Shown piece after piece: positions 1 to 59,566 of a stretch of 59,566 nt of DNA. The position numbers and the translations under genes are program-made. The notes beneath the pieces are model-generated. The model did no database searches. It had not been told where the DNA came from and worked only from the letters and a program-made list of their open reading frames with translations. Every line of letters begins with the position of its first letter. Position 1 is the first letter of the stretch. The stretch is from Microcaldota archaeon. Its GTDB lineage: Archaea; Micrarchaeota; Micrarchaeia; Micrarchaeales; CABMGC01. Where the stretch lies: contig JAKAWC010000001.1 of the NCBI GenBank assembly GCA_021817125.1, positions 76,327 through 135,892 of the forward strand, given 5' to 3'.

Positions 1-2
1 AC

Positions 3-2132
3 AATGCCCGCCACGTCCCGAAGGTAAGCGAGCACATGCGCGAATTCGGTGAATGTTATGAAAACGACATACTCTACTGGAAGCGCTACCTGATAGACAA
101 AAAAGTCTCCCCTCTGTCGCCGGTCCGCCTGATAGCGGATAAGGATGGTGCTGACCTCGTAGTCAGGGAGATAGGGAATGCCAGCGGCGCCGATGCGACG
201 CTGAGCCACATATGCTTTGATATCGAAACATACAATCCCCAGCAGGCGCCTAGGCCAGATAAAGATCCTGTACTCATGATAAGCTACGCAAACGACGGCA
301 ACCGCGGCGTGCTCACGACCAAGAAGATTGCCAAGAGCTTTGTCAAGGTATATGAGAATGAGGCTCAGCTGATTAATGCATTTCAGGAGCTCGTGAAGTC
401 GCTGGACGCTGATGCAATCGTTGGCTACAACTCCTCAAACTTTGACATTCCCTACCTCCTCGAGCGCGCCAAGACGTTGGGGATAGAGTTCACGCTCTCG
501 AGATATGGTGACGAGACCCGGAAAGAGCCTCACGGCCTCATAGAGTTCGTGAAGATGCCCGGCAGGATAAACGTCGACATCTACAATGTGGTCAAATTTA
601 TTTCCATAGTAGGGGCATCGGAGAAGCTGATCAGGGTCAACAGCTTCAAGCTCGGCGAGATATATGAAGCGGTGACTGGTTCTAACAAGAAGATGGTGGA
701 AAAGCAGAACATCTGGCAGATGTGGGACGGCAGCGACGAAGAGCGCAACACCCTGGCAGAGTATTCACTGGACGACTCGATATCGTTGGACGAGCTCTAC
801 AACTTCTTCATCCCGCTCGAGGTCGAGGTTGCGAAGATAACAGGCACAACGCTAGGTGAGGCGTGCATCTCCACAACGGGGCAGCTCGTCGAGTACCTGT
901 TGATGAGGCACGCCAAACTCAGCAACGAATTGATACCTAACAAGCCAGACATTGAGGAGATAGACACAAGGCTGGAGAACCCGATAGTTGGTGCATACGT
1001 CAAGACACCCGAGGCCGGCATCTATGACAATATAGCGGTCTTCGACTTCCGCGGCCTGTATCCATCGATAATAATCACCTACAACATCGACCCCGGCACG
1101 CTGGCGCAGGGCGATGAAGAGGCATTCGTGGCGCCTGACGGCACGAGGTTCAGAAAGGACAGGCCTGGCATAACGCCTACTGTGCTGAGGATGCTGATAA
1201 ACGAACGAGCTGAGGTCAAGAAGGCGTACAAGAAAGATCCCGACAACAAAGCGCTGGCTGCGAGGTCGTCGGCCCTCAAGGTAATAGCCAACTCCTTCTA
1301 CGGTTATCTCGGATACGCCAGGTCGAGGTGGTACTCGCGGGCGAGCGCCGCTGCAGTCACTGCGTTTGGACGTTCCTACATCGCAAAGACGATGGATGAG
1401 GCGGAGAAGTCTGGCTTCAAGGTCCTGTACGGCGATACTGATAGCATTTTCCTGCTAATGGAAGGCAGAGGCAAAGACGATGTCCTCGCGTTCCTGAAGA
1501 AGATGAACGGCATACTGCCCGAAACGATGGAGCTGGAGCTCGAGGATTTCTACACGCGCGGCGTATTCGTCGGCAAGCGCGGTGCATCTGAGAATGGCAC
1601 AGGAGCGAAGAAGAAGTACGCGCTGCTGTCCGAGCACGGTAGGATAAAGATACGCGGCTTCGAACTCGTGCGTAGGGACTGGTCTTTCGTGGCCAGGAAT
1701 ACACAAAAGCGCGTCCTTGAGACCATACTCAAAGATGGCAGCAAGGAGAAGGCCGTCAAGATAGTGAAAGACGTGATATCTGATCTCAGGGGAGGCAACG
1801 TGCCTATCAAGGATCTTACTATCTTCACACAGATAAGGAAGAAGCTCTCGGCTTATGACATCATCTCTCCCGAAGTGTCCGCAGCGAAGAAGGCCATCGA
1901 GCGCAAGCAGAAGAAACGGGAGGATCTGGAGTTTGCAGTCATCGGCTATGTCGTGACCAAGAGCGGCAGCAGCATATCCGACAAGGCGGAGCTCGCAGAA
2001 TTTGCACAGGACTACGACCCAGAATACTACATACAACGTCAGGTGGTCCCAGCGACGATGAAGATACTCAAAGAGCTTGGCGTGAGCGAGGAGGAACTCA
2101 GGAACGTCGGCTCGCAGAAGAGGTTGATGTGA
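3..2132 (+). CDS. polB: Family B DNA polymerase, 5'-truncated by the window edge
   Basis: Replicative or repair DNA polymerase with 3'-5' proofreading. The frame is open to base 3, upstream of the first ATG at 36, and reads like the domain that precedes the exonuclease, so the true start lies outside the window. Exonuclease motifs are visible: Exo I FDIETY near residue 82 of the ATG-started protein, Exo II YNSSNFDIPYL, and Exo III YSLDDSISLDEL. Polymerase motifs follow in order: DFRGLYPS (motif A), KVIANSFYGYLGY (motif B) and YGDTDS (motif C), then a thumb domain. All catalytic acidic residues are present, so the enzyme should be active. The stop codon overlaps the start of the methionine aminopeptidase gene (TGATG), which implies co-transcription. 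Confidence 0.96.
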   Translation, partial: NARHVPKVSEHMREFGECYENDILYWKRYLIDKKVSPLSPVRLIADKDGADLVVREIGNASGADATLSHICFDIETYNPQQAPRPDKDPVLMISYANDGNRGVLTTKKIAKSFVKVYENEAQLINAFQELVKSLDADAIVGYNSSNFDIPYLLERAKTLGIEFTLSRYGDETRKEPHGLIEFVKMPGRINVDIYNVVKFISIVGASEKLIRVNSFKLGEIYEAVTGSNKKMVEKQNIWQMWDGSDEERNTLAEYSLDDSISLDELYNFFIPLEVEVAKITGTTLGEACISTTGQLVEYLLMRHAKLSNELIPNKPDIEEIDTRLENPIVGAYVKTPEAGIYDNIAVFDFRGLYPSIIITYNIDPGTLAQGDEEAFVAPDGTRFRKDRPGITPTVLRMLINERAEVKKAYKKDPDNKALAARSSALKVIANSFYGYLGYARSRWYSRASAAAVTAFGRSYIAKTMDEAEKSGFKVLYGDTDSIFLLMEGRGKDDVLAFLKKMNGILPETMELELEDFYTRGVFVGKRGASENGTGAKKKYALLSEHGRIKIRGFELVRRDWSFVARNTQKRVLETILKDGSKEKAVKIVKDVISDLRGGNVPIKDLTIFTQIRKKLSAYDIISPEVSAAKKAIERKQKKREDLEFAVIGYVVTKSGSSISDKAELAEFAQDYDPEYYIQRQVVPATMKILKELGVSEEELRNVGSQKRLM

Positions 2133-3037
2133 TGGAAGACATGCGCGATTACAACTACGATATAATAAAGGAGGTCGGCAGCGTTTCGTATGCGGCTCTG
2201 CAGTATGGGAAGGGCTTGGTAAAAGAGGGTAAAGGTCTGCTCGAGACCGCGGATGCTATCGAAAAGTTCATAATTGGCAAGGGATTCGACCTCGCCTTTC
2301 CGGTTAACCTCTCGATAAACGAGAGAGCCGCGCACTACACCCCAACTGTTGATGATTCAACCGTGTTTACTGGCAACGATGTAGTGAAGCTGGACGTAGG
2401 TGCAAGGAAGGGCGACTATCTCGGTGACTGCGCGCTTACCGTGGATCTGACAGGCAAGCATGCAAGACTCCTTGAGGCAAGCTCTCTCGCACTCGACAAC
2501 GCGATAAGCTTGGTGAAAGCAGGCAGGAAGCTCTGCGAGATAGGCAGGGAGGTTGAGAAGACAGCGAAGCCGATGGGATTCAACCCGATCCGCAACCTCG
2601 GAGGCCACGGTGTGGAGCGCGACAACCTGCACGCGTCGATATTCATACCAAATTACGACAACGGCGACGACACCGAACTCGAGGAGGGCCAGGTGATCGC
2701 CATCGAGACCTTCCTGACGGATGGTGACGGCGAGGTTCACGACGGAGACATAGTGCAAATCTTCCAGAAGCACGGCGAAGCAAACGTCAGATCTCCGGAC
2801 ACCCGGAAGATATCCCAATTCATAGACTCGCATTATTCGACCAACCCGTTCGCCATGCGGTGGCTGATCCGCGAGTTCAAATCGGAGTTTGCCGTGAAGA
2901 AGGCGCTCAACGACCTCTATGCGACCGGTGCGCTCGAGGCATACCCCATACTCCTGGAGCATAGCGGCGGCCAGGTGACGCAGACCGAGAAGGAGATGAT
3001 TGTGGAGAAGGACGGCTGTACGATAGTGACGAAGTAG
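2132..3037 (+). CDS. map: Methionine aminopeptidase, type II (archaeal)
   Basis: Removes the initiator methionine from nascent proteins. The family's metal-binding pattern is readable: His in NERAAHYTP, Asp in VVKLDVGARKGDYLGD (two ligands eleven residues apart), His in LGGHGVERDNLHAS, Glu in IAIETFLTDGDGEV, and a last Glu near the C-terminus (QTEKEM). The length of about 301 residues and the insert between the second and third ligand fit the type II archaeal/eukaryotic class. The start is ATG 2132 inside TGATG with the polB stop; a GTG at 2129 and an ATG at 2141 are alternatives. The overlap suggests translational coupling to polB. Confidence 0.95.
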   Translation: MEDMRDYNYDIIKEVGSVSYAALQYGKGLVKEGKGLLETADAIEKFIIGKGFDLAFPVNLSINERAAHYTPTVDDSTVFTGNDVVKLDVGARKGDYLGDCALTVDLTGKHARLLEASSLALDNAISLVKAGRKLCEIGREVEKTAKPMGFNPIRNLGGHGVERDNLHASIFIPNYDNGDDTELEEGQVIAIETFLTDGDGEVHDGDIVQIFQKHGEANVRSPDTRKISQFIDSHYSTNPFAMRWLIREFKSEFAVKKALNDLYATGALEAYPILLEHSGGQVTQTEKEMIVEKDGCTIVTK

Positions 3038-3045
3038 GCTCCTGA

Positions 3046-3057
3046 AGGTATAAATAC
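3046..3057 (+). promoter_or_regulatory. TATA box
   Basis: GGTATAAATACTC lies just after the map stop and about 45 bases before the ATG at 3096. It is a canonical archaeal TATA element and marks a new transcription unit after polB-map, with an expected leader of roughly 20 nt. Confidence 0.6.
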
Positions 3058-3095
3058 TCTTTACGCATACGCTTTACTTGGACTAGTGGGAGCGC

Positions 3096-3692
3096 ATGGA
3101 TCTCTGGAACACGTTCGAGAATGCAAAGCAGGTACCAGACTTCTCGAAGAGCAGGCAACAGATAAGAGTAAGGAACAGGATAGATACATCGCTGGACAAG
3201 ATAGAGTATGCGAACAGGGAGCTGCAGCTTGCGGAGGCGGCGACGTTCACCTACTCCGATGAGAAGAGGTACATCAGCGCGAGCAACGTGACCTTCGAAC
3301 TGCTGGTCTCGGTCTACGATGTAAACTCAAGGACGATGCTCGCGATGCGGCTTGCGCAGCCTATGTCCGAAGATGAGCTCAAAGCGATAAAGGCGTTTGT
3401 GCTCAGGCGCAGGAACCCAAATATCGAGACGCGCCTGATAGGGATGCAGAGCAGCGGCACAAACATCAGTGCGATGCTCTTTTCGGCAAACCAGATCCGA
3501 AAGGCGGTCGGCGGGAACCTGATGGAGGTCGACCTCTTCGGGGGCAACGTGAGGCACATTGCATTCGACACGAGGACGGGGCTCTCCTACGACCTGCTCA
3601 TGCAGAACAAGATATACGGTCCACACGAGTTGGAGAACGCCCTGACCTGGGCGGAGTTCGCCACCAAGGTGTCAAAGCTTAAGTTCGTGTAG
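3096..3692 (+). CDS. Conserved-looking hypothetical protein, 198 aa
   Basis: I do not recognise the family. The N-terminal 70 residues are charged and probably helical (TSLDKIEYANRELQLAEAA). Residues about 65 to 198 look like a mixed alpha/beta soluble domain (VTFELLVSVYDVNSRTM, NIETRLIGMQSSG). There is no signal peptide or membrane segment. It has its own TATA box and ends convergently with thpR, the two stop ends overlapping by 21 bases. Codon use matches the neighbouring core genes, which supports a real gene. Confidence 0.75.
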   Translation: MDLWNTFENAKQVPDFSKSRQQIRVRNRIDTSLDKIEYANRELQLAEAATFTYSDEKRYISASNVTFELLVSVYDVNSRTMLAMRLAQPMSEDELKAIKAFVLRRRNPNIETRLIGMQSSGTNISAMLFSANQIRKAVGGNLMEVDLFGGNVRHIAFDTRTGLSYDLLMQNKIYGPHELENALTWAEFATKVSKLKFV

Positions 3693-4211
3693 GGTGCTGT
3701 ATACCGGCCCCTCGCCAGTCAGCACGCTCTGCTTCAACAGTACCTTGCTGACCCCGAAGCTCCCAAAATCGCGCTCGCTATACCTCTGGAGAAGTTCAAG
3801 CACTTTGTATTTGTTGGCGTCGCTCTTGACCCTTGCGATTGTTATGTGTGGAACGAAGGCCTCCTTCTGAAGACGAAGCTTGTGTTCGACAAGCCTCTCG
3901 GCGACCTTCCTGTGCAGTTCCATGCACTCTTCCGCCCCTCCAGCTATCTTGGCAAATATCACCTTGATGTACTCGGGGGTAAAGCACGATAGCCCCTTCG
4001 CCCGGATATCGAATGGCCTGAAACTCACCTCCGACAGCGCGGCCTTCGCTTCCGCAACCGCCATCTCATCGAGCTCTCCCAGGAACTCTATGGTCACGTG
4101 CACGGCTTCGTCCCTGACCAATGTCGTTCCCCTGCCTTCCAGGAGTCCAGCGACCTCATGGATGCGCATTTTAACCTCGGCTGGAACCTCAACCGCTATA
4201 AACACTCTCAT
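3672..4211 (-). CDS. thpR: RNA 2',3'-cyclic 3'-phosphodiesterase (LigT/2H family)
   Basis: A 2H phosphoesterase that opens 2',3'-cyclic phosphate ends on RNA, linked in archaea to tRNA end processing. Both signature H-x-T/S motifs are present: VHVTIEFLGEL near residue 43 and PHITIARVK near residue 127. The length of 179 aa is usual for the family. The ATG at 4211 sits about 26 bases from a minus-strand TATA element (4232-4244), so the mRNA is probably leaderless. Confidence 0.92.
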   Translation of the reverse strand: MRVFIAVEVPAEVKMRIHEVAGLLEGRGTTLVRDEAVHVTIEFLGELDEMAVAEAKAALSEVSFRPFDIRAKGLSCFTPEYIKVIFAKIAGGAEECMELHRKVAERLVEHKLRLQKEAFVPHITIARVKSDANKYKVLELLQRYSERDFGSFGVSKVLLKQSVLTGEGPVYSTLHELKL

Positions 4212-4213
4212 GC

Positions 4214-4244
4214 AATATAACTAAAGAATTCCAGGCTATTAAAA
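4214..4244. promoter_or_regulatory. Interlaced divergent TATA elements
   Basis: The 43 bases between thpR (minus) and the OB-fold gene (plus) hold two TATA-like elements. One at 4232-4244 reads CCTTTTAATAGCC on the minus strand and is placed for thpR. One at 4216-4222 (TATAACT) on the plus strand is placed for the gene at 4255. Each promoter lies on the far side of the other, so polymerase at one could exclude the other. Confidence 0.4.
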
Positions 4245-4254
4245 GGTATGCAAA

Positions 4255-4584
4255 ATGCCTACGATTCAGGAGTTTTTGGACCTAGACCTAAGGGTTGGCA
4301 GGATTGTCGAAGTGGAAGACCACGCTACGGCAAGGAAGCCCATGTACAAGCTCACCATAGACCTCGGCCCGGAGCTTGGGAGGAGGACGCTTGTTGCAGG
4401 GATAAAAGGCTTTTACACAAGGGATGAACTTCTTGGAAGGAAGATAATCGTGGTAGCGAACCTCGAACCAAAGTCAATAGCCGGGATAGTCTCGCAGGGT
4501 ATGCTGCTAGCTGCGGATCTGGGCGAAGGCATGTCGATTCTCAGCCCGGACAAGGACGTCCCAGAAGGGGCGAAGGTGCACTGA
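4255..4584 (+). CDS. tRNA-binding OB-fold protein (CsaA / MetRS C-terminal domain type)
   Basis: A stand-alone tRNA-binding domain of the EMAPII/Arc1p/CsaA kind. The start LDLDLRVGRIVEVEDH is the classical first OB strand, followed by KPMYKLTIDLG, RTLVAGI, VVANLEPKSIAGIVSQGMLLAA and a C-terminal lid. All 109 residues are this domain. In archaea such proteins act either as the separate beta partner of methionyl-tRNA synthetase or as a chaperone-like tRNA binder. The next gene begins immediately after the stop, so the two form an operon. Confidence 0.88.
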   Translation: MPTIQEFLDLDLRVGRIVEVEDHATARKPMYKLTIDLGPELGRRTLVAGIKGFYTRDELLGRKIIVVANLEPKSIAGIVSQGMLLAADLGEGMSILSPDKDVPEGAKVH

Positions 4585-5154
4585 ATGATAATCTGCATAA
4601 CGGGGATGCCTGGTTCTGGAAAGACCGAGCTCGCGCACATGCTTGCCGGTAAGGGCTTCAAGGTCATCGAGATGGGGGACCTTCTCCGGCAGGCGGTGCA
4701 GAAGGCAGGTCTCGACCCGATAGAAAAGAACGTCGGCGCATACGCGACCAAGCACAGGCAGGAGACCGGCAGAACCGAGATATTCGCCGTAGAAGCGGTG
4801 CCTCTTATAGAGAAGATGCACGGGAAGGACATAGTCATAGCAGGTGCAAGGAGCGAGAAGGAGATAGAGTACTTCAAGAAGGCGCTCAAGCACATGTTCA
4901 CCATAGCCATAGTCGCGTCTCCAGAGGTGAGGTTTAGGAGGCTCTCTGCGAGGGGCAGGTCGGATGACCATGTCTCCCTAGCGAACTTCAATGCCAGGGA
5001 CGAGAGAGAACGCGGGTACGGCATAGAGAGCGTCATAGCGGATGCCGATTACATAATATTTGCTGACGCAGAACGTGGCGTCCTAGAGATGAACGACGAG
5101 ATAAATGCGATCATAGCCGAGATAAGGGAGATAGAGAAAGGCTCCAAGAAATAG
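4585..5154 (+). CDS. P-loop nucleotide kinase, UPF0200 / dephospho-CoA kinase-like
   Basis: The N-terminus MIICITGMPGSGKTELA is a Walker A loop. EMGDLLRQ near residue 32, the lid-like RLSARGRSDDH and a terminal nucleotide-fold strand fit the nucleoside monophosphate kinase superfamily as seen in archaeal UPF0200 proteins, which are often annotated as dephospho-CoA kinase-like. The substrate cannot be read from sequence. It starts one base after the OB-fold gene's stop, so the two are translationally linked. Length 189 aa is typical. Confidence 0.8.
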   Translation: MIICITGMPGSGKTELAHMLAGKGFKVIEMGDLLRQAVQKAGLDPIEKNVGAYATKHRQETGRTEIFAVEAVPLIEKMHGKDIVIAGARSEKEIEYFKKALKHMFTIAIVASPEVRFRRLSARGRSDDHVSLANFNARDERERGYGIESVIADADYIIFADAERGVLEMNDEINAIIAEIREIEKGSKK

Positions 5155-5198
5155 CAATCTTATTAATTCTACTTACCAAATACCTTCTAAGTGGTCCG

Positions 5199-6035
5199 GT
5201 GAAGGGATACCAGTTCTTTATTGTGATGGGCATGCTTGTGGCAGTGATGGGCATCGCAGGCGCATCAGCGCTCCAGATAGCAGGTCCGATATCCGCGTCA
5301 CTCACCAACGGCGGGGCCGTCTATCTCGGAAAGATAGGTCCGGGTCAGAGCTTCTACATCTCGGCATCGGCAGATACATACAATGCATCTGGATCGTACA
5401 TCAACATCGCCTGGGACACACTCAAGGCCACGCAGCTACCTGCCGGATGGTCGTCCCAGCGGTCGCCGCTGTACGCCGACCCGATGAAGATGAAGATCAA
5501 CGTGCCCCCAGACGCACCCAACGGTACGTACACGATAACGGTGCAGGCGGTAGACCTTCAGAATTACTCGAGAATCTCCAATGTCACATTCAACGCATAC
5601 ATTAATGTGACCCCAAACGTCTTCAGTCTTGGGGTGACCCCCACCTCGATAGCGACAGGCATAGGGCAACCGACCAACCTCTACATAACGATAAACAACA
5701 CCGGGGTCTCTGACAACCCGTTCGTCCTAAACGCATACGGTCTACCTGCATGGAACATATCGGACCAGGTCATCGCCCTCCATGGGTCGAAGAGCACATT
5801 CGTCTACCCCGTATACGTGAATGAGCCTGGCGTGTACAAGTTCAACCTCACGGTCAACTCCGGCTCGAGTCCGTTGATACAGAAATCCTACCGAGTTCAG
5901 ATGACTGCGAAGGCAAGCCTGGGCAATGACTACTCTGCCATCGGGCAGGGGGTGCTGCTCTCCCCGATAATATACGAACCGGCATATGCATTCATGTTCC
6001 TCCTTGGGAAGATATACCACATCATCGCAGGATAA
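5199..6035 (+). CDS. Secreted or surface beta-sandwich protein
   Basis: The GTG-started protein has a signal peptide (residues 1-25, hydrophobic core FFIVMGMLVAVMGIAGASA). The rest is Asn/Thr/Ser-rich with several N-x-S/T sequons, and reads as immunoglobulin-like or NPCBM-like beta-sandwich repeats, for example INVPPDAPNGTYTITVQAVD near residue 107 and ITINNTGVSDNPF near 166. A weakly hydrophobic C-terminal stretch may anchor it. A TATA-like TTATTAAT at 5159-5166 precedes it. It is probably an envelope protein; no specific family is recognised. Confidence 0.8.
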   Translation: MKGYQFFIVMGMLVAVMGIAGASALQIAGPISASLTNGGAVYLGKIGPGQSFYISASADTYNASGSYINIAWDTLKATQLPAGWSSQRSPLYADPMKMKINVPPDAPNGTYTITVQAVDLQNYSRISNVTFNAYINVTPNVFSLGVTPTSIATGIGQPTNLYITINNTGVSDNPFVLNAYGLPAWNISDQVIALHGSKSTFVYPVYVNEPGVYKFNLTVNSGSSPLIQKSYRVQMTAKASLGNDYSAIGQGVLLSPIIYEPAYAFMFLLGKIYHIIAG

Positions 6036-6045
6036 CCGTGATCCA

Positions 6046-6738
6046 ATGCCTAAGAAGGAAGAGACCGAACACAGCAGTTTACTCTACATGAAGGTCTCGT
6101 CGCTCGAGGACCTATGCAGATATGTATGCAAGTTCGACTCCAGCGCCGGCAACCTGCTCCTATCGAAGGATAAGGGCGGGAGCAAGATCATCGCCATAGG
6201 CGAGCAGGTCGGCAACGCCATGGTCGCATATTACTTTCCGATGCAGGCGAAGACAAAGACGTTAAAGTACATCCCTGGCAACGGGCAGACAAAGGAAAGC
6301 GCCGAATTTGTAGAAAAAGCCGAGCACTCAGCAGGAGTCACCCTGATAAACATCATAGGCATAAACCTGCTGCCGTTCAGTGGTACGCCGAAGATAACGG
6401 ATAAAGACCTGTCCATGATGAACCTCGATACTTCAGATGACCTCATAAGGGCCGTGATAAAGAAGGCGATGGATACGGACAGGATGCCGGACGTCTACTG
6501 CATCGAACGCAAAGGGAAGCGATATCTCTGCGCTTTCGGCATCATAGAGGAGCTGGAGAACGATAGGAAACTATTTTATTACTCTCTTTTCAATAGTAAG
6601 ATGCAGGCCAGCTTTGCTAAGTACACTTACAGCGAGAACAGGCTTGAATTTACCCAAAGCATGGGGGACCATACCTCGATGTACGTGAAGATAATAAACC
6701 TCGCGGAACCGTTCCCATTCTTCAACATGCCCGAATAG
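6046..6738 (+). CDS. Hypothetical soluble protein, 230 aa, overlapping tRNA-Asn
   Basis: The family is not recognised. The start chosen is ATG 6046 (MPKKEETEHSS), ten bases after the preceding gene; an upstream in-frame ATG at 5986 lies inside that gene. The sequence looks like a globular alpha/beta protein with no membrane segments. The C-terminus EPFPFFNMPE runs into tRNA-Asn: the last ten bases of the CDS are the first ten of the tRNA, and the TAG stop is formed by tRNA bases 8-10. This gene and the tRNA therefore cannot both be produced intact from one processed transcript. Confidence 0.75.
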   Translation: MPKKEETEHSSLLYMKVSSLEDLCRYVCKFDSSAGNLLLSKDKGGSKIIAIGEQVGNAMVAYYFPMQAKTKTLKYIPGNGQTKESAEFVEKAEHSAGVTLINIIGINLLPFSGTPKITDKDLSMMNLDTSDDLIRAVIKKAMDTDRMPDVYCIERKGKRYLCAFGIIEELENDRKLFYYSLFNSKMQASFAKYTYSENRLEFTQSMGDHTSMYVKIINLAEPFPFFNMPE

Positions 6739-6800
6739 CTCAGTGGTAGAGCGGATGGCTGTTAACCATCAGGTCGAAGGTTCGATCCCTTCTTCGGGCG
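6729..6800 (+). tRNA. tRNA-Asn (GTT)
   Basis: The acceptor stem pairs GCCCGAA (6729-6735) with TTCGGGC (6793-6799). The anticodon stem is GATGG/CCATC around the loop CTGTTAA, giving anticodon GTT. The T-arm is GAAGGTTCGATCCCTTC and the discriminator base is G. There is no encoded CCA and no intron. Confidence 0.96.
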
Positions 6801-7015
6801 CTTAACGCTTTCAAGGAAGTAAGGTCCGCGTCCCCCTGCAACAAGATTCAGCTGGGCCAACCTGGTCGTACCGCAGATCCGGCCGTCATAGGCAACACAA
6901 CGATATCGCTGGACTGGCGAGGAAGTGCCCTTCAGGATGCAATCCATGGTTTCTTGCGAGCGGCAGCTCACGCTATCCGGCAAGGAAAAACAAAGAAAAA
7001 GAAAAAGAACAGGCT
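6801..7015. other. Gene-free, GC-rich stretch with hairpins; possible RNA
   Basis: No convincing reading frame is present on either strand. The DNA is GC-rich until 6983 and contains an imperfect hairpin CTTGC...GCAAG at about 6953-6984 with inner AGCG/CGCT pairing. It then becomes A-rich on the plus strand (6984-7010), which on the minus strand is a U-rich tract suitable as a terminator for the DUF5679 gene. A structured RNA is possible, but no known family is matched. Confidence 0.35.
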
Positions 7016-7156
7016 TTATCCGCCTATCTTGAACATCTTAGTGCCGCACTTCGGGCATGTGCCCGTAGTCGCCTTCTTTCCATTCTTCATGGTGACCGGC
7101 TTGGCATCCTTCATTTCTCTCTTCTCTTTGCACTTAACGCAATATGCTTCTACCAT
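7016..7156 (-). CDS. DUF5679-type small zinc-ribbon protein, 46 aa
   Basis: A 46-residue protein too short for a usual ORF cut-off. It has CxxC pairs at C6/C9 (AYCVKCKEKREMKDAKP) and C34/C37 (TGTCPKCGTKMFKIG), the layout of DUF5679 proteins found in archaea. Four cysteines should bind one zinc; the function is unknown. The ATG at 7156 lies about 38 bases after a minus-strand TATA element (CTTTTAATAACC, about 7188-7199). Downstream lies a U-rich tract. Confidence 0.88.
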   Translation of the reverse strand: MVEAYCVKCKEKREMKDAKPVTMKNGKKATTGTCPKCGTKMFKIGG

Positions 7157-7186
7157 TCTATCAGCTCAAGAGACATATTCGACGCT

Positions 7187-7258
7187 CGGTTATTAAAAGC
7201 TTATCGCTTACAGCTAATATTGGCAGAGCACAAACCGAAAGTGTGCGTCATATTTATA
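7187..7258. promoter_or_regulatory. Divergent promoter region
   Basis: This stretch separates DUF5679 (minus) from the first DUF4382 gene (plus). A minus-strand TATA element lies near 7188-7199. A plus-strand element, CATATTTATAAAAC, lies at 7248-7261, about 40 bases before ATG 7295. Confidence 0.45.
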
Positions 7259-7294
7259 AAACTTGCAAACCCGTTATATGTACTAGGGGATACA

Positions 7295-8452
7295 ATGAAC
7301 CAAACCATGAAGCTTGGCTTAGGGCTAGTCATAGTCCTGATACTTGCGGGACTCGCAGTTATGCTGATGAACAACGGCAAACCGGCATATAACAACGGAT
7401 ACAACAGCGGAAGCTATACTAACGCACCGGTCTTGCTTACAGACCCGGCCCAGGTGCCTACCGGCACTTCCGCGCTGCTCGTGACCTATTCGTCGTTGCA
7501 GGTGCATAGCGAGGGCGCCAGCGGATCTGGATGGGTGTCTGCGACAGGGAACGGCACGATAGACCTGCTCTCCGTGCAGAACTCCAGCCAGCTTATCGGG
7601 TTTGCAAACTTGAGCACAAATTCCACCATAAATCTAGCGCGATTGACGGTCACATCCGCAAAGATAACGATAAACGGCACCACGTACAATGTGACGCTGC
7701 CAAACTCGCAGGTGACCATAGCGGTAACCGGGCAGACGAAGATAAACCCGTCTGCAGGCGTGCTTCTTGACCTCGCGCCTGTCGTAACTGCGATATATAC
7801 TAAGAACACGACGACGTTTATGATGGCGCCATCAGCAAGGGCAACTGTAGTCTCTAGCACTAGTGTATCGGCAGATGCGCAGGTCGGCGCAAGGGTGGGC
7901 CTGAGTGCGTCGGAATCGGCCGACCTCCAAGAGTCGTCCCAAAACATATCTATAACGGCAGCATCCGTCGCAGTATCCGGAAACACAACGACGTTGTCGG
8001 TCACGGTAAAGGACAACTCAAATGCTAGTGCAACTCTCAACGAGCTGCTACTGTTCGGCAACGAGTCGGCCACAGTCACTGCTGTTGCAGGGGTCAACGC
8101 ATCCGTTAGCGGAGACATAAACGGTGCGCTTGACGGCGTGTCAGGTGAGCACGGCCACATCGGCGGCAACGCGATGGGCGTCGAGGATGTCGGAATCAAC
8201 ATCGAAGCGATGCATATGGTCGCGTTCTCCGTATCTGCGGGAGGATCGCTCGCGCTGCCATCTGCCGAGGCCGACTTTGAGGGAAGCGGCTATACCCTAA
8301 ACGCTGGCAACAGCACCACGCTGACGTTCTCGGGCACGATGAGCTATGGGAACGGTGCGTTCATCGCCAAGCTAGTAGCCGGAGCCCAGTACAAAGTCAC
8401 GGTGGTAGGCGAATCTGACGCGATGGCCACGACGACCGTGACAGCGACATAA
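7295..8452 (+). CDS. DUF4382-domain surface protein, copy 1
   Basis: The protein starts with a short positive segment and one hydrophobic helix (residues 5-26, LGLGLVIVLILAGLAVMLM), followed by a Thr/Ser/Asn-rich exterior. Residues about 50-180 match the DUF4382 pattern: a TDP start, LLVTYSSLQVHSEG with a later GWV, and a beta-sandwich continuation ITINGTTYNVTLP. The remaining 200 residues are beta-rich with many N-glycosylation sequons. Start ATG 7295 is chosen because an earlier in-frame ATG at 7220 lies upstream of the TATA element. A related gene follows directly, so this is a tandem duplication. Confidence 0.82.
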   Translation: MNQTMKLGLGLVIVLILAGLAVMLMNNGKPAYNNGYNSGSYTNAPVLLTDPAQVPTGTSALLVTYSSLQVHSEGASGSGWVSATGNGTIDLLSVQNSSQLIGFANLSTNSTINLARLTVTSAKITINGTTYNVTLPNSQVTIAVTGQTKINPSAGVLLDLAPVVTAIYTKNTTTFMMAPSARATVVSSTSVSADAQVGARVGLSASESADLQESSQNISITAASVAVSGNTTTLSVTVKDNSNASATLNELLLFGNESATVTAVAGVNASVSGDINGALDGVSGEHGHIGGNAMGVEDVGINIEAMHMVAFSVSAGGSLALPSAEADFEGSGYTLNAGNSTTLTFSGTMSYGNGAFIAKLVAGAQYKVTVVGESDAMATTTVTAT

Positions 8453-8465
8453 CCCTTCTTCCAAT

Positions 8466-8497
8466 AGCCATGTCCTCGCCGTCTCGGCGGGCATGGC
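8466..8497 (+). terminator. Long hairpin between the two DUF4382 genes
   Basis: GCCATG at 8466 pairs with CATGGC ending at 8497, with an inner CGCCG/CGGCG stem. It is followed by a T-containing tract (8500-8512). It can act as a transcription terminator for copy 1; the same T-rich stretch also contains the TATA-like element of copy 2. Confidence 0.5.
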
Positions 8498-8528
8498 AAA
8501 TGTTTTATTCTTGTAAGGTGCCTCCTTA

Positions 8529-9671
8529 CTGGGTGAACTAACGGCAGACAGGTCAATAAGGTTAGGCATAGGCGTCATAATCGCGCTCGTAGTGGCGATA
8601 CTGCTAGTCTACACCAGCCATTTCCATTATGGTGCAAGGAACTCAGCACCACTCTCTGTGTTCGCCACAGGAACTGTAGAAGCGCCCAATGGTGTGCAGG
8701 AGCTCGCTTTGGAGTATTCCTCAATCTCAGTGCTTGCCAGTAACAAGACCGGATACGAATGGGTCGCTATCGCGGGCAACGGCACCCTCAACTTGTCGTC
8801 ACTACGGGACATTGCAGAATTGATGGGGCGCGCCAACCTGACCAACAACCTTGCAGTGGATGGCGTAAGGATGAACCTCACATCAGCGTACATCCGTGTG
8901 AACGGCACAACGTACGACATCTTCACCCCGGAGCAGATATCGCTCATACCGTCTGGCCCGAACAATGTCAGCGTATCGTCTAGCCTAGTAATAGACTTCA
9001 CGCCTGTGCTTGCCCCGGCATTCTCCCGGAATACGACCAGTTTTATAATGTCTCCTGCAGCGATTGCGACAATGGCGAACGTGAACTTGCCATCCGGCTC
9101 GTCAATCGGAGCCAAAGTGCTGCTCACCCAGTCAGTACAGGCTTCGCTCGATGCGATGAAGCCTGGTATAAACATAACCTCAGCGTCAATAACCACCGGC
9201 GGTCGCACCACGCTAATTACGGCAACAGTAAGGGACACCTCCGGTTCTGATGTCACCCTAAACGACGTGTTCCTATCCGGGCCGGAATCAGCTAGTCTAG
9301 TGCCAGGTGCGGCCAACTCATCCGCGACCGCGCAGATAACCGGGATGCTAACGAATTCCGACTATAACTCCACCGGCGTAAGCGCAGATGTAAAGGAGAT
9401 AGCGCAGGTCGGACTGAATATGCAGCACTACCAGATACTGACATTCGTGGTCCTGCCATACGGTGTGCTCGAGGCACCATCGGTTACATCCGACCTGCAG
9501 GTCAGAGGGTATACGATAGGTCCGGGAAGCAGCGCGAACCTCACATTCGACAACACGCTCAGCTATGGGTTCAACACATACCAGCTCTCTCCGACAGCCG
9601 GCTCAACCTACACCATAACCGTATTGGGCCAGAACGGCACAATGGCATCTGCCACTATCACGGCGCACTGA
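8529..9671 (+). CDS. DUF4382-domain surface protein, copy 2; apparent CTG start
   Basis: Paralogue of the preceding gene: it shares YSSISVLASNKTGYEWVAIAG with YSSLQVHSEG...GWVSATG, then NGTTYDIFTP and ITSASITTGGRTTLITATVRD in the same order. The N-terminal anchor RLGIGVIIALVVAILLVY is only complete if translation begins well before the first GTG (8592), which would cut the helix in half. The open frame begins after a TAA at 8514-8516, and the only plausible start before the anchor is CTG 8529, preceded by AGGTG at 8516-8520. I therefore set the start at CTG 8529; GTG 8592 is the alternative. Confidence 0.72.
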   Translation: MGELTADRSIRLGIGVIIALVVAILLVYTSHFHYGARNSAPLSVFATGTVEAPNGVQELALEYSSISVLASNKTGYEWVAIAGNGTLNLSSLRDIAELMGRANLTNNLAVDGVRMNLTSAYIRVNGTTYDIFTPEQISLIPSGPNNVSVSSSLVIDFTPVLAPAFSRNTTSFIMSPAAIATMANVNLPSGSSIGAKVLLTQSVQASLDAMKPGINITSASITTGGRTTLITATVRDTSGSDVTLNDVFLSGPESASLVPGAANSSATAQITGMLTNSDYNSTGVSADVKEIAQVGLNMQHYQILTFVVLPYGVLEAPSVTSDLQVRGYTIGPGSSANLTFDNTLSYGFNTYQLSPTAGSTYTITVLGQNGTMASATITAH

Positions 9672-10269
9672 GCAGATGCCCAGGCACTGCGCTGACCCCT
9701 ATATATACCGCAAGCAGGCTCGCGATAAGCGTCACCGCAACGAAGGCCACAAGCAGCGCGACCCACAACACCGATTTGTTCTTGATCTTCGCCTGGGACC
9801 TGTCAAACATGAGGGTCATTGGGTATCCGAGGACTCCTGTAACCCCAAAGAGCCCATAGAGTGCAAGGATGGAGATGGGCTCAAGGGTCAGGCCAAGGTT
9901 GTATCCTGTGACCCCGTAGAACGCCGTCACAAGTCCTAGCATAAGCCCGAAGAAGCCGATATACTGCAGTCTCATTCTCTGCCTGACTGCCCATGCCGCA
10001 GCGATGAGGAACAGCCCGACTATCGGATATATGTCATAGAATAAGATGTTGTAGCTTCCTGGGAGCGGCCACGTGAACTGGCCGAACATCCCACTCACGA
10101 GCATATACACGCCGATGACCGCAAGCGGTATCTGGCCCGCGGCTATACCCTGCCCGGCATTCTTTCCCGCTCTCCAGAGGAGGACGCTGTCTACGGTGAG
10201 GTAGACTAGGGTAAGCCCTGCAAATCCGAGCACAAAGAGCTGTATCGCAAGCAGGTCGACGAACACCAT
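9658..10269 (-). CDS. DUF981-like integral membrane protein
   Basis: A 203-residue protein with about six hydrophobic segments spaced evenly from residue 8 to 195. A conserved-looking stretch WPLPGSYNILFYDIYPI near residue 67 resembles the archaeal DUF981 membrane family. No transport or catalytic signature is seen. It converges on DUF4382 copy 2 with a 14-base overlap and is divergent from the GlcD-like gene. Confidence 0.7.
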   Translation of the reverse strand: MVFVDLLAIQLFVLGFAGLTLVYLTVDSVLLWRAGKNAGQGIAAGQIPLAVIGVYMLVSGMFGQFTWPLPGSYNILFYDIYPIVGLFLIAAAWAVRQRMRLQYIGFFGLMLGLVTAFYGVTGYNLGLTLEPISILALYGLFGVTGVLGYPMTLMFDRSQAKIKNKSVLWVALLVAFVAVTLIASLLAVYIGVSAVPGHLLSAP

Positions 10270-10378
10270 GGGAGCACCACAAATGCTCTCTGCAAAAAGC
10301 TAAATTACTTAGCACATCCGTAAAACCTTGTTTTGGAAACTGCCGCAAAAGGATATTAAGACTGGCATCTATCTGTAT

Positions 10379-11773
10379 ATGATGGACGTATCTGCTGAGC
10401 TGTCGCGGACACTGGGCAAAGCTACCCTGGTCGAGCCGGGAAGGTTGCCAGCATACGCAACAGATAAGGCAGACTTCCGAGGAAGCACTCCTGCCGCTGC
10501 CGTAAGGCCGCGGAACGCCGGCGATGTCGCAAAGGCGCTGGAGTTCTGCAACCGCCGCAAGCTGAGGGTAGTGGCGCGCGGCGCAGGGTCGTCGCTCACA
10601 GGCGCGGCCGTGCCTGGCGGAAAGTGGGTCGTCATAGACACCTCCTCGTTAGACCGGATACTCGAGATACACGTCCAGGATAGGTACGCTGTCGTAGAGC
10701 CCGGAGCGACGATAGGCGCCCTGAACAAGAGGCTGGCCAGATACGGATACTTCTATCCTCCGGATCCGGCGAGTGCAGCGTTCGCAACGATAGGCGGAAG
10801 CATAGGCACGAATGCAGGCGGGCTAAAGGCGGGTCTCTATGGCACCACAAAGGACTGGGTGCTCGGCCTGGAGGTGGTGCTGCCTAACGGAACTGTGATA
10901 AACACAGGGAGCAGGACGCTCAAGCGTTCGATAGGCTACGACCTCACCGCCCTCCTGGCAGGGAGCGAGGGCACGCTCGGCATAATAACCAAGGCGATCC
11001 TGAAGATATGGCCTCTTCCAGAGGCGCACCGGATGTTCGCGGCGTACTTCGGTGGCATGAAGGGTGCCGTGGACACCGTAGCCGAGCTTGAGAAGCTCGG
11101 CATCGCGCTCTCAGCCGCAGAATTCATAGATAAGTCAGGACTTGCACTTGTCAGGAAGCACAACGGCATAAGAATTCCTCCGGGTTCGAACTACATCCTA
11201 ATTGTAGAGACAGTCTCCAACAAGGAGGCAGCCGACAGAGTCCTCGACCAGGCCATCATGATTGCAAAATCGAACGGCGCACTCTCCACAAAGCCGGCAA
11301 GGAGTGAGGGGGAGCGGGCAGACCTTTTCGATGCGAGGCGGCACATGCTCATCTCGTCTAAGGAGAAGGCTGAACGCACGCACAGGCGGGTCGTCATCGC
11401 CGACATCGTCGTTCCGCTGTCGCAGTTACACCTATCATTGCGAGAGATGCACCACGCCGTTGCCCGGTCGAGCCTTGACGTGATCCTGTACGGGCATGCC
11501 GGCGAGGGCAATGTGCACGCTGACATAGCATACCTGCCTGGTGATGCCAAAGAGACCAAGGCGATGAACGCACTACAGACGAGGTTCGGCGAGATAGCGA
11601 TAAAGCACTGCGGGAGCGTCTCTGGAGAACACGGCATAGGTCTCGAGAAGAAGGACCTCCTGAAGAAGGAGTTTGCGGCAAGGTCCACGTCGGAGAGCAT
11701 CGAACTGATGAAAAGGATAAAGAAGCAGTTTGACCCGAATGGGATACTCAACCCCGGGAAGATATTCGACTAG
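10379..11773 (+). CDS. FAD-linked oxidase, GlcD / D-lactate dehydrogenase family
   Basis: Flavoprotein oxidising a 2-hydroxy acid such as glycolate or D-lactate. The N-terminal PCMH FAD-binding domain (about residues 30-210) shows VVARGAGSSLTGAAVP, PPDPASAAFATIGGSIGTNAGG and LAGSEGTLGIIT. The C-terminal FAD-oxidase domain ends with YGHAGEGNVHADIAY and SGEHGIGLEKKDLL, the His-rich catalytic region. A TATA-like GATATTAAG at 10351-10359 places transcription right at ATG 10379 or 10382, so the mRNA is probably leaderless; the ATG at 10328 lies before the TATA box and was rejected. No GlcF-type iron-sulfur partner is nearby. Confidence 0.92.
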   Translation: MMDVSAELSRTLGKATLVEPGRLPAYATDKADFRGSTPAAAVRPRNAGDVAKALEFCNRRKLRVVARGAGSSLTGAAVPGGKWVVIDTSSLDRILEIHVQDRYAVVEPGATIGALNKRLARYGYFYPPDPASAAFATIGGSIGTNAGGLKAGLYGTTKDWVLGLEVVLPNGTVINTGSRTLKRSIGYDLTALLAGSEGTLGIITKAILKIWPLPEAHRMFAAYFGGMKGAVDTVAELEKLGIALSAAEFIDKSGLALVRKHNGIRIPPGSNYILIVETVSNKEAADRVLDQAIMIAKSNGALSTKPARSEGERADLFDARRHMLISSKEKAERTHRRVVIADIVVPLSQLHLSLREMHHAVARSSLDVILYGHAGEGNVHADIAYLPGDAKETKAMNALQTRFGEIAIKHCGSVSGEHGIGLEKKDLLKKEFAARSTSESIELMKRIKKQFDPNGILNPGKIFD

Positions 11774-11886
11774 GCGCCAGCGTAGTGCTGCTTCCTCGGA
11801 TTCGTCTCTGAAATTATCTTTGTCACTGATGCCCTGTTGAACCCCTCGAAGCCCTGTTCCCGCTCCAGACCGGGGAACAGCCACAT
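11770..11886 (-). CDS. Possible 38-aa protein downstream of the P-loop kinase
   Basis: A short frame starting at ATG 11886 with aromatic and charged residues (MWLFPGLEREQGFEGFNR, then a basic tail ending in HYAGA). It starts 26 bases after the kinase gene ends on the same strand, so the two could be one operon, and its stop overlaps the stop of the GlcD-like gene on the other strand. The composition looks protein-like, but I recognise no family. The support is weak because of its size. Confidence 0.4.
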   Translation of the reverse strand: MWLFPGLEREQGFEGFNRASVTKIISETNPRKQHYAGA

Positions 11887-11911
11887 CCATCCTTCAAGTA
11901 TGAACTCTGAG

Positions 11912-12460
11912 TTAGGCTATATATCGCTTTATCTCCCGCGCAACAGCCTTGGGCGGAAGCCTTGTGTTATCGATGATAAGCGTCCTCTCAAAGCCTATCG
12001 TCGAGAAGATGTCAAATCTCTTCATGAGCTGGTCCAGCGGTTTGAGCGTGACGAGCTTCCTATAGCGCCGCCTCTCCGCATTTGGTATCCGCCGCTTAAG
12101 CTCGTTAATGTCGCAGGAGATGCGGATGAAGTACACCTTCCCTTTCTGGTTCCGGACTACGTGCATCAGTTTCTTGAACCAGGCATCTTCTCCTTTCGTG
12201 CCTCCGTACAGGGTGGTCATGATAACCCCAGGCACCCTCTCGTGTGCTGCCACCTTCAGGATCTCGAGCCTGTACTTGTCGACCAGCTTGAATGCCTCCT
12301 TCTTGCGAAGATCAAAGTCGAATATCGCCAGCACAGGGTCCAACGTAAGTTGGTTGTGGAAGACACGGTATCCCGTAAGTTTTGCAAGCTCACTCGCCAC
12401 CGTAAGCTTGCCCACGCCGGGCGGACCGTACAGCACGACAACCTTCGTACCCCTCTTCAT
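11912..12460 (-). CDS. P-loop kinase-like ATPase
   Basis: The N-terminus has Walker A GPPGVGKLTVASELA, followed by NQLTLDPVLAIFDFDLRKK and a basic lid-like region (RIPNAERRRYRKLV). The size and layout suggest a small kinase of the shikimate/adenylate-kinase-like P-loop class acting on an unidentified small molecule. ATG 12460 (MKRGTKVVVL) is preferred to ATG 12475 because a TATA element TTAAATAG on the minus strand (12483-12490) lies 27 bases upstream, giving a leaderless mRNA. Confidence 0.8.
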   Translation of the reverse strand: MKRGTKVVVLYGPPGVGKLTVASELAKLTGYRVFHNQLTLDPVLAIFDFDLRKKEAFKLVDKYRLEILKVAAHERVPGVIMTTLYGGTKGEDAWFKKLMHVVRNQKGKVYFIRISCDINELKRRIPNAERRRYRKLVTLKPLDQLMKRFDIFSTIGFERTLIIDNTRLPPKAVAREIKRYIA

Positions 12461-12485
12461 GCTGAAGAAAGGCAAAAGAAGCTAT

Positions 12486-13400
12486 TTAACGTTTCTCTGG
12501 CGTTATCACGAAAGCGTATTGCCTGTACAGCTCCGGAGAGACAGTGATGCCTCTTGGCACGCCAGTCTGGCCAGCGAATATCTCATCGACTGCGCTCGAT
12601 GATCGCCCCACGACCTCCAGCTCTGTGCTTTGCACGACCGGTCTCTCCCTAGCGTCGCGCACTGCCGCTTTCCAGGCGTTTACGTCGTAGTGTGTACCGA
12701 AGCAGATATCATCTATCTTAGCGAACAGCTTCTCGCGCCTAGCCTGCTGCTCAGTTCTCATGCGCACAGACATGTTGTCGTCGCCGTCTATCCTCTCTTC
12801 GCCCATCAGCTCAGAAAGTTTCATCTCTGCAGCCTTCTGCCACTTGTGTAGTACGAATTGTCTACCGAAAATGCACTCCCTCACAGAATCGAAGGACGCC
12901 AGCCCCTGCATATCCGCTGACCCTAGGTTGGGCTGTGCATTCGCCATAGCGATGATCTGTATCTCGAGAGTTCCAGGCACAACACGGTCGCGGGCGGCCA
13001 GAGCTATAAGACCGTCATACTCGCTCTTCGGGTTCACCACCGGTGCGCTCTCCCTGACGTGCATGGTGTCCCTTATTATCGCCTTCGCATGAACGAAGTC
13101 TCCCTTACGGTCGAGGCCTACGAGCTCGTACACACCATAGTGCGTTACCGTCGTAGAAGACTGGTTAGGTGCCTGCGCTGTCATATATGCTTCGACAGCG
13201 TGGACCCTGTATTCCTCTCCGTTGATCCTGAATCCCTTCAGATCTATGCCAAGATACTCGAAGTCCCGGATAAGCTTTCCGTCTTTATATGCACACCTCA
13301 TCTTCCTCGTGTACTGCGCACCTGTATCAATTCCGGTGGTAGGCGTTATCTGAGTACCGACCAACATGGCTCCTCTGGGTTGTGTTTTTTGTGCAAGCAT
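12486..13400 (-). CDS. Hypothetical protein, 304 aa
   Basis: Not recognised. A soluble protein with a probable beta-rich N-terminal half (EYLGIDLKGFRINGEEYRV, TVTHYGVYELVGL) and a helical, charged middle (RMRTEQQARREKLFAKIDD). There is no signal peptide and there are no cysteine clusters. ATG 13400 lies about 25 bases after a TATA-like TATCTTAATGCC on the minus strand, so it is probably leaderless. It ends 26 bases before the kinase start, but the kinase has its own TATA box. Confidence 0.7.
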   Translation of the reverse strand: MLAQKTQPRGAMLVGTQITPTTGIDTGAQYTRKMRCAYKDGKLIRDFEYLGIDLKGFRINGEEYRVHAVEAYMTAQAPNQSSTTVTHYGVYELVGLDRKGDFVHAKAIIRDTMHVRESAPVVNPKSEYDGLIALAARDRVVPGTLEIQIIAMANAQPNLGSADMQGLASFDSVRECIFGRQFVLHKWQKAAEMKLSELMGEERIDGDDNMSVRMRTEQQARREKLFAKIDDICFGTHYDVNAWKAAVRDARERPVVQSTELEVVGRSSSAVDEIFAGQTGVPRGITVSPELYRQYAFVITPEKR

Positions 13401-13458
13401 AAGCTCACTTTAACAGGTTAGGCATTAAGATACTGGCATCTAAATACCTTTCTTTCGC

Positions 13459-14709
13459 TCATCCAAGCGATGCCGCAAGCCTCTCAGCCTTCTCGAATAC
13501 GCCGAGGAACTTCTTGCTTGTCGCTATCCCGTGTTCCAGCACCACCGCCCCGTCTATTATACTCGTGGTGACGTTCTTGCCGTTTATCGAGTAGACTAGG
13601 TTGTTCACCACGTTGGCTTTGATAGATGGTGCGGTCATTGTCTGTCTCCTGTCAAGCAGTATGACGTCTGCCTTCTTGCCCTTCTCTATACTGCCTATGC
13701 CGCACCCGAGCGCTTTTGCTCCGTTGACCGTAGCCATGTCGAGCACCTGCTGTGCAGGGATGGAATTGATCAGAGCGCCAAACTTCATCGTCTGGAACAT
13801 GTCAAGGCTGTCGTTAGACGCTGTGCTGTCTGTCCCGATCGCCACATTGATGCTCTTGTCTAGCATCTTGTGGATATCGGCTGTGCCGCTTCCGAGCCTT
13901 GCATTGCTGACCGGGTTGTACGATACAGTAGCGCCGCCCTTCGCGAAGGCGGCAATCTCCTGGTCGTTAAGCCATACGCAGTGCGCTGCGACAAGCCTGC
14001 CGGAGATAAATCCGTTCGCCTGCATCCATTCCACGGGCCTCTTTCCATGCTTCTTTGCATGGTCATCGACCTCTTTCTGCGTCTCAGAGAGATGCATATG
14101 GACGAGCGTGTCGTACTTCTCCGCAAGCTCAGTCGCTTCCGCGATGGTGTCCTTGGAGCAGACGTACACCCCCTGCAAGCCGAAAGATGGGGTAATCAGA
14201 CCCTTGCCCCGGTGCTCTTTGACGAAGTTCTCCGCATTCCTCACCGGAACGCCGTTCTGGGTGGTGAACTCCCGGTCAAGCGCAACCCACGACAGGAACG
14301 CGCGCATCCCCGTACCCGCGACCGTCTCCGCAATGACATCTTCCGAGTAATATAGATCGAGGAACGATGTCGTCCCTGTCCGCAGCATCTCGAGCGTACC
14401 GAGCAGAGCCGATGTAACCATCATCTCCTTCGTGTTCTTCGCATCGAACTCAAATGTCTTCTTCAGGAACGCATCAAGGCTGTCATTCGGCGCAAGACCG
14501 CGCAGTATCGACATCCCAACATGCGTGTGGGTGTTGACCAGCCCGGGCATTACTATGCTGTTGCTAGCGTCAATGACCAGGTCGGACTTGTCTATCTCCC
14601 TGCCAACGCTCTCAATCTCGTTATCCCGGATAATAACGTTTCCCGTCATTACCCTACGCTTTGCGTCCTGCGTTACGACAAGCCCGTTGCGTATGGCTAT
14701 AGTTGACAC
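13459..14709 (-). CDS. mtaD: Amidohydrolase, MTA/SAH deaminase-like
   Basis: Metal-dependent deaminase of the cytosine deaminase-like amidohydrolase group, close to 5'-methylthioadenosine/S-adenosylhomocysteine deaminase, used in purine and methionine salvage. It shows the entry motif PGLVNTHTHVGMSILRGL, the HMHLSETQKE His pair near residue 204, AAHCVWL near 244, and GTDSTASNDSLDM with the catalytic Asp near 296. The length of 416 aa is normal. GTG 14709 is the start; it shares a TATA element with tRNA-Lys. Exact substrate specificity is inferred. Confidence 0.88.
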   Translation of the reverse strand: MSTIAIRNGLVVTQDAKRRVMTGNVIIRDNEIESVGREIDKSDLVIDASNSIVMPGLVNTHTHVGMSILRGLAPNDSLDAFLKKTFEFDAKNTKEMMVTSALLGTLEMLRTGTTSFLDLYYSEDVIAETVAGTGMRAFLSWVALDREFTTQNGVPVRNAENFVKEHRGKGLITPSFGLQGVYVCSKDTIAEATELAEKYDTLVHMHLSETQKEVDDHAKKHGKRPVEWMQANGFISGRLVAAHCVWLNDQEIAAFAKGGATVSYNPVSNARLGSGTADIHKMLDKSINVAIGTDSTASNDSLDMFQTMKFGALINSIPAQQVLDMATVNGAKALGCGIGSIEKGKKADVILLDRRQTMTAPSIKANVVNNLVYSINGKNVTTSIIDGAVVLEHGIATSKKFLGVFEKAERLAASLG

Positions 14710-14735
14710 GAAATCAATTGTATCGGCAACACTTA

Positions 14736-14748
14736 AATAAGGGAGAGG
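14736..14748. promoter_or_regulatory. Shared palindromic TATA element for mtaD and tRNA-Lys
   Basis: CACTTAAATAAGG reads as a TATA box on both strands. It lies about 20-25 bases before the tRNA-Lys 5' end on the plus strand and about 30 bases before the mtaD GTG on the minus strand. One element seems to serve both. Confidence 0.5.
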
Positions 14749-14767
14749 CGTAATTCCCTATATTCCT

Positions 14768-14842
14768 GGGCCTGTAACTCAGCTCGGCTAGAGTGGCTGG
14801 CTTTTAACCAGCAAGTCAGGGGTTCAAATCCCCTCAGGCCCG
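14768..14842 (+). tRNA. tRNA-Lys (TTT)
   Basis: Acceptor stem GGGCCTG (14768-14774) pairs with CAGGCCC (14835-14841), discriminator G. Anticodon stem GCTGG/CCAGC surrounds CTTTTAA, anticodon TTT. The T-arm is AGGGGTTCAAATCCCCT. There is no intron and no encoded CCA. Class II LysRS is encoded about 2.4 kb away. Confidence 0.96.
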
Positions 14843-14897
14843 TAATAATCCCGGGTGTGCATCGGTGCTTAATAACCAATATCTCCCCAAGTTAATC

Positions 14898-15413
14898 ATG
14901 GCTGGAAGTTCAGACGCATACCTTAACGGGGGATTAGTCTACCCGGAAGATAATCCGACAAGCGAGATATATCGGAACATAGAAGGCGAACCGCTCATAA
15001 AGAGGATCAAGAACCTCGAGAAGCAACTGCCAGATAATTTTGCGAAGAAGGATTTTGTAACCTCTAGCGAGAAGAAGATCCTGAACGGACTTTTACGAGA
15101 CTTCAAGCAACTGCTCAAGACAAAGTACGGTTCTTTGGGGTATCTCACCAGCACTACTGCAGAAGATATAATCCACCTTTACGGAGTTGATACAGAGAAC
15201 GACTTCATGTTCTTGGATGGTGGTAGCAGCATACGGCTTCCAAACAAGAGACTGGATCCAGCGGTTGCCATAGGCGGAGGCAAAAGATGGATAGGGGAAA
15301 GAGGGCTGCTCATAGCCGATCCCGAAGAGGATGCTCACAACCTGAAACTGACTGACGATGCGATTAACGAAATAATACAAGCCATAGAAAAGAAGCTAAG
15401 CGGCGCAGCCTAG
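14898..15413 (+). CDS. Hypothetical protein, 171 aa
   Basis: Not recognised. It is a charged soluble protein with a probable coiled or helical segment (EPLIKRIKNLEKQLPDNF, KKILNGLLRDFKQLLKTK) and a C-terminal helix. ATG 14898 lies about 25 bases after a TATA-like GCTTAATAACC (14868-14878), so it is probably leaderless. A GTG at 14865 would overlap that element and was rejected. It may also be reached by readthrough from tRNA-Lys. Confidence 0.68.
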   Translation: MAGSSDAYLNGGLVYPEDNPTSEIYRNIEGEPLIKRIKNLEKQLPDNFAKKDFVTSSEKKILNGLLRDFKQLLKTKYGSLGYLTSTTAEDIIHLYGVDTENDFMFLDGGSSIRLPNKRLDPAVAIGGGKRWIGERGLLIADPEEDAHNLKLTDDAINEIIQAIEKKLSGAA

Positions 15414-15459
15414 CATCAATTTAAATCTGTCCTCCTTAATTACAACGGCGAGCATATTG

Positions 15460-16848
15460 GTGGAAAAACAAGAATACGACAGAGCATATGCGCACAAGGC
15501 GCTGCTGCTCTTCTCCGGATTCGTTGTAATCGTGATGTACATCGAGACGATGTTAGTGCCATCTCTGCCTTCCATAGCGAAGCAGTTTAATGTCTCTCCA
15601 GCAGAAGTGAGCCTAGTGCTCGCAATCTACCTAGTCACCGGCGCAGCGCTGACTCCGATAGCGGGAAAGCTCGGTGACATTTACGGGAAGAAGAAGATAC
15701 TGAAGATAGTCATGCCCATATACGCGATAGCCGTCGCAGTAACGGGCTTCTCCCCCTCATTCTGGTTCCTGATAGCATCGAGAGCGATACAGGGTATAGG
15801 CATGACCATAATGCCCCTTGCGATGAGCCTCGTGCGTGAGCAGTTCCCACGCGAGGAGATACCAAAGGCGCAAGGCATTCTCAGCGCGATGTTCGGGGTC
15901 GGCGGCGCGATAGGCCTTCCGATTGGAGCGTTCGTATCAAACACTTTCGGCTGGCAGGTGACCTACCACTCAGCTCTGCCATTTGTGGTGCTGCTGGTCG
16001 CGCTCATACTCATCTTCATAAGGGAATCCGAGTTCACAAGGCCCGGTATAAAGATAAACTATTATAGCGCTGTTGCCCTCGCCGTCGCGCTTGGTGCCAT
16101 AGTGTTCACTCTCTCCGAAGGGTCGACGTTTGGCTGGATGTCAACCCCAGTCCTAATACTCGCCGTTTTGGCAATCTCCGCCACAGTTTTCCTGATATTC
16201 TCGGAGAAGAGCCACGATCGGGAGCCTGTGATCGATTGGCCCATGCTCAGGGAGAGGAACGTACTGGTATCAAACCTGATAGTGCTAATCGTGGGTCTTG
16301 GATTCTTCATGGCGTACCAGACCTATGCATACGCGTTCGAGAATCCGGCGCCCAATGGGTTCGGGTTCGGCATATTCGATACCGGACTTGCGATGGTTCC
16401 ATTCTCGGTCATGAGCCTAATCGTCGCACCTCTTGCGTCAAAGTACATCACAAGGACAGGAACCAAGCCAATAATATATGCAGGCGCAATAGTGTCTATA
16501 GCGGGCATGGCAATCTCCATACTTGCAACGACTCCGGATGTGCTAACCGCAGGCGCAGCCGTAATAGGCGCAGGGCTGTCTGCGCTCAATGTGGGCGTGA
16601 TAAATCTCCTCATTTTCAGCATACACCGGAGGGTGATGGGCATCGGCACCGCCACGAACTCCGTGTTCAGGATATTCGGGAGCAGCGTGGGCGCACCTAT
16701 CGCCGGGCTGTTCATAACCGAGCTCGGCGACAAAGTCGCGTTCGTGTACTCGTTCGGGTTCGCCCTCGTAGCGTATGTGCTGATACTTGTCATAGCGCTG
16801 TTCGCCCATGAAGTCCTCGGGAAAAATCCGAAGTTCAAGCTCGATTAG
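15460..16848 (+). CDS. MFS transporter, DHA2-type drug/proton antiporter
   Basis: A polytopic membrane protein of about 462 residues with roughly 14 hydrophobic segments. It carries the family signature between segments 2 and 3 (GKLGDIYGKKKILKI) and the antiporter-type motif GVGGAIGLPIGAFV near residue 150. These fit the DHA2 14-helix exporters of the major facilitator superfamily. The substrate is unknown. The start is GTG 15460 (TTG 15457 is the alternative); CAATTTAAATC at about 15417-15427 is the TATA box. Confidence 0.9.
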   Translation: MEKQEYDRAYAHKALLLFSGFVVIVMYIETMLVPSLPSIAKQFNVSPAEVSLVLAIYLVTGAALTPIAGKLGDIYGKKKILKIVMPIYAIAVAVTGFSPSFWFLIASRAIQGIGMTIMPLAMSLVREQFPREEIPKAQGILSAMFGVGGAIGLPIGAFVSNTFGWQVTYHSALPFVVLLVALILIFIRESEFTRPGIKINYYSAVALAVALGAIVFTLSEGSTFGWMSTPVLILAVLAISATVFLIFSEKSHDREPVIDWPMLRERNVLVSNLIVLIVGLGFFMAYQTYAYAFENPAPNGFGFGIFDTGLAMVPFSVMSLIVAPLASKYITRTGTKPIIYAGAIVSIAGMAISILATTPDVLTAGAAVIGAGLSALNVGVINLLIFSIHRRVMGIGTATNSVFRIFGSSVGAPIAGLFITELGDKVAFVYSFGFALVAYVLILVIALFAHEVLGKNPKFKLD

Positions 16849-17060
16849 AGGCGTCTGCGTCCCGGCAGCGACCATGTTCTCAGGATTGTGCTTAAGTCAG
16901 ACTGCCATGGTCGTCGCAGTTTCCCGTGTAAGGTGCCTTCCGGCCTCTTTGCGAGCTCCTGCTGGAGTCTGAGTATCTCCCTTCCGTTGGTGAAAGGACC
17001 AGAACCGAATATTACTACCCTCATCGGAGAGCCCTGCCGGGGGCTGTAGATCTGCCTCAT
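16845..17060 (-). CDS. Small basic protein, 71 aa
   Basis: Not recognised. MRQIYSPRQ is followed by a short hydrophobic strand (MRVVIFGSGPF) and a basic, helical second half. ATG 17060 lies about 30 bases from a good minus-strand TATA element (TTTAAATACC, 17089-17098), which is the main reason to accept it. It ends convergently with the MFS gene with a four-base overlap and is divergent from lysS. Confidence 0.5.
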   Translation of the reverse strand: MRQIYSPRQGSPMRVVIFGSGPFTNGREILRLQQELAKRPEGTLHGKLRRPWQSDLSTILRTWSLPGRRRL

Positions 17061-17174
17061 CGAATCTTGGCAAGAGCGGACGCGAACTGGTATTTAAATG
17101 TAGGTGGCGTCGGGTGCGATAAGGCATAAAAACCTTAAGAGGGCAAGTAAATCGCTAATGCTGACGGTGCATCC

Positions 17175-18686
17175 ATGGTAGACCAATTCAAGTTCGACAA
17201 GCTCAGAAAGCTGCGGGAGGCGGGAATAAATCCATACCCCTACACGTACGACCAGACGCACCATGCCGAGGAGATAATCGCCAAGTACAATTCTCTCGAG
17301 GGCAAAAGCGTAAAGGTGGCGGGCAGGATCCGCAGCATGCGCCACATGGGCAAGCTCTTCTTCCTCGACCTTCTCGACGAGACAGGCAAGATACAGATAC
17401 TCGTCAGGGGCGACGCAGCATCGGGCAAATCGATAGCGCTCATGGATATGGTCGACACAGGCGACATACTGGGTATATCCGGCAAGGTCACCAAATCCGC
17501 TCGCGGCGAGATAAGCATAGACGCCCACGAGATAACCATGCTCGCGAAGTCACTGCTCACCCTTCCGGAGAAGTTCCACGGGCTGAGTGACACGGAGATA
17601 CGATACAGGAAGAGATACCTGGACCTGATTATGAACCCGAACGTTAGGGCGACATTCCAGATGCGTGCCAAGATAGTCTCGTACATACGCAACTTCCTCA
17701 ACGAGCGCGGTTACGTGGAGTTTGAGACTCCCGTGCTGCAGCCTACCTACGGCGGCGCCAACGCGGCCCCTTTTAAGACATACTACAACGCGTTGGACAC
17801 AGAAGTATTCCTGCGCATAGCCGATGAGCTCTACCTCAAGCGCCTGATAATCGGCGGTTTCGAGAAAGTATACGAATTCGGACACGACTTCAGGAACGAG
17901 GACATCGATTCCACACACAACCCGGAGTTCACACAAGTGGAGTTCTATGAGGCGTACAAGGATTATAGCGACTACATGAAGATGACCGAGGAGATGCTCA
18001 GTGGACTGGTCAAGCACATAAACGGCAGTTATGAGATAGCGTACCAGGGCAAGGTGCTCAACTTCAAGCCTCCATTCAAGAGGCTCTACTGGGTAGACGA
18101 GCTGAAGAAGATAACCGGCATAGACATCTCCGAGATGAGTGATGCAGATGCGAAGAGGCTCGCCGAGAAGGAGGGGCTCGACACGTCGATAAAGAATGCG
18201 TACCACGTCGCCGACGGGCTATTTGACAAGTACATACAGCCAGAGCTCTGGGACCCGACGTTCGTGCTCGATTACCCGGCATATATGTGTCCGCTCACGA
18301 AGGACAAGCGCGGCAACGCGATGCTCAGCGAGAGGTACGAGCTCTTCATCGCTGGCAAGGAGGGCGGTAACTGCTACTCTGAGCTCACCGATCCCGTCGA
18401 GCAGAGGAAGAAGTTTGAAGCGCAGGAGGAGGAGCGCAGAAAAGGAGATACAGAGGCGCCGCCGTCCGACTCCGATTTCATCGAGGCGATAGAGTACGGC
18501 ATGCCTCCAACGGCAGGCATGGGCATAGGCATAGACAGGCTGGTCATGATACTCACAAACAATGTCTCCATAAAGGAGGTCATCGCATTCCCCGCTGTCA
18601 GACCCGAGAGCAAGAAGGTATCGGAGACGCCCCTGCAGGGGAAGCCGGAAGGGAAGAAGGTGAAACCGGAGAGCAAGAAAAAGTGA
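17175..18686 (+). CDS. lysS: Lysyl-tRNA synthetase, class II
   Basis: Charges tRNA-Lys. Residues about 45-140 form the N-terminal OB-fold anticodon-binding domain (VKVAGRIRSMRHMGKLFFLDL). The class II catalytic core follows: motif 1 region FLNERGYVEFETPVLQPTYG, motif 2 region YEFGHDFRNEDIDSTHNPEF, and motif 3 GMGIGIDRLVMIL. The length of 503 aa is typical, with a Lys-rich tail. This is the bacterial/eukaryotic class II form, not the class I LysRS found in many archaea. Confidence 0.97.
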   Translation: MVDQFKFDKLRKLREAGINPYPYTYDQTHHAEEIIAKYNSLEGKSVKVAGRIRSMRHMGKLFFLDLLDETGKIQILVRGDAASGKSIALMDMVDTGDILGISGKVTKSARGEISIDAHEITMLAKSLLTLPEKFHGLSDTEIRYRKRYLDLIMNPNVRATFQMRAKIVSYIRNFLNERGYVEFETPVLQPTYGGANAAPFKTYYNALDTEVFLRIADELYLKRLIIGGFEKVYEFGHDFRNEDIDSTHNPEFTQVEFYEAYKDYSDYMKMTEEMLSGLVKHINGSYEIAYQGKVLNFKPPFKRLYWVDELKKITGIDISEMSDADAKRLAEKEGLDTSIKNAYHVADGLFDKYIQPELWDPTFVLDYPAYMCPLTKDKRGNAMLSERYELFIAGKEGGNCYSELTDPVEQRKKFEAQEEERRKGDTEAPPSDSDFIEAIEYGMPPTAGMGIGIDRLVMILTNNVSIKEVIAFPAVRPESKKVSETPLQGKPEGKKVKPESKKK

Positions 18687-18718
18687 CCTGGAAAAGGAGG
18701 TATCCACTATAGCGCGCG

Positions 18719-18752
18719 GCACGGTCCTGATTCCAGGGAAAGAGGACCGTAG
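18719..18752. repeat. Perfect inverted repeat after lysS
   Basis: ACGGTCCT (18721-18728) and AGGACCGT (18743-18750) form an 8-bp stem with a 14-base loop in the lysS/DUF3311 gap. No T-run follows, so it may be an RNA 3' end structure rather than a simple terminator. Confidence 0.45.
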
Positions 18753-18805
18753 GAGGCCATGCCCTGCCGCATAACATTTAAAAATATTGCCATTCTATCA
18801 TCAAC

Positions 18806-19030
18806 ATGCCTAAGGCGAGGGCTGCAGCAAGGAAGAAGCCGAGGACAGGAAGGCTCGTCGCAGCGGCAATACTCCTTCTTATCCCATTTGCGATCTACTT
18901 CGACGTGCCATTCTACAATGTAGTCAACCCGACAGCCTTCGGGCTCCCGTTCTTCTACTGGTTCCAGCTCATCATGCTCCCGATATCCGCAATACTGTTC
19001 TACATCGTCGCATCGCTTATTGATAGGTGA
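18806..19030 (+). CDS. DUF3311-like small membrane subunit of SSS symporter
   Basis: A 74-residue protein with a basic N-terminus and two membrane helices (LVAAAILLLIPFAIYF and FQLIMLPISAILFYIVA). The size, the two-helix shape and the position directly before a sodium:solute symporter match DUF3311, the small partner often encoded with SSS transporters. A TATA element CATTTAAAAATATT (18774-18787) precedes ATG 18806. Confidence 0.8.
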   Translation: MPKARAAARKKPRTGRLVAAAILLLIPFAIYFDVPFYNVVNPTAFGLPFFYWFQLIMLPISAILFYIVASLIDR

Positions 19031-19034
19031 AAAT

Positions 19035-20573
19035 ATGTTGATAGATGCTTACGGAATCGCAGCATTCGTGATCCTCTTCGGAGTCTTCACCCTCCTGGGC
19101 TACTACGGGACAAGGTTCAGGAAGGGAAACATGAACCTTCTATCGGAATGGGGTCTCGCCGGCAGGAGGCTCGGCCCGTATCTGGCGTGGTTCCTGATAG
19201 GCGCAGACGTATTCACGGCATATACATTCGTTGCGGTTCCATCGCTCGCATATGCGAGCGGCTCAACGGCTTTCTTCGCAGTACCTTATGTAGCGATAAC
19301 CTTCGCGATCGCCATGCTGACCATGCCCAGGCTCTGGAACGTGTCTAAGAAGAAGGGATATGTGACCTCATCAGACTTCGTGCGCGACAGGTTCAACAGC
19401 AGGACGCTCTCCATACTACTCGCAATCACTGGGGTGGTGTCGCTCCTGCCATACATCGCACTGCAGATAGCTGGGATGCAGGCCGTGCTCACCATAATGT
19501 TATACGGGCTCTCCAACGCGCAGCTCGTTTCGGAGATCGCTCTCATCGTAGCGTTCATACTTCTGGCAGCTACGACATTCACCAGCGGACTAAGGGGCGC
19601 TACGCTAGGCGCCGTCTTCAAGGACGCACTGATATTCCTCACAGTCATCGTCGTCATCTTGGTAGGCGTTACGGCATACGGAGGCTTCGGCAATGCATTC
19701 GCGGCGATAGCAGCTGCAAAGGGCACTGGCGCAAGCCCATGGTCATCTCTGCCCGCGGCGGCAGTACCCTCGTTCTTCACGCTCTTCGTGGGCAGCGCGT
19801 TAGCGCTTTACCTGTATCCGCACATCATAAACGGCAGCTTGTCTGCGACGAGCCCCAAGACGCTGCGCAGGACCCTAGCGTGGCTGCCATTGTACTCGGT
19901 AGGCCTCGGGCTTCTGGCGCTCTTCGGCATACTCATATACGCGGTGCCCGGCGCACTCGCCATAGTCCAGTCGACTGGCAACGGCCTGCTCACTGTGCCT
20001 GCAATGGTGGTCACGATGCTGCCGGGTTGGCTCGCAGGAATCTGCCTGCTCGGCATATTCATAGGTGGCATGGTCCCGGCGGCGATAATGGCGATAGCAG
20101 GCGCAAACCTCCTCGCGAGGAACGTCGTGCGCGAGTTCAAGCCGAAGATGACACCGCAGGGCGAGACGAGGCTCGCCAAGTGGATATCCGCAGCTCTCAA
20201 GTTCATTGCACTAGGTTTCGTCTTCGTTGCGCCGCTCACGTACGCGATACAGCTGCAGCTGCTCGGAGGCATAATAATATTGCAGGTGCTTCCAGCGGTC
20301 TTCCTCGGACTATATACCGACAAGCTCGACTGGAAACCGGTAACGCTCGGATGGGCGGCCGGTCTAATAGTCGGCATATATCTCGTGTTGCTCGCGAACA
20401 ACTTCGGGCCGCTGAAAGCATCGGCCGCGCCCACGCCATGGGGTCTTGTCTACATAGGTGTAATATCGGTCATAGTGAACATACTCATCACTGTGATCGG
20501 CTCGTGGCTGGTCAGACAGATGGGCATGTTCAGGGCCGGCTCGATAAAGGAGAGCGACTTCGCCGCAGCCTGA
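19035..20573 (+). CDS. Sodium:solute symporter (SSS family)
   Basis: A polytopic transporter of about 512 residues with 12-13 hydrophobic segments. The N-terminal region has FRKGNMNLLSEWGLAGRRLG, the family's characteristic loop after helix 1, then FLIGADVFTAYTFVAVPSLAY and the SDFVRDRFNSR loop. It probably carries an organic acid or similar solute with sodium; the substrate is unknown. ATG 19035 follows AGGTG and lies four bases after the DUF3311 stop, so the pair is one operon. Confidence 0.93.
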   Translation: MLIDAYGIAAFVILFGVFTLLGYYGTRFRKGNMNLLSEWGLAGRRLGPYLAWFLIGADVFTAYTFVAVPSLAYASGSTAFFAVPYVAITFAIAMLTMPRLWNVSKKKGYVTSSDFVRDRFNSRTLSILLAITGVVSLLPYIALQIAGMQAVLTIMLYGLSNAQLVSEIALIVAFILLAATTFTSGLRGATLGAVFKDALIFLTVIVVILVGVTAYGGFGNAFAAIAAAKGTGASPWSSLPAAAVPSFFTLFVGSALALYLYPHIINGSLSATSPKTLRRTLAWLPLYSVGLGLLALFGILIYAVPGALAIVQSTGNGLLTVPAMVVTMLPGWLAGICLLGIFIGGMVPAAIMAIAGANLLARNVVREFKPKMTPQGETRLAKWISAALKFIALGFVFVAPLTYAIQLQLLGGIIILQVLPAVFLGLYTDKLDWKPVTLGWAAGLIVGIYLVLLANNFGPLKASAAPTPWGLVYIGVISVIVNILITVIGSWLVRQMGMFRAGSIKESDFAAA

Positions 20574-20646
20574 ACGGCGCATAGCTGTGCCTATTACGGT
20601 CTCTCTTGCGTCCTCCGTCATCCAGAGCAATAGCGGGCGTTCGCTT

Positions 20647-21675
20647 TCAGCCGCTGGTGCTGTTCGTAAGGTTCAACTGTATTATAGGGCCTGGCACTGC
20701 GTCGACATCCGACCGCGTTACATTCCCTCCTATCGAAGTCTCCACCATGCTTATGTGGATGCCCTGTCCGCTTGTCGCATTTGCGAGCGATACGTTCAGC
20801 GTCAGCGGCAGGTTATACTGCGTGGAGAAGCATGCGTTGAAGCTGAATCTTCCGCCGTTCTTCGTGCTGCCTGTGCTGCTCTGTGCAAGGTCTTCAGCAG
20901 AAGAGTTCGCTGCCACCCCTATGCCATTGGCGAAATAGCACGGCATGTTTTCATATTCTGACATACTCACGTTCTTGAAGTTGATTATGAGACCGCTGCT
21001 CGTTCCGATAAGCCTCGTCAAGTTTGCTAGGGAGAAGTTCAACTGTCTCTGCACCGTATTGTTGAGCGTCGCATTTACCGGGACGTTGGTCGCAGTAGCG
21101 TTGATGCAGCCATACGCGTTTGATTTGCTGAAGCTGCCGTTCGTCAGCAAGTTCACTATGTTGCCGCTCAGGCATGCATATGCGGCGCTGGTCCCTTCCA
21201 CTATGAACACAGTGCCGACATTCCCCAAGAGTGGTATTCCCGTAAGGTTGCCAGACATCCTGGAGTCGTTGGCGTACTTCTCATACGCCAATGTGAACGG
21301 AAACTGCGGAATAAGCGCATTTTCCAGACCGCCCCCTATTCCTCCGCTGCCTATGTCTATCTTTACCTTTCCTGAATATGACACCTCGAGCGACTGGGCC
21401 GAGCCTACCACATCGCCGATTTGGCCGACGAGCCTAGGGCCAACGTTCTGGTTAGTGGTTTGGAGTATTCCATACAGTGCTGGGTTTTGCTGCGGGGTGG
21501 CAAGATACCGTGTATCCTGCTGAGGGTGCAGAACTAAGAAGTATACTGCCGCCGCGACCACTATCAATAAGACCATGGCTATTGCAACCGAGTGGCTGCC
21601 TTTCGCCGCGGCAACTCCTCCGGTCTGCGTCATACTGGCGCTGTCCACATTCATCGTTTTAGGATTACCTGCCAT
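20647..21675 (-). CDS. Membrane-anchored surface protein
   Basis: A single N-terminal membrane helix (about residues 28-48, VAIAMVLLIVVAAAVYFLVL) is followed by a large extracellular domain rich in Asn, Thr and Ser with many N-glycosylation sequons and several cysteines (ACLSGN, YGCINA, PCYFANG, NACFST) that could form disulfides. No family is recognised. ATG 21675 is chosen because TATA GATTTAAGAC lies at 21705-21714 on the minus strand. Confidence 0.78.
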   Translation of the reverse strand: MAGNPKTMNVDSASMTQTGGVAAAKGSHSVAIAMVLLIVVAAAVYFLVLHPQQDTRYLATPQQNPALYGILQTTNQNVGPRLVGQIGDVVGSAQSLEVSYSGKVKIDIGSGGIGGGLENALIPQFPFTLAYEKYANDSRMSGNLTGIPLLGNVGTVFIVEGTSAAYACLSGNIVNLLTNGSFSKSNAYGCINATATNVPVNATLNNTVQRQLNFSLANLTRLIGTSSGLIINFKNVSMSEYENMPCYFANGIGVAANSSAEDLAQSSTGSTKNGGRFSFNACFSTQYNLPLTLNVSLANATSGQGIHISMVETSIGGNVTRSDVDAVPGPIIQLNLTNSTSG

Positions 21676-21720
21676 ATAATCAAAACTACTATTGAAAGGA
21701 AAAAGTCTTAAATCCAAGCA

Positions 21721-22206
21721 TCAGGCGTGCCTTCCGGCACCGTCGCAGAACTTGAATACAAGCCCTGCCCTCTTGCGGTCAGGCGTTCTGCCCAGCGCAC
21801 CTACTACTGCCATCATCTTTTCCGGTGTCGGCATGGCGCCAATGGCCACCAAGAAGTAGTACGAATATACGTACATCAAGTGACTCTTGATCCCCTTTCT
21901 GAGCAGCAACGTGATAAGCTTGTCGTCAGGAGTTATCCCGACTGCCCTGAGCACCTTTTCCATCCTAGGTCTCGTTATCTCTTTTCCGGCGAAACTCAGG
22001 AATCCTGCAACATAAAGATAGTCCATGATGCCATCCTTCACGTGCGCCTTTATCTCTTTGTCGCCGGCAAGCCTATCCAGTGTTGCAATCATGTAATCTG
22101 AAGAAGATACGGATATGGCCTTCGTGATAGCCTTAATAGCCGCGAGCGTAACGTCATCCTCCCATTCCGCCCCCACAACAGATAACTTTTCCGTAACTGC
22201 TGCCAT
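21721..22206 (-). CDS. Tandem ribosomal L12/P1-like N-terminal domain protein
   Basis: Residues 1-58 are an unassigned helical region. Residues 61-109 (MDYLYVAGFLSFAGKEITR, then EKVLRAVGITPDD) read like the N-terminal dimerisation domain of archaeal ribosomal stalk protein L12/P1, which normally begins MEYVYAALLL...GKEIT and continues VL.AAG. Residues 111-155 (MYVYSYYFLVAIGAMPTPEK, then VVGALGRTPD) repeat the same pattern. The flexible hinge and acidic C-terminal tail that recruit GTPases are absent. It is not the ordinary stalk protein. The assignment rests on pattern reading by eye and could be wrong; a helical protein of another family is the alternative. Confidence 0.5.
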   Translation of the reverse strand: MAAVTEKLSVVGAEWEDDVTLAAIKAITKAISVSSSDYMIATLDRLAGDKEIKAHVKDGIMDYLYVAGFLSFAGKEITRPRMEKVLRAVGITPDDKLITLLLRKGIKSHLMYVYSYYFLVAIGAMPTPEKMMAVVGALGRTPDRKRAGLVFKFCDGAGRHA

Positions 22207-22369
22207 ATCTACCCCCCATCAACACCCCTTAATTATATTTAGGCCTATCACAGCTATACATTTGAGCAGCGATTCGTTTAAAACGTCAGTAGTCTAACTC
22301 TCCCGAAAAGGGCACATGGGATTTAATACTTGAACGGTGTATAATCAATGCGACTACCTAGGTGAGTCC

Positions 22370-23197
22370 ATGGATGTAAAGACCGAAGAGATAACTTACA
22401 AGACAAGGAGCGATTTGATATCCGGACATATCGCATATCCCGCAGCCGAAGGAAAGTATCCTGCGATAGTGTTGATACACGAGATATTCGGGATCGACGA
22501 CCACATCAAGAAAGTCGCCGATAGGATTGCCGCAGAGGGCTATGTGGTGCTGGCGCCCCACCTCTTCTCGAGCAAGGCGCTTTCCGGAGTACTCACACCG
22601 GAGAACATCGGCGCAGCGATGAAGTTCATGATGTCGATTCCGATGGACAAGCAGCGCGACCCCGAGTTTAGGGCAGCAGCACTTGCAAAACTGGATGAGA
22701 AGTCAAAGGCGGCTGTCGACGGTGTCAACGAGATGCTCTTTCAGAACAGACCGACAAAACTGTTTGTCAGGTATCTGTCTTCGGGCGTCGATTACCTCAA
22801 CTCGCGAGACAATGTGAACGGCAAGATAGGCAGCGCCGGATTCTGCTTCGGCGGCGGAATGTCCATAAACCTGGCATGCACCGGCAAGACAGACGCCTCA
22901 ATAATATTCTATGGTGAGAATCCCACGCCGATAGGCAAGCTCAAGGGCGTCAAAGGGGCCGTCATGGGTCTTTACGGGGGAGAGGACCACCGGATAAACG
23001 CGAACATAGACAAGCTCGTCAAAGGATTGGTGAAGTACCAAAAGCCGTTCACGGTGAAGGTCTTCCCGGGAGCTCATCATGCGTTCTTCAACGACACGCG
23101 CCCGCACTACAACAAGGAAGCCGCGGAGGACTCTTGGAGGATGATGACCAAGTTCTTCAGGGACAACCTTGCAGGCAAGCCAGTGGCATCTGTTTAA
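22370..23197 (+). CDS. Dienelactone hydrolase family protein
   Basis: An alpha/beta hydrolase of 275 residues. The nucleophile elbow is GFCFGGGMS with catalytic Cys, followed by Asp in YGGEDHRI and His in PGAHHAFFND, the Cys-Asp-His triad of dienelactone hydrolases. The N-terminal VLIHEIFGIDDHIKKVADR is the oxyanion region typical of the family. ATG 22370 follows GGTGA (22361-22365). It may act on lactones or esters; the physiological substrate is unknown. Confidence 0.92.
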   Translation: MDVKTEEITYKTRSDLISGHIAYPAAEGKYPAIVLIHEIFGIDDHIKKVADRIAAEGYVVLAPHLFSSKALSGVLTPENIGAAMKFMMSIPMDKQRDPEFRAAALAKLDEKSKAAVDGVNEMLFQNRPTKLFVRYLSSGVDYLNSRDNVNGKIGSAGFCFGGGMSINLACTGKTDASIIFYGENPTPIGKLKGVKGAVMGLYGGEDHRINANIDKLVKGLVKYQKPFTVKVFPGAHHAFFNDTRPHYNKEAAEDSWRMMTKFFRDNLAGKPVASV

Positions 23198-23228
23198 ATA
23201 GGGATGTACCCAAATAATTAGCACACCT

Positions 23229-23325
23229 GCCAGGGTGGCGGAATCTGGTAACGCGTACGCCTGGAAAACATTTCCCGTTAGCGTATGGCCTCACGGCCTT
23301 TAGGGTTCAAATCCCTACCCTGGCG
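23229..23325 (+). tRNA. tRNA-Ser (GGA) with a 13-nt intron
   Basis: Acceptor GCCAGGG (23229-23235) pairs with CCCTGGC (23318-23324), discriminator G as expected for serine. The anticodon stem is TACGC/GCGTA. The loop is 20 nt instead of 7; bases 23263-23265 are anticodon GGA. A bulge-helix-bulge arrangement can be drawn with AAA and TTA bulges around a four-base helix (one mismatch), which puts the splice sites after 23266 and 23279, an intron of 23267-23279 at the usual 37/38 position. A long variable arm GGCC/GGCC is present. Confidence 0.92.
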
Positions 23326-23409
23326 TAGCTTCTATGGCTCCAGCGCAGCCGCCATTGTCGTCGAGAAACCTAATCATCTCATGAAGGTTTAAATACCAGG
23401 AAATCTATA

Positions 23410-23883
23410 ATGAATATGATGAACATGAACAGAGCTCAATTGATCATACCAGGGATCGCGGTTATGGCGATGTTGCTATTATCGCAGGTAGCCGCAGCGG
23501 CATTCCTTCCACAACAGGTGGGAATACCCGGGCCCGTATGCAAGGCACACCTAATCATGCTGACGCCGATGACCAATGTCACTGTCGGCCAGATGCTGTC
23601 TGGAGGTCCCGTCTCGGTGCGGCTTGAAGACCTAACATATCCAAACGCCAATAACGTATCCGATGGCATATTCAACGCCTACTACGGCGGCACAGAGGTA
23701 GCAAGCAATGCAACCATCGCGCCTTACAGCTTCAAGAACCTCTACACAGTGAAGCAGGGCCAAATGTTCACGACAAGCTATGGCGTGAAGACCAACAACA
23801 TCATACCTGGCCTATATGCGTACAACAGAATAGCGCAGATGCAGCTGTACGAGGTCATAGTGGTCTGCAGGCCACCACCGTGA
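23410..23883 (+). CDS. Secreted small protein, 157 aa
   Basis: A signal peptide is clear (residues 8-33, LIIPGIAVMAMLLLSQVAAAA with a cleavage-like AAA). The mature part is about 125 residues with two cysteines (PVCKAH near residue 43 and VVCRPPP at the end) that may pair, and a few N-glycosylation sequons. No family is recognised. TATA GGTTTAAATACC (23386-23397) lies about 20 bases before ATG 23410, so the message is leaderless. Confidence 0.72.
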   Translation: MNMMNMNRAQLIIPGIAVMAMLLLSQVAAAAFLPQQVGIPGPVCKAHLIMLTPMTNVTVGQMLSGGPVSVRLEDLTYPNANNVSDGIFNAYYGGTEVASNATIAPYSFKNLYTVKQGQMFTTSYGVKTNNIIPGLYAYNRIAQMQLYEVIVVCRPPP

Positions 23884-24014
23884 GCCACCATGCAGATGAC
23901 TGATATACTGGGTCGATTTTAGTTATCATATACCTTTTTAATTCTAATTGTCCATATACTATTCTCAGTTTGCTATATCCTAAGCCAGCTTAACGGCTGA
24001 CTTCTGGTGCTACC

Positions 24015-24632
24015 ATGGCAGAGAAATCAAAGGAAGATCACGGAAAGCCGAAGGAATCGAAGGAAATAATGATCGTCAGAATGTCCGGAAGGGACATCAA
24101 CGGCGTCTTCACCATCCCGAAGGCTCTCGATCAGGTAAAGGGCATAGGCTCGAACCTAGCTCACGCCATAGCGCTCGAAGCGGAAAGGAAGCTCGGCATA
24201 CCGATGTCTACACGGATTGGCGACCTGAGTGAGGAGCAGCTCTCGAAGCTTGAGGACGCAATAAAGGATCCATCATCGCTCAACATACCGCCATACTTAT
24301 TCAACAGGCGCAAGGACAACGAGACAGGGAAGGATATCCACCTCGCAGGCGTCGACCTCGTAGTCAGAACAAGGCAGGACATTGAGCACGATATAAGAAT
24401 CCAAACGTGGCGCGGGTTTAGGCACCAGTACGGCCAGAAGGTCCGCGGACAGCGTACAAGGTCGACCGGCAGAACCGGCGCTACGATAGGAGTCACGAAG
24501 AAGGGCGCAGAGGCACCGGCAGCCGCAACTGCGCAGGCAGCAGCCGCTGCACAGGCAGCATCTGCACCGGCTGCAGGCGCACCAAAGCCAAAGGCAGCGC
24601 CAAAGCCTGCTGCTGCAGAAGAGAAGAAGTGA
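24015..24632 (+). CDS. rps13: 30S ribosomal protein S13 (uS13) with long Ala/Pro/Lys tail
   Basis: Head protein of the small subunit. Residues about 17-155 match archaeal S13: IMIVRMSGRDINGVFTIPKAL, VKGIGSNLAHAI, LAGVDLVVRTRQDIEHD and the basic WRGFRHQYGQKVRGQRTRS end. About 45 residues of low-complexity Ala/Pro/Lys sequence follow, beyond the usual family end, encoded in GCA-rich repeats. It heads an rps13-rps4-rps11 operon, the usual archaeal order. Confidence 0.97.
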   Translation: MAEKSKEDHGKPKESKEIMIVRMSGRDINGVFTIPKALDQVKGIGSNLAHAIALEAERKLGIPMSTRIGDLSEEQLSKLEDAIKDPSSLNIPPYLFNRRKDNETGKDIHLAGVDLVVRTRQDIEHDIRIQTWRGFRHQYGQKVRGQRTRSTGRTGATIGVTKKGAEAPAAATAQAAAAAQAASAPAAGAPKPKAAPKPAAAEEKK

Positions 24633-24636
24633 TTGA

Positions 24637-25200
24637 TTGGGAGCACCGAAGAGATTTAGGAAAACTTACCAGACTCCAACGATGATGTGGAACAAGCAGA
24701 GAATCGAGACCGAGCACAAGCTGAAGGAAAGATATGGTCTCAAGAACCTGCGAGAACTCTGGAGAGCGGTCTCCGAACTAAGGAGGATTAGGAGGAACGT
24801 CAGGGAGGTCCTCTCGGGCAGGGCTACCCAGAAGACAGGAAAGGAGATAATCTCAAGACTTGCCAAGTATGACATAGTCAAGCCCGAAGCTACACTTGAC
24901 GACATACTGGTCGTAGATGTCGAGAGGATGCTAGACCGGAGGCTCGAATCGGTAGTCTACAAACGGGGCATGGCACGATCCATGTCACAGGCAAGGCAGC
25001 TCATCGCACACGGATTCATCGCGATTGATGGGAAGCGTGTCAAGGCACCAAGCTACCTGGTAAAGCGTGACGAGGAATCCAAACTATCCTATTACAAGGC
25101 ATTCAAATTAGACTCAAACCCTGTGCCGGCGCCAGAAACTGCGCCGAAAGAAGCAGCGCCGAAAGAAGCAGCGGCGAGAGAAGCGCCTAAGGCAGCGTGA
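24637..25200 (+). CDS. rps4: 30S ribosomal protein S4 (uS4), TTG start
   Basis: A primary 16S rRNA-binding protein. The N-terminus [20 protein letters not shown] and the S4 RNA-binding domain ([20 protein letters not shown] near 90-110, then [17 protein letters not shown]) are diagnostic. The start is TTG 24637, four bases after the S13 stop; no ATG exists at the conserved position. A short Ala/Glu/Lys-rich tail ([18 protein letters not shown]) extends past the family end. Confidence 0.97.
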
Positions 25201-25205
25201 TACTT

Positions 25206-25727
25206 ATGGCAGGAAAAGGAAAAGACAAACCAGCATCGAAGGTCGAGAAGGGCAAGCAGGCTGAGAAGCAGCAGAAGGCCAAGAAAGGAGAAGTCTCTTT
25301 CGAGACCGAGATGCACGCCGCCCAAGAGAAGTACAAGGCAAAGGGAATACGCTGGGGAGTCGCCCACATCTTCTCATCGAAGAACGACACGATAATCACG
25401 CTTACGGATTTGTCAGGCGCAGAGACGATTGCAATCGGAAGCGGCGGGATGATAGTTGACGTCGACCACGAAGAGGGGTCCCCATATGCCGCGATGCAGG
25501 CTGCATATAAGGTCGCCACATCTGCGATTCAGAAGGGAGTCACACACATCAATATCAAGATCAGAGCGCCAGGGGGCCACAGCTCCAAGACGCCAGGACC
25601 AGGGGCTCAGGCAGTGGTCAGGGCTCTCGCAAGGTCCGGATTCAAGATAGGCAGTATAGAGGACGTAACTCCGATCCCTACCGACACCACGAAGAGACCT
25701 GGCGGCAGAAGGGGAAGGCGGGTATAA
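25206..25727 (+). CDS. rps11: 30S ribosomal protein S11 (uS11)
   Basis: Platform protein of the small subunit. After about 40 lysine/glutamate-rich residues it matches S11: [52 protein letters not shown] and [23 protein letters not shown] 25206 is used; GTG 25197 overlaps the S4 stop and would add three residues. The usual next gene in archaea, RNA polymerase subunit D, is missing here, so the operon is shortened or rearranged. Confidence 0.97.
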
Positions 25728-25858
25728 ACCCACGCCAGCCCTTCACGACCGATTGTACGCTTTAGCGCCAGCCGGTCCTCCCTTTTAAACCTGCTTCTCA
25801 ATCTGTCCTCAAAAATCGCGCTTAAATATGAGAATCGCCGTATTATACTTCGACCAGC

Positions 25859-26011
25859 ATGGTGGGGAGCATGGAGGGGGAGACAAACGAGAGCGTGGGA
25901 GCAAGAGAGAACGTAGCTGCGCGGCTGCGACAGTTCTTCGCGGTCCTCAAGGCGAAGCGGGAGAGGAAGGATATCTCCGAACTCATGGCGCTAAAGACGA
26001 ATCTAGAGTGA
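25859..26011 (+). CDS. Small helical protein, 50 aa
   Basis: A 50-residue frame with an amphipathic basic helix (RLRQFFAVLKAKRERKDIS, then ELMALKTNLE). A strong TATA element, GCTTAAATATG (25820-25830), lies about 35 bases before ATG 25859, and a hairpin terminator follows, so it has a complete minimal transcription unit. The length is too short for family recognition. A second in-frame ATG at 25871 would give 46 residues. Confidence 0.6.
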   Translation: MVGSMEGETNESVGARENVAARLRQFFAVLKAKRERKDISELMALKTNLE

Positions 26012-26047
26012 CGCTCATCGAGGGGAACTCGAAGGAATGGGGTGGGT

Positions 26048-26080
26048 GGGCTGCGGGCCATAGCGTCTCGCAGCCCATTT
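26048..26080 (+). terminator. Hairpin terminator between convergent genes
   Basis: GGGCTGCG (26048-26055) pairs with CGCAGCCC (26069-26076), 8 bp with a 13-base loop, followed by a T-rich stretch (ATTTCTGCTTATTTTG). It lies between the 50-aa gene (plus) and the Lrp-type regulator (minus) and may serve both. Confidence 0.6.
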
Positions 26081-26084
26081 CTGC

Positions 26085-27095
26085 TTATTTTGTCCAGCTT
26101 ATAGGGAGGTAATTTGCTTTTATCTCCAGATTCCTGAAAGGCAGTAATCCTTTGAGCACTTTCGTCACTCGTATATAGTGTATGTCTATGTTGTCTTTGG
26201 CGAAGACGCGTTTATGTGTCTCAGGGATGGTCTCAATGGCATCCTCTTCATTGTAAAACAGCTCGAACCCGAACGACCTGAAACTGCCGCTTATGGGTGA
26301 GATGTTCTGGAATGTCGTAAGGGTGGGTATCCCTCCATCATCCGCATTCATATATAGTTTCCGGATTCTCAGCATCCTATCATTTATACCGATGTTGAAT
26401 CGGTAGTTGCTGAAATGCATGATCGCGTATTCTTGCGGCGGTTTTTGCACGGCTATTGTGAACCTCTTTATTATTCCGCTCCGCTTGAGCCTGAGAAGCC
26501 GATATCTTACGGTCCCTTTACCGCTTCCTGTTGCTTTTGCGAGATCGCTTATAGACATCCTCGAATTCTCGTTAAGGAGGCGCAGCATCCTCTTGTCCAG
26601 TTCGTTGACCTTCACCGATGCGCTTATATCATCAACGAAGCCGCCATCAAGCGGCCAGAAGCCAAATTGTGCAACGGTGCACTCGGACGGTCTTAAGAGG
26701 GGTCTATACTCTGACAGTTCTTCGGCGACCGCGGTCTCCCAGCGTATATAACTCGCAGGATCGCTGGCCCTCGCATATATGAAAATGTCGAAAGCACCTT
26801 TGGTGGCATATACCTCCTGCGCATATCTGTCGTTCTTAAAGAACTTACTCAGAGTCTCCTCTGACGGCCTCTTCAGGAACTTTATGACAACCAGGTGCCT
26901 TTCCAATCCCCCCAGCTTTGTTTCATCTATCTCTAAGATATATCTTACATCTAGCTTGACCTCGATTACTTCGAGGATCTTCATGACTGTGACCCTGGAC
27001 GTCTTAGCTCGTTTCGCCAGTTCTGTTACCGAAATGCGTGAGTCCGCACTAAGCTCTTTAAGGATTATCCTCTCGGCGGTGCTGAAAAGATCCAT
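26085..27095 (-). CDS. Lrp/AsnC-type transcription regulator with two HTH domains
   Basis: Residues 1-50 hold one winged-helix HTH (ERIILKELSADSRISVTELA, then KTSRVTVMKILEV), followed by a ligand-binding-like region with YATKGAFDIFIYA. Residues about 168-215 hold a second HTH (LDKRMLRLLNENSRMSISDL, then GKGTVRYRLLRLK), again followed by an alpha/beta region. The protein is a tandem duplication of the Lrp unit, about twice the usual length of 150. It is divergent from the DMT transporter, which it may control; the RAM-like gene at 28962 is close by. Confidence 0.85.
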   Translation of the reverse strand: MDLFSTAERIILKELSADSRISVTELAKRAKTSRVTVMKILEVIEVKLDVRYILEIDETKLGGLERHLVVIKFLKRPSEETLSKFFKNDRYAQEVYATKGAFDIFIYARASDPASYIRWETAVAEELSEYRPLLRPSECTVAQFGFWPLDGGFVDDISASVKVNELDKRMLRLLNENSRMSISDLAKATGSGKGTVRYRLLRLKRSGIIKRFTIAVQKPPQEYAIMHFSNYRFNIGINDRMLRIRKLYMNADDGGIPTLTTFQNISPISGSFRSFGFELFYNEEDAIETIPETHKRVFAKDNIDIHYIRVTKVLKGLLPFRNLEIKANYLPISWTK

Positions 27096-27204
27096 GATAA
27101 TGTTTCTAGTACGGGATATAATAAACTTTACATTTGGTCAAAAATACACAAACAAACTTCACCCTAAACGACTGTTCTTAAATGCCGACATCCAATCCGA
27201 GTTG

Positions 27205-28440
27205 ATGATGAAGATACAACAAAGAGGCTTTATCGCGCTTACAATCTCGCTGTTAGAGCTATCCCTATTGCCCATCTTGCTGGATGTGGCCGGCATCAGC
27301 CTCGGCCCGGTGCAGCTCCTCTTCTACGTTTTCATGATCTCTACGATAGTCTCAATTTCAATAAGCTATATATACGACAGAAATGGGTTACTCTCGCTGC
27401 TTAAGTCCAGAAAGGCGTTGGTCATAGTCATAATTGCAGGCTTGTTTAACAATGCAATTTCCCAGCTGATGCTTACTACTGGGACGATAGGCACCAATTC
27501 AGACATAGGCGGCATCCTTTTCCGTAGCTGGGTGCTAATGTCAGTATTGCTCATGCCTCTTGTCCTAAAGACAAAGGTAACCAAGAGCCAGATAGCCGCC
27601 GTACTTGTGGGTTTCTTCGGGGTCTACCTGGTCGCGTCTGGCGGCGGTCTTCTGTCGATCAACGCTCAACAGTTGCCCTATATAAGCCTTCTATTGGGGT
27701 CTGCGCTAAGCGCAACCATCTCAGCATTGCTCATTAAACGGTACACGTTCAGCACCACCGCATCGGTCGCTGTATTCAATATCTCCTCGCTCGCATTCAT
27801 CAGCATTCTGATACTGGCATTGGGGATGCCACTGCCCGCAACTATCCCTCTGAATACGCTCCTGGCGGTCTTGTTCCTGGGTGTGATAGTCTATGGCATA
27901 GGAACGACATTATACTTCGATGCTTATAAGACACTGAACCCGGTCTTCGTTGGAAATGCCACGATGGCCATACCCTTCCTTACAATCCTTCTATCTGCAA
28001 TCCTAATCGGCACTCCGATCAAGGTTTACTACGTCTATGCTACCCTGCTTATAGTGGGCGCAGTTGCAGTACAGCAGAAATTATCTAGATCTGCACCCGA
28101 GCGGGTAGTGCACGGCAGAAGCAGCATGAGGATGTTTGACGTAACGAGCGCATTCGTTAATAATAGGAAACTTGTTGCGCATCTGGCAGCTGATAGGAGG
28201 GCGCTTGCAATAAAACTCAATGCTGAGCGGCGGAAACTCGCTGAGACACTGCGAAACATGGAAGACGAATGCATGTTATTTATTGGCACCGATCCTCCCG
28301 ATGTGATTCGTTCCGAGGAGATAGATTACGTCAACGATGCAGTAAAACCCGCAGAAGGCGAAACGATAGTCATAGGCATTGGTGACGCAGCAAAAGTAGA
28401 GCGTGCGTTTGGCCGGATAGCCAGAAGCTCTGGTGTATAA
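27205..28440 (+). CDS. EamA/DMT-family transporter with C-terminal cytosolic extension
   Basis: The first 295 residues contain ten hydrophobic segments in two repeats typical of drug/metabolite transporters (for example AAVLVGFFGVYLVASGGGLL at the end of the first half and TLLIVGAVAVQQKL at the end of the second). An unusual soluble tail of about 110 residues follows, with a charged helix (LAADRRALAIKLNAERRKLA) and a small alpha/beta part (GETIVIGIGDAAKVERAF). ATG 27205 or 27208 lies about 25 bases after TATA GTTCTTAAATG (27174-27184); a longer frame back to 26779 runs antisense through the Lrp gene and was rejected. Confidence 0.85.
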   Translation: MMKIQQRGFIALTISLLELSLLPILLDVAGISLGPVQLLFYVFMISTIVSISISYIYDRNGLLSLLKSRKALVIVIIAGLFNNAISQLMLTTGTIGTNSDIGGILFRSWVLMSVLLMPLVLKTKVTKSQIAAVLVGFFGVYLVASGGGLLSINAQQLPYISLLLGSALSATISALLIKRYTFSTTASVAVFNISSLAFISILILALGMPLPATIPLNTLLAVLFLGVIVYGIGTTLYFDAYKTLNPVFVGNATMAIPFLTILLSAILIGTPIKVYYVYATLLIVGAVAVQQKLSRSAPERVVHGRSSMRMFDVTSAFVNNRKLVAHLAADRRALAIKLNAERRKLAETLRNMEDECMLFIGTDPPDVIRSEEIDYVNDAVKPAEGETIVIGIGDAAKVERAFGRIARSSGV

Positions 28441-28496
28441 GCTACAGCAATTCACAAAAAATCAAAGAAAGCCAAACAAAATTGTTCATAAAATAG

Positions 28497-28507
28497 GGTA
28501 TATAAAC
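28497..28507 (+). promoter_or_regulatory. TATA box of the small-protein row
   Basis: GGGTATATAAACC lies in the AT-rich gap after the DMT gene, about 50 bases before ATG 28553. It probably drives the row of four small genes to 29541. Confidence 0.6.
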
Positions 28508-28552
28508 CAGAAAAGGCAGAATAATAAACATCGGTGTGGGTGGGCTAGGCGC

Positions 28553-28780
28553 ATGGAAACTATAACTATTTCCAATCCCTCAGATTCCCCTGAACAGGTG
28601 CCAGCCCGCTCTCACCATATATCTATTGGTGGAGTGATGGACATGATACAAAGACTTCTTCAGATAAAGGCGCCAGAACCGGTGCCAGTGCAGCACGCTT
28701 ACACGTGCTGGATGTGCGATGCCAAGTATGTGAACGCATCCGAGTTCCTCTGCCACATCAACGCAGAGAAAGTCGGCTAA
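28553..28780 (+). CDS. Small putative zinc-finger protein, 75 aa
   Basis: The C-terminal third reads YTCWMCDAKYVNASEFLCHI: CxxC, then after eleven residues an adjacent Cys-His pair. This resembles a degenerate C2H2/C2HC finger with its second half compressed. The N-terminal half is Ser/Pro-rich and probably unstructured. The longer frame from 28433 begins inside the DMT gene and precedes the TATA box, so ATG 28553 is preferred. Confidence 0.6.
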   Translation: METITISNPSDSPEQVPARSHHISIGGVMDMIQRLLQIKAPEPVPVQHAYTCWMCDAKYVNASEFLCHINAEKVG

Positions 28781-28789
28781 GACGACAAC

Positions 28790-28981
28790 ATGGGAGTGAT
28801 ACAAACAATGGCAGCGCAAGCTCTGCCCCAGAAGGAGATTCCGTTCACCGCACTGGCCGGGCTGGCTCGGCAGCCTGTCACGGAGCCATCCAGACGAAAG
28901 ACATTCCAGATGGTGCTCCGTTGCGCAGAATTACCTACGAACGATAAAGGGGTTGAATCAGATGAAAAACAAAAGAGCTAG
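28790..28981 (+). CDS. Possible small protein, 63 aa
   Basis: A frame starting ATG 28790, nine bases after the zinc-finger gene, with no recognisable domain. Its last 20 bases overlap the start of the RAM-like gene in another frame. It could be a real coupled gene or an open leader; the lack of alternatives in this 180-base stretch is the main support. Confidence 0.38.
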   Translation: MGVIQTMAAQALPQKEIPFTALAGLARQPVTEPSRRKTFQMVLRCAELPTNDKGVESDEKQKS

Positions 28982-29306
28982 CGATGGCACTGCCACGGTG
29001 CTGAGAAGCGTGGCGAGCGGAGGCTTCCTGATGGTGAAGCCAACGCACGGAAGCGACGCCGAAACAAAGGCGAAGGTAATGGCACTGTGCGGCGGAGTCG
29101 AGAAGGTAGTCCTGTCGAGCGGCGAGTACGGCTATGTCGTTTCCACGAAGAAGGGAAGCGACATAGAGGAAGTCAGGAACCGACTTGGCATGGTGCTGAA
29201 GGGCGCGGTGATAACCGCCGCATCGGGACACATCGTGTACCGCGCCAGGAGGTCCTCAGTAAGGAGGATGATTAAGGTCGCTCGCCCGGGCCTGTTCACG
29301 CGATGA
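28962..29306 (+). CDS. Stand-alone RAM-like (AsnC ligand-binding) domain protein
   Basis: The core, from SGGFLMVKPTHGSDAETKAK through VEKVVLSSGEYGYVVSTK to EEVRNRLGMVLKGAVITAA, follows the beta-alpha-beta-beta-alpha-beta order of the RAM domain of Lrp/AsnC regulators, including the GEYGYVV strand that in Lrp reads GEYD. There is no HTH. ATG 28962 is preferred over TTG 28953. Basic residues at the C-terminus (RRSSVRRMIKVARPG) may bind nucleic acid. It may sense the same ligand as, or pair with, the double-HTH regulator about 2 kb upstream. Confidence 0.55.
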   Translation: MKNKRASDGTATVLRSVASGGFLMVKPTHGSDAETKAKVMALCGGVEKVVLSSGEYGYVVSTKKGSDIEEVRNRLGMVLKGAVITAASGHIVYRARRSSVRRMIKVARPGLFTR

Positions 29307-29310
29307 GTCG

Positions 29311-29541
29311 ATGTGCGCAGTCATTTTCTTTGCTGGCATGCCACTGGGTGGTCGCCTGGAGATCGGCCCGAAGGACTGCAGCCATCCGGAGGAGTATGTA
29401 ACGGAGTGGTGCGACTGGTGCCATGTCCACAAGATAGACGAGATACAGCTGGAATGCCAGCTCTGCGGCAAGATAGTAAGAGCAGAGCCGACCCGTTACT
29501 GGCTGAAGAGAGGGTTCGGCAAAAAGAGGCTAAGGCACTGA
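29311..29541 (+). CDS. Small zinc-ribbon protein, 76 aa
   Basis: The central part WCDWCHVHKIDEIQLECQLC contains two CxxC pairs separated by about 14 residues, a zinc-ribbon layout, followed by a basic C-terminus (RYWLKRGFGKKRLRH). ATG 29311 is five bases after the preceding stop; ATG 29338 is a shorter alternative. A nucleic-acid-binding role is plausible but not shown. Confidence 0.6.
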   Translation: MCAVIFFAGMPLGGRLEIGPKDCSHPEEYVTEWCDWCHVHKIDEIQLECQLCGKIVRAEPTRYWLKRGFGKKRLRH

Positions 29542-29546
29542 CGAGT

Positions 29547-30482
29547 TTAGTGTATCAATCCGACGGCACCCAGCGCGAGCAGCATAAGCGCAAGGACTAC
29601 CGCCACGTCGAAGTTGTCATCCATGTGCTTCGGAAGGCTCTCGACGACCGCGCCCACCACCGCTATCAGAAGTGCAATCCATGGCTGCACGAATATAAGC
29701 GACACCAGGAAAGCGCTGACAGCGTAAGCCAGTGTGCCGATCACGCTCTTCTTTCTATTGTAAAAAAGCTTCGCTTTCCCATAAGTCAAGCCAGCTATGG
29801 TCGCCACCGCGTCTCCGATGAACAAGCACGCCAGTATCGCTATCGAGTAAGGTGTGCTCGCGAACCCTACGGCGACAAGTGAGCCGAGCGCCAGCCAGAT
29901 TGCTCCCTGCCCAAATGTCGTGTACTCCCTCTCATACTTATAAAGCCTCTTTGCGAGCGAGCTTCGCCTGAACGTCACGGAATAGCAGACAAGGAAGAAG
30001 CCCAGCATGATCGCGCCGATAAGGACAAGGTAAGCGTAACCGCTGCTAAAGGCGAAGAACGCAATTATCAGCCCAACGCCCCCCACGACCTGCACGAGGT
30101 CCCGCTTTATCTCTACGGATTTGGTCGTCGCCTTGTTCAGCGACCTCTTGAACATGTTGAGCTCCGCAAGTAGTCCGATGAGCATGGCCTGCGCAATTTG
30201 GTTCATCCCTACCGAGTGAAAGACTGCGATATATGCTATGCCGAGTGCCACATACAGGTAGTTGAGTCTCTTTCCGTAGGTAAACATCAGCCCGTCGAAG
30301 ATCACGATGCCTACGGTAAGCGCGGTAAGGCTTGCGGGGTCGCTCACGCTGAAGTAAAGCGCACCGATAATGAGGAAGAACCCAAAGAGCGCAAGCTTCT
30401 CCAGCCTCCTCGCCGAGAGTACCCTGTAGAGGAACAGCACGAATGCGGCTGCGAAGAGTCCATATGCGTAGATGCTAAACAT
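29547..30482 (-). CDS. Dolichol/phytol kinase-like membrane protein
   Basis: A 311-residue polytopic membrane protein. The C-terminal half carries the CTP-dependent polyprenol kinase pattern: FIGDAVATIAGLTYGKAK followed by NRKKSVIGTLAYA and VESLPKHMDDN. This family includes dolichol kinase (Sec59), phytol kinase and archaeal relatives that phosphorylate isoprenoid alcohols. The N-terminal half has six or so helices. It is the last gene of uppS - DUF2070 - kinase, seven bases after DUF2070, which supports a lipid-carrier role. Confidence 0.8.
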   Translation of the reverse strand: MFSIYAYGLFAAAFVLFLYRVLSARRLEKLALFGFFLIIGALYFSVSDPASLTALTVGIVIFDGLMFTYGKRLNYLYVALGIAYIAVFHSVGMNQIAQAMLIGLLAELNMFKRSLNKATTKSVEIKRDLVQVVGGVGLIIAFFAFSSGYAYLVLIGAIMLGFFLVCYSVTFRRSSLAKRLYKYEREYTTFGQGAIWLALGSLVAVGFASTPYSIAILACLFIGDAVATIAGLTYGKAKLFYNRKKSVIGTLAYAVSAFLVSLIFVQPWIALLIAVVGAVVESLPKHMDDNFDVAVVLALMLLALGAVGLIH

Positions 30483-30489
30483 GCATACA

Positions 30490-32334
30490 CTAGACTATGT
30501 AGATTATCCAGGCAGCGACTATAAACCCCGCCGCGATGATGAATGGCACAGCGTACTTCGTCCTCGTGACCACCTGTCTGCCGACTTTTGTCAGCGTCTC
30601 CTCGGAGTTCTGACCCCAGACCTTGAAATTCTTCACAGTAAGGCGCTCAAAGTTGTACCGCACCGGCTCAAGATCGTTTATTGCAAGCGCCACCATCGAG
30701 TCGATGATATTGTACATCTCTTCGACACGCGTGAACCTGCCCAACGTGTTGCTCGCATTCAGGGCGATCGAATTGACGGAATGCGTGTCGGTGGTGCATA
30801 CCTCAAGGTCTATGTTGAATATTGACTTCACGTGCTTGAGCAGCGCTTCCCTGAACTCCGGCCTGATGTTATTCGCATCGAAGTACACTATCCCGAACTT
30901 TCTGCCAGCCGACTCGAAGATGCATGCAGATGTGTATCCGTCTCCCAGGTCTCTCGGATTGCCGAGCAGAGGGCGTATCTTCTGGTGAGCTACCCCCACC
31001 CTGAACCTGGTGCTCTTCCGCGCCGCCATCGACCTCTTTATCGCCTTTTCGTAAGCGACTATATACTTGGACCCGACCTTTATGCCCTCAAGCTCCTCTG
31101 CGCTGGCAGATTCGCTCCTCGAGTTATGTGCATCTACCAGGATGACCTTATATCCCCCCTCCTTTGCGATGTCCTCAAGGTACTGGCCTACCGGCCTCTC
31201 CATGTCCTCGGTGACCATCGGTGCCTTCGTCAACGTCAGGAGCGACACATCGCCTATCCTGACGTTTATGGCGCTGCACACGCCGTCGCTTCCAATGCCT
31301 ATCGAGCCCGTGCCCCTCCTGAAGCTCTTCATGTTCCTGAGGTGGTTGTCGATCTGCCAACCAAGCCTGTAAACCTGGGAGGTGCTTATCGGGTTGTCGT
31401 TCAGGTTGACGGCGCCATGCAGTATGAACGGTGCGGCCCTGTACCTATCTGCCAGCATCTTGCCAAGATGCTCTGTCGCTATGCTCCCTCCCACATTGGC
31501 AAAAGGGCCGTAGTGGATGTCAGGCCTGACGAAGACTGCCTTTAGTCTGCTTTTTCCGCGGAGCGCAAGCACGTCCACACCGACATCCCTCTTCATTCCG
31601 GCATCAGAGCCAAGGAAGTTCAGGTCGAGGAAGTTGAAGTCATAGACTATCTGGTTAAGCATAACCGTGAAGAGCATGGCGCTGCTGATGTTCATCTCCT
31701 TCTTCATCGGTCTATCGATGACGAAGAGCGAGAGATAGCCCACCAGCATGAATACCGTCATCCCAGCATATAGCTTGAGGAGCAGCATCTGCGGGGGAAC
31801 CGTTACATCAAGCACATAACTGCCGAGAGGGATGAAAAAGAATATGTTGATCAGAGGGTGTATCGTCGCAGTGAACACCGCCATCTTCCTCCTGGCCATC
31901 ACAAACTTCTCTACGAAGAACCAGTAGCAGTATACTCCGGCGTTCGCAAGCACGAGCACCACGTACGCAAGCGTGTAGTTCCTGAGAAGCGCGAAGATCA
32001 CCGTGTCGGCGATAACGAAGACCGCGTACACCGCAGCTATGAATGAGGCGAGCAGCATGACATACTTCAGCTTGAGTCTTCGCCTCATCGCCTTTATCAG
32101 GAACGCGGTGAGAAGCGCAGGGACGCTTATCAGTAGAACCCCAGCGCTCGCACCCGCAAATGCAAACCTGCCGATGGTCAGCGGGCCGAGGAGGGAGTAA
32201 TGGACCGCCATATCTGCCGCAGCGCCGGCAAGCAGCCCTATCAGCAGAATCACTACCGCCTGCACCCTGATGGGTGGGGAACTCTTGCTGAAAATATTGG
32301 AATAATGCGTGATGTCGCTCTTTCCGTCCGGCAT
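30490..32334 (-). CDS. DUF2070 archaeal membrane protein
   Basis: Length 614. The N-terminal 220 residues contain about six or seven membrane helices; the remainder is a soluble domain with RPDIHYGPFANVGGSIATEH near residue 260, the hallmark of archaeal DUF2070, and ILVDAHNSRSE near 385. A final hydrophobic helix lies at the C-terminus (AVPFIIAAGFIVAAWIIYIV). The function is unknown, but it sits between uppS and the polyprenol kinase with spacings of eight and seven bases, so it probably acts in the same polyprenyl-phosphate pathway at the membrane. Confidence 0.85.
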   Translation of the reverse strand: MPDGKSDITHYSNIFSKSSPPIRVQAVVILLIGLLAGAAADMAVHYSLLGPLTIGRFAFAGASAGVLLISVPALLTAFLIKAMRRRLKLKYVMLLASFIAAVYAVFVIADTVIFALLRNYTLAYVVLVLANAGVYCYWFFVEKFVMARRKMAVFTATIHPLINIFFFIPLGSYVLDVTVPPQMLLLKLYAGMTVFMLVGYLSLFVIDRPMKKEMNISSAMLFTVMLNQIVYDFNFLDLNFLGSDAGMKRDVGVDVLALRGKSRLKAVFVRPDIHYGPFANVGGSIATEHLGKMLADRYRAAPFILHGAVNLNDNPISTSQVYRLGWQIDNHLRNMKSFRRGTGSIGIGSDGVCSAINVRIGDVSLLTLTKAPMVTEDMERPVGQYLEDIAKEGGYKVILVDAHNSRSESASAEELEGIKVGSKYIVAYEKAIKRSMAARKSTRFRVGVAHQKIRPLLGNPRDLGDGYTSACIFESAGRKFGIVYFDANNIRPEFREALLKHVKSIFNIDLEVCTTDTHSVNSIALNASNTLGRFTRVEEMYNIIDSMVALAINDLEPVRYNFERLTVKNFKVWGQNSEETLTKVGRQVVTRTKYAVPFIIAAGFIVAAWIIYIV

Positions 32335-32342
32335 GCGAACAC

Positions 32343-33047
32343 TTATCTGCCAAACCTCCTCTGTCTTCTGCCGTACTCTGTTAAGGCTGCATCAAGGTCC
32401 TTCCGGGTGAACTCAGGCCACATCTTCTCCGAGAAATAGAGCTCTGCATATCCCGTCTGCCAGGGCATCAGACCAGACAGCCTCTCTTCGCCGGAAGTCC
32501 TTATCACCATATCCACATCAGGTATGGCACCGGAGAGCAGATACCGTCTGAATACCGCCTCATTGACGTATCTTAATCGTTTGTTCACCGCGTCCCTTAC
32601 CATCGACTGCGCCGCCTCCAGCAGGTCGTCCCTGCCTCCATATCCTATAAGCATGTTTATGGTCCTCTTCGTGTACCTCTTGGTCTCAAGCTCGACTTTG
32701 TGGAGCTGCGTCATGAGGCTCTTCGGGAGCAGGTCACGGTTCCCGACTATGACCGCCCTGGTCTCATTGTTGTGCAACCTGTTTATGATATCCTTGTCGT
32801 TAGCTGCCTTCTTGTAGATCTCGAAGAGCATCTTCGTCTCAGCGCCAGGTCTCCTAAGGTTCTCCGTAGAGAACGCCCAGACCGAGAGGTTGTTGATGCC
32901 GTAATCTATGCACCATTCGCTGAACTCTACGAACTTCTTGACGCCAAGGTTGTACCCCTGGAAAATGGAGAGTTTATGTCCTCTTGACCATCTCCTGTTG
33001 CCGTCAGGAATCAGAGCTAGTGCTTCTGGTGTCATCTCTGAAGCCAT
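32343..33047 (-). CDS. uppS: cis-Prenyl diphosphate synthase (UppS family)
   Basis: Makes long-chain Z-polyprenyl diphosphate, the precursor of the dolichol-type carrier used for glycosylation. It has IPDGNRRWSRGHK (catalytic Asp region), the conserved FSTENLRRP, RTSGEERLSGLMPWQTGYAE and the terminal ELYFSEKMWPEF. The length of 234 aa is normal. TATA (minus strand, TTTTATATAGC, 33073-33083) lies about 28 bases before ATG 33047. It is the first gene of the lipid-carrier operon. Confidence 0.95.
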   Translation of the reverse strand: MASEMTPEALALIPDGNRRWSRGHKLSIFQGYNLGVKKFVEFSEWCIDYGINNLSVWAFSTENLRRPGAETKMLFEIYKKAANDKDIINRLHNNETRAVIVGNRDLLPKSLMTQLHKVELETKRYTKRTINMLIGYGGRDDLLEAAQSMVRDAVNKRLRYVNEAVFRRYLLSGAIPDVDMVIRTSGEERLSGLMPWQTGYAELYFSEKMWPEFTRKDLDAALTEYGRRQRRFGR

Positions 33048-33115
33048 GAATATCCCTTAAGAATAGAGAAAGTAGCTATATAAAACTTTTTATACCTGTT
33101 TCCACCTATCCCGCA

Positions 33116-33172
33116 ATGCCATACAAGTCCAGACGTGGCAAAAAGTGTGCCCTAAACGCATCTGTAAAATAA
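33116..33172 (+). CDS. Possible 18-aa basic peptide
   Basis: ATG 33116 opens an 18-codon frame (MPYKSRRGKK then CALNASVK). It lies about 25 bases from a TATA-like CTTTTTATACC (33086-33096), as expected for a leaderless message. The remaining gap of this 218-base stretch (33048-33265) shows only the uppS promoter and the TATA of the next gene (ACATATATATGG, 33222-33233). Confidence 0.28.
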   Translation: MPYKSRRGKKCALNASVK

Positions 33173-33265
33173 GCCCGAGTTTATCACCTATGTTCGCCGA
33201 ATGCCGTCTTAAAACGCCTTTACATATATATGGCAAGCGTCGGATAACATTAGCAAGGAATAACC

Positions 33266-34258
33266 ATGCCTTTAATGCCTAGACACAACAGGACGCCCTT
33301 GGGAGCACTCCGCATAGCGGACCTCAACCAGGTCAACCGTGAGGTTAGGGGCAGGACAAGTAGAGAAGATAACCTCCAACCGAGCATATACCACGAAGAC
33401 CTGAACGCGCTCAAGTACGTAAGAAGGGTCGCGAAGATGCAGCACAGGATCGAAAAGAGCAACATAAGACTTCACAAGAAGACTGCCAGGAAGGCGGCAA
33501 GGAAGGCAAGGGGACACGAGTTTCGGGAAGAAAGGGCGAGGCAGGAGGCAGATGCATCCGCACGCCTCAAGGCGAAGTGTGATGCTAGCCTAACCGAACT
33601 CAGAGATGAGCTGAATGCCGAGAACCGCTCATATAGGGCATTGCTAAATGGCGCAGCAAGGGTCACGGCAAAGCAGACCGATGATCACAATGCGAGGGTC
33701 GCGAATCTCAACGCCCAAATCACAAGCGAGCAGTCGGCAAGAGATGCTCACCAAAACAGCGAGCGCGATGCCAGGCGCATGCAGAATTCCGCAAGGCTCG
33801 CAAAAGAAGCCGCGTTGCAGGAGAAAGCGGACGCCGAGGGAAGGGCCCAGACCGCAATTGGCAGGAGAGACGTCTTCAAAGGCATAAAGAGGGACTCGTT
33901 CGCTGAAGGAATGCTGCTTAAATCGTCCCACATCAAGTACACGTTCAGGAACACACATGACTCTGACGACGCCCGCCCATGGAACGGCAGGAAGGCCGCA
34001 TCCTCATTGCACGCAATAATAGCGGCTGCAACCCTCGACGAGACAACCAACTATGCGCTCAACCGCGGGGTCATCTCACTCCACTCCCGCGTGAACAACC
34101 TCCTGTTCTCGTACACGGCAGGAGGCGGGGCAACCTTGCACATGGGTCCTGTAAGTGACGCACTCATAATAATAGGTGCAGGGCTTGCAGTCTATGTAGT
34201 CGACAAGATCAGGTACGAGCGAAAGGACGTAATCAACCATGAACCTAGCGCAGAATAG
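33266..34258 (+). CDS. Coiled-coil protein with C-terminal membrane anchor
   Basis: Residues 1-60 are basic; residues about 70-200 are an almost continuous charged helix rich in Ala, Arg, Glu and Gln (ARKARGHEFREERARQEADA and onward), a coiled coil. Residues 215-290 are globular. Residues 298-318 (VSDALIIIGAGLAVYVVDKI) form one membrane helix near the C-terminus, so the protein would be tail-anchored and face the cytosol. It could be a scaffold or shape-related protein; no family is recognised. Confidence 0.7.
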   Translation: MPLMPRHNRTPLGALRIADLNQVNREVRGRTSREDNLQPSIYHEDLNALKYVRRVAKMQHRIEKSNIRLHKKTARKAARKARGHEFREERARQEADASARLKAKCDASLTELRDELNAENRSYRALLNGAARVTAKQTDDHNARVANLNAQITSEQSARDAHQNSERDARRMQNSARLAKEAALQEKADAEGRAQTAIGRRDVFKGIKRDSFAEGMLLKSSHIKYTFRNTHDSDDARPWNGRKAASSLHAIIAAATLDETTNYALNRGVISLHSRVNNLLFSYTAGGGATLHMGPVSDALIIIGAGLAVYVVDKIRYERKDVINHEPSAE

Positions 34259-34264
34259 TGCCTA

Positions 34265-34870
34265 CTACGGCACCGATACGCCGAACCTCTTCAGGTCCCT
34301 GACCAGTTTGTCATAGTCCCTGAACCAGATAGACGCAATCCCCTCTTTCTCTGCGCCGATGACGTTCTCGATCTGATTGTCGACGAAGACCGCCTCGCCA
34401 GGCCTGACTCCCTCCTCATGCAGAACATATCTGTATATGGCAGGCTCTGGCTTTCTTAGCTCAATGTCGTAAGATACGTATACATCTTTCGCCTTCACTC
34501 GCTTGAGGTAGCTCCTCCGCATCTCAGCGAACCTGGACTGGCTAACATTCGATAAGAGGACCACCTTGTAATCGTCAGAAAGCTTGTTCACGAGTCCTAT
34601 CACGTCATCTTTAGGCTCCGCGATCTCCCTCCAGCCCTGCACCCAGTGCATGTCTAGCTTATCCCTTCCAAAGTGCTTCGCGACCATCCGTTCGAGCTCG
34701 GGCACGCGAAGCTTGCCGTACTCCATGACGGAGATCAGCGGATTCACAAAATCCCAGAGCTCGCGTTCGTTCGCACCAGGCATGAAATTCGTCCGCAGAT
34801 AATGCACGTAAGCCGTCTCCGTAAAGTCAATCAGCACGCCTCCTATGTCGAAGATGAGGAGCTTTATCAC
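34265..34870 (-). CDS. HAD-superfamily hydrolase, YihX/epoxide-hydrolase-like
   Basis: HAD motif I is IFDIGGVLIDFT (nucleophile Asp, second position Gly as in the YihX/GGV subgroup), motif II is LLSNVSQ, motif III is RKPEPAIY and motif IV is VFVDNQIENVIGA. All catalytic residues are present. Subgroup members dephosphorylate sugar phosphates or similar. GTG 34870 is preferred to the longer frame from 34891 because TATA TTATATAGG on the minus strand (34896-34904) puts transcription near 34873. Confidence 0.88.
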   Translation of the reverse strand: MIKLLIFDIGGVLIDFTETAYVHYLRTNFMPGANERELWDFVNPLISVMEYGKLRVPELERMVAKHFGRDKLDMHWVQGWREIAEPKDDVIGLVNKLSDDYKVVLLSNVSQSRFAEMRRSYLKRVKAKDVYVSYDIELRKPEPAIYRYVLHEEGVRPGEAVFVDNQIENVIGAEKEGIASIWFRDYDKLVRDLKRFGVSVP

Positions 34871-35020
34871 GCAATCTATTAGCAGTAGCATAAGAGCCTA
34901 TATAAGATTTTCTTGCAGCGCATCCGCACGGCTGCCGCAGTGAGACCGAAGAATTATGCAATAAGGGTGGCGAGCGATGCGATAAATAACCTTAAATTTC
35001 CACCTGTAGTGTGAATAGAT

Positions 35021-35512
35021 ATGGCTAGATATAAACATTATAAATATCATCGGCGTCACAGATACTATCGCCACCACACGTATCTACCTAACCACCTTAG
35101 GCATCACCACCTTAGACGAAGCTATAGTGGGGCAAAAAACATAGTGATTATAACTCTAGTTCTTCTTATTATCGGAGTCACCTACCTCTTACTCTTCAAT
35201 CCACCAATACCCAACCAAATCTTACCTATTCTGTCACCAATCATCTATATCGTAGAGCTTCTGATCTTCATTTTGGGTTTATCGTATCTGAATGGATTTG
35301 GCTTAGGAGAATCAGATTTAGGGATAGTGGGATTCATAGCTCTGGGAATTGTATTAATACTGTTGGGAGGATTCTTCCTTTTAGGCGCCGGAGCGGTCTC
35401 AAGAGTATATCTAGGGTTTGAGGAATGGTTCAGTATCATTCTCGGCCTCCTAGGTCTCTTCTCATTATTCAGAGCAACGAGGAGATATGGCCAGTTCGTA
35501 TACGTAAGATAG
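35021..35512 (+). CDS. His/Tyr/Arg-rich AT-rich membrane protein
   Basis: The first 35 residues are extremely rich in His, Tyr and Arg (YKHYKYHRRHRYYRHHTYLP). Four membrane helices follow (for example NIVIITLVLLIIGVTYLLLF and DLGIVGFIALGIVLILLGGF). The gene is visibly AT-richer than its neighbours and uses A/T-ending codons, which suggests transfer from another genome or a different mutational history. The cytosolic histidine-rich end could bind metal or acidic lipids. No family is recognised. Confidence 0.7.
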   Translation: MARYKHYKYHRRHRYYRHHTYLPNHLRHHHLRRSYSGAKNIVIITLVLLIIGVTYLLLFNPPIPNQILPILSPIIYIVELLIFILGLSYLNGFGLGESDLGIVGFIALGIVLILLGGFFLLGAGAVSRVYLGFEEWFSIILGLLGLFSLFRATRRYGQFVYVR

Positions 35513-35590
35513 AGCCTGCCTCACCTCCATGTGCCGAGAAGCGACGCAAAACCCGCAGCGGTCTGACTGGATGCGTCATAGCGATTCAAG

Positions 35591-35866
35591 TCAAGTAGGT
35601 TGCGTTTCATCCGCAGGTTTGAGCCTGTGTCCATCAACCATGACGCTTATAAGTCCGTCCCTGATGGCAGCCTCGTCGTTTGCAGCCACCCGATACCGTT
35701 CTAACACCGGTCTTAGAAGCGCCATAAACTCATCAAGAGGCTTGTGCTGCTGCGATGGGAACGCCTCTTTCACTGCCTGTGACGCTGCGCGGCGAAGTGC
35801 CTCCTGTAAGACGTTCCTGTCCTCAACGCTCCAACGTGCGCAAATCGCCGCAAGCCTCTGATTCAT
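35591..35866 (-). CDS. Small helical protein, 91 aa
   Basis: Not recognised. A predicted all-helical soluble protein (LQEALRRAASQAVKEAF, EFMALLRPVLERYRVAA). ATG 35866 is preferred; it is preceded by GGTGATGG and by a TATA element CTTAATAAAGG on the minus strand (35898-35908). A longer frame to 35884 exists. Confidence 0.55.
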   Translation of the reverse strand: MNQRLAAICARWSVEDRNVLQEALRRAASQAVKEAFPSQQHKPLDEFMALLRPVLERYRVAANDEAAIRDGLISVMVDGHRLKPADETQPT

Positions 35867-35969
35867 GCCATCACCATGAATCACTACGCGCTGACTCCTT
35901 TATTAAGCTTGGTTGGGTCTTGACAACCTATAAAGACCTGCAATTCGGATAATACTGTTAGGTCATTAT

Positions 35970-36425
35970 ATGGGGGTCAGGATAAGGAAGATGCAGACGC
36001 GGGACCGCGAGGCGTTGGACCGCATGATGCACGAACTGTGGCTGATACACGCCATCAAGTGCAGATATATTAGCAAGAGCTACGTCGAGGCCGCGGACGC
36101 CTACCGGGAGATGCGTAAAAAGAATAAGGAGATACTGGTGGCTGAGGCTGAGGGCAAGGCTGTAGGTTATGCATACCTAACGGTGAAGAGGGCGGAGAGC
36201 TTCTTCAGGTTCAAGAGATATCTATACCTCGATGAGATATTCGTGGATACGGCGTATCGGAGGGGCGGCGTAGGGCTGCTGCTGCTCAGGGAGGTCAAGA
36301 GTATCGCAAGGAAGAAAGGACTGCCTATCTTAGCGCGAATATACCCTTTCAGCAAGGGGATGCTCGGTCTATCCGCAAAAGAGGGAGGAGAGATGCTCCA
36401 CAGCACCTTCATCTTCCCGAAATGA
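35970..36425 (+). CDS. GNAT-family acetyltransferase
   Basis: Length 151. The start VRIRKMQTRDREALDRMM is a GNAT first strand and helix; EAEGKAVGYAYLTV gives strands 2-3; LDEIFVDTAYRRGGVGLLLL is motif A with the acetyl-CoA pyrophosphate-binding RRGGVG (usual R/Q-x-x-G-x-G/A). The substrate is unknown; it could be a protein N-terminus or a small amine. Start ATG 35970. Confidence 0.9.
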   Translation: MGVRIRKMQTRDREALDRMMHELWLIHAIKCRYISKSYVEAADAYREMRKKNKEILVAEAEGKAVGYAYLTVKRAESFFRFKRYLYLDEIFVDTAYRRGGVGLLLLREVKSIARKKGLPILARIYPFSKGMLGLSAKEGGEMLHSTFIFPK

Positions 36426-36844
36426 ATAGCATGGGATGTGGGCTACTCTTACCAAGGAGGGATATGGTCGCGCTCCCGCGGATGAATAACGTATGGCGGA
36501 TGCACGTCCTTTATCTTTAGCAGCTCTGCACTACCAAAGTCAGCAAGACATGCTCTTCCACATCTGCGTTGCAGGGAGCAACGTATTTAAACCTTCTTAT
36601 GCATATCTATTGCTGGTGCGCATATGCACGCCTAAGCTTGTAGAGGACGGTTTCGAAGCTCTATTGCTGATGATGAAACGCGACACCTAGTGTCGCCCAC
36701 CTCTGCGGACTTACGTCTGTTAAACAAGCTTTTTGGACCCCAAAAGAGTCCATGCGTGCTATGTAAGGACGACATCCTGATGTCGTCGTTGTGATATTGC
36801 GCTTTCGCAATTGATTGAGGAGAAGCAAACTTGCAATTTACGCC
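36426..36844 (+). promoter_or_regulatory. 23S rRNA promoter and leader
   Basis: No gene-like frame is present in this 419-base stretch. GTATTTAAACC at 36581-36591 is a strong TATA box and the likely rRNA promoter, so the leader is about 230 nt. The leader contains several hairpins: GCGACACCTAGTGTCGC (about 36679-36695), CGACATCCTGATGTCG (about 36770-36785) and TTGCGCTTTCGCAA (about 36797-36810). The last part (36818-36840) pairs with sequence after the 23S gene. Confidence 0.6.
36818..36840 (+). repeat. 5' half of the pre-23S processing stem
   Basis: AGGAGAAGCAAACTTGCAA is complementary to TTGCAAGTTTGCTCTCCT at 39683-39702, with one unpaired A. Such stems bring both ends of precursor 23S together for excision in archaea. 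Confidence 0.75.
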
Positions 36845-39675
36845 ACCTAGAGGATGGCTTGGCTATAGTAGCGAAGAAGGTCGTGGCAAGCTGCGATAAG
36901 CCTGGGGTAGACGCAAGTCAGTCATTGAACCCAGGATCACCGAATTACGCACCATGAATAGTGGTGCATGCCAACGCGGGGAACCGAAATATCCTAGTAC
37001 CCGCAGGAGAAGAAATCGAAAGAGATTCCACCAGTAATGCGAATGAACGTGGAACAGAGCAAACTGAATCCTGCACGGCAACGTGCACGGAGATGTGGTG
37101 AGGCTTTTAATCCTGTTATGCGAGTCGAAGGCATTGGAAAGTGCCGCCAAAGAGAGTGACAGCCTCGTAGACTAAACATGATAGGGTGTGCTTCAAGAGA
37201 GTAGCCTAGCTTGAGTATGTTGGGCGAATATGGGGGCATTAAACTCCAACTCTAAATATTGACTATAGACCGATAGCGAACAAGTAGTGCGAACGAAAGC
37301 TGAAAAGTTCCTACACGGGTAGGATGTGAAAAGATCTGAAACTAGGTGGTTACGAGAAGATACGGCACGGAAGGAAGGAAGCCGGCGGAAGGGATAGTAG
37401 TAATGCTAAACCGACGCTGGTGGACCAGTGTTGTGTCCTTCTTCTCGAAGCAAGAGCCAGGGAGTGTATAGTGTGTGGCAAGTCTTATGACGCAGTGAAA
37501 GCGAGGTGGCGAAAGCAATGAGGCCACGGGCATGAAAATGCCTAAGTCACATTTATACGACCCGAAGCCATTGCGAACTACGCTCGGCCAGGGCGAAGCC
37601 GGATTGACGTCCGGTGGAGGCCCGCAACCTGTCATGGTATATCCTGTTGGGTGAGCTGAGGGTAGGGGCGATAGACCATTCGAGCATGGCAATAGCGGGT
37701 CCCCCCAGAAGTATCTTTAGGATAGCTCCAAGCGAGCTTGCACGCACGGTAGAGCGACCGATTATGGTGATCGGGATCGAAAGGTTCCACACCGCAGTCA
37801 AACTCCGAATGTGCGTGCTGCGTAGACCTTGGGAGTCGGCGGCGTTGGGTAAGCTAGCGTCGCGAGACGGCAAAGACCGTGACTGTGGTTAAGGTCCCCA
37901 AATCCTAATTAAGTGTGTTGAAGTAGGGCGTTGTCATAGACAGTCGGGAGGTAGGCTCAGAAGCAGCCATCCTTCAAAAAACGCGTAATAGCGTACCGAT
38001 TGAGATGATGCTCTGCGAAGATGGACGGGGCTAAATTAGGTACCGAGACCACGGAGACAGAAATGTCTGGTATGGGGGCGTGCTGTACGGCTAGAAGTTT
38101 GGACTTGAGTTCAAATGGACCGTTCAGCAGTGAAAATCCTGGTGTTAGTAACAGCATATATAAGTGAGAATCTTATACCCCGGAAGCACAAGGTTTTCCT
38201 CGCGATGATCGTCAGCGGGGAGTTAGCCGATCCTAAGAGCGAAGCCAATCACTCTCGCTCAAAAGGGAAGCAGGTCAATATTCCTGCGCTTGATACGTAG
38301 GTGTGGTAACACAAGGTGGATTTCTGACGCTTGAGGATAGGTCTGCAAACAGGTACAAACGGCCGTGGAGTCTCGTTATGAGGAGAAACGGCTAAATGAA
38401 CCGCAACGACTGAATTCTTGAGCCCGTGAAAAGGGAATCCGCAACGATCGTATCAATTCGTACCTAGATCCAGTACAGGTGCTGCTGGCTGAAAAGGCCA
38501 AGGGGTGGCGGAAGAACCAAGGTTAGGGAAATCGGCAAATTAGTGGCGTATGTTATCTAAAAGCCATGTCTGCGTTTAGTAAGCGCAGATAGCATTAACT
38601 AGGGGGTAGCGACTGTTTATCAAAAACACAACTCGCCGCAAAGCCGTAAGGCTTAGTACAGCGGGTGACGCCTGCTCACCGCTAGTATGTGAAACACCTT
38701 TTCAACGGTGCTAAACGCTAGCAAAGAGCGGGAGTAACTCTGACTCTCTTAAGGTAGCGTAATACCTCGTCGCTTAATCGGCGACTTGCATGAAGGGCGT
38801 AACGACTCCCCCACTGTCCCAATCTTGGATCCGGTGAACTCACTGCGTGGTGTACATGCCACGTTCTTCCTGTGGGAAATGAAGACTCCATGAAGCTTGA
38901 CTATAGTCTGTTGTTGTTGCGCTACAAGCGCTGCACAGCGTAAGTGGGAGCATCGAAGCAACGGTTTCGGCCGTTGTGGAGCGACAATGTAACACCACTC
39001 TTCGTTTGTTGCGTGGCTAACCTCGAAAGGGGGACAGCTGCAGATGGATAGTTAGACTGGGCGGTTGCTTTCGATAAGGAAACGAAAGTGGCCAACGCTC
39101 TGCTTAGAAGGGTTGGGAACCCTTCGTGAAGCTAAAAGGCATATGCAGGGCTGACTGTATCCCGAAAAGCGGGGGATGCAGATACGAAAGTAGGGCTTAA
39201 CGAACTCTGGAGGCTCTTTTAATGGGGCCCCAGACTATCAAACAAGTTACTCTGGAGGTAACCGGTTCGTGGCCGGTGATAGTTCGCATAGACCCGGCCG
39301 TTTGATACACCGATATGGGCTTAGGTCATCCTGGTGGTGCAGGAGCCACCAAGGGCTGGACTGCTCGTCCATTAAAGACCTACATGAGCTGAGTTCAGTA
39401 CGCCGCGAGGCAGTACGGTAGTATCTACAGGAAGTGTTAGTATCAGAGGATAAGCTGTTTTTAGTACGAGAGGAACGGAACAGCGGCGCCTCCGGTTTAC
39501 CGGTTGTCATTATGGCAGCGCCGGGTAGCTGCGCGCTAAGCGGATAAGCCCTGAAAGCATCTAAGGACGAAGCCGCATCCGAAACGAGATACTTAGGTTG
39601 GTCATAGTCCATGACCTTGATAGGGTGGGGGTGTAAACGGGGAGCTTCGGCGACTCGTGAGCCCACCACTACTAA
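36845..39675 (+). rRNA. 23S ribosomal RNA
   Basis: Universally conserved segments are readable in order: GACCGATAGCGAACAAGTA in domain I, the long central core, the peptidyl-transferase region (TCTTAAGGTAGCG near 38747 and TGAAGGGCGTAACGACTCCC near 38790), and the sarcin-ricin loop AGTACGAGAGGAAC near 39462. The length is about 2.83 kb, slightly short for an archaeon, with no intron or homing endonuclease. Exact ends are estimated from the flanking stem. No 16S, 5S or tRNA gene adjoins it, so rRNA genes are unlinked in this genome. Confidence 0.97.
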
Positions 39676-39680
39676 CTACT

Positions 39681-39715
39681 AATTTGCAAGTTTGCTCTCC
39701 TTTCTTTTTATTTCA
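39681..39715 (+). repeat. 3' half of the pre-23S stem and T-rich terminator
   Basis: AATTTGCAAGTTTGCTCTCCT pairs with the leader sequence at 36818-36840. It runs directly into a pyrimidine-rich tract (TTTCTTTTTATTTC), a probable terminator of the rRNA transcript. Confidence 0.7.
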
Positions 39716-39831
39716 AGAAGGTCAGCGTCAGCCATGCACCCCATGCGGCAAATGTTAGACGACTGTGCTACCCCAAACGAAAGCCATAAACATGAGAAGC
39801 CATATAATGATAATTGTGAAATGGTGATAAG

Positions 39832-40482
39832 ATGTCTGGAACTGAAGGAATGGTTGGAACAGGTGCAGTTGTGATGAAGGTAGCGCCGGCAGAGGGTCTG
39901 AGATCAAGTGCAACTATGGCGCACGAGAATACCATAGTGCTCAATCTTACCGACTATAAGGGCGATGGTGCCAGTATGGCGCGCGCAAAGGAAGTGCGGG
40001 AGGTACTCAACCCCGGTTTTAATGCCATCGAACACAGGTTCTCCGGTCGCGAAGGGGAAGCAATCTTGGCCAAGGCAGCCGACGTATCCAAGGTGCTTGG
40101 GACAAGGATTAGCGCTGAAGACATGTCAGACGTGTTGCTTGCGGTATCCAAACTGCCTGAGGGAAGGTTAAGCGGAAGATACAACATGGCGCGAGACATA
40201 GCGCCTGCAGTGCTCGACGCGGTGCGTGACTTCGCGTCGACAGTGTCCTGGTCTGGCGGTCCAGAGCAGGTTGTACCAGAAGCCGTGATAAGGCAGAAGA
40301 TGCATTATGCTGCCCCGGGATGTGCGTCCATCATAGACAACATCCCTACCAACCAGTTGCAGTGGACGCCGCCAGAGACGATTAAGGCCATGGTGGCAGG
40401 CGCGGCACTCGCCATGTACGGAGCTTCGCAGAAAGCTACAACCGCAGACGCTTCGGCTGGCCTAAAAGCAGCGGTTAGGTGA
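39832..40482 (+). CDS. Hypothetical protein, 216 aa
   Basis: Not recognised. An Ala/Gly/Met-rich soluble protein, likely helical, with no membrane segment; there are hydrophobic helices near the C-terminus (TIKAMVAGAALAMYG). ATG 39832 is preceded by GGTGATAAG and by a TATA-like CCATATAATG (39798-39807). It lies 130 bases after the 23S terminator and converges on the minus-strand cluster. Confidence 0.65.
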   Translation: MSGTEGMVGTGAVVMKVAPAEGLRSSATMAHENTIVLNLTDYKGDGASMARAKEVREVLNPGFNAIEHRFSGREGEAILAKAADVSKVLGTRISAEDMSDVLLAVSKLPEGRLSGRYNMARDIAPAVLDAVRDFASTVSWSGGPEQVVPEAVIRQKMHYAAPGCASIIDNIPTNQLQWTPPETIKAMVAGAALAMYGASQKATTADASAGLKAAVR

Positions 40483-40508
40483 TTTTATCTCTTTTTAGGG
40501 GGTTAGCT

Positions 40509-41081
40509 TTAGTTTCGCTGCAGGTCCCTTATCACGTCGGAGAACGGGGTCGCATCAAAGTAGAACTGCTCATCAAGCCTGATTGCTCCTGGGAGCTTCG
40601 GCCTTCCCCCTATCAAGTAGTCCTCCAACGTGCGCTTTTGCCTGTCCATTATCTCCTGCCTTGACTCCTCTTCCATTCCTATCATGATCATGCCGTCTCC
40701 TGCTCCAACTCCCATGTTGTGCACGCGCTTCATCCCTCTATACGTCTTCGCATCAACGAGCGGGCCGGAGCCCCACTGCCCTATCTTGTCGAATATCCAG
40801 ACGTCCGCCATTATGTCAGCGCCATCCTTCCAGAGAATGATAATATGGTACCTGCCGCTGCGCAGCTCTTCATTTGACTGATAGAGGTCGCACAGATGGT
40901 CACCCACACTTCCCTTCTTTGTCCTGTCCAGCACCCCCTCAAGGCCCTTGGCAGGATATACTATCGCATGTTTGCCCTGCACCAACAGGTGCATTGGCAT
41001 ATAGAACCCGCGCTGCTGCTCGGTCTGTGCTTGCGTTGGCTGGGCAATAAGAGGGGCACTCGAGCTTGGTGCTGCCTGCAC
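40509..41081 (-). CDS. Hypothetical protein, 190 aa
   Basis: Not recognised. A Gln/Ser/Ala-rich N-terminus (about 25 residues) is followed by a globular alpha/beta domain (MHLLVQGKHAIVYPAKGLEG, YHIIILWKDGADIMADVWIF, GAGDGMIMIGMEEES). It begins three bases after the winged-helix-like gene's stop, so the two are co-transcribed from the promoter near 41390. Confidence 0.65.
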   Translation of the reverse strand: MQAAPSSSAPLIAQPTQAQTEQQRGFYMPMHLLVQGKHAIVYPAKGLEGVLDRTKKGSVGDHLCDLYQSNEELRSGRYHIIILWKDGADIMADVWIFDKIGQWGSGPLVDAKTYRGMKRVHNMGVGAGDGMIMIGMEEESRQEIMDRQKRTLEDYLIGGRPKLPGAIRLDEQFYFDATPFSDVIRDLQRN

Positions 41082-41084
41082 TTT

Positions 41085-41357
41085 CTACGCCCTTCTCGCT
41101 GCAGACGCAGCTGCTCCCAGCGCCTTCTCTCCTTTCGGAGTGCGCATGGCAGAGCACCAATCTCCCCTGAGTATGACATTAACGAGCCCTCGTCTCTCGA
41201 GAGTCCTCAAATAGTCTATGACACCTTCGCTTCCCTGCACGCGAAAGTAGTGTGTCCTACCGCTTGGCGGCAGCGCTGCCAGCGCCCTTATCTGGTGTTC
41301 TGTAAGCTCTCCTTCCGGCTCCGGATTCCTCCTTCGCAGTCTGTCAATTAGCTCCAT
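41085..41357 (-). CDS. Small winged-helix-like DNA-binding protein, 90 aa
   Basis: The order of elements resembles a winged helix: LTEHQIRALAALPPSGRTHY, then GSEGVIDYLRTLERRGLVNV, which has the helix-turn-recognition helix rhythm, then a two-strand wing (VILRGDWCSAMRTPKGEKAL) ending in a PKG-like turn as in MarR or PadR families. ATG 41357 is preferred; a TTG lies three codons earlier. A palindrome at its own promoter suggests autoregulation. It is first in an operon with the 190-aa protein. Confidence 0.6.
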   Translation of the reverse strand: MELIDRLRRRNPEPEGELTEHQIRALAALPPSGRTHYFRVQGSEGVIDYLRTLERRGLVNVILRGDWCSAMRTPKGEKALGAAASAARRA

Positions 41358-41367
41358 ATAAACCAAT

Positions 41368-41397
41368 CTAACGTTAGTTACACGCCCTATTTAATTG
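41368..41397 (-). promoter_or_regulatory. Promoter with palindromic operator candidate
   Basis: On the minus strand a TATA element ATTAAATAGG (41388-41397) is followed 10 bases later by the perfect palindrome CTAACGTTAG (41368-41377), which covers the expected transcription start and lies 10 bases before the ATG of the winged-helix-like gene. A repressor bound there would block initiation. Confidence 0.5.
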
Positions 41398-41516
41398 TTT
41401 GTTACCGCTTCGGTCTGCTCGCATCGTCTCCCGTGGCTGTACAAACTCTTCAGATATATCATTTGTTTTCCCCTATTTAAAGCTGATTTGGTATTTGTTT
41501 ATCACAGGGAAGACGC

Positions 41517-41870
41517 TCACTTCCGCATTCTTCTTCCAAGGGTCTCGGTGTGGCCGTTGCCGTCGTGATGCCCATCTCTCCGTTCCGAGAAGAGTACATC
41601 TCCCTCGTCAGTCACCCTGTGCCTGAACCCAGGGTGCTTGGCATCAAGCTCCTCCGCCCGTGTTGCCCTCTCCAGGTTAGACCATTTCCTGAACTGGAAC
41701 ACGGCTTTGGTCCTGGTGACCACGTATCTAATATCCGAGAATCCGGTCTCGTTCCTCCTCGCCCTGAGCGCCGCTTCTACGAGCGCCTGCTCGCTCATCG
41801 TTAGTACAGTTTTATCAAGAACGAGGCGCAGGTCCGGGCGTTCTTGCAGAGCTTTAGCTGGGAAATACAT
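41517..41870 (-). CDS. Hypothetical protein, 117 aa, possibly winged-helix-like
   Basis: Not recognised. The middle (MSEQALVEAALRARRNETGF, then VFQFRKWSNLERATRAEELD) is helical with a repeat of charged residues, and the end KHPGFRHRVTDEGDVLFSER resembles a wing. The C-terminal 20 residues are basic and His-rich. ATG 41870 lies about 30 bases from a minus-strand TATA element (ATATATAC, 41900-41907). The stretch from 41398 to 41516 holds no further gene. Confidence 0.55.
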   Translation of the reverse strand: MYFPAKALQERPDLRLVLDKTVLTMSEQALVEAALRARRNETGFSDIRYVVTRTKAVFQFRKWSNLERATRAEELDAKHPGFRHRVTDEGDVLFSERRDGHHDGNGHTETLGRRMRK

Positions 41871-41924
41871 GTTAACCCAGGATTCATTAAGGCTCCCGAA
41901 CGTATATATTGCTTTGTGTCGCTG

Positions 41925-43472
41925 TCAGGCAGAGCTCTTCAAATCGGTGCCGCGCCTTGCAGACTTAGCCCGCTCAATCCTGGCGAGCTCAGCTCCCTTG
42001 GCCGTGAGCCTGTAGTGCGTCACCTTCTCCTTGCTTTGCGCATCGAGCACAACGACCTCCTCAATCAGGTTGTGTGAGAGCATAAGCTGTGCGTATGCCA
42101 TCAGCGAATGACCTCCACTCAGGTCGGCAAGCTCGCCTGCGGGAAGTGCAGCCTCGAGGCCATATATACCGAACGCCACCAGAGCTGGCCTTACCTTCTC
42201 TACGATATCTGGCTCATCCGCTGGCTCGAGCGCGTCGAACAGGCTGTGCATATCGGTGGCTATCGCATCCATCTGCTCCTCCCTGCCGTAGACGTTGGAG
42301 GTAAGCGTAGCCACGGAATCGCGCGCCTTCGCCTCCTCACCAACCATAAACGGTTCAAAGTACTCCCTGGCAAGCTCTCTGGCATCCTCGCCCTCAGGAG
42401 TGCCAGCTCTGGCTCTACGCTGCGCCTCCTCCCAAGCTTCGTTCTTTCTCCGTGCGCGATCGTTCTCCCTACCTGACCGTATCCGAGTGTATTCATCCAC
42501 GATGGCTCTCGATATGTTTGCGTCCACAAGGCCGTCGCTCATTGCGACCCTCAGGACGACGACAGTCTGCCCTTGACTCCCACCGGGCAGGATTCTAATC
42601 ACCCTGCCCTCCTCTGGCTTCTTCAGCATGGTGTCTATGGACGCATGCATGGCATCTGTGCCTGTCTTGGCTATGCCCTTCATGGCATTCTGGCCGCTCC
42701 TGAACAATCCTCGTATGGCCGCCTCTACGTCCCCCTCGTGCTTCAGGTACTCGAGAAGTGCGACCTGCCTGCCGAGCCTTATTATATCTGCGCCCTTGTA
42801 CTCCGGTGCTATCAGGCTAAGCACCTTGAAGTGGAATTCGCCAGTCTGTATCTCAGCGAATGTGGCGTGCAGCATCCTGGCAAGCTCCCTGTCGGTGTCC
42901 TTGTACCAGAACAGCTCCCTAGCAAAGCCGTGGGTGTCGCCATAGCTGCCCATCGTGGCGTCCCGCCTGAATGCTATGGCGGTGAGCCTCGCAAGCGCAT
43001 GCGTTGCTATAATGCTCTCAGGTAGACCTTCTCTCTCCTTGCCCTTCTTTATCGCCTCAGGCATGCCACTCTCCCCAAGCATCTTGTGCAGGTAATACGT
43101 GGCCGTGGCCATTGCGATGTTGACGCGAAGCTTCTCAGGGTCCTGCTTGAGCAGTTCCCTATTAACTTCGATCGAGTTGTTGTCAAGATTTATATTGACC
43201 TCGTCTGTGACCGAGATGCTGCCACTAGGTTGCATCAGCTGGATGAGCACAGGCTCCTCCCATTTGCCAAGCGGCTGCTGGTGCTCTTGGGTGCTCAGTA
43301 TCCGATCGAGGAAACTCCTCACTTTCGAGACCATCTTCTGGTAAGTCTCCATCTCCCTCTCAAACGTGCGTTCATCTGTCTGCTTGCCCTCTATCACAGA
43401 CCGCCTGCCCTCCTTGAATGGGGCGCCGCCTTCTCCACCGTGTGCGCTATGCCTGCTGACATTCGATTCCAT
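41925..43472 (-). CDS. Large hypothetical protein, 515 aa, with C-terminal winged-helix-like region
   Basis: Not recognised. The N-terminal 40 residues are charged and disordered; residues 40-390 are mostly helical with a possible alpha/beta section (GRVIRILPGGSQGQTVVVLR). Residues about 430-505 (MAYAQLMLSHNLIEEVVVLD, then KVTHYRLTAKGAELARIERA) have the helix-wing-helix order of MarR/PadR-type winged helices. There are no catalytic signatures or membrane segments. ATG 43472 lies about 26 bases from a minus-strand TATA (CTTTAATAATC, 43493-43503). It is the largest unknown gene in the window. Confidence 0.68.
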   Translation of the reverse strand: MESNVSRHSAHGGEGGAPFKEGRRSVIEGKQTDERTFEREMETYQKMVSKVRSFLDRILSTQEHQQPLGKWEEPVLIQLMQPSGSISVTDEVNINLDNNSIEVNRELLKQDPEKLRVNIAMATATYYLHKMLGESGMPEAIKKGKEREGLPESIIATHALARLTAIAFRRDATMGSYGDTHGFARELFWYKDTDRELARMLHATFAEIQTGEFHFKVLSLIAPEYKGADIIRLGRQVALLEYLKHEGDVEAAIRGLFRSGQNAMKGIAKTGTDAMHASIDTMLKKPEEGRVIRILPGGSQGQTVVVLRVAMSDGLVDANISRAIVDEYTRIRSGRENDRARRKNEAWEEAQRRARAGTPEGEDARELAREYFEPFMVGEEAKARDSVATLTSNVYGREEQMDAIATDMHSLFDALEPADEPDIVEKVRPALVAFGIYGLEAALPAGELADLSGGHSLMAYAQLMLSHNLIEEVVVLDAQSKEKVTHYRLTAKGAELARIERAKSARRGTDLKSSA

Positions 43473-43557
43473 CAGAGATGATGTGCCGACGGTGATTATT
43501 AAAGATTCCTGCGGATTCGTCTATTTACGATGTTTTGCCGAAATGCAGGATAAAGAA

Positions 43558-44307
43558 TCAGAACGCTTCGACAAGTTCCGGCTTGACCCCCTGCATGAAA
43601 GGCTGCTCTGCAATCGCTGGTCTAAGCATGTCACCCATCTCCTTCGCCTCTACAGGGTCGCGCGCTATCAGCACGACCTTTGACGGCGCTACGCCAAGGA
43701 CCTCGACGGCAAGTTCCACCTGGGCCACAATCTCGGCAGGGCGGAATAGCTGGGTCACGTAAGCATCAGTTATCCCTATGCTCGCCGCCTTGAATGCTGG
43801 GGCATAGTTGAGTCTCGAGGGCATAAGTACGACCTCGTGATGTGCGTGCGGGGTCCCTCCAGCGGCCTTTATCATGGCATCCTCATCGATGAATCTCGGT
43901 TCGACCGTTATCCCGAGCTCCTCTCCCAGTTTCTTTGCAGCTCTCTTATTGGCGATTTTACCCTCCTCGTTGAGCTGCTCCGGGCTAGGCTCTTTTGACA
44001 TATCAACGTGATTCTGGAGATAAGAGACTACCGCAGTGAGCTTGTTGACGCTTACAGAGGTCCCGTTTCTAACCTGCTCATCGCCCCACTTCACAGCCTT
44101 GCAGCCCCCGTGTGCATCGGTATAAAGGTGCACCATCCCCTGCTGTCTGGCGTCCTCGTAAGAGCCAGCCCCCCCGATTCCCGCTGCCTTTCTGAACCTG
44201 GTGACCAACTCATCCCTGAGCTCCTGATCATAATAAGGTGTGTTCCTGGGGTCTACGCATCCCGCAACGCCTTCCTTTGCCTTGAGTCTTGCTGCCATAA
44301 TGGCCAT
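43558..44307 (-). CDS. Divergent beta-carbonic-anhydrase-like protein
   Basis: The beta-CA zinc signature can be aligned: C17-V-D19-P-R21 corresponds to C-x-D-x-R, and H66-G-G-C69 to H-x2-C. Between them, RKAAGIGG takes the place of the RNAGG loop. About 180 further residues with alpha/beta character follow, longer than a minimal beta-CA. The neighbour upstream (44376-45071) has the same layout with better conserved motifs, so this looks like a diverged tandem copy. Activity could be carbonic anhydrase or another zinc hydration chemistry; specificity is not certain. ATG 44307 lies near a TATA-like ATAATATTATC (44324-44334). Confidence 0.6.
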   Translation of the reverse strand: MAIMAARLKAKEGVAGCVDPRNTPYYDQELRDELVTRFRKAAGIGGAGSYEDARQQGMVHLYTDAHGGCKAVKWGDEQVRNGTSVSVNKLTAVVSYLQNHVDMSKEPSPEQLNEEGKIANKRAAKKLGEELGITVEPRFIDEDAMIKAAGGTPHAHHEVVLMPSRLNYAPAFKAASIGITDAYVTQLFRPAEIVAQVELAVEVLGVAPSKVVLIARDPVEAKEMGDMLRPAIAEQPFMQGVKPELVEAF

Positions 44308-44375
44308 CTCTCGTACATCCTACGATAATATTATGCACTTTCGGCTTTAAATATGCTAGTCTGGAAATGTCCACA

Positions 44376-45071
44376 TCAGGCTTTTATGTAGTCGATATGG
44401 ACACCGCTGGAGAACGGCTTTGCCTTGAGCTTGTTCGAGTCCAACCGGAGGGGTCTGTATTCTGACGCTTCTAGGGCAACAACCCTCACGTCATGTATGC
44501 CGATCGTGCCAACTGCGATCTCAATGTCGTGCATGACTTCATCAATGTTGTCTGCCTGGACCGTGTACATCTCAGCGAGGTCCGACCTCGAAGCGCCGGC
44601 TATCTTCTCGTACTTCCAGTCCGATGCTCTAGTGATTGCGAGCACGTGATCACCCTGGCCACCATGTTGGCCTGCTTTAGAAATGTCAAACAGTTCGGTA
44701 GTTATCTCGAAACCACCCCCGGCAAGCTTGGCAATCGCTTCCTGCTGCAGTGCCTCGTTAGCCTTCTCGAGCTCACCCCGGTTCCCGAACTCGACTCTGT
44801 TGAAGTAACGAACAAGCCCCTCTTGCACTGTGTCGCTTACCTTCATGCTCTTGTCCCGTGCGCCAGCGACCACTTTCATTGCTCCGCAGTCGGTGTGCGT
44901 GACCACGTGTATGCGTCGTATCCCATGATTGTTCAGAATGTATCTTATCGAACTTGCAAGAGAGCCTACGTTACCGCCAGCGTTCCTTAGGAAGATCGTC
45001 CTGCCATCATTAAGGGAGTCAAGGTACTTGTTCAGACGCCTGTCCATGCAGGCGATCACCAGCCTATCCAT
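44376..45071 (-). CDS. Beta-carbonic-anhydrase-like protein
   Basis: C8-M-D10-R-R12 (IACMDRRLN), FLRNAGGNVGSL and H59-T-D-C62 (VVTHTDCGAMKVV) are the C-x-D-x-R, RNAGG and H-x2-C motifs of beta-carbonic anhydrases, with all three zinc ligands and the Asp/Arg dyad. The C-terminal 150 residues are not typical of the short family members. ATG 45071 follows GGTGA at a good distance; the longer frame to 45134 would start upstream of the TATA box (GGATTTATATC, 45120-45130) and was rejected. It interconverts CO2 and bicarbonate if active. Confidence 0.75.
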   Translation of the reverse strand: MDRLVIACMDRRLNKYLDSLNDGRTIFLRNAGGNVGSLASSIRYILNNHGIRRIHVVTHTDCGAMKVVAGARDKSMKVSDTVQEGLVRYFNRVEFGNRGELEKANEALQQEAIAKLAGGGFEITTELFDISKAGQHGGQGDHVLAITRASDWKYEKIAGASRSDLAEMYTVQADNIDEVMHDIEIAVGTIGIHDVRVVALEASEYRPLRLDSNKLKAKPFSSGVHIDYIKA

Positions 45072-45117
45072 ATATTCACCGATGGTTCTGCCCCATCCGA
45101 TTCCTATTGGGAGGGCA

Positions 45118-45131
45118 AGAGATATAAATCC
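45118..45131. promoter_or_regulatory. Divergent TATA element
   Basis: GAGATATAAATCCC reads as TATA on both strands. It is well placed for the Rossmann-fold fragment gene at 45152 (plus) and is also upstream of the beta-CA gene (minus). Confidence 0.45.
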
Positions 45132-45151
45132 CAAAAGCAGATTCCTATCAC

Positions 45152-45418
45152 TTGTGTGTTTACGTGTCAGAGAAACCCATCACAATTGCAGGAGCAGGAG
45201 TGTCAGGGCTCACGGCAGCAATAAACCTAGCGAGGTCCGGGCGCAGCGTCATAGTATATGACAAGAGGAAGACCTCGTATGCACCGTTCTTCACGATCCT
45301 TAGCCATGGGGATCCCAGGGCAAAAATCGGTGGGATATATCGCTTCTCGCTCAAGCACAAGCGGGTCTTCCCGTTTGCCAGGTGGTATCTCAGATCCAAG
45401 TACAAAGGCTTCTTCTGA
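45152..45418 (+). CDS. Truncated FAD/NAD(P)-binding Rossmann protein, 88 aa
   Basis: The N-terminus ITIAGAGVSGLTAAINLARS continuing to VIVYDKRK is a complete dinucleotide-binding beta-alpha-beta unit with GxGxxG, as in geranylgeranyl reductase-type flavoproteins. The protein then ends after only about 50 more residues, mostly basic (RFSLKHKRVFPFARWYLRSK), whereas such enzymes have 350-400. It stops four bases before the asnS 3' end on the other strand. It is probably a gene remnant or a domain-only protein. A GTG start at 45152 (leaderless) or 45164 is likely. Confidence 0.6.
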   Translation: MCVYVSEKPITIAGAGVSGLTAAINLARSGRSVIVYDKRKTSYAPFFTILSHGDPRAKIGGIYRFSLKHKRVFPFARWYLRSKYKGFF

Positions 45419-45422
45419 GCAT

Positions 45423-46715
45423 CTATGGCTCAGCCCTGTTTATCATCCTAGGGAATGGTATCGCATCCCTGATGTGGTCAAGATTGAGTATCCACTTGAT
45501 GAACCGCTCCGTGCCGAAGCCGAATCCACTGTGCTGCACACTACCATACCTCGGAGTGTCCAGGTACCATTCATAGTTCTTCACGTTCAGCCCCAACTCT
45601 GTTATCCTCTTCTTAAGCATTGCATAGTCAGATATCCTCTCACTGCCTCCAATTATCTCTCCATGTCCCTGTGGTGCGAGCATGTCTGCGTTTAGCACGA
45701 GTTCTGGGTCGTTAGGGTCAGGTCGCATGTAGAATGACTTAATCTTTATCGGCCACTTCCACACGAATATCGGCTTATCTCTCTTCTCGGTGAGTATCTT
45801 CTCATCCTCTACACCGAAGTCGTCGAGCCATTCTTTCTTTCCGCCGTGTTTATTGATATAATCAATGGCCTCCTTGTAAGTCAGCCGCTCGAACGGTGCC
45901 TTTACCACTCCAAGCCCCTTCTTGTCTACTCCAAGCGCATCTAGAAGCGGCGCCTGCTCCTTCACCATCTTCTGGCAGATGTAGCTTATCATGTCCTCCT
46001 GAAGCTTCATGTTGTCTTCGCAACCGTAGTAGGCGGCTTCTGCCTCAAGATGCCAGTATTCGGCGAGGTGCTTAACGGTCCTCGACTTCTCGGCTCTGAA
46101 TGAGGGCACAAGGTCGTAGACCCTTTCAAGTGCAGGTACCATAGCCTCAAGGTATAACTGCGATGACTGTGTAAGATAAGCCTTGGTGCCGAAGAAGTCA
46201 GTCTCGAACATGTCGCTGCCAGACTCGCCTCCGGCCTTGGTTATCACCGGAGGGGTGACCTCCCAGAACTGCCTCTCCGCGAAGAAGTCGCGGATGTACC
46301 TAAAGACCGTCGCACGTACTTTCATGATGTTGGTCATCTTCTGGCTCCTGAGCCAGAGGTGCCGCTTGTCGAGGAGGAGTTCTGTGCTCTGATATTCGGT
46401 GATTGGAAAAGGCTCAGCAATCCCTACGTTATCGAATTTCTCCACGCTTAGTTCGTAACCGGTAGGTGCGCGCTTATCCTCTCTGACCTTTCCAGTGACG
46501 ATTATGCTGGATTCTATCGTGGTATCGCTCGCCGCCTTCCATGAGGCAGCATCGACCGCGTCCTTCTTTGTCGCGGTCTGGAGGATACCCGTGTTGTCTC
46601 TAAGGATTATGAATGCGAGACCTCCGCTCTCCCTCTTCCTGTAGACCCAGCCGCGAAGCACTACCGTAGTGCCGGGCTTCTTTACCGCATCTGACACGTG
46701 GCTAAACTCGACCAT
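45423..46715 (-). CDS. asnS: Asparaginyl-tRNA synthetase
   Basis: Class IIb synthetase. An N-terminal OB fold (VVLRGWVYRKRESGGLAFII) is followed by the catalytic core: motif 2 VYDLVPSFRAEKSRTVKHLA, the AsnRS-type GHGEIIGGSERI, WYLDTPRYG, and motif 3 SGFGFGTERFIKWIL. The last part IRDAIPFPRMINRAEP is conserved in archaeal Asn/AspRS. The core and the WYLD motif favour AsnRS over AspRS. Direct charging of Asn fits the tRNA-Asn found at 6729. Length 430. Confidence 0.93.
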   Translation of the reverse strand: MVEFSHVSDAVKKPGTTVVLRGWVYRKRESGGLAFIILRDNTGILQTATKKDAVDAASWKAASDTTIESSIIVTGKVREDKRAPTGYELSVEKFDNVGIAEPFPITEYQSTELLLDKRHLWLRSQKMTNIMKVRATVFRYIRDFFAERQFWEVTPPVITKAGGESGSDMFETDFFGTKAYLTQSSQLYLEAMVPALERVYDLVPSFRAEKSRTVKHLAEYWHLEAEAAYYGCEDNMKLQEDMISYICQKMVKEQAPLLDALGVDKKGLGVVKAPFERLTYKEAIDYINKHGGKKEWLDDFGVEDEKILTEKRDKPIFVWKWPIKIKSFYMRPDPNDPELVLNADMLAPQGHGEIIGGSERISDYAMLKKRITELGLNVKNYEWYLDTPRYGSVQHSGFGFGTERFIKWILNLDHIRDAIPFPRMINRAEP

Positions 46716-46821
46716 AAAACCCCCGAGAACACTACCTCTTTGAAAGCCAAGAATAATATACTTTTTCTATTGCTAGAGAAGGATATTATAGCTTCTCTCC
46801 GATATCATATCGGGGGTCTAA

Positions 46822-47406
46822 TTGGCAGATGATGCCGAGCTTGTCAAGAGGTACAACAAACTATACCTTGACGTGATCATGCGTTACAGGGATCACATAG
46901 AAGAGAGCGAGCATATGCACGTCGCCGAGCTGCCAAAGCTCGTCACTCCTGATGACGAGGCAGTGCAGCTTGAGGCAAAGAACATTGCAGCGACGCTGCC
47001 TTCGTACAGGTACGATGACAACTTCCCAGATGCTGCAAGGATCGCGTTTGAATACGTGCGAGAGAAGATACTCTCGGTCTCGCTGCCCATCCAGTTCTGG
47101 CTCCTGCCGAGGCAGACCCTGAGCGACGGCGCAGGGGACGTCTTCGATAAGGCGATGCTGCTCTGCAGTCTTCTCATCGCGCTCGGCAACAGGTCGTCAA
47201 AGGTGATAATCCGGACAAAGGGTGACGACGACAAGGCGTTCGTGGTCTACGCCGAGTTCAAGGATAAGATACTCTCGTTTGACCTGGAGCGCGGTATCCG
47301 CGAGTACGCAAACAAGGATGAGATGCTCAACCTGCTTGGCATACGCGACAAAGGGGACATAACCGCATACGAGTTCAACGACAAGATGTACACCGACCTT
47401 TCCTAA
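46822..47406 (+). CDS. Transglutaminase-like fold protein lacking the catalytic Cys
   Basis: After an N-terminal helical region the protein reads FWLLPRQTLSDGAGDVFDKA with helix MLLCSLLIALGN, then strands KVIIRTKGDDDKAFVVYAEF and ILSFDL. This is the order of a transglutaminase-like domain, but the usual GDC-x-D has Val (V107) in place of Cys, and the His of the following strand is not evident. It would be a non-catalytic member. TTG 46822 is the likely start, 7 bases after GGGGG. It is followed by MBF1. Confidence 0.6.
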   Translation: MADDAELVKRYNKLYLDVIMRYRDHIEESEHMHVAELPKLVTPDDEAVQLEAKNIAATLPSYRYDDNFPDAARIAFEYVREKILSVSLPIQFWLLPRQTLSDGAGDVFDKAMLLCSLLIALGNRSSKVIIRTKGDDDKAFVVYAEFKDKILSFDLERGIREYANKDEMLNLLGIRDKGDITAYEFNDKMYTDLS

Positions 47407-47448
47407 GACTTTTATCTGTTCTGTTACCAATTATAATGGGATGTGGCT

Positions 47449-47937
47449 ATGGAGGAATGCGAGATATGCGGCAAACCGACCAGCATTCTATACACCGTGG
47501 CGCTCGAGGGTGCGCACGTGATGGTGTGTGAGAAGTGCTCGCAGGGGAAGGCGGTGATAGACAAGATTGATCTTGGTGGCAAGGGCGCTGACCGGAAGGA
47601 GCAGTACAAGCCATCCCGAGAGCTGCCCCAGGAGGAAGAGATCGTCGATAACTATGGCACGCTAATAAGGAAGAGCAGAGAGGCGATGGGGCTGCCTCTC
47701 AAGGTCCTCGCAGAAAGGATTGCCGAGAAGGAGTCGACCATGCTGCGGGTTGAGGAGCAGAAGACCCTGCCCTCGACTATGCTGACCAAGAAGATAGAGA
47801 AGGAACTTGGCATAAAGCTCACTACAAGACCGGAGCCTAGGGCTAGTGGTGGTTCGTTCGGAAAGACCGGTCCGATAACGCTCGGCGACGCAGCATTCAA
47901 GAAGGCGAAGGCGGCACACGAAGAGAGTGAGGAATAA
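47449..47937 (+). CDS. Multiprotein bridging factor 1 (archaeal MBF1)
   Basis: A zinc ribbon at residues 1-35 (EECEICGKPTSI, then MVCEKCS) and a Cro-type HTH at about residues 72-125 (YGTLIRKSREAMGLPLKVLA, then ESTMLRVEEQKTLP) are the two parts of archaeal MBF1, a coactivator-like factor that bridges TBP and regulators. ATG 47449 is chosen (GTG 47443 is the alternative). The stop overlaps the fen start (TAATG), so the two are coupled. Confidence 0.93.
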   Translation: MEECEICGKPTSILYTVALEGAHVMVCEKCSQGKAVIDKIDLGGKGADRKEQYKPSRELPQEEEIVDNYGTLIRKSREAMGLPLKVLAERIAEKESTMLRVEEQKTLPSTMLTKKIEKELGIKLTTRPEPRASGGSFGKTGPITLGDAAFKKAKAAHEESEE

Positions 47938-48995
47938 TGGCAGTGGCCATTGGGGACTTCGTCTCCGAAGTAAAGGAGGAGGTAAGCTTCAATGAGCTGC
48001 GTGGCAGGACGATCGCAGTAGACGCCTACAACACCATCTACCAGTTCCTCTCGATAATACGAGGTCCTGACGGCAGTCCGCTCACAGACTCGAAGGGAAG
48101 GGTGACAAGCCATCTGTCCGGGCTCTTCTACAGGACCATAAACATCCTCGAGTACGAGGTGACCCCCGTATTCGTGTTTGACGGGATACCGCCGGCGCTG
48201 AAGCAGAGGACCTTGGAAGCGAGGATGAACCAGCGGAAGACAGCGTTGGAGGAATGGAACAAGGCGAAAGCCGAGGGCCAGATAGAGGAGGCAAGAAACT
48301 TCGCAATGAAATCCACCAAGATAAACAAGGACATAGTGGCAAGCGCAAAAGAACTCCTCGAATGTATGGGCGTCCCGTACATCCAGGCGCCGAGCGAGGG
48401 GGAGGCGCAGGCCGCAAAGCTGGTCAGCGATGGACTGGCGTACGCAGCTGCAAGCCAGGACTACGACTCGTTCCTGTTTGGTTCAGACATAGTCATACGC
48501 AACCTCACGGTCACCGGCAGAAGGAAGCTCCCTAGGAAGAATGTGTACGTTGACGTCAACATAGAGCGCACGTGCCTGAAGAAGCTGCTGGCAAGCATGG
48601 GTCTGGACCTCAAGCAGCTTATATGGGTAGGCATGCTCATCGGCACGGATTTTAATGAGGGAATAAAGGGCGTAGGCCCGAAGACAGCGCTGAGGATAGT
48701 CCGGGAGAGGAAGTCGCTCAAGGAGATTGTGTCATACGTCCAGGAGAAGTACGGCACCGGATTCGGTGCGGACCCCGAAGATGTCGAGAAAGTATTTACC
48801 GAGCCCGAAGTAAAGTCCATGAGTAGTGGCGAATTTGAGCGAATACTCAAGGCGAACAGACCGAACAAGGAGAAGCTGATCCGTTTCATGTGCGATGAGC
48901 ACGAATTCTCCACTGAGAGAATAGACAAATACTCGGACAAGCTCACGCAAGTGAAAGGCAAGGCAGGTCAGAAAGGAATAAATAGCTGGATGTGA
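47937..48995 (+). CDS. fen: Flap endonuclease 1
   Basis: Removes 5' flaps in lagging-strand maturation and repair. The N-domain has TIAVDAYNTIYQFLS and TPVFVFDGIPPALKQRT; the I-domain has PYIQAPSEGEAQAAKLVSDG and AAASQDYDSFLFG; the H3TH region has GTDFNEGIKGVGPKTALRIV. All catalytic acidic residues are present. Length 352 is typical (about 340). The C-terminus GQKGINSWM may be a degenerate PCNA-interacting motif. Confidence 0.96.
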   Translation: MAVAIGDFVSEVKEEVSFNELRGRTIAVDAYNTIYQFLSIIRGPDGSPLTDSKGRVTSHLSGLFYRTINILEYEVTPVFVFDGIPPALKQRTLEARMNQRKTALEEWNKAKAEGQIEEARNFAMKSTKINKDIVASAKELLECMGVPYIQAPSEGEAQAAKLVSDGLAYAAASQDYDSFLFGSDIVIRNLTVTGRRKLPRKNVYVDVNIERTCLKKLLASMGLDLKQLIWVGMLIGTDFNEGIKGVGPKTALRIVRERKSLKEIVSYVQEKYGTGFGADPEDVEKVFTEPEVKSMSSGEFERILKANRPNKEKLIRFMCDEHEFSTERIDKYSDKLTQVKGKAGQKGINSWM

Positions 48996-49014
48996 ACATC
49001 TACACGGTGTATTT

Positions 49015-49131
49015 ATGCAAAAGACGGTCAGCAAGAAAAGACGAAGAGTAGGAAAGCACTACCGCAAGACCCGTGCTGTTTCTAGGTTGAAGAAAGTAGC
49101 AAGGAAGAGATTCAGGCAGAGCCGGAGATAA
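49015..49131 (+). CDS. Very basic 38-aa protein
   Basis: MQKTVSKKRRRVGKHYRK continues to a C-terminus RKRFRQSRR; about half of the residues are Lys or Arg. It begins 20 bases after fen and ends nine bases before the S2P protease gene. The composition resembles the smallest ribosomal proteins (L41e-like or Thx-like), but no direct match is claimed. The tight spacing and clean codon structure support expression. Confidence 0.6.
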   Translation: MQKTVSKKRRRVGKHYRKTRAVSRLKKVARKRFRQSRR

Positions 49132-49139
49132 GGAGACCT

Positions 49140-50687
49140 ATGGCTGGGAAAAAGGCGAAGCAGGTCACTAGTGCGCCAGCAAAGCGCAGCAAACTAGCGG
49201 GTAGGAGACAGCCGGCGCAGCCGGCAATCAAGCCACCACCCAGATTCATGACGGAGCACAAGGTCCTGTCGACACTCTGCATGGCAATGATCCAGGTAGC
49301 CGCACTATTCCTACTCTATTACAGCAACTTCGGGGCGGTGACCGAATGGGTCGGCGCCATAGTGGTGTTGATGATTGGCGGTGACATAATCGCCAGGGTC
49401 AACAACCTGCAGAACCTTGCTGGCATGTACATGCTCGGAAGTGCGCACGGCATAGGGATAGTAGACTACTTGTCAAAGCACAACGTGAAGTTCTGGCGGT
49501 TCATGGCCGACTGGGGGCTGGTCCTCGGGTTTGGCATTCTCGCATGGCCGTTGTTTAAGAAGTACCTCGGCAGGAAGACATATGCCGCAGGTGTGGTGTC
49601 GATAATATTGATGCTGTTCCTAGTGTATCCTTATCTGAGCTACACCCTCGGATTCCTGAACCTGCCGCAGGTGACCTCAAAGATATCGCAGCCGACCGCA
49701 ACGAGCTCTGTCGGGGGTCTGAGTGTCACCGGCATCGTGGTATATGCCGCTGGCATAGCCGGTGGGTTCACGGCGTTCACGATAATAGGCATAGGCTACA
49801 ACGCGCTTTCTGTCCTATATAGCGTGATATCCACTGCTTACAATGTGGGCGTGCTGCACAACGCCAACAATACAATAGCCCAGCAGATACCAGGCGTGGC
49901 GCCGCTTATCCCGGGGATAACCATCCCGCTGTTCGCCGGAATAATCTCGCTGGTCATAATCCTGATAGTTCACGAATTCTCCCATGGCGTGCTCGCAAGA
50001 CTCGTGAAGGTGAAGATAAAGTCTATCGGTCTTGTTCTGTTCGGAGTCATACCTGCGGGCGCATTCGTGGAACCAGACGAAGCCTCGATAAAGAAGCTCT
50101 CGGAACAGTCGCAGAACAGGATATTCATAGCCGGGGTATCGTCGAACATACTCCTGTCGCTGATATTCTTCGTGCTGTTCATAACGTTCTTGCTTTATAT
50201 AATGCCTGCGCTCCTCACCACCAAGGTAATAGTCGCCGCTACCGTCCCCGGCTCTGCCGCAAGCGTGCTGCCGACTAACTCGACGATTCTGGACTGGAAC
50301 AATTATCCGATAAAGAATATATCCAGCTTCACGGTCGCCGCAAAGAACGACACCCCATATTCAAAAGTGTCCGTGGTCACAGATGGAGGCTCGTACCTCC
50401 TCACGGCAAACGCCACCGGCAAGGTCGGTGTCTACGTCAACCAGGTATCCGTGCCGCTGAATCCCGGAACCGGGTTTAACATCGTCAACTTCCTCTACGC
50501 GGTAGTCTCGCTCTCTTTCCTGCTCAACTTCCTGGTCGGAGTCGTGAATATGCTGCCTATACCTGGGCTCGATGGCTGGCGCGTCTACCAGACAAAGATA
50601 AAAGATAAGCGGATAATGAGCGCACTCACCTGGCTTGTAGTGCTCCTGATCCTTCTGAACATAGTGCCGTGGTTCTTCATCCAGTGA
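49140..50687 (+). CDS. Site-2-type intramembrane metalloprotease (M50)
   Basis: A polytopic protease of 515 residues. The zinc motif HEFSHG is near residue 280 in ILIVHEFSHGVLARLVKVK, and the second signature, NMLPIPGLDGWRVYQ, lies near residue 476 in a later helix. About seven further hydrophobic segments precede and separate them; a PDZ-like soluble insert (about residues 365-440) sits between the catalytic helices. The N-terminal 35 residues are lysine-rich and cytosolic. It probably cleaves membrane-bound regulators or signal-peptide remnants. Confidence 0.92.
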   Translation: MAGKKAKQVTSAPAKRSKLAGRRQPAQPAIKPPPRFMTEHKVLSTLCMAMIQVAALFLLYYSNFGAVTEWVGAIVVLMIGGDIIARVNNLQNLAGMYMLGSAHGIGIVDYLSKHNVKFWRFMADWGLVLGFGILAWPLFKKYLGRKTYAAGVVSIILMLFLVYPYLSYTLGFLNLPQVTSKISQPTATSSVGGLSVTGIVVYAAGIAGGFTAFTIIGIGYNALSVLYSVISTAYNVGVLHNANNTIAQQIPGVAPLIPGITIPLFAGIISLVIILIVHEFSHGVLARLVKVKIKSIGLVLFGVIPAGAFVEPDEASIKKLSEQSQNRIFIAGVSSNILLSLIFFVLFITFLLYIMPALLTTKVIVAATVPGSAASVLPTNSTILDWNNYPIKNISSFTVAAKNDTPYSKVSVVTDGGSYLLTANATGKVGVYVNQVSVPLNPGTGFNIVNFLYAVVSLSFLLNFLVGVVNMLPIPGLDGWRVYQTKIKDKRIMSALTWLVVLLILLNIVPWFFIQ

Positions 50688-51071
50688 TTAATATCTCCTG
50701 TGCAGTCTCTTCCACGCCTTCTGCACCGCGGAGAGTTTAAGCGCGGCAGCTGGGTCGGCATTCAAGTCGGGATGGTATCTCCTCGAGAGCCTCCTGTACG
50801 CGGATCTTATCTGGTTCTGGGTCGCGCCCGCAGAAAGCTCGAGTACCGTATAACACCACGCGTTTCTGTTCGAGGCTTCCTCTCTGGTCTTTCTAGGCTG
50901 CGGTATGCTGGTGTCGGACAGAGTCTCCGCACCATATCTTTCCCAGTCTCTTTTTAACCCTCTTACTAACTCGCGCTCTTCCGCTCTACTCACTACCAAT
51001 TCTCCCTCTTTAAAACGCTGCTCTTTGTGTTGCCATACGTTAGGAGTACGGACATCGCGCTCCAGGTCCAT
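50688..51071 (-). CDS. J-domain protein, probably the 3' part of a frameshifted gene
   Basis: Residues about 70-125 hold a J domain (CYTVLELSAGATQNQIRSAY, then RRLSRRYHPDLNADP with the HPD motif) that stimulates Hsp70 ATPase. It is at the C-terminus, unlike classic DnaJ. The same frame stays open and protein-like for 49 codons upstream of ATG 51071 (to 51218) without a normal start codon, and overlaps the end of the next gene. A single coding region interrupted by a +1 shift is likely; see findings. Confidence 0.75.
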   Translation of the reverse strand: MDLERDVRTPNVWQHKEQRFKEGELVVSRAEERELVRGLKRDWERYGAETLSDTSIPQPRKTREEASNRNAWCYTVLELSAGATQNQIRSAYRRLSRRYHPDLNADPAAALKLSAVQKAWKRLHRRY

Positions 51072-51177
51072 CCAGCCGAGTGCTTCACTAACCTCTTTTG
51101 GGTTTCCAGTTCTTGCAGCCGCAAATACTGCTTCTAATGAGTCCCTTAGATATACCTCTGAGACTTGTTGAATGAGG

Positions 51178-51537
51178 TCAGGATATTCCGAACTCTTTGG
51201 ATGCCTTTCCGAGTTCTCCTACTTTGAGATAACGCTTTCCCCGTTCCTCATGGGCGTACGCGAGCCTTTTTCTTATCGACGGAATTGTCTGATTTCGGAG
51301 CCTTCTTGCCTCCGACTCAAGCTGAAACCGTGCAAGCTGTGACGCAAAATGCAGGGCATGTCCCAGTTTTCTACTCTCTCCAATAACGATATTTTCCAGC
51401 GCACCGTCTGTTTTTTTGCTCATGCTTGCCGGAGAAGTCCTTAACGCTTTTTGCACGGCTTCAGACAAGTCGGATGGTGTCGGAACGACCAGAGGCGTTC
51501 TGTTGGTTGGGGATGACGTCGATGCCATATCCTGCAT
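51178..51537 (-). CDS. Helical protein, probably the 5' part of the J-domain gene
   Basis: The first 40 residues are Ser/Thr/Pro-rich; the remainder is helical and basic (HFASQLARFQLESEARRLRN, then YAHEERGKRYLKVGELGKAS), resembling a TPR-like helical pair. It stops at 51178 while the +1 frame continues with similar helical protein into the J domain. TATA on the minus strand (CTATAAAAACC, 51549-51560) lies before ATG 51537 or 51528. No other function is evident. Confidence 0.6.
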   Translation of the reverse strand: MQDMASTSSPTNRTPLVVPTPSDLSEAVQKALRTSPASMSKKTDGALENIVIGESRKLGHALHFASQLARFQLESEARRLRNQTIPSIRKRLAYAHEERGKRYLKVGELGKASKEFGIS

Positions 51538-51572
51538 TTAGTGGAGTCTGGTTTTTATAGCTATGGACTTCA

Positions 51573-52094
51573 TTACCACGGTACCTTCTTTATCTTCAGA
51601 AGAAAGGCGCCAACATTTGTGGCTCTATGGAGCACCCCAGTAAGCAATACGATAAATATCAGCCCGTACAGCGTCGGCAGGTTGCCGGAGGGGTAAGCGA
51701 GCAGCAGCGCAAAGATGAGGAAGAGGTATGAGTCCATCCAGAAGTGGCTGTGGCTGGCGCTTGTGCCCCATCGCCTCTTGATGAAGCTTCCGAGCAGGTC
51801 TCCGATATGCGCGCCAATGCTCATCAGGATTCCTATCACGAGCATCCATGGCAGGAAGTATCCCTCTATCGCTGACATCAGGAAACCACACGCCAGTCCC
51901 CCGATAAGGCCCCTCCAGGTCTTGTTCTTCCCGAAGATAGGCCAGCCCATGAACTTTCTGCCGCCGTCCATCGGCCGTCCGACTTTCTTGAACAGCCAGG
52001 TGCCCCCGAAGACCACCGGCAGGCCATTGGTCACGTAAGCCGGCCAGATGTAAATTATAGGATAAACGAACGTGTTGTAAATGAACGGATCCAT
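51573..52094 (-). CDS. carS: CDP-archaeol synthase
   Basis: Transfers CMP from CTP to unsaturated archaeol phosphate in archaeal lipid synthesis. A 173-residue protein with about five membrane helices: the N-terminal YPIIYIWPAYVTNGLPVVFG, the FGKNKTWRGLIGG motif, and IGILMSIGAHIGDLLGSFIK (the metal-binding Asp) with KRRWG are CarS features. ATG 52094 is four bases after the alaS stop, so it is the last gene of a nuclease-alaS-carS operon; a longer frame to 52175 overlaps alaS and was rejected. Confidence 0.92.
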   Translation of the reverse strand: MDPFIYNTFVYPIIYIWPAYVTNGLPVVFGGTWLFKKVGRPMDGGRKFMGWPIFGKNKTWRGLIGGLACGFLMSAIEGYFLPWMLVIGILMSIGAHIGDLLGSFIKRRWGTSASHSHFWMDSYLFLIFALLLAYPSGNLPTLYGLIFIVLLTGVLHRATNVGAFLLKIKKVPW

Positions 52095-52098
52095 CGAG

Positions 52099-54762
52099 TC
52101 ACACCAGGATCTTTCCTTCCGCAGCCTTCTTCGACCCGCCTCCCTTGAAGCCGGTCCTAATCCTGCTGTGCACAAACTCTATCGCGCCTGTCGGTGCGTG
52201 GTCTCCGGCTATACAGACGACATCCCCCTCCTTGTTGCGGAGAAGCACCACGCTCTTCTTGTTCTTCTCGGTCACTGTCGATGCAATGCTCCTCAGCATC
52301 TCTCTCGGAAAGTCGAGCGTCTCATTGACCTCTTCTCTATCCCCGAGTTCTTTTGCTATGCTTTGCGCAACAATCTCCCTGTACTCGACGGTCTTCTTGT
52401 ACAGCTGGTTCTTCTCATCAAGCGTCCGGGCGAGTGCCTCGTGCACCTTCAGTCGCTCCACATTGAGCTCCTTTCCGCTCTTGTCAAGCTCTGAATGCTC
52501 CTTCCTGAAGTAGTCCAGCGCAGCAAGCCCGGCAACGAACTCTATCCGGTCAATGCCGTCGTGCGGCCTTGAGGTATCGATTATCTTTATTAGCCCAACC
52601 ACACTCTCCTGATGTACTGCGTGCAGGCCGCCGCATGCCTCCGCGTCTATGGTGTTGCCGTTCTTGTCCTCTATCGCGATTATCCTCATCTCCCTCGCCG
52701 GCACCCCGTGCCCCTGATAGATGGAGAAGCCGTACTTGTGCTCTGCCTTTCCGCGTTCCATCTCGTAGGCGTTGACCTTTATCCCGTTGATCACCCAGCT
52801 GTTAACCTGGTCCTCAAGCGCCTTTATCTCCTCAAGCGTGAGCTTGTCATAGTGGCCGACGTCTATGTGTGCCCTCTCCTGGTACTTCCTCGCGCCCTCC
52901 TGCCAGGCATGCTTGCCGAGTATCTTTCTTGCAGCCGCGCTTATCAGGTGCGTCGCAGTGTGGTGCGCGATAAGCCTCTTTCTCCTATCGACGTTGACCT
53001 TCGCCTCCACCGTTGCCCCTGCCTTGAAACGCTTCGGTTCTGCAAGGACGTGGACGATTGCACCACCGACCTTCTGAACGTCGACCACGTGCGCGCCATC
53101 CAGCATCCCGTGGTCAGGATCCTGACCTCCCCCCTCGGGATAGAACGGCGTCCGGTCAAGGACCACATACTTGTCCTTCGAGTAGACGACTTTCGCATTG
53201 GCATCTTCCGCGAAGTCGTAGTAGAGCTGTTTTGTCGGCTTTATCGTGTCCGGGAGGACAAGGTCAAGCTTCTTCTGCTTCTCTTTTCTTGCATAGTCTC
53301 CTTCGACTATGCTGCCATAGGCGTTCTCTGGCAGTTGCAGCTCCACATTCTTCGACTTTGCAATGTCCGCGATGAATTCGGGCGTCACGCCGTTGCTCTC
53401 ATAGAGCGTCCTGAGCTGCTTTGGCTCAATTGCGCTTGACTTAGCGAGAAGGCCTTCCACGATCTTCCTCCCGTTTTCCTTGCTCTTGATGTACCGCGCC
53501 TTCTCCACTTCCACCACTTTCGCGAATATGTCATGGCTGTCCGAGAGCTCCGGAAAGAGCGGCTTCAGGTCTGCAGCAATCAGGTCCGCCGCTTCGCTCA
53601 TGGTGAACTCAAGCTTGTACTTCTCCATGAAGTCCAGTGCCCTCCTCAGGATGATCCTGAGATTATATCCTCCGCCCATGTTCGACGGCAGTGCGCCGTC
53701 GCTTATCGCGAATAGCAGCGTCCTCGTGTGGTCAAGGATTGCGTACACTGCCTGCATTGGCTTTATCTTGTTCTGATAATCGTGCTGCGACACTCCGATG
53801 AACTTCAGCAGCTCTTTCTCCTTCTCATGGATGTTCTTGACCTCGTCAACATTGAGCTCCCCTGCGACAATGGCAAACTTCCCGAACGCCTTGGAGTCGA
53901 ACTCGAAGTGTATCCTGTGTTTCAGCTTCTCGAGGACGTTGTGGAACACTGCTTCATATGCCGTGTCGAAGCCCGTTGCATACCAGAGCTGCCTGTCGAA
54001 TCCCCAGCCGACGTCCACTACCTTTCCTTCCAGCTCGCCTATTTTGCCACCAGCATACTCGAACTGCGTGAATACATTGTTGCCAAGCTCGATCCCTTTT
54101 GAGAAGAACTCCAGCGAAGGGCCGAATTCCGAGAAGTCTCCCATCGCCCAGACATCCTCGTGGTAGACTACCTCCTCCTTCTTGATTCCAAGCACCTCGG
54201 TCAGGTACTTGTAGTTGAGCTCAATCGTCCTGTCCCTCCAGTAGCCGTGCTTCGGGTAGTCAAAGGCATGCTGCCCCGCCATCATAAAGCTGGTGAAATG
54301 CCCTCCGGTAACCCCAATATTTTGAATATCGCCAAACCTTAGGCATATCTGAGGCACCACCAGCGGGTTCGCACTATACTCAAAAGACATCCTGCCGTTC
54401 TCTATCCTCTGGAAGTCAAGGATGCTGGCTATGTTGAAGTAGAGGTCCTGCCTCCACCTGCTGACCACCGGATACCGGTCTATGACTGCATGTCTGTTCT
54501 TCTTGAAGAACTCGGCGAACCTCTTCCAGTGGTCGGTGTAGTTTATTGGTGTCGGCTTCTCCTTGAAGAACGAGTAGGTTGTGTGCGCAGAGTCCTCGCA
54601 GACATCCCTGTCCACAGCGCTCCAGAAGTTCATCCCGCAGACTTTGCACGTGTGCCTACTGAAGCCCTCCTGCTCGAATATCTTGGTGCCGTAATATTTC
54701 TGGTACTCTTTTGCGAACTCCTTCCTCAGTTCCGGCTTCGAAAGCATGTTCGGATTAAGCAT
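52099..54762 (-). CDS. alaS: Alanyl-tRNA synthetase, archaeal type
   Basis: The N-terminus has the archaeal zinc insert CKVCGMNFWSAVDRDVC, then the class II catalytic domain (GGHFTSFMMAGQHAFDY). The editing domain has HTATHLIS (HxxxH) and CGGLHA (CxxxH), so mischarged Ser/Gly is removed. The C-terminal DHHA1-like region ends SRIRTGFKGGGSKKAAEGK. Length about 887 is typical of the archaeal form. The start is ATG 54762; GTG 54768 abuts the stop of the upstream nuclease. Confidence 0.97.
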   Translation of the reverse strand: MLNPNMLSKPELRKEFAKEYQKYYGTKIFEQEGFSRHTCKVCGMNFWSAVDRDVCEDSAHTTYSFFKEKPTPINYTDHWKRFAEFFKKNRHAVIDRYPVVSRWRQDLYFNIASILDFQRIENGRMSFEYSANPLVVPQICLRFGDIQNIGVTGGHFTSFMMAGQHAFDYPKHGYWRDRTIELNYKYLTEVLGIKKEEVVYHEDVWAMGDFSEFGPSLEFFSKGIELGNNVFTQFEYAGGKIGELEGKVVDVGWGFDRQLWYATGFDTAYEAVFHNVLEKLKHRIHFEFDSKAFGKFAIVAGELNVDEVKNIHEKEKELLKFIGVSQHDYQNKIKPMQAVYAILDHTRTLLFAISDGALPSNMGGGYNLRIILRRALDFMEKYKLEFTMSEAADLIAADLKPLFPELSDSHDIFAKVVEVEKARYIKSKENGRKIVEGLLAKSSAIEPKQLRTLYESNGVTPEFIADIAKSKNVELQLPENAYGSIVEGDYARKEKQKKLDLVLPDTIKPTKQLYYDFAEDANAKVVYSKDKYVVLDRTPFYPEGGGQDPDHGMLDGAHVVDVQKVGGAIVHVLAEPKRFKAGATVEAKVNVDRRKRLIAHHTATHLISAAARKILGKHAWQEGARKYQERAHIDVGHYDKLTLEEIKALEDQVNSWVINGIKVNAYEMERGKAEHKYGFSIYQGHGVPAREMRIIAIEDKNGNTIDAEACGGLHAVHQESVVGLIKIIDTSRPHDGIDRIEFVAGLAALDYFRKEHSELDKSGKELNVERLKVHEALARTLDEKNQLYKKTVEYREIVAQSIAKELGDREEVNETLDFPREMLRSIASTVTEKNKKSVVLLRNKEGDVVCIAGDHAPTGAIEFVHSRIRTGFKGGGSKKAAEGKILV

Positions 54763-54768
54763 AATCAC

Positions 54769-55635
54769 TCACTGTTGCCACCATACTGTGCATTCCTTTC
54801 CGAAGAACTTGCAGAAGTTGCATTTCCACTTCTCCTTTTCAGGCACAGGCTCTGCATTCCGTTCCCCGTTCCAGTACTTCATAGCGTATACGAGGTCTTG
54901 GTTTATTAAATTATCCTCGTACTTGACACCGATGTTGGCTATCTGCGAGCCGCTGTACCTGTCCAGGTAGTGCAGTTCCAGGTTATCGCTTAGCTCGGGC
55001 AGGGACTCTATCTCGGAGAACATCACCCGATAAAGCTCCTCTGCGGTCCGCAACCCGTCCTTTATGCCGAGCGCATTGAGTTCCCTCTCGAACTGCTCGG
55101 ATAGCTTAGCCCTCCGTATCCCGTAAGCCGCGTCCAGGTTCTCGAAAGTGTACCTCTTCGCCTTAATGTCGCCTATCATCTTCCGGTACAGCATCACCTG
55201 CACTATGTGAGGTCTTGTGGACTCCGGGTTCACGGGCTTGGGGGACTCCCTGGTCTTGTTCTCTATGACTACGACCTTGCCATCCTGTATACGCATCTCG
55301 TCTATCACGCCGCTGATCCTGTAGCCGTTGACGCTGCCATAGATCCTGAATTCCCTGCAGAGCTTCTTCGTTTTCAGGCTCTTCAGGGACATAACGTTCT
55401 CGTACGCCGTCTTGTACATAGTGTCTGCGTACGTGACCGGTTCTATGATCAGCGGGATGTACGCTTCCTTCTGCAGCGCCTCGTGCACCTGCCGGCCCTT
55501 GAACATTTCCTTGGTGTATCTCTTGCCGTAGATGTAGTTGTCCTGCATCTGCAGCTCACACCAGAATTGTGAGGCGATATCTGTGGCTGATATGCTAGCC
55601 TTGCCCAATTTCTTAAGTACGTTAGGCCTATCCAT
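54769..55635 (-). CDS. Exo5/Cas4-like PD-(D/E)XK nuclease with Fe-S cysteines
   Basis: A RecB-family nuclease. GRQVHEALQKEAY is the helix with the conserved His; GVIDEMRIQDGKVVVIENKT is the D...E-x-K core (PD-(D/E)XK), followed by HIVQVMLYRKMIGD. One Cys near the N-terminus (FWCELQ) and three at the C-terminus (KWKCNFCKFFGKEC) form the four-cysteine 4Fe-4S pattern of exonuclease V and Cas4. No cas gene or CRISPR array is near, so a repair role is more likely than adaptation. Start ATG 55635; it overlaps alaS upstream signals. Confidence 0.85.
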   Translation of the reverse strand: MDRPNVLKKLGKASISATDIASQFWCELQMQDNYIYGKRYTKEMFKGRQVHEALQKEAYIPLIIEPVTYADTMYKTAYENVMSLKSLKTKKLCREFRIYGSVNGYRISGVIDEMRIQDGKVVVIENKTRESPKPVNPESTRPHIVQVMLYRKMIGDIKAKRYTFENLDAAYGIRRAKLSEQFERELNALGIKDGLRTAEELYRVMFSEIESLPELSDNLELHYLDRYSGSQIANIGVKYEDNLINQDLVYAMKYWNGERNAEPVPEKEKWKCNFCKFFGKECTVWWQQ

Positions 55636-55752
55636 TGCAATCACAGGAAGCGAATAGAGTGTCAGACCGCCTATCTATCGTCATCGCAGAAGCTCAGCGA
55701 TTACCTCTATCATCATACGCTTTTTATTTGTTAACTAAGGATTAATAACGCT

Positions 55753-56400
55753 ATGCACATCCTCGACAGGTATGATCTGTTCATCTTCGACTGGGACGGC
55801 ACTCTTGTGACGACGCCCACTTTCGACGTCATAACCAAACGCATCAAGCCTAGGTACAACATGACGTTCATAAAGCGGCACAAGAGGTATTACCTACGGC
55901 AGACGGTGGAGAACGTGAAGCTTGAGAAGCAGGAGGCTGCAGAGCACAGCTTCTTCTCCTCTCTGTACGACATATTCTCCCTATTCTACAAGCCGAAGCT
56001 GAAGCCCTCTACCGTCGACATTCTCAAGCTGCTCAAGGCGAGACACAAGAAGGTTGTGATATTCAGCGACGCCAAGCAGTACCGGCTGACCAAGGAGGTC
56101 CACGACCTGGGCGTCGCAAAGTACGTAGATTACCTCCTGAGCTCGGAGTCGATACGCTCATTCAAGCCCAGCCCGCTGGGATTGGAGTTCATCATACGCC
56201 ACATGCGGTCCAACAGGAAGAAAGCGCTCTACATCGGAGATTTCGTATCTGATGTCATGATGTCAAAGTTCGGCGGCGTCGACGTGTGCGCCGTCGCGGA
56301 CGGCATCTCATCGTACGCGCAGCTCAAAGACACCGCGCCGAACTATGTCTTCAGGAGTCTCAAAGATATGCGGGAACACCTTCTACCATCCCGACGTTAA
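55753..56400 (+). CDS. HAD-superfamily phosphatase
   Basis: HAD motif I FIFDWDGTLV at residue 11 (both Asp present), motif II KVVIFSDAKQ, motif III FKPSPLG and motif IV ALYIGDFVSDVMMSKFGGVD. A helical cap lies between motifs I and II with many basic residues. It belongs to the phosphoglycolate-phosphatase-like group; the substrate is unknown. TATA CTTTTTATTTG (55719-55729) precedes ATG 55753. Confidence 0.88.
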   Translation: MHILDRYDLFIFDWDGTLVTTPTFDVITKRIKPRYNMTFIKRHKRYYLRQTVENVKLEKQEAAEHSFFSSLYDIFSLFYKPKLKPSTVDILKLLKARHKKVVIFSDAKQYRLTKEVHDLGVAKYVDYLLSSESIRSFKPSPLGLEFIIRHMRSNRKKALYIGDFVSDVMMSKFGGVDVCAVADGISSYAQLKDTAPNYVFRSLKDMREHLLPSRR

Positions 56401-56498
56401 TGTATATTGGAGTAAATGAATATTTTCTTCTATTTAAGAATGTTTCGATAGCTTTAAATATCTGAAATCCGATAGTAGTCAGTTACAGGGGTGGGGAA

Positions 56499-56678
56499 AT
56501 GAAGTCGCAGATCTACGTGTGGAATGGGGAGACTGGGAAACAGAAGATGCCAGCATATATACGAGTACGGGCAGCTATTAGGCAGCCTAGGCTCATGCCG
56601 CGAATGGGGATTCCCGGCAAGGCCGTAGCGGCTTCAGTTGTCGTCTCTGGCATAGTGGCTTCGCTCTTGGGGATTTGA
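56499..56678 (+). CDS. Small membrane protein, 59 aa
   Basis: A basic N-terminal 40 residues (MKSQIYVWNGETGKQKMP, many Arg) followed by one C-terminal hydrophobic helix (KAVAASVVVSGIVASLLGI). It has a strong TATA element AGCTTTAAATATC (56451-56463) and a GGGGTGGGG purine-rich site before ATG 56499. It is predicted to be tail-anchored. Confidence 0.62.
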   Translation: MKSQIYVWNGETGKQKMPAYIRVRAAIRQPRLMPRMGIPGKAVAASVVVSGIVASLLGI

Positions 56679-56791
56679 CAGGTCCCCCTTTCACATTTAA
56701 TCGAAAAAGGGCATACTATTATAAAGTATAAGTATCATAGAATACTCACGTAGTAATGCGGTAAAACGCTAATTCTACAGAGGAAAACAAC

Positions 56792-57148
56792 ATGAGAGAT
56801 GAAGGAAGAATGGACCGTGGCCCAAGAGGGTCTTACGGCGGAGACAGAGACAGACGCGGAGGCGGAATGAAGCCAAACTATTTCCTGCCAAAGCCCGTAA
56901 AGGTCGGTGACGTAGTTAGCGTCACGATAGAAGCGGTCGGATCAAAGGGAGACGGAATCGCGAAGAAGGACGGTTTTGTGATCTTCATAAAAGACGCAAA
57001 GCAGGGCCAGACGGTATCTGTCAAGATAACCGACGTGCGCGCAAGGTCTGCAATCGGCGAGATCACTGGTGAAGCACCAGCGGCAGAAGCTGCTGCGGCT
57101 GCACCGGCATCTGACAACCCAGACGACGCATCGGACGAAGAGCAGTAA
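56792..57148 (+). CDS. TRAM-domain RNA-binding protein
   Basis: An N-terminal Arg/Gly-rich stretch (RMDRGPRGSYGGDRDRRGGG) is followed by a TRAM domain at about residues 35-92 (VKVGDVVSVTIEAVGSKGDG, then FVIFIKDAKQGQTVSVKIT), as in archaeal stand-alone TRAM proteins that bind RNA and can act as RNA chaperones. An Ala/Asp/Glu-rich acidic tail ends it. The RGG start and acidic tail are unusual additions. A TATA element ATTATAAAGTATAAG lies at about 56717-56731. Confidence 0.88.
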   Translation: MRDEGRMDRGPRGSYGGDRDRRGGGMKPNYFLPKPVKVGDVVSVTIEAVGSKGDGIAKKDGFVIFIKDAKQGQTVSVKITDVRARSAIGEITGEAPAAEAAAAAPASDNPDDASDEEQ

Positions 57149-57164
57149 TTGCCCTGAAGTGCGG

Positions 57165-57200
57165 ATTTAATTTTTTATTTTTATCTATTTCTATTTGTTT
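57165..57200 (+). terminator. T-rich terminator after the TRAM gene
   Basis: A run of T-rich sequence (57167-57200, including six consecutive T) follows the TRAM stop by about 18 bases, typical of archaeal oligo(T) terminators. Confidence 0.65.
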
Positions 57201-57298
57201 TCAAGTCGGTTTAGCCGCAGGCTTGCGCACCGTCCCAGCAAGCTCGATATATGCTCCGAGAGACTGAGTCCCATCTTGTGGATAGCTTCAAATCCCAT
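57191..57298 (-). CDS. Possible 35-aa amphipathic peptide
   Basis: ATG 57298 opens a 35-codon frame (MGFEAIHKMGLSLSEHIS, then LLGRCASLRLNRLENK) on the minus strand downstream of tRNA-Ser. A TATA-like CTTTTTATGATT (57358-57369) lies on the minus strand about 60 bases upstream. It ends inside the T-rich region. The rest of the 57149-57372 stretch shows no gene. The evidence is weak. Confidence 0.3.
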   Translation of the reverse strand: MGFEAIHKMGLSLSEHISSLLGRCASLRLNRLENK

Positions 57299-57372
57299 AA
57301 TCTCGCCTATACGGATCTACTCTGCAAGGACTATTCCTGTTGCTCTGACTATTCAGAATCATAAAAAGAGTA

Positions 57373-57479
57373 CGCTGGAGGCGGGAATCGAACCCGCAGA
57401 GGCATTTCTGCCAAACAGCTTAGCAGGCTGCCGCCCTTTGGTGTGTCTGCAAGCAGACATTCCACTAGGCGACTCCAGC
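57373..57479 (-). tRNA. tRNA-Ser (GCT) with an expanded D-arm
   Basis: Acceptor GCTGGAG pairs with CTCCAGC; discriminator G. The anticodon stem GCAGC/GCTGT surrounds CTGCTAA, anticodon GCT. The variable arm is GGCA-GAAA-TGCC and the T-arm GCGGGTTCGATTCCCGC. The gene is 107 nt, about 20 longer than usual for Ser; the surplus lies in the D-loop and forms a perfect TGTCTGC/GCAGACA hairpin (57444-57459), closed by TGG/CCA. It is either a non-canonical intron or a permanent D-loop insertion. No canonical bulge-helix-bulge fits. Confidence 0.9.
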
Positions 57480-57507
57480 ATTGTCAAGCCCCTCGCCTTT
57501 GCTAGAA

Positions 57508-57815
57508 GCGAAGTGCAGCAGAGCCAGCTTTGCACGGTGCGAGCATGCAGGGTTGACTGCACCTCTGCTCGGTCCCGTATCCTCAGAGCATAGCTTTCTG
57601 TACGCCATAGTACACGACATACTAAAGCTATATACTTAGGGTTGCTCCTTCCGGCCTGGCCCGGTTCATACATGAAGCCACCACCGAAGGCGAAACGTCG
57701 TCGCTTCGATGCAGGCCCTGCATACTTGCAAGGCACTCGGCTGGCATGCGGCTCGCCTGAAGGGGATTTGCGAAAAGGGAAACCCCTAGCTTCCCGACCT
57801 TCTGCTGCAGATATA
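57508..57815 (-). ncRNA. Signal recognition particle RNA (7S/SRP RNA)
   Basis: The S-domain core GGGCCAGGCCGGAAGGAGCAACCC is readable in two parts: GGGCCAGGCC, then GGAAGGAGCAACCC with the GGAA tetraloop and AGCAA asymmetric loop bound by SRP54. Ends pair: TGCAGCAGA (5', complement of 57801-57809) with TCTGCTGCA (3', complement of 57514-57522). Helix 5 pairs ATGCAGGG with CCCTGCAT and TGCATC with GGTGCA. An Alu-like hairpin AGGGGTTT/AAATCCCCT lies near the 5' end. The length of about 305 nt is right for archaea. Two extra hairpins sit between helix 8 and the 3' strand of helix 5 (about 57556-57640). Confidence 0.88.
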
Positions 57816-57826
57816 GTTGCCGCACT

Positions 57827-57839
57827 ACTCTTAAATATC
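57827..57839. promoter_or_regulatory. Shared TATA element for SRP RNA and aIF2-beta
   Basis: CTCTTAAATATCT reads as TATA on both strands. It is about 20 bases before the SRP RNA 5' end (minus) and about 35 bases before the aIF2-beta CTG (plus). Confidence 0.5.
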
Positions 57840-57870
57840 TACCCTTCCAATATCCTACAAGGGTGTATTC

Positions 57871-58281
57871 CTGGGCAATTACGAAGAGCTCTTAGAGAAA
57901 GCATTTTCCAAGCTTCCCTCCCTTTCCGAGGAGAAGCAGGACTTCAAGATACCGGAGGCGGACTCGCTCGTGCAGGGCAGCAGGACGATAATCAAGAACT
58001 TCTCGCAGATAGTCCAGGTGGCCAGAAGGACGCCAGACGAACTGGCAAAGTACCTCACCAAGGAGATAGCCGTGCCGGTGAGCATGGATGACACCAAGCT
58101 CGTCATAAACGGGAAGGTCGCCGCCAGCGTGCTCAACGCGAAGATACAGAAATACTTCGAGGCATACGTGATCTGCAAGGAGTGCCACAAGCCGGACACC
58201 CACGTGGGCGGAACGGACCGAGGCTACATAACCATAGTCTGCGAGGCGTGCGGCGCAAGGTACACGGTGAAGCATTATTAG
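57871..58281 (+). CDS. Translation initiation factor aIF2 subunit beta, apparent CTG start
   Basis: Part of the heterotrimeric factor delivering initiator tRNA. From CTG 57871 the frame reads GNYEELLEKAFSKLPSLSEE, the conserved N-terminal helix of aIF2-beta, then the alpha/beta core (GSRTIIKNFSQIVQVARRTP) and the zinc ribbon (CKECHKPDTH and CEACGARYTV). The length from CTG is 136 aa, the family size. No ATG, GTG or TTG occurs in frame before the GTG at 57970, which would delete the N-terminal helix. GGGTG at 57861-57865 is a plausible ribosome-binding site. Confidence 0.93.
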   Translation: MGNYEELLEKAFSKLPSLSEEKQDFKIPEADSLVQGSRTIIKNFSQIVQVARRTPDELAKYLTKEIAVPVSMDDTKLVINGKVAASVLNAKIQKYFEAYVICKECHKPDTHVGGTDRGYITIVCEACGARYTVKHY

Positions 58282-58288
58282 TGATTAG

Positions 58289-58597
58289 ATGGGATTCTAC
58301 AGAAGACCGCAGGAAGTCGTGCACAGGCTGCCGCTGCCGAAGGACGATGAGAAGCTCGGCATAGTGGCCAGGGCGCTCGGCGCCTCGAACTTCGCGGTCT
58401 TCTGCAACGACAAGCTCGAGCGCGTCTGCATAATACCAGGCAGGCTCAAGCGCAGGTTCTGGCTCAAGGAGGGCGACCTCGTGCTGGTGAAGCCGTGGGT
58501 CGTGCAGAGCGACAAGAGGGGCGACGTCATCTGGAGGTACAGCATAATGGACAGGCAGAAGCTCAAGGAGAAGGGCTTCACTGTCCCCGAGCTATGA
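58289..58597 (+). CDS. Translation initiation factor aIF1A
   Basis: An S1-like OB-fold factor that binds the ribosomal A site during initiation. Residues 20-90 show the fold: LGIVARALGASNFAVFCNDK, RVCIIPGRLKRRFWLKEGDL and VLVKPWVVQSDKRGDVIWRY. Length 102 is typical. It begins seven bases after aIF2-beta, an operon of initiation factors. Confidence 0.96.
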   Translation: MGFYRRPQEVVHRLPLPKDDEKLGIVARALGASNFAVFCNDKLERVCIIPGRLKRRFWLKEGDLVLVKPWVVQSDKRGDVIWRYSIMDRQKLKEKGFTVPEL

Positions 58598-58601
58598 CTA
58601 T

Positions 58602-59537
58602 TTATACTGGCCCTGTATACTGGCTTGACCAAGCACTCGAATAAACTACATTGGTAGCTGCGCCGTTGTTGAGGTCTCCCGAGTAGTCGTTTGCGTTGCC
58701 GTTGAGCGGCCACCATCCTACGAGGTTCTGCGGTCTGACCGGGGCTCCACCTATGCCTTCCGTATATAATGCCTGGACTTCACCTGCAGACAAAGAGGCA
58801 TTGTATAATTGTATATTTGAAAGACCGCCAGTGAAGTACCCCCCGTCAATGCCTGCGCCACCAATAGTTGCGATTGCACCGCTATTGACCAGACTCAGCG
58901 ATGGCACTGATGTTTCGGGTGTGTTGGTTCCATCTACATAAATTAAGGCGTTGCCAGTTGCAGCGTAAGTGAGTGCGAAGAAATGCCAATGCCCATCATC
59001 TATGACTAAGCTTGAGCGATAGTCTGTACATACTATGGAAAATCCGACACTATTCGTACTAAGATAGTCGCCAACTATAAACCCGTTTGTGCAGCCTCCG
59101 CCCCCGCCAAGATCCTGAAAGAACGTGCCTATCCCAGTCTGTGGCGTAGATGTTTCGAACCATCCGCTCACTGTGAATGGCGGATTATTACTTGTAAAGA
59201 AAGTCGAAGCAGGAACTGTAGCAGAAATCGACGAGCCAGCAAAGGTGCCTACATACTCCGGCAGCTGTCCGTTGCAGAGTCCCTGTAGGGATATATCCTC
59301 AATGGTTCCTGGGCCATACGGTCTTATCACCTGGCATGCTCCGGGTTGCGCTCTTGGTGCGAAGTTGTTTGTATTGAACACGCCTAGCTGGAAGAGCGCA
59401 CCCAGAACGACAGCGATGATTAGTATCGCCCAGCCGTAGGTCATCAGACTTAAATGTTCGATTCCTGTGTAAAGCATTAGCGCCGCAACAAGTAAGAGAT
59501 GTTGCGGCGTAATGATGTTCGGTGTTAAAATGAACAT
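58602..59537 (-). CDS. LamG-domain surface protein with pilin-like N-terminal helix
   Basis: The segment EHLSLMTYGWAILIIAVVLG near residues 28-48 is like the EYLMTYGWAILII helix found in archaeal type-IV-pilin-like surface proteins. After it come a Cys-containing linker and a concanavalin/LamG beta-sandwich (about residues 85-300: FTVSGWFETSTPQTGIGTFF, DDGHWHFFALTYAATGNALI, ending VGWWPLNGNANDYSG). It probably sits in or on the cell envelope and binds carbohydrate. ATG 59537 is preferred over 59552 because TATA CTTATATTTT (59554-59563) is only two bases from the latter. The upstream region is outside the window. Confidence 0.82.
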   Translation of the reverse strand: MFILTPNIITPQHLLLVAALMLYTGIEHLSLMTYGWAILIIAVVLGALFQLGVFNTNNFAPRAQPGACQVIRPYGPGTIEDISLQGLCNGQLPEYVGTFAGSSISATVPASTFFTSNNPPFTVSGWFETSTPQTGIGTFFQDLGGGGGCTNGFIVGDYLSTNSVGFSIVCTDYRSSLVIDDGHWHFFALTYAATGNALIYVDGTNTPETSVPSLSLVNSGAIATIGGAGIDGGYFTGGLSNIQLYNASLSAGEVQALYTEGIGGAPVRPQNLVGWWPLNGNANDYSGDLNNGAATNVVYSSAWSSQYTGPV

Positions 59538-59566
59538 AGTAGGAATTGACATGGGAAAATATAAGA

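Follow-up and report, generated by a model that had tools for sequence, protein, structure and literature searches.

The gene considered here lies in a window of 59,566 nucleotides (the whole stretch of DNA that was analysed) on contig C8 of a draft genome of 893 kb, which is ~85% complete and comes from an order of tiny acid-loving archaea. It is read on the minus strand from an ATG start at 22206, whereas the plus strand of the same segment carries in-frame stops in the frame shown. The gene is flanked on one side by a divergent dienelactone hydrolase gene (PF01738), and its downstream neighbour, on the same strand, encodes a product that has a hydrophobic segment in its N-terminal part and is not matched by any Pfam model. 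Further away in the window, the gene at 58602-59552 (minus strand) encodes a product with a pilin-like N-terminus (HLSLMTYGWAILIIAVVLGALFQLGVFN), and similar N-termini are found in several loci that carry relatives of the studied gene. A run of proteins is also present at 39832-44307, and no Pfam match was obtained for the four that were tested (39832-40482 on the plus strand; 40509-41081, 41925-43472 and 43558-44307 on the minus strand). The features of the gene are collected in Table 1.

Table 1. Features of the gene and of its product, with positions in the window, strand and supporting evidence.
Feature	Position	Strand	Evidence
Gene of the tail-less protein with a double L12 N-terminal domain, 161 aa (P0001)	21721..22206	-	ORF call and translation
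Long helix at the N-terminus, residues 9-47, unlike L12	22066..22182	-	AlphaFold model; hhalign to L12 5%
Unit 1, L12/P1 helices 1-3, residues 61-104	21895..22026	-	TIGR03685; 3a1y_A profile and fold; hhalign
Gly68 (L12 position 8), small residue of unit 1	22003..22005	-	Counts in relatives
Unit 2, L12/P1 helices 1-3, residues 110-155	21742..21879	-	hhalign to L12 and to unit 1; family profile to eukaryotic P2
Tyr117 (L12 position 8), aromatic residue of unit 2	21856..21858	-	Counts in relatives

The N-terminal domain of L12/P1 is the anchor part of the ribosomal stalk, and the earlier note had read the protein as two repeats of this domain. Both units were found to be homologous to it (hhalign 98%), but only helices 1-3 are represented in each, over ~44 residues. 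Residues 61-100 match the curated archaeal P1 model TIGR03685 with an E value of 1.5e-6, under its equivalog cut-off, and the whole protein scores below the curated cut-offs of both TIGR03685 (28.5 vs 100 bits) and PF00428 (16.5 vs 28.1 bits). Unit 2 alone gave no match to TIGR03685 or Pfam, and since each half of the protein alone gave no L12 match in Pfam, relatives were needed to recognise L12. The profile match that had been expected for both halves was thus obtained directly for unit 1, whereas unit 2 was recognised only via its relatives, four of whose isolated second units match TIGR03685 (E 2.4e-5 to 2.9e-3). With a 22-member family profile, residues 62-104 match P. horikoshii P1 (3a1y, E 1.2e-8) and residues 113-155 match a eukaryotic P2 (4v6i, E 1.3e-3). 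A profile of 20 close relatives gave 3a1y_A for unit 1 (E 1.1e-7) and eukaryotic P2 for unit 2 (E 3.8e-4), and the eukaryotic P2 matches of the family profile overall span residues ~113-156 with E values of 3.8e-4 to 1.4e-3.

The two units align with each other in hhalign at 97.4% (E 1e-11). Against an L12 profile built from 13 Micrarchaeota L12 proteins and the P. horikoshii one, unit 1 reached 98.3% (E 1e-14) and unit 2 reached 98.1% (E 1e-13), and the maximum for 60 column-shuffled versions of unit 2 was 3.6%. The analysis has shown that the helix 1-3 core of L12 was duplicated and fused into one chain. Judged by the defining features of L12/P1, the protein does not qualify as L12, being instead assembled from L12 parts. 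A third L12 unit at residues 19-59, indicated by a weak PF00428 match, was rejected on hhalign values of 0.2-5% to either unit or to L12.

The AlphaFold2 model, obtained with 20 sequences as input, has a pLDDT of 87 and contains helices at residues 9-47, 50-53, 60-72, 79-88, 95-103, 110-121, 128-137 and 144-160. The predicted architecture is a long N-terminal helix followed by two three-helix units; the double domain had been described earlier, but the first 60 residues with their long helix had not. The model of a relative (L042, pLDDT 88) shows the same order of helices, with the N-terminal helix at 15-47. Foldseek superposed 42 residues on chain A of 3a1y (P. horikoshii P1) at 0.6 A, with probabilities of 0.96 and 1.00 and 36-40% identity over the superposed segment, and human P1/P2 was found at 0.75. 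No PDB chain matches the whole protein (Foldseek, no E below 0.38). Phycobiliproteins and calmodulin, which appeared with Foldseek E<1, were rejected at probabilities of <=0.3 and rmsd above 11 A. The N-terminal 45 residues likewise gave no match to the L12 profile.

Unit 1 of the model fits P1, but neither unit has a helix 4. This helix (GVNIKDVIK in L12) is missing from both units in both models, and unit 1 is followed directly by the first helix of unit 2. The hinge and the C-terminal LFG factor-binding motif are missing as well; the chain stops at residue 161 right after unit 2, and the proposed absence of a GTPase-recruiting tail holds. The P1/P2 dimer interface is formed by helices 1, 2 and 4 (PMC3794596, PMC4379515), hence without helix 4 the units are incomplete dimerisation domains. 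It is possible that the long N-terminal helix stands in for helix 4 in dimerisation.

A further difference between the units is seen at L12 position 8, which is Leu in L12. In unit 1 it is Gly or Ala in all 20 close relatives and Gly in all 11 KaiC-linked members, and in unit 2 it is Tyr in 20/20 close relatives and mixed in the KaiC-linked members. Among units of the double-length proteins, 36 of 58 carry Gly and 49 of 58 carry Tyr or Phe. This Gly/aromatic asymmetry, seen through most of the family, suggests an obligate pseudo-dimer, the small and large pair being suggestive of what a symmetric dimer contact could become after fusion.

The genome also carries a separate normal L12 gene, as the earlier note had proposed to check; its product ends in GGLASLFG and it lies directly downstream of uL10 on contig C18, whereas the window gene is not adjacent to uL10. 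The uL10 of this genome (297 aa) keeps its spine-helix sequence, with the spine region at about residues 200-275, and, like that of the relatives, it does not end in the motif seen in L12. In the order, uL10 (L001 1775-2668, minus strand; relatives L103-L122) mostly has ~280-330 aa between stops and the C-terminal LFG motif is absent, so that L12 would be the only stalk protein left to recruit factors.

Relatives of the window protein were detected in 67 of 301 genomes searched in the phylum, which belong without exception to two families within a single Micrarchaeota order. The gene is accessory and its occurrence is patchy, many related genomes of the same genera having none. When 84,980 species genomes were scanned with a motif of the close branch, only Micrarchaeota were returned (all Candidatus Micrarchaeota, one labelled Micrarchaeaceae); a genome scan with the window sequence alone found no relatives, but an alignment-based scan recovered them. 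In full-length alignment, relatives share 28-41% identity with the window protein. Searches of viral contigs found no family member, anti-phage defence models gave no match, and no account of the family turned up in the literature searched. As far as these searches go, the family is undescribed and confined to one order of Micrarchaeota.

Three branches were distinguished, and the tree of units gives a rough grouping only, having poor support and placing a genuine L12 fragment within the close branch. Group I, the window branch, consists of proteins of ~160 aa that are usually encoded in single copy (40 genomes by score); its conserved neighbours are shared only within single genera, with no general partner gene. 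It is more L12-like than the KaiC-linked branch and is the most L12-like branch of the family. Group II is more divergent and is encoded with KaiC-like ATPases; one of the KaiC-linked members lies at L083 2368-2847. Group III comprises double-length proteins of about 310-430 aa that contain four L12-like units. Their genes are amplified, some of them in tandem, and five genomes have 15-23 unit matches apiece. The amplified genes, for proteins of 300-430 aa, lie at L063-L071 (G012, G022, G027, G032, G036), where several contigs are short. One truncated family copy of 84 residues (L053, 8034-8288, plus strand) is probably decaying. The dN/dS values are 0.26-0.28 for two related pairs of the window branch and 0.07-0.09 for group II; the family is under purifying selection (dN/dS 0.07-0.28).

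A KaiC-like (PF06745) gene was found within 3 kb of 22 of the 104 family loci, against ~2.5 expected, an expectation that is derived from gene density and ignores the relatedness of the genomes. In 15 genomes from 12 genera the two genes lie on the same strand less than 160 bp apart (27-154 bases between matches), and the KaiC-type identity of the neighbouring ATPases was confirmed by curated models. Two of these 15 genomes have an identical protein, hence 11 independent genera are to be counted. G023 and G196 (L084 and L085), which are assigned to different genera, share the very same family protein and KaiC pair, which would reflect recent transfer or cross-binning. The KaiC-linked loci mostly adjoin a tandem KaiC-KaiC pair. 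In the order, two genes for single-domain KaiC-like ATPases recur side by side in tandem as a module (L079, L080, L083, L090, L091, L092, L123, L124), and such pairs are also seen away from any family gene (in G043 and G048, among others). Archaeal KaiC-like ATPases have been proposed as signal-transduction hubs (Makarova et al. 2017, as cited in PMC5847659), and the literature searched yielded no paper describing an L12-like partner for them.

The window gene has no KaiC-like ATPase beside it, and in none of the 40 group I genomes is the family gene near a KaiC-like gene. The window genome has a single KaiC-like gene, on contig C22. In five group I genomes, two of them >90% complete, no KaiC-like gene was detected, so the window branch can apparently do without it. 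Given these five genomes and the lack of adjacency in group I, the KaiC link may be irrelevant to the window protein.

Sequence and predicted fold show that the helix 1-3 core of L12 was duplicated and fused, with loss of helix 4, hinge and GTPase-recruiting tail and with addition of the long N-terminal helix. On the proposed mechanism, the two units probably pack together like the paired chains of L12, with Gly68 facing Tyr117. By analogy with the L12 dimer, which holds the spine helix of uL10, the protein could act as a docking or adaptor module that clamps a helix of its partner. In the KaiC-linked branch this partner would most likely be the co-encoded KaiC-like ATPases, as the operons suggest, and the window branch would be a standalone branch of the family. 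We give an even chance to an off-ribosome docking or adaptor role for such a single-chain, L12-derived pseudo-dimer that is no longer a stalk protein. The fuller account, in which a duplicated and fused stalk domain lost its GTPase-recruiting tail, was recruited as a KaiC-type ATPase subunit in Micrarchaeota and was then amplified to four units, with the window gene in a standalone branch, is put forward more tentatively, at somewhat less than even confidence.

Other explanations have been weighed against the off-ribosome role. As a tail-less, ready-made dimer, the protein could instead sit on the spine helix of uL10 and block or delay the loading of L12, as a dormancy, stalk-tuning or assembly-placeholder factor. 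A capping of uL10 had been suggested in the earlier note. This is considered rather unlikely, yet it retains some probability because the L12 likeness of group I, the highest in the family, would suit a stalk role. Both units are true homologues of L12, the tail is absent, and the genome encodes L12 and uL10 separately and keeps the spine-helix sequence of uL10. To our knowledge, no partner of the L12 N-terminal domain has been established apart from itself and uL10. Placeholder roles are known for paralogues of ribosomal proteins, such as Mrt4 for P0/uL10 (PMC5425277). The capping of uL10 has to be set against the loss from both units of helix 4, which is part of the P1/P2 dimer interface, against the patchy presence of a family most of whose loci have no link to translation genes, and against sister branches that are placed in KaiC operons or amplified into tandem double-length genes. 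Off-ribosome docking is favoured, and is more likely than capping of uL10, because helix 4 is missing, occurrence is patchy, and the family has KaiC operons and amplified members.

It is still less probable that all members are regulatory subunits of KaiC-like ATPases and that the window protein acts in trans on the ATPase of contig C22. The unit architecture is common to the branches, the sister branch has the operon linkage and the window genome has one KaiC-like gene, but the 40 window-branch genomes show no adjacency, and the five of them with no detected KaiC-like gene, two being >90% complete, also argue against it. We regard as very improbable that the L12 likeness is a convergence of short helical hairpins, uninformative on origin or partner. 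The units are indeed all-helical and short, with single-protein scores under the curated cut-offs; however, both match profiles independently while shuffled controls stay at <=3.6%, and the identity to P1 and the close superposition on it also speak for homology.

In comparison with archaeal L12/P1 (aP1; TIGR03685, PDB 3a1y), both units share the sequence and predicted fold of helices 1-3 and keep the Y-x-Y-A motif, and unit 1 also has the G-K/R-E-I loop. Unlike archaeal L12/P1, the units are fused, carry an extra long N-terminal helix and lack helix 4, hinge and C-terminal LFG; the gene is not beside uL10, its family was detected in only 67/301 genomes, where an L12 gene would be expected in essentially every one, and other relatives are placed in KaiC operons. 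An asymmetric pair of L12-type domains is also found in the eukaryotic P1/P2 heterodimer (PF00428, PDB 2lbf), whose P2 gives the best score for unit 2, whereas the window protein is one chain with neither helix 4 nor tails. Mrt4 is similarly a stalk-protein paralogue with no functional tail, but it is a paralogue of uL10 and acts in the assembly of yeast and human ribosomes (PMC5425277). Archaeal KaiC-like ATPases (PF06745) are co-encoded with the sister branch and not beside the window gene.

Hence, a part of the ribosome has apparently been put to new use as a docking module. Should the window protein bind uL10 instead, nature would have provided a stalk blocker. If the off-ribosome reading is true, a doubled, tail-less L12/P1 N-terminal domain on other machinery would show a core ribosomal fold turned into a general docking module, and the paired KaiC-like ATPases of these minimal archaea would gain a first candidate partner.
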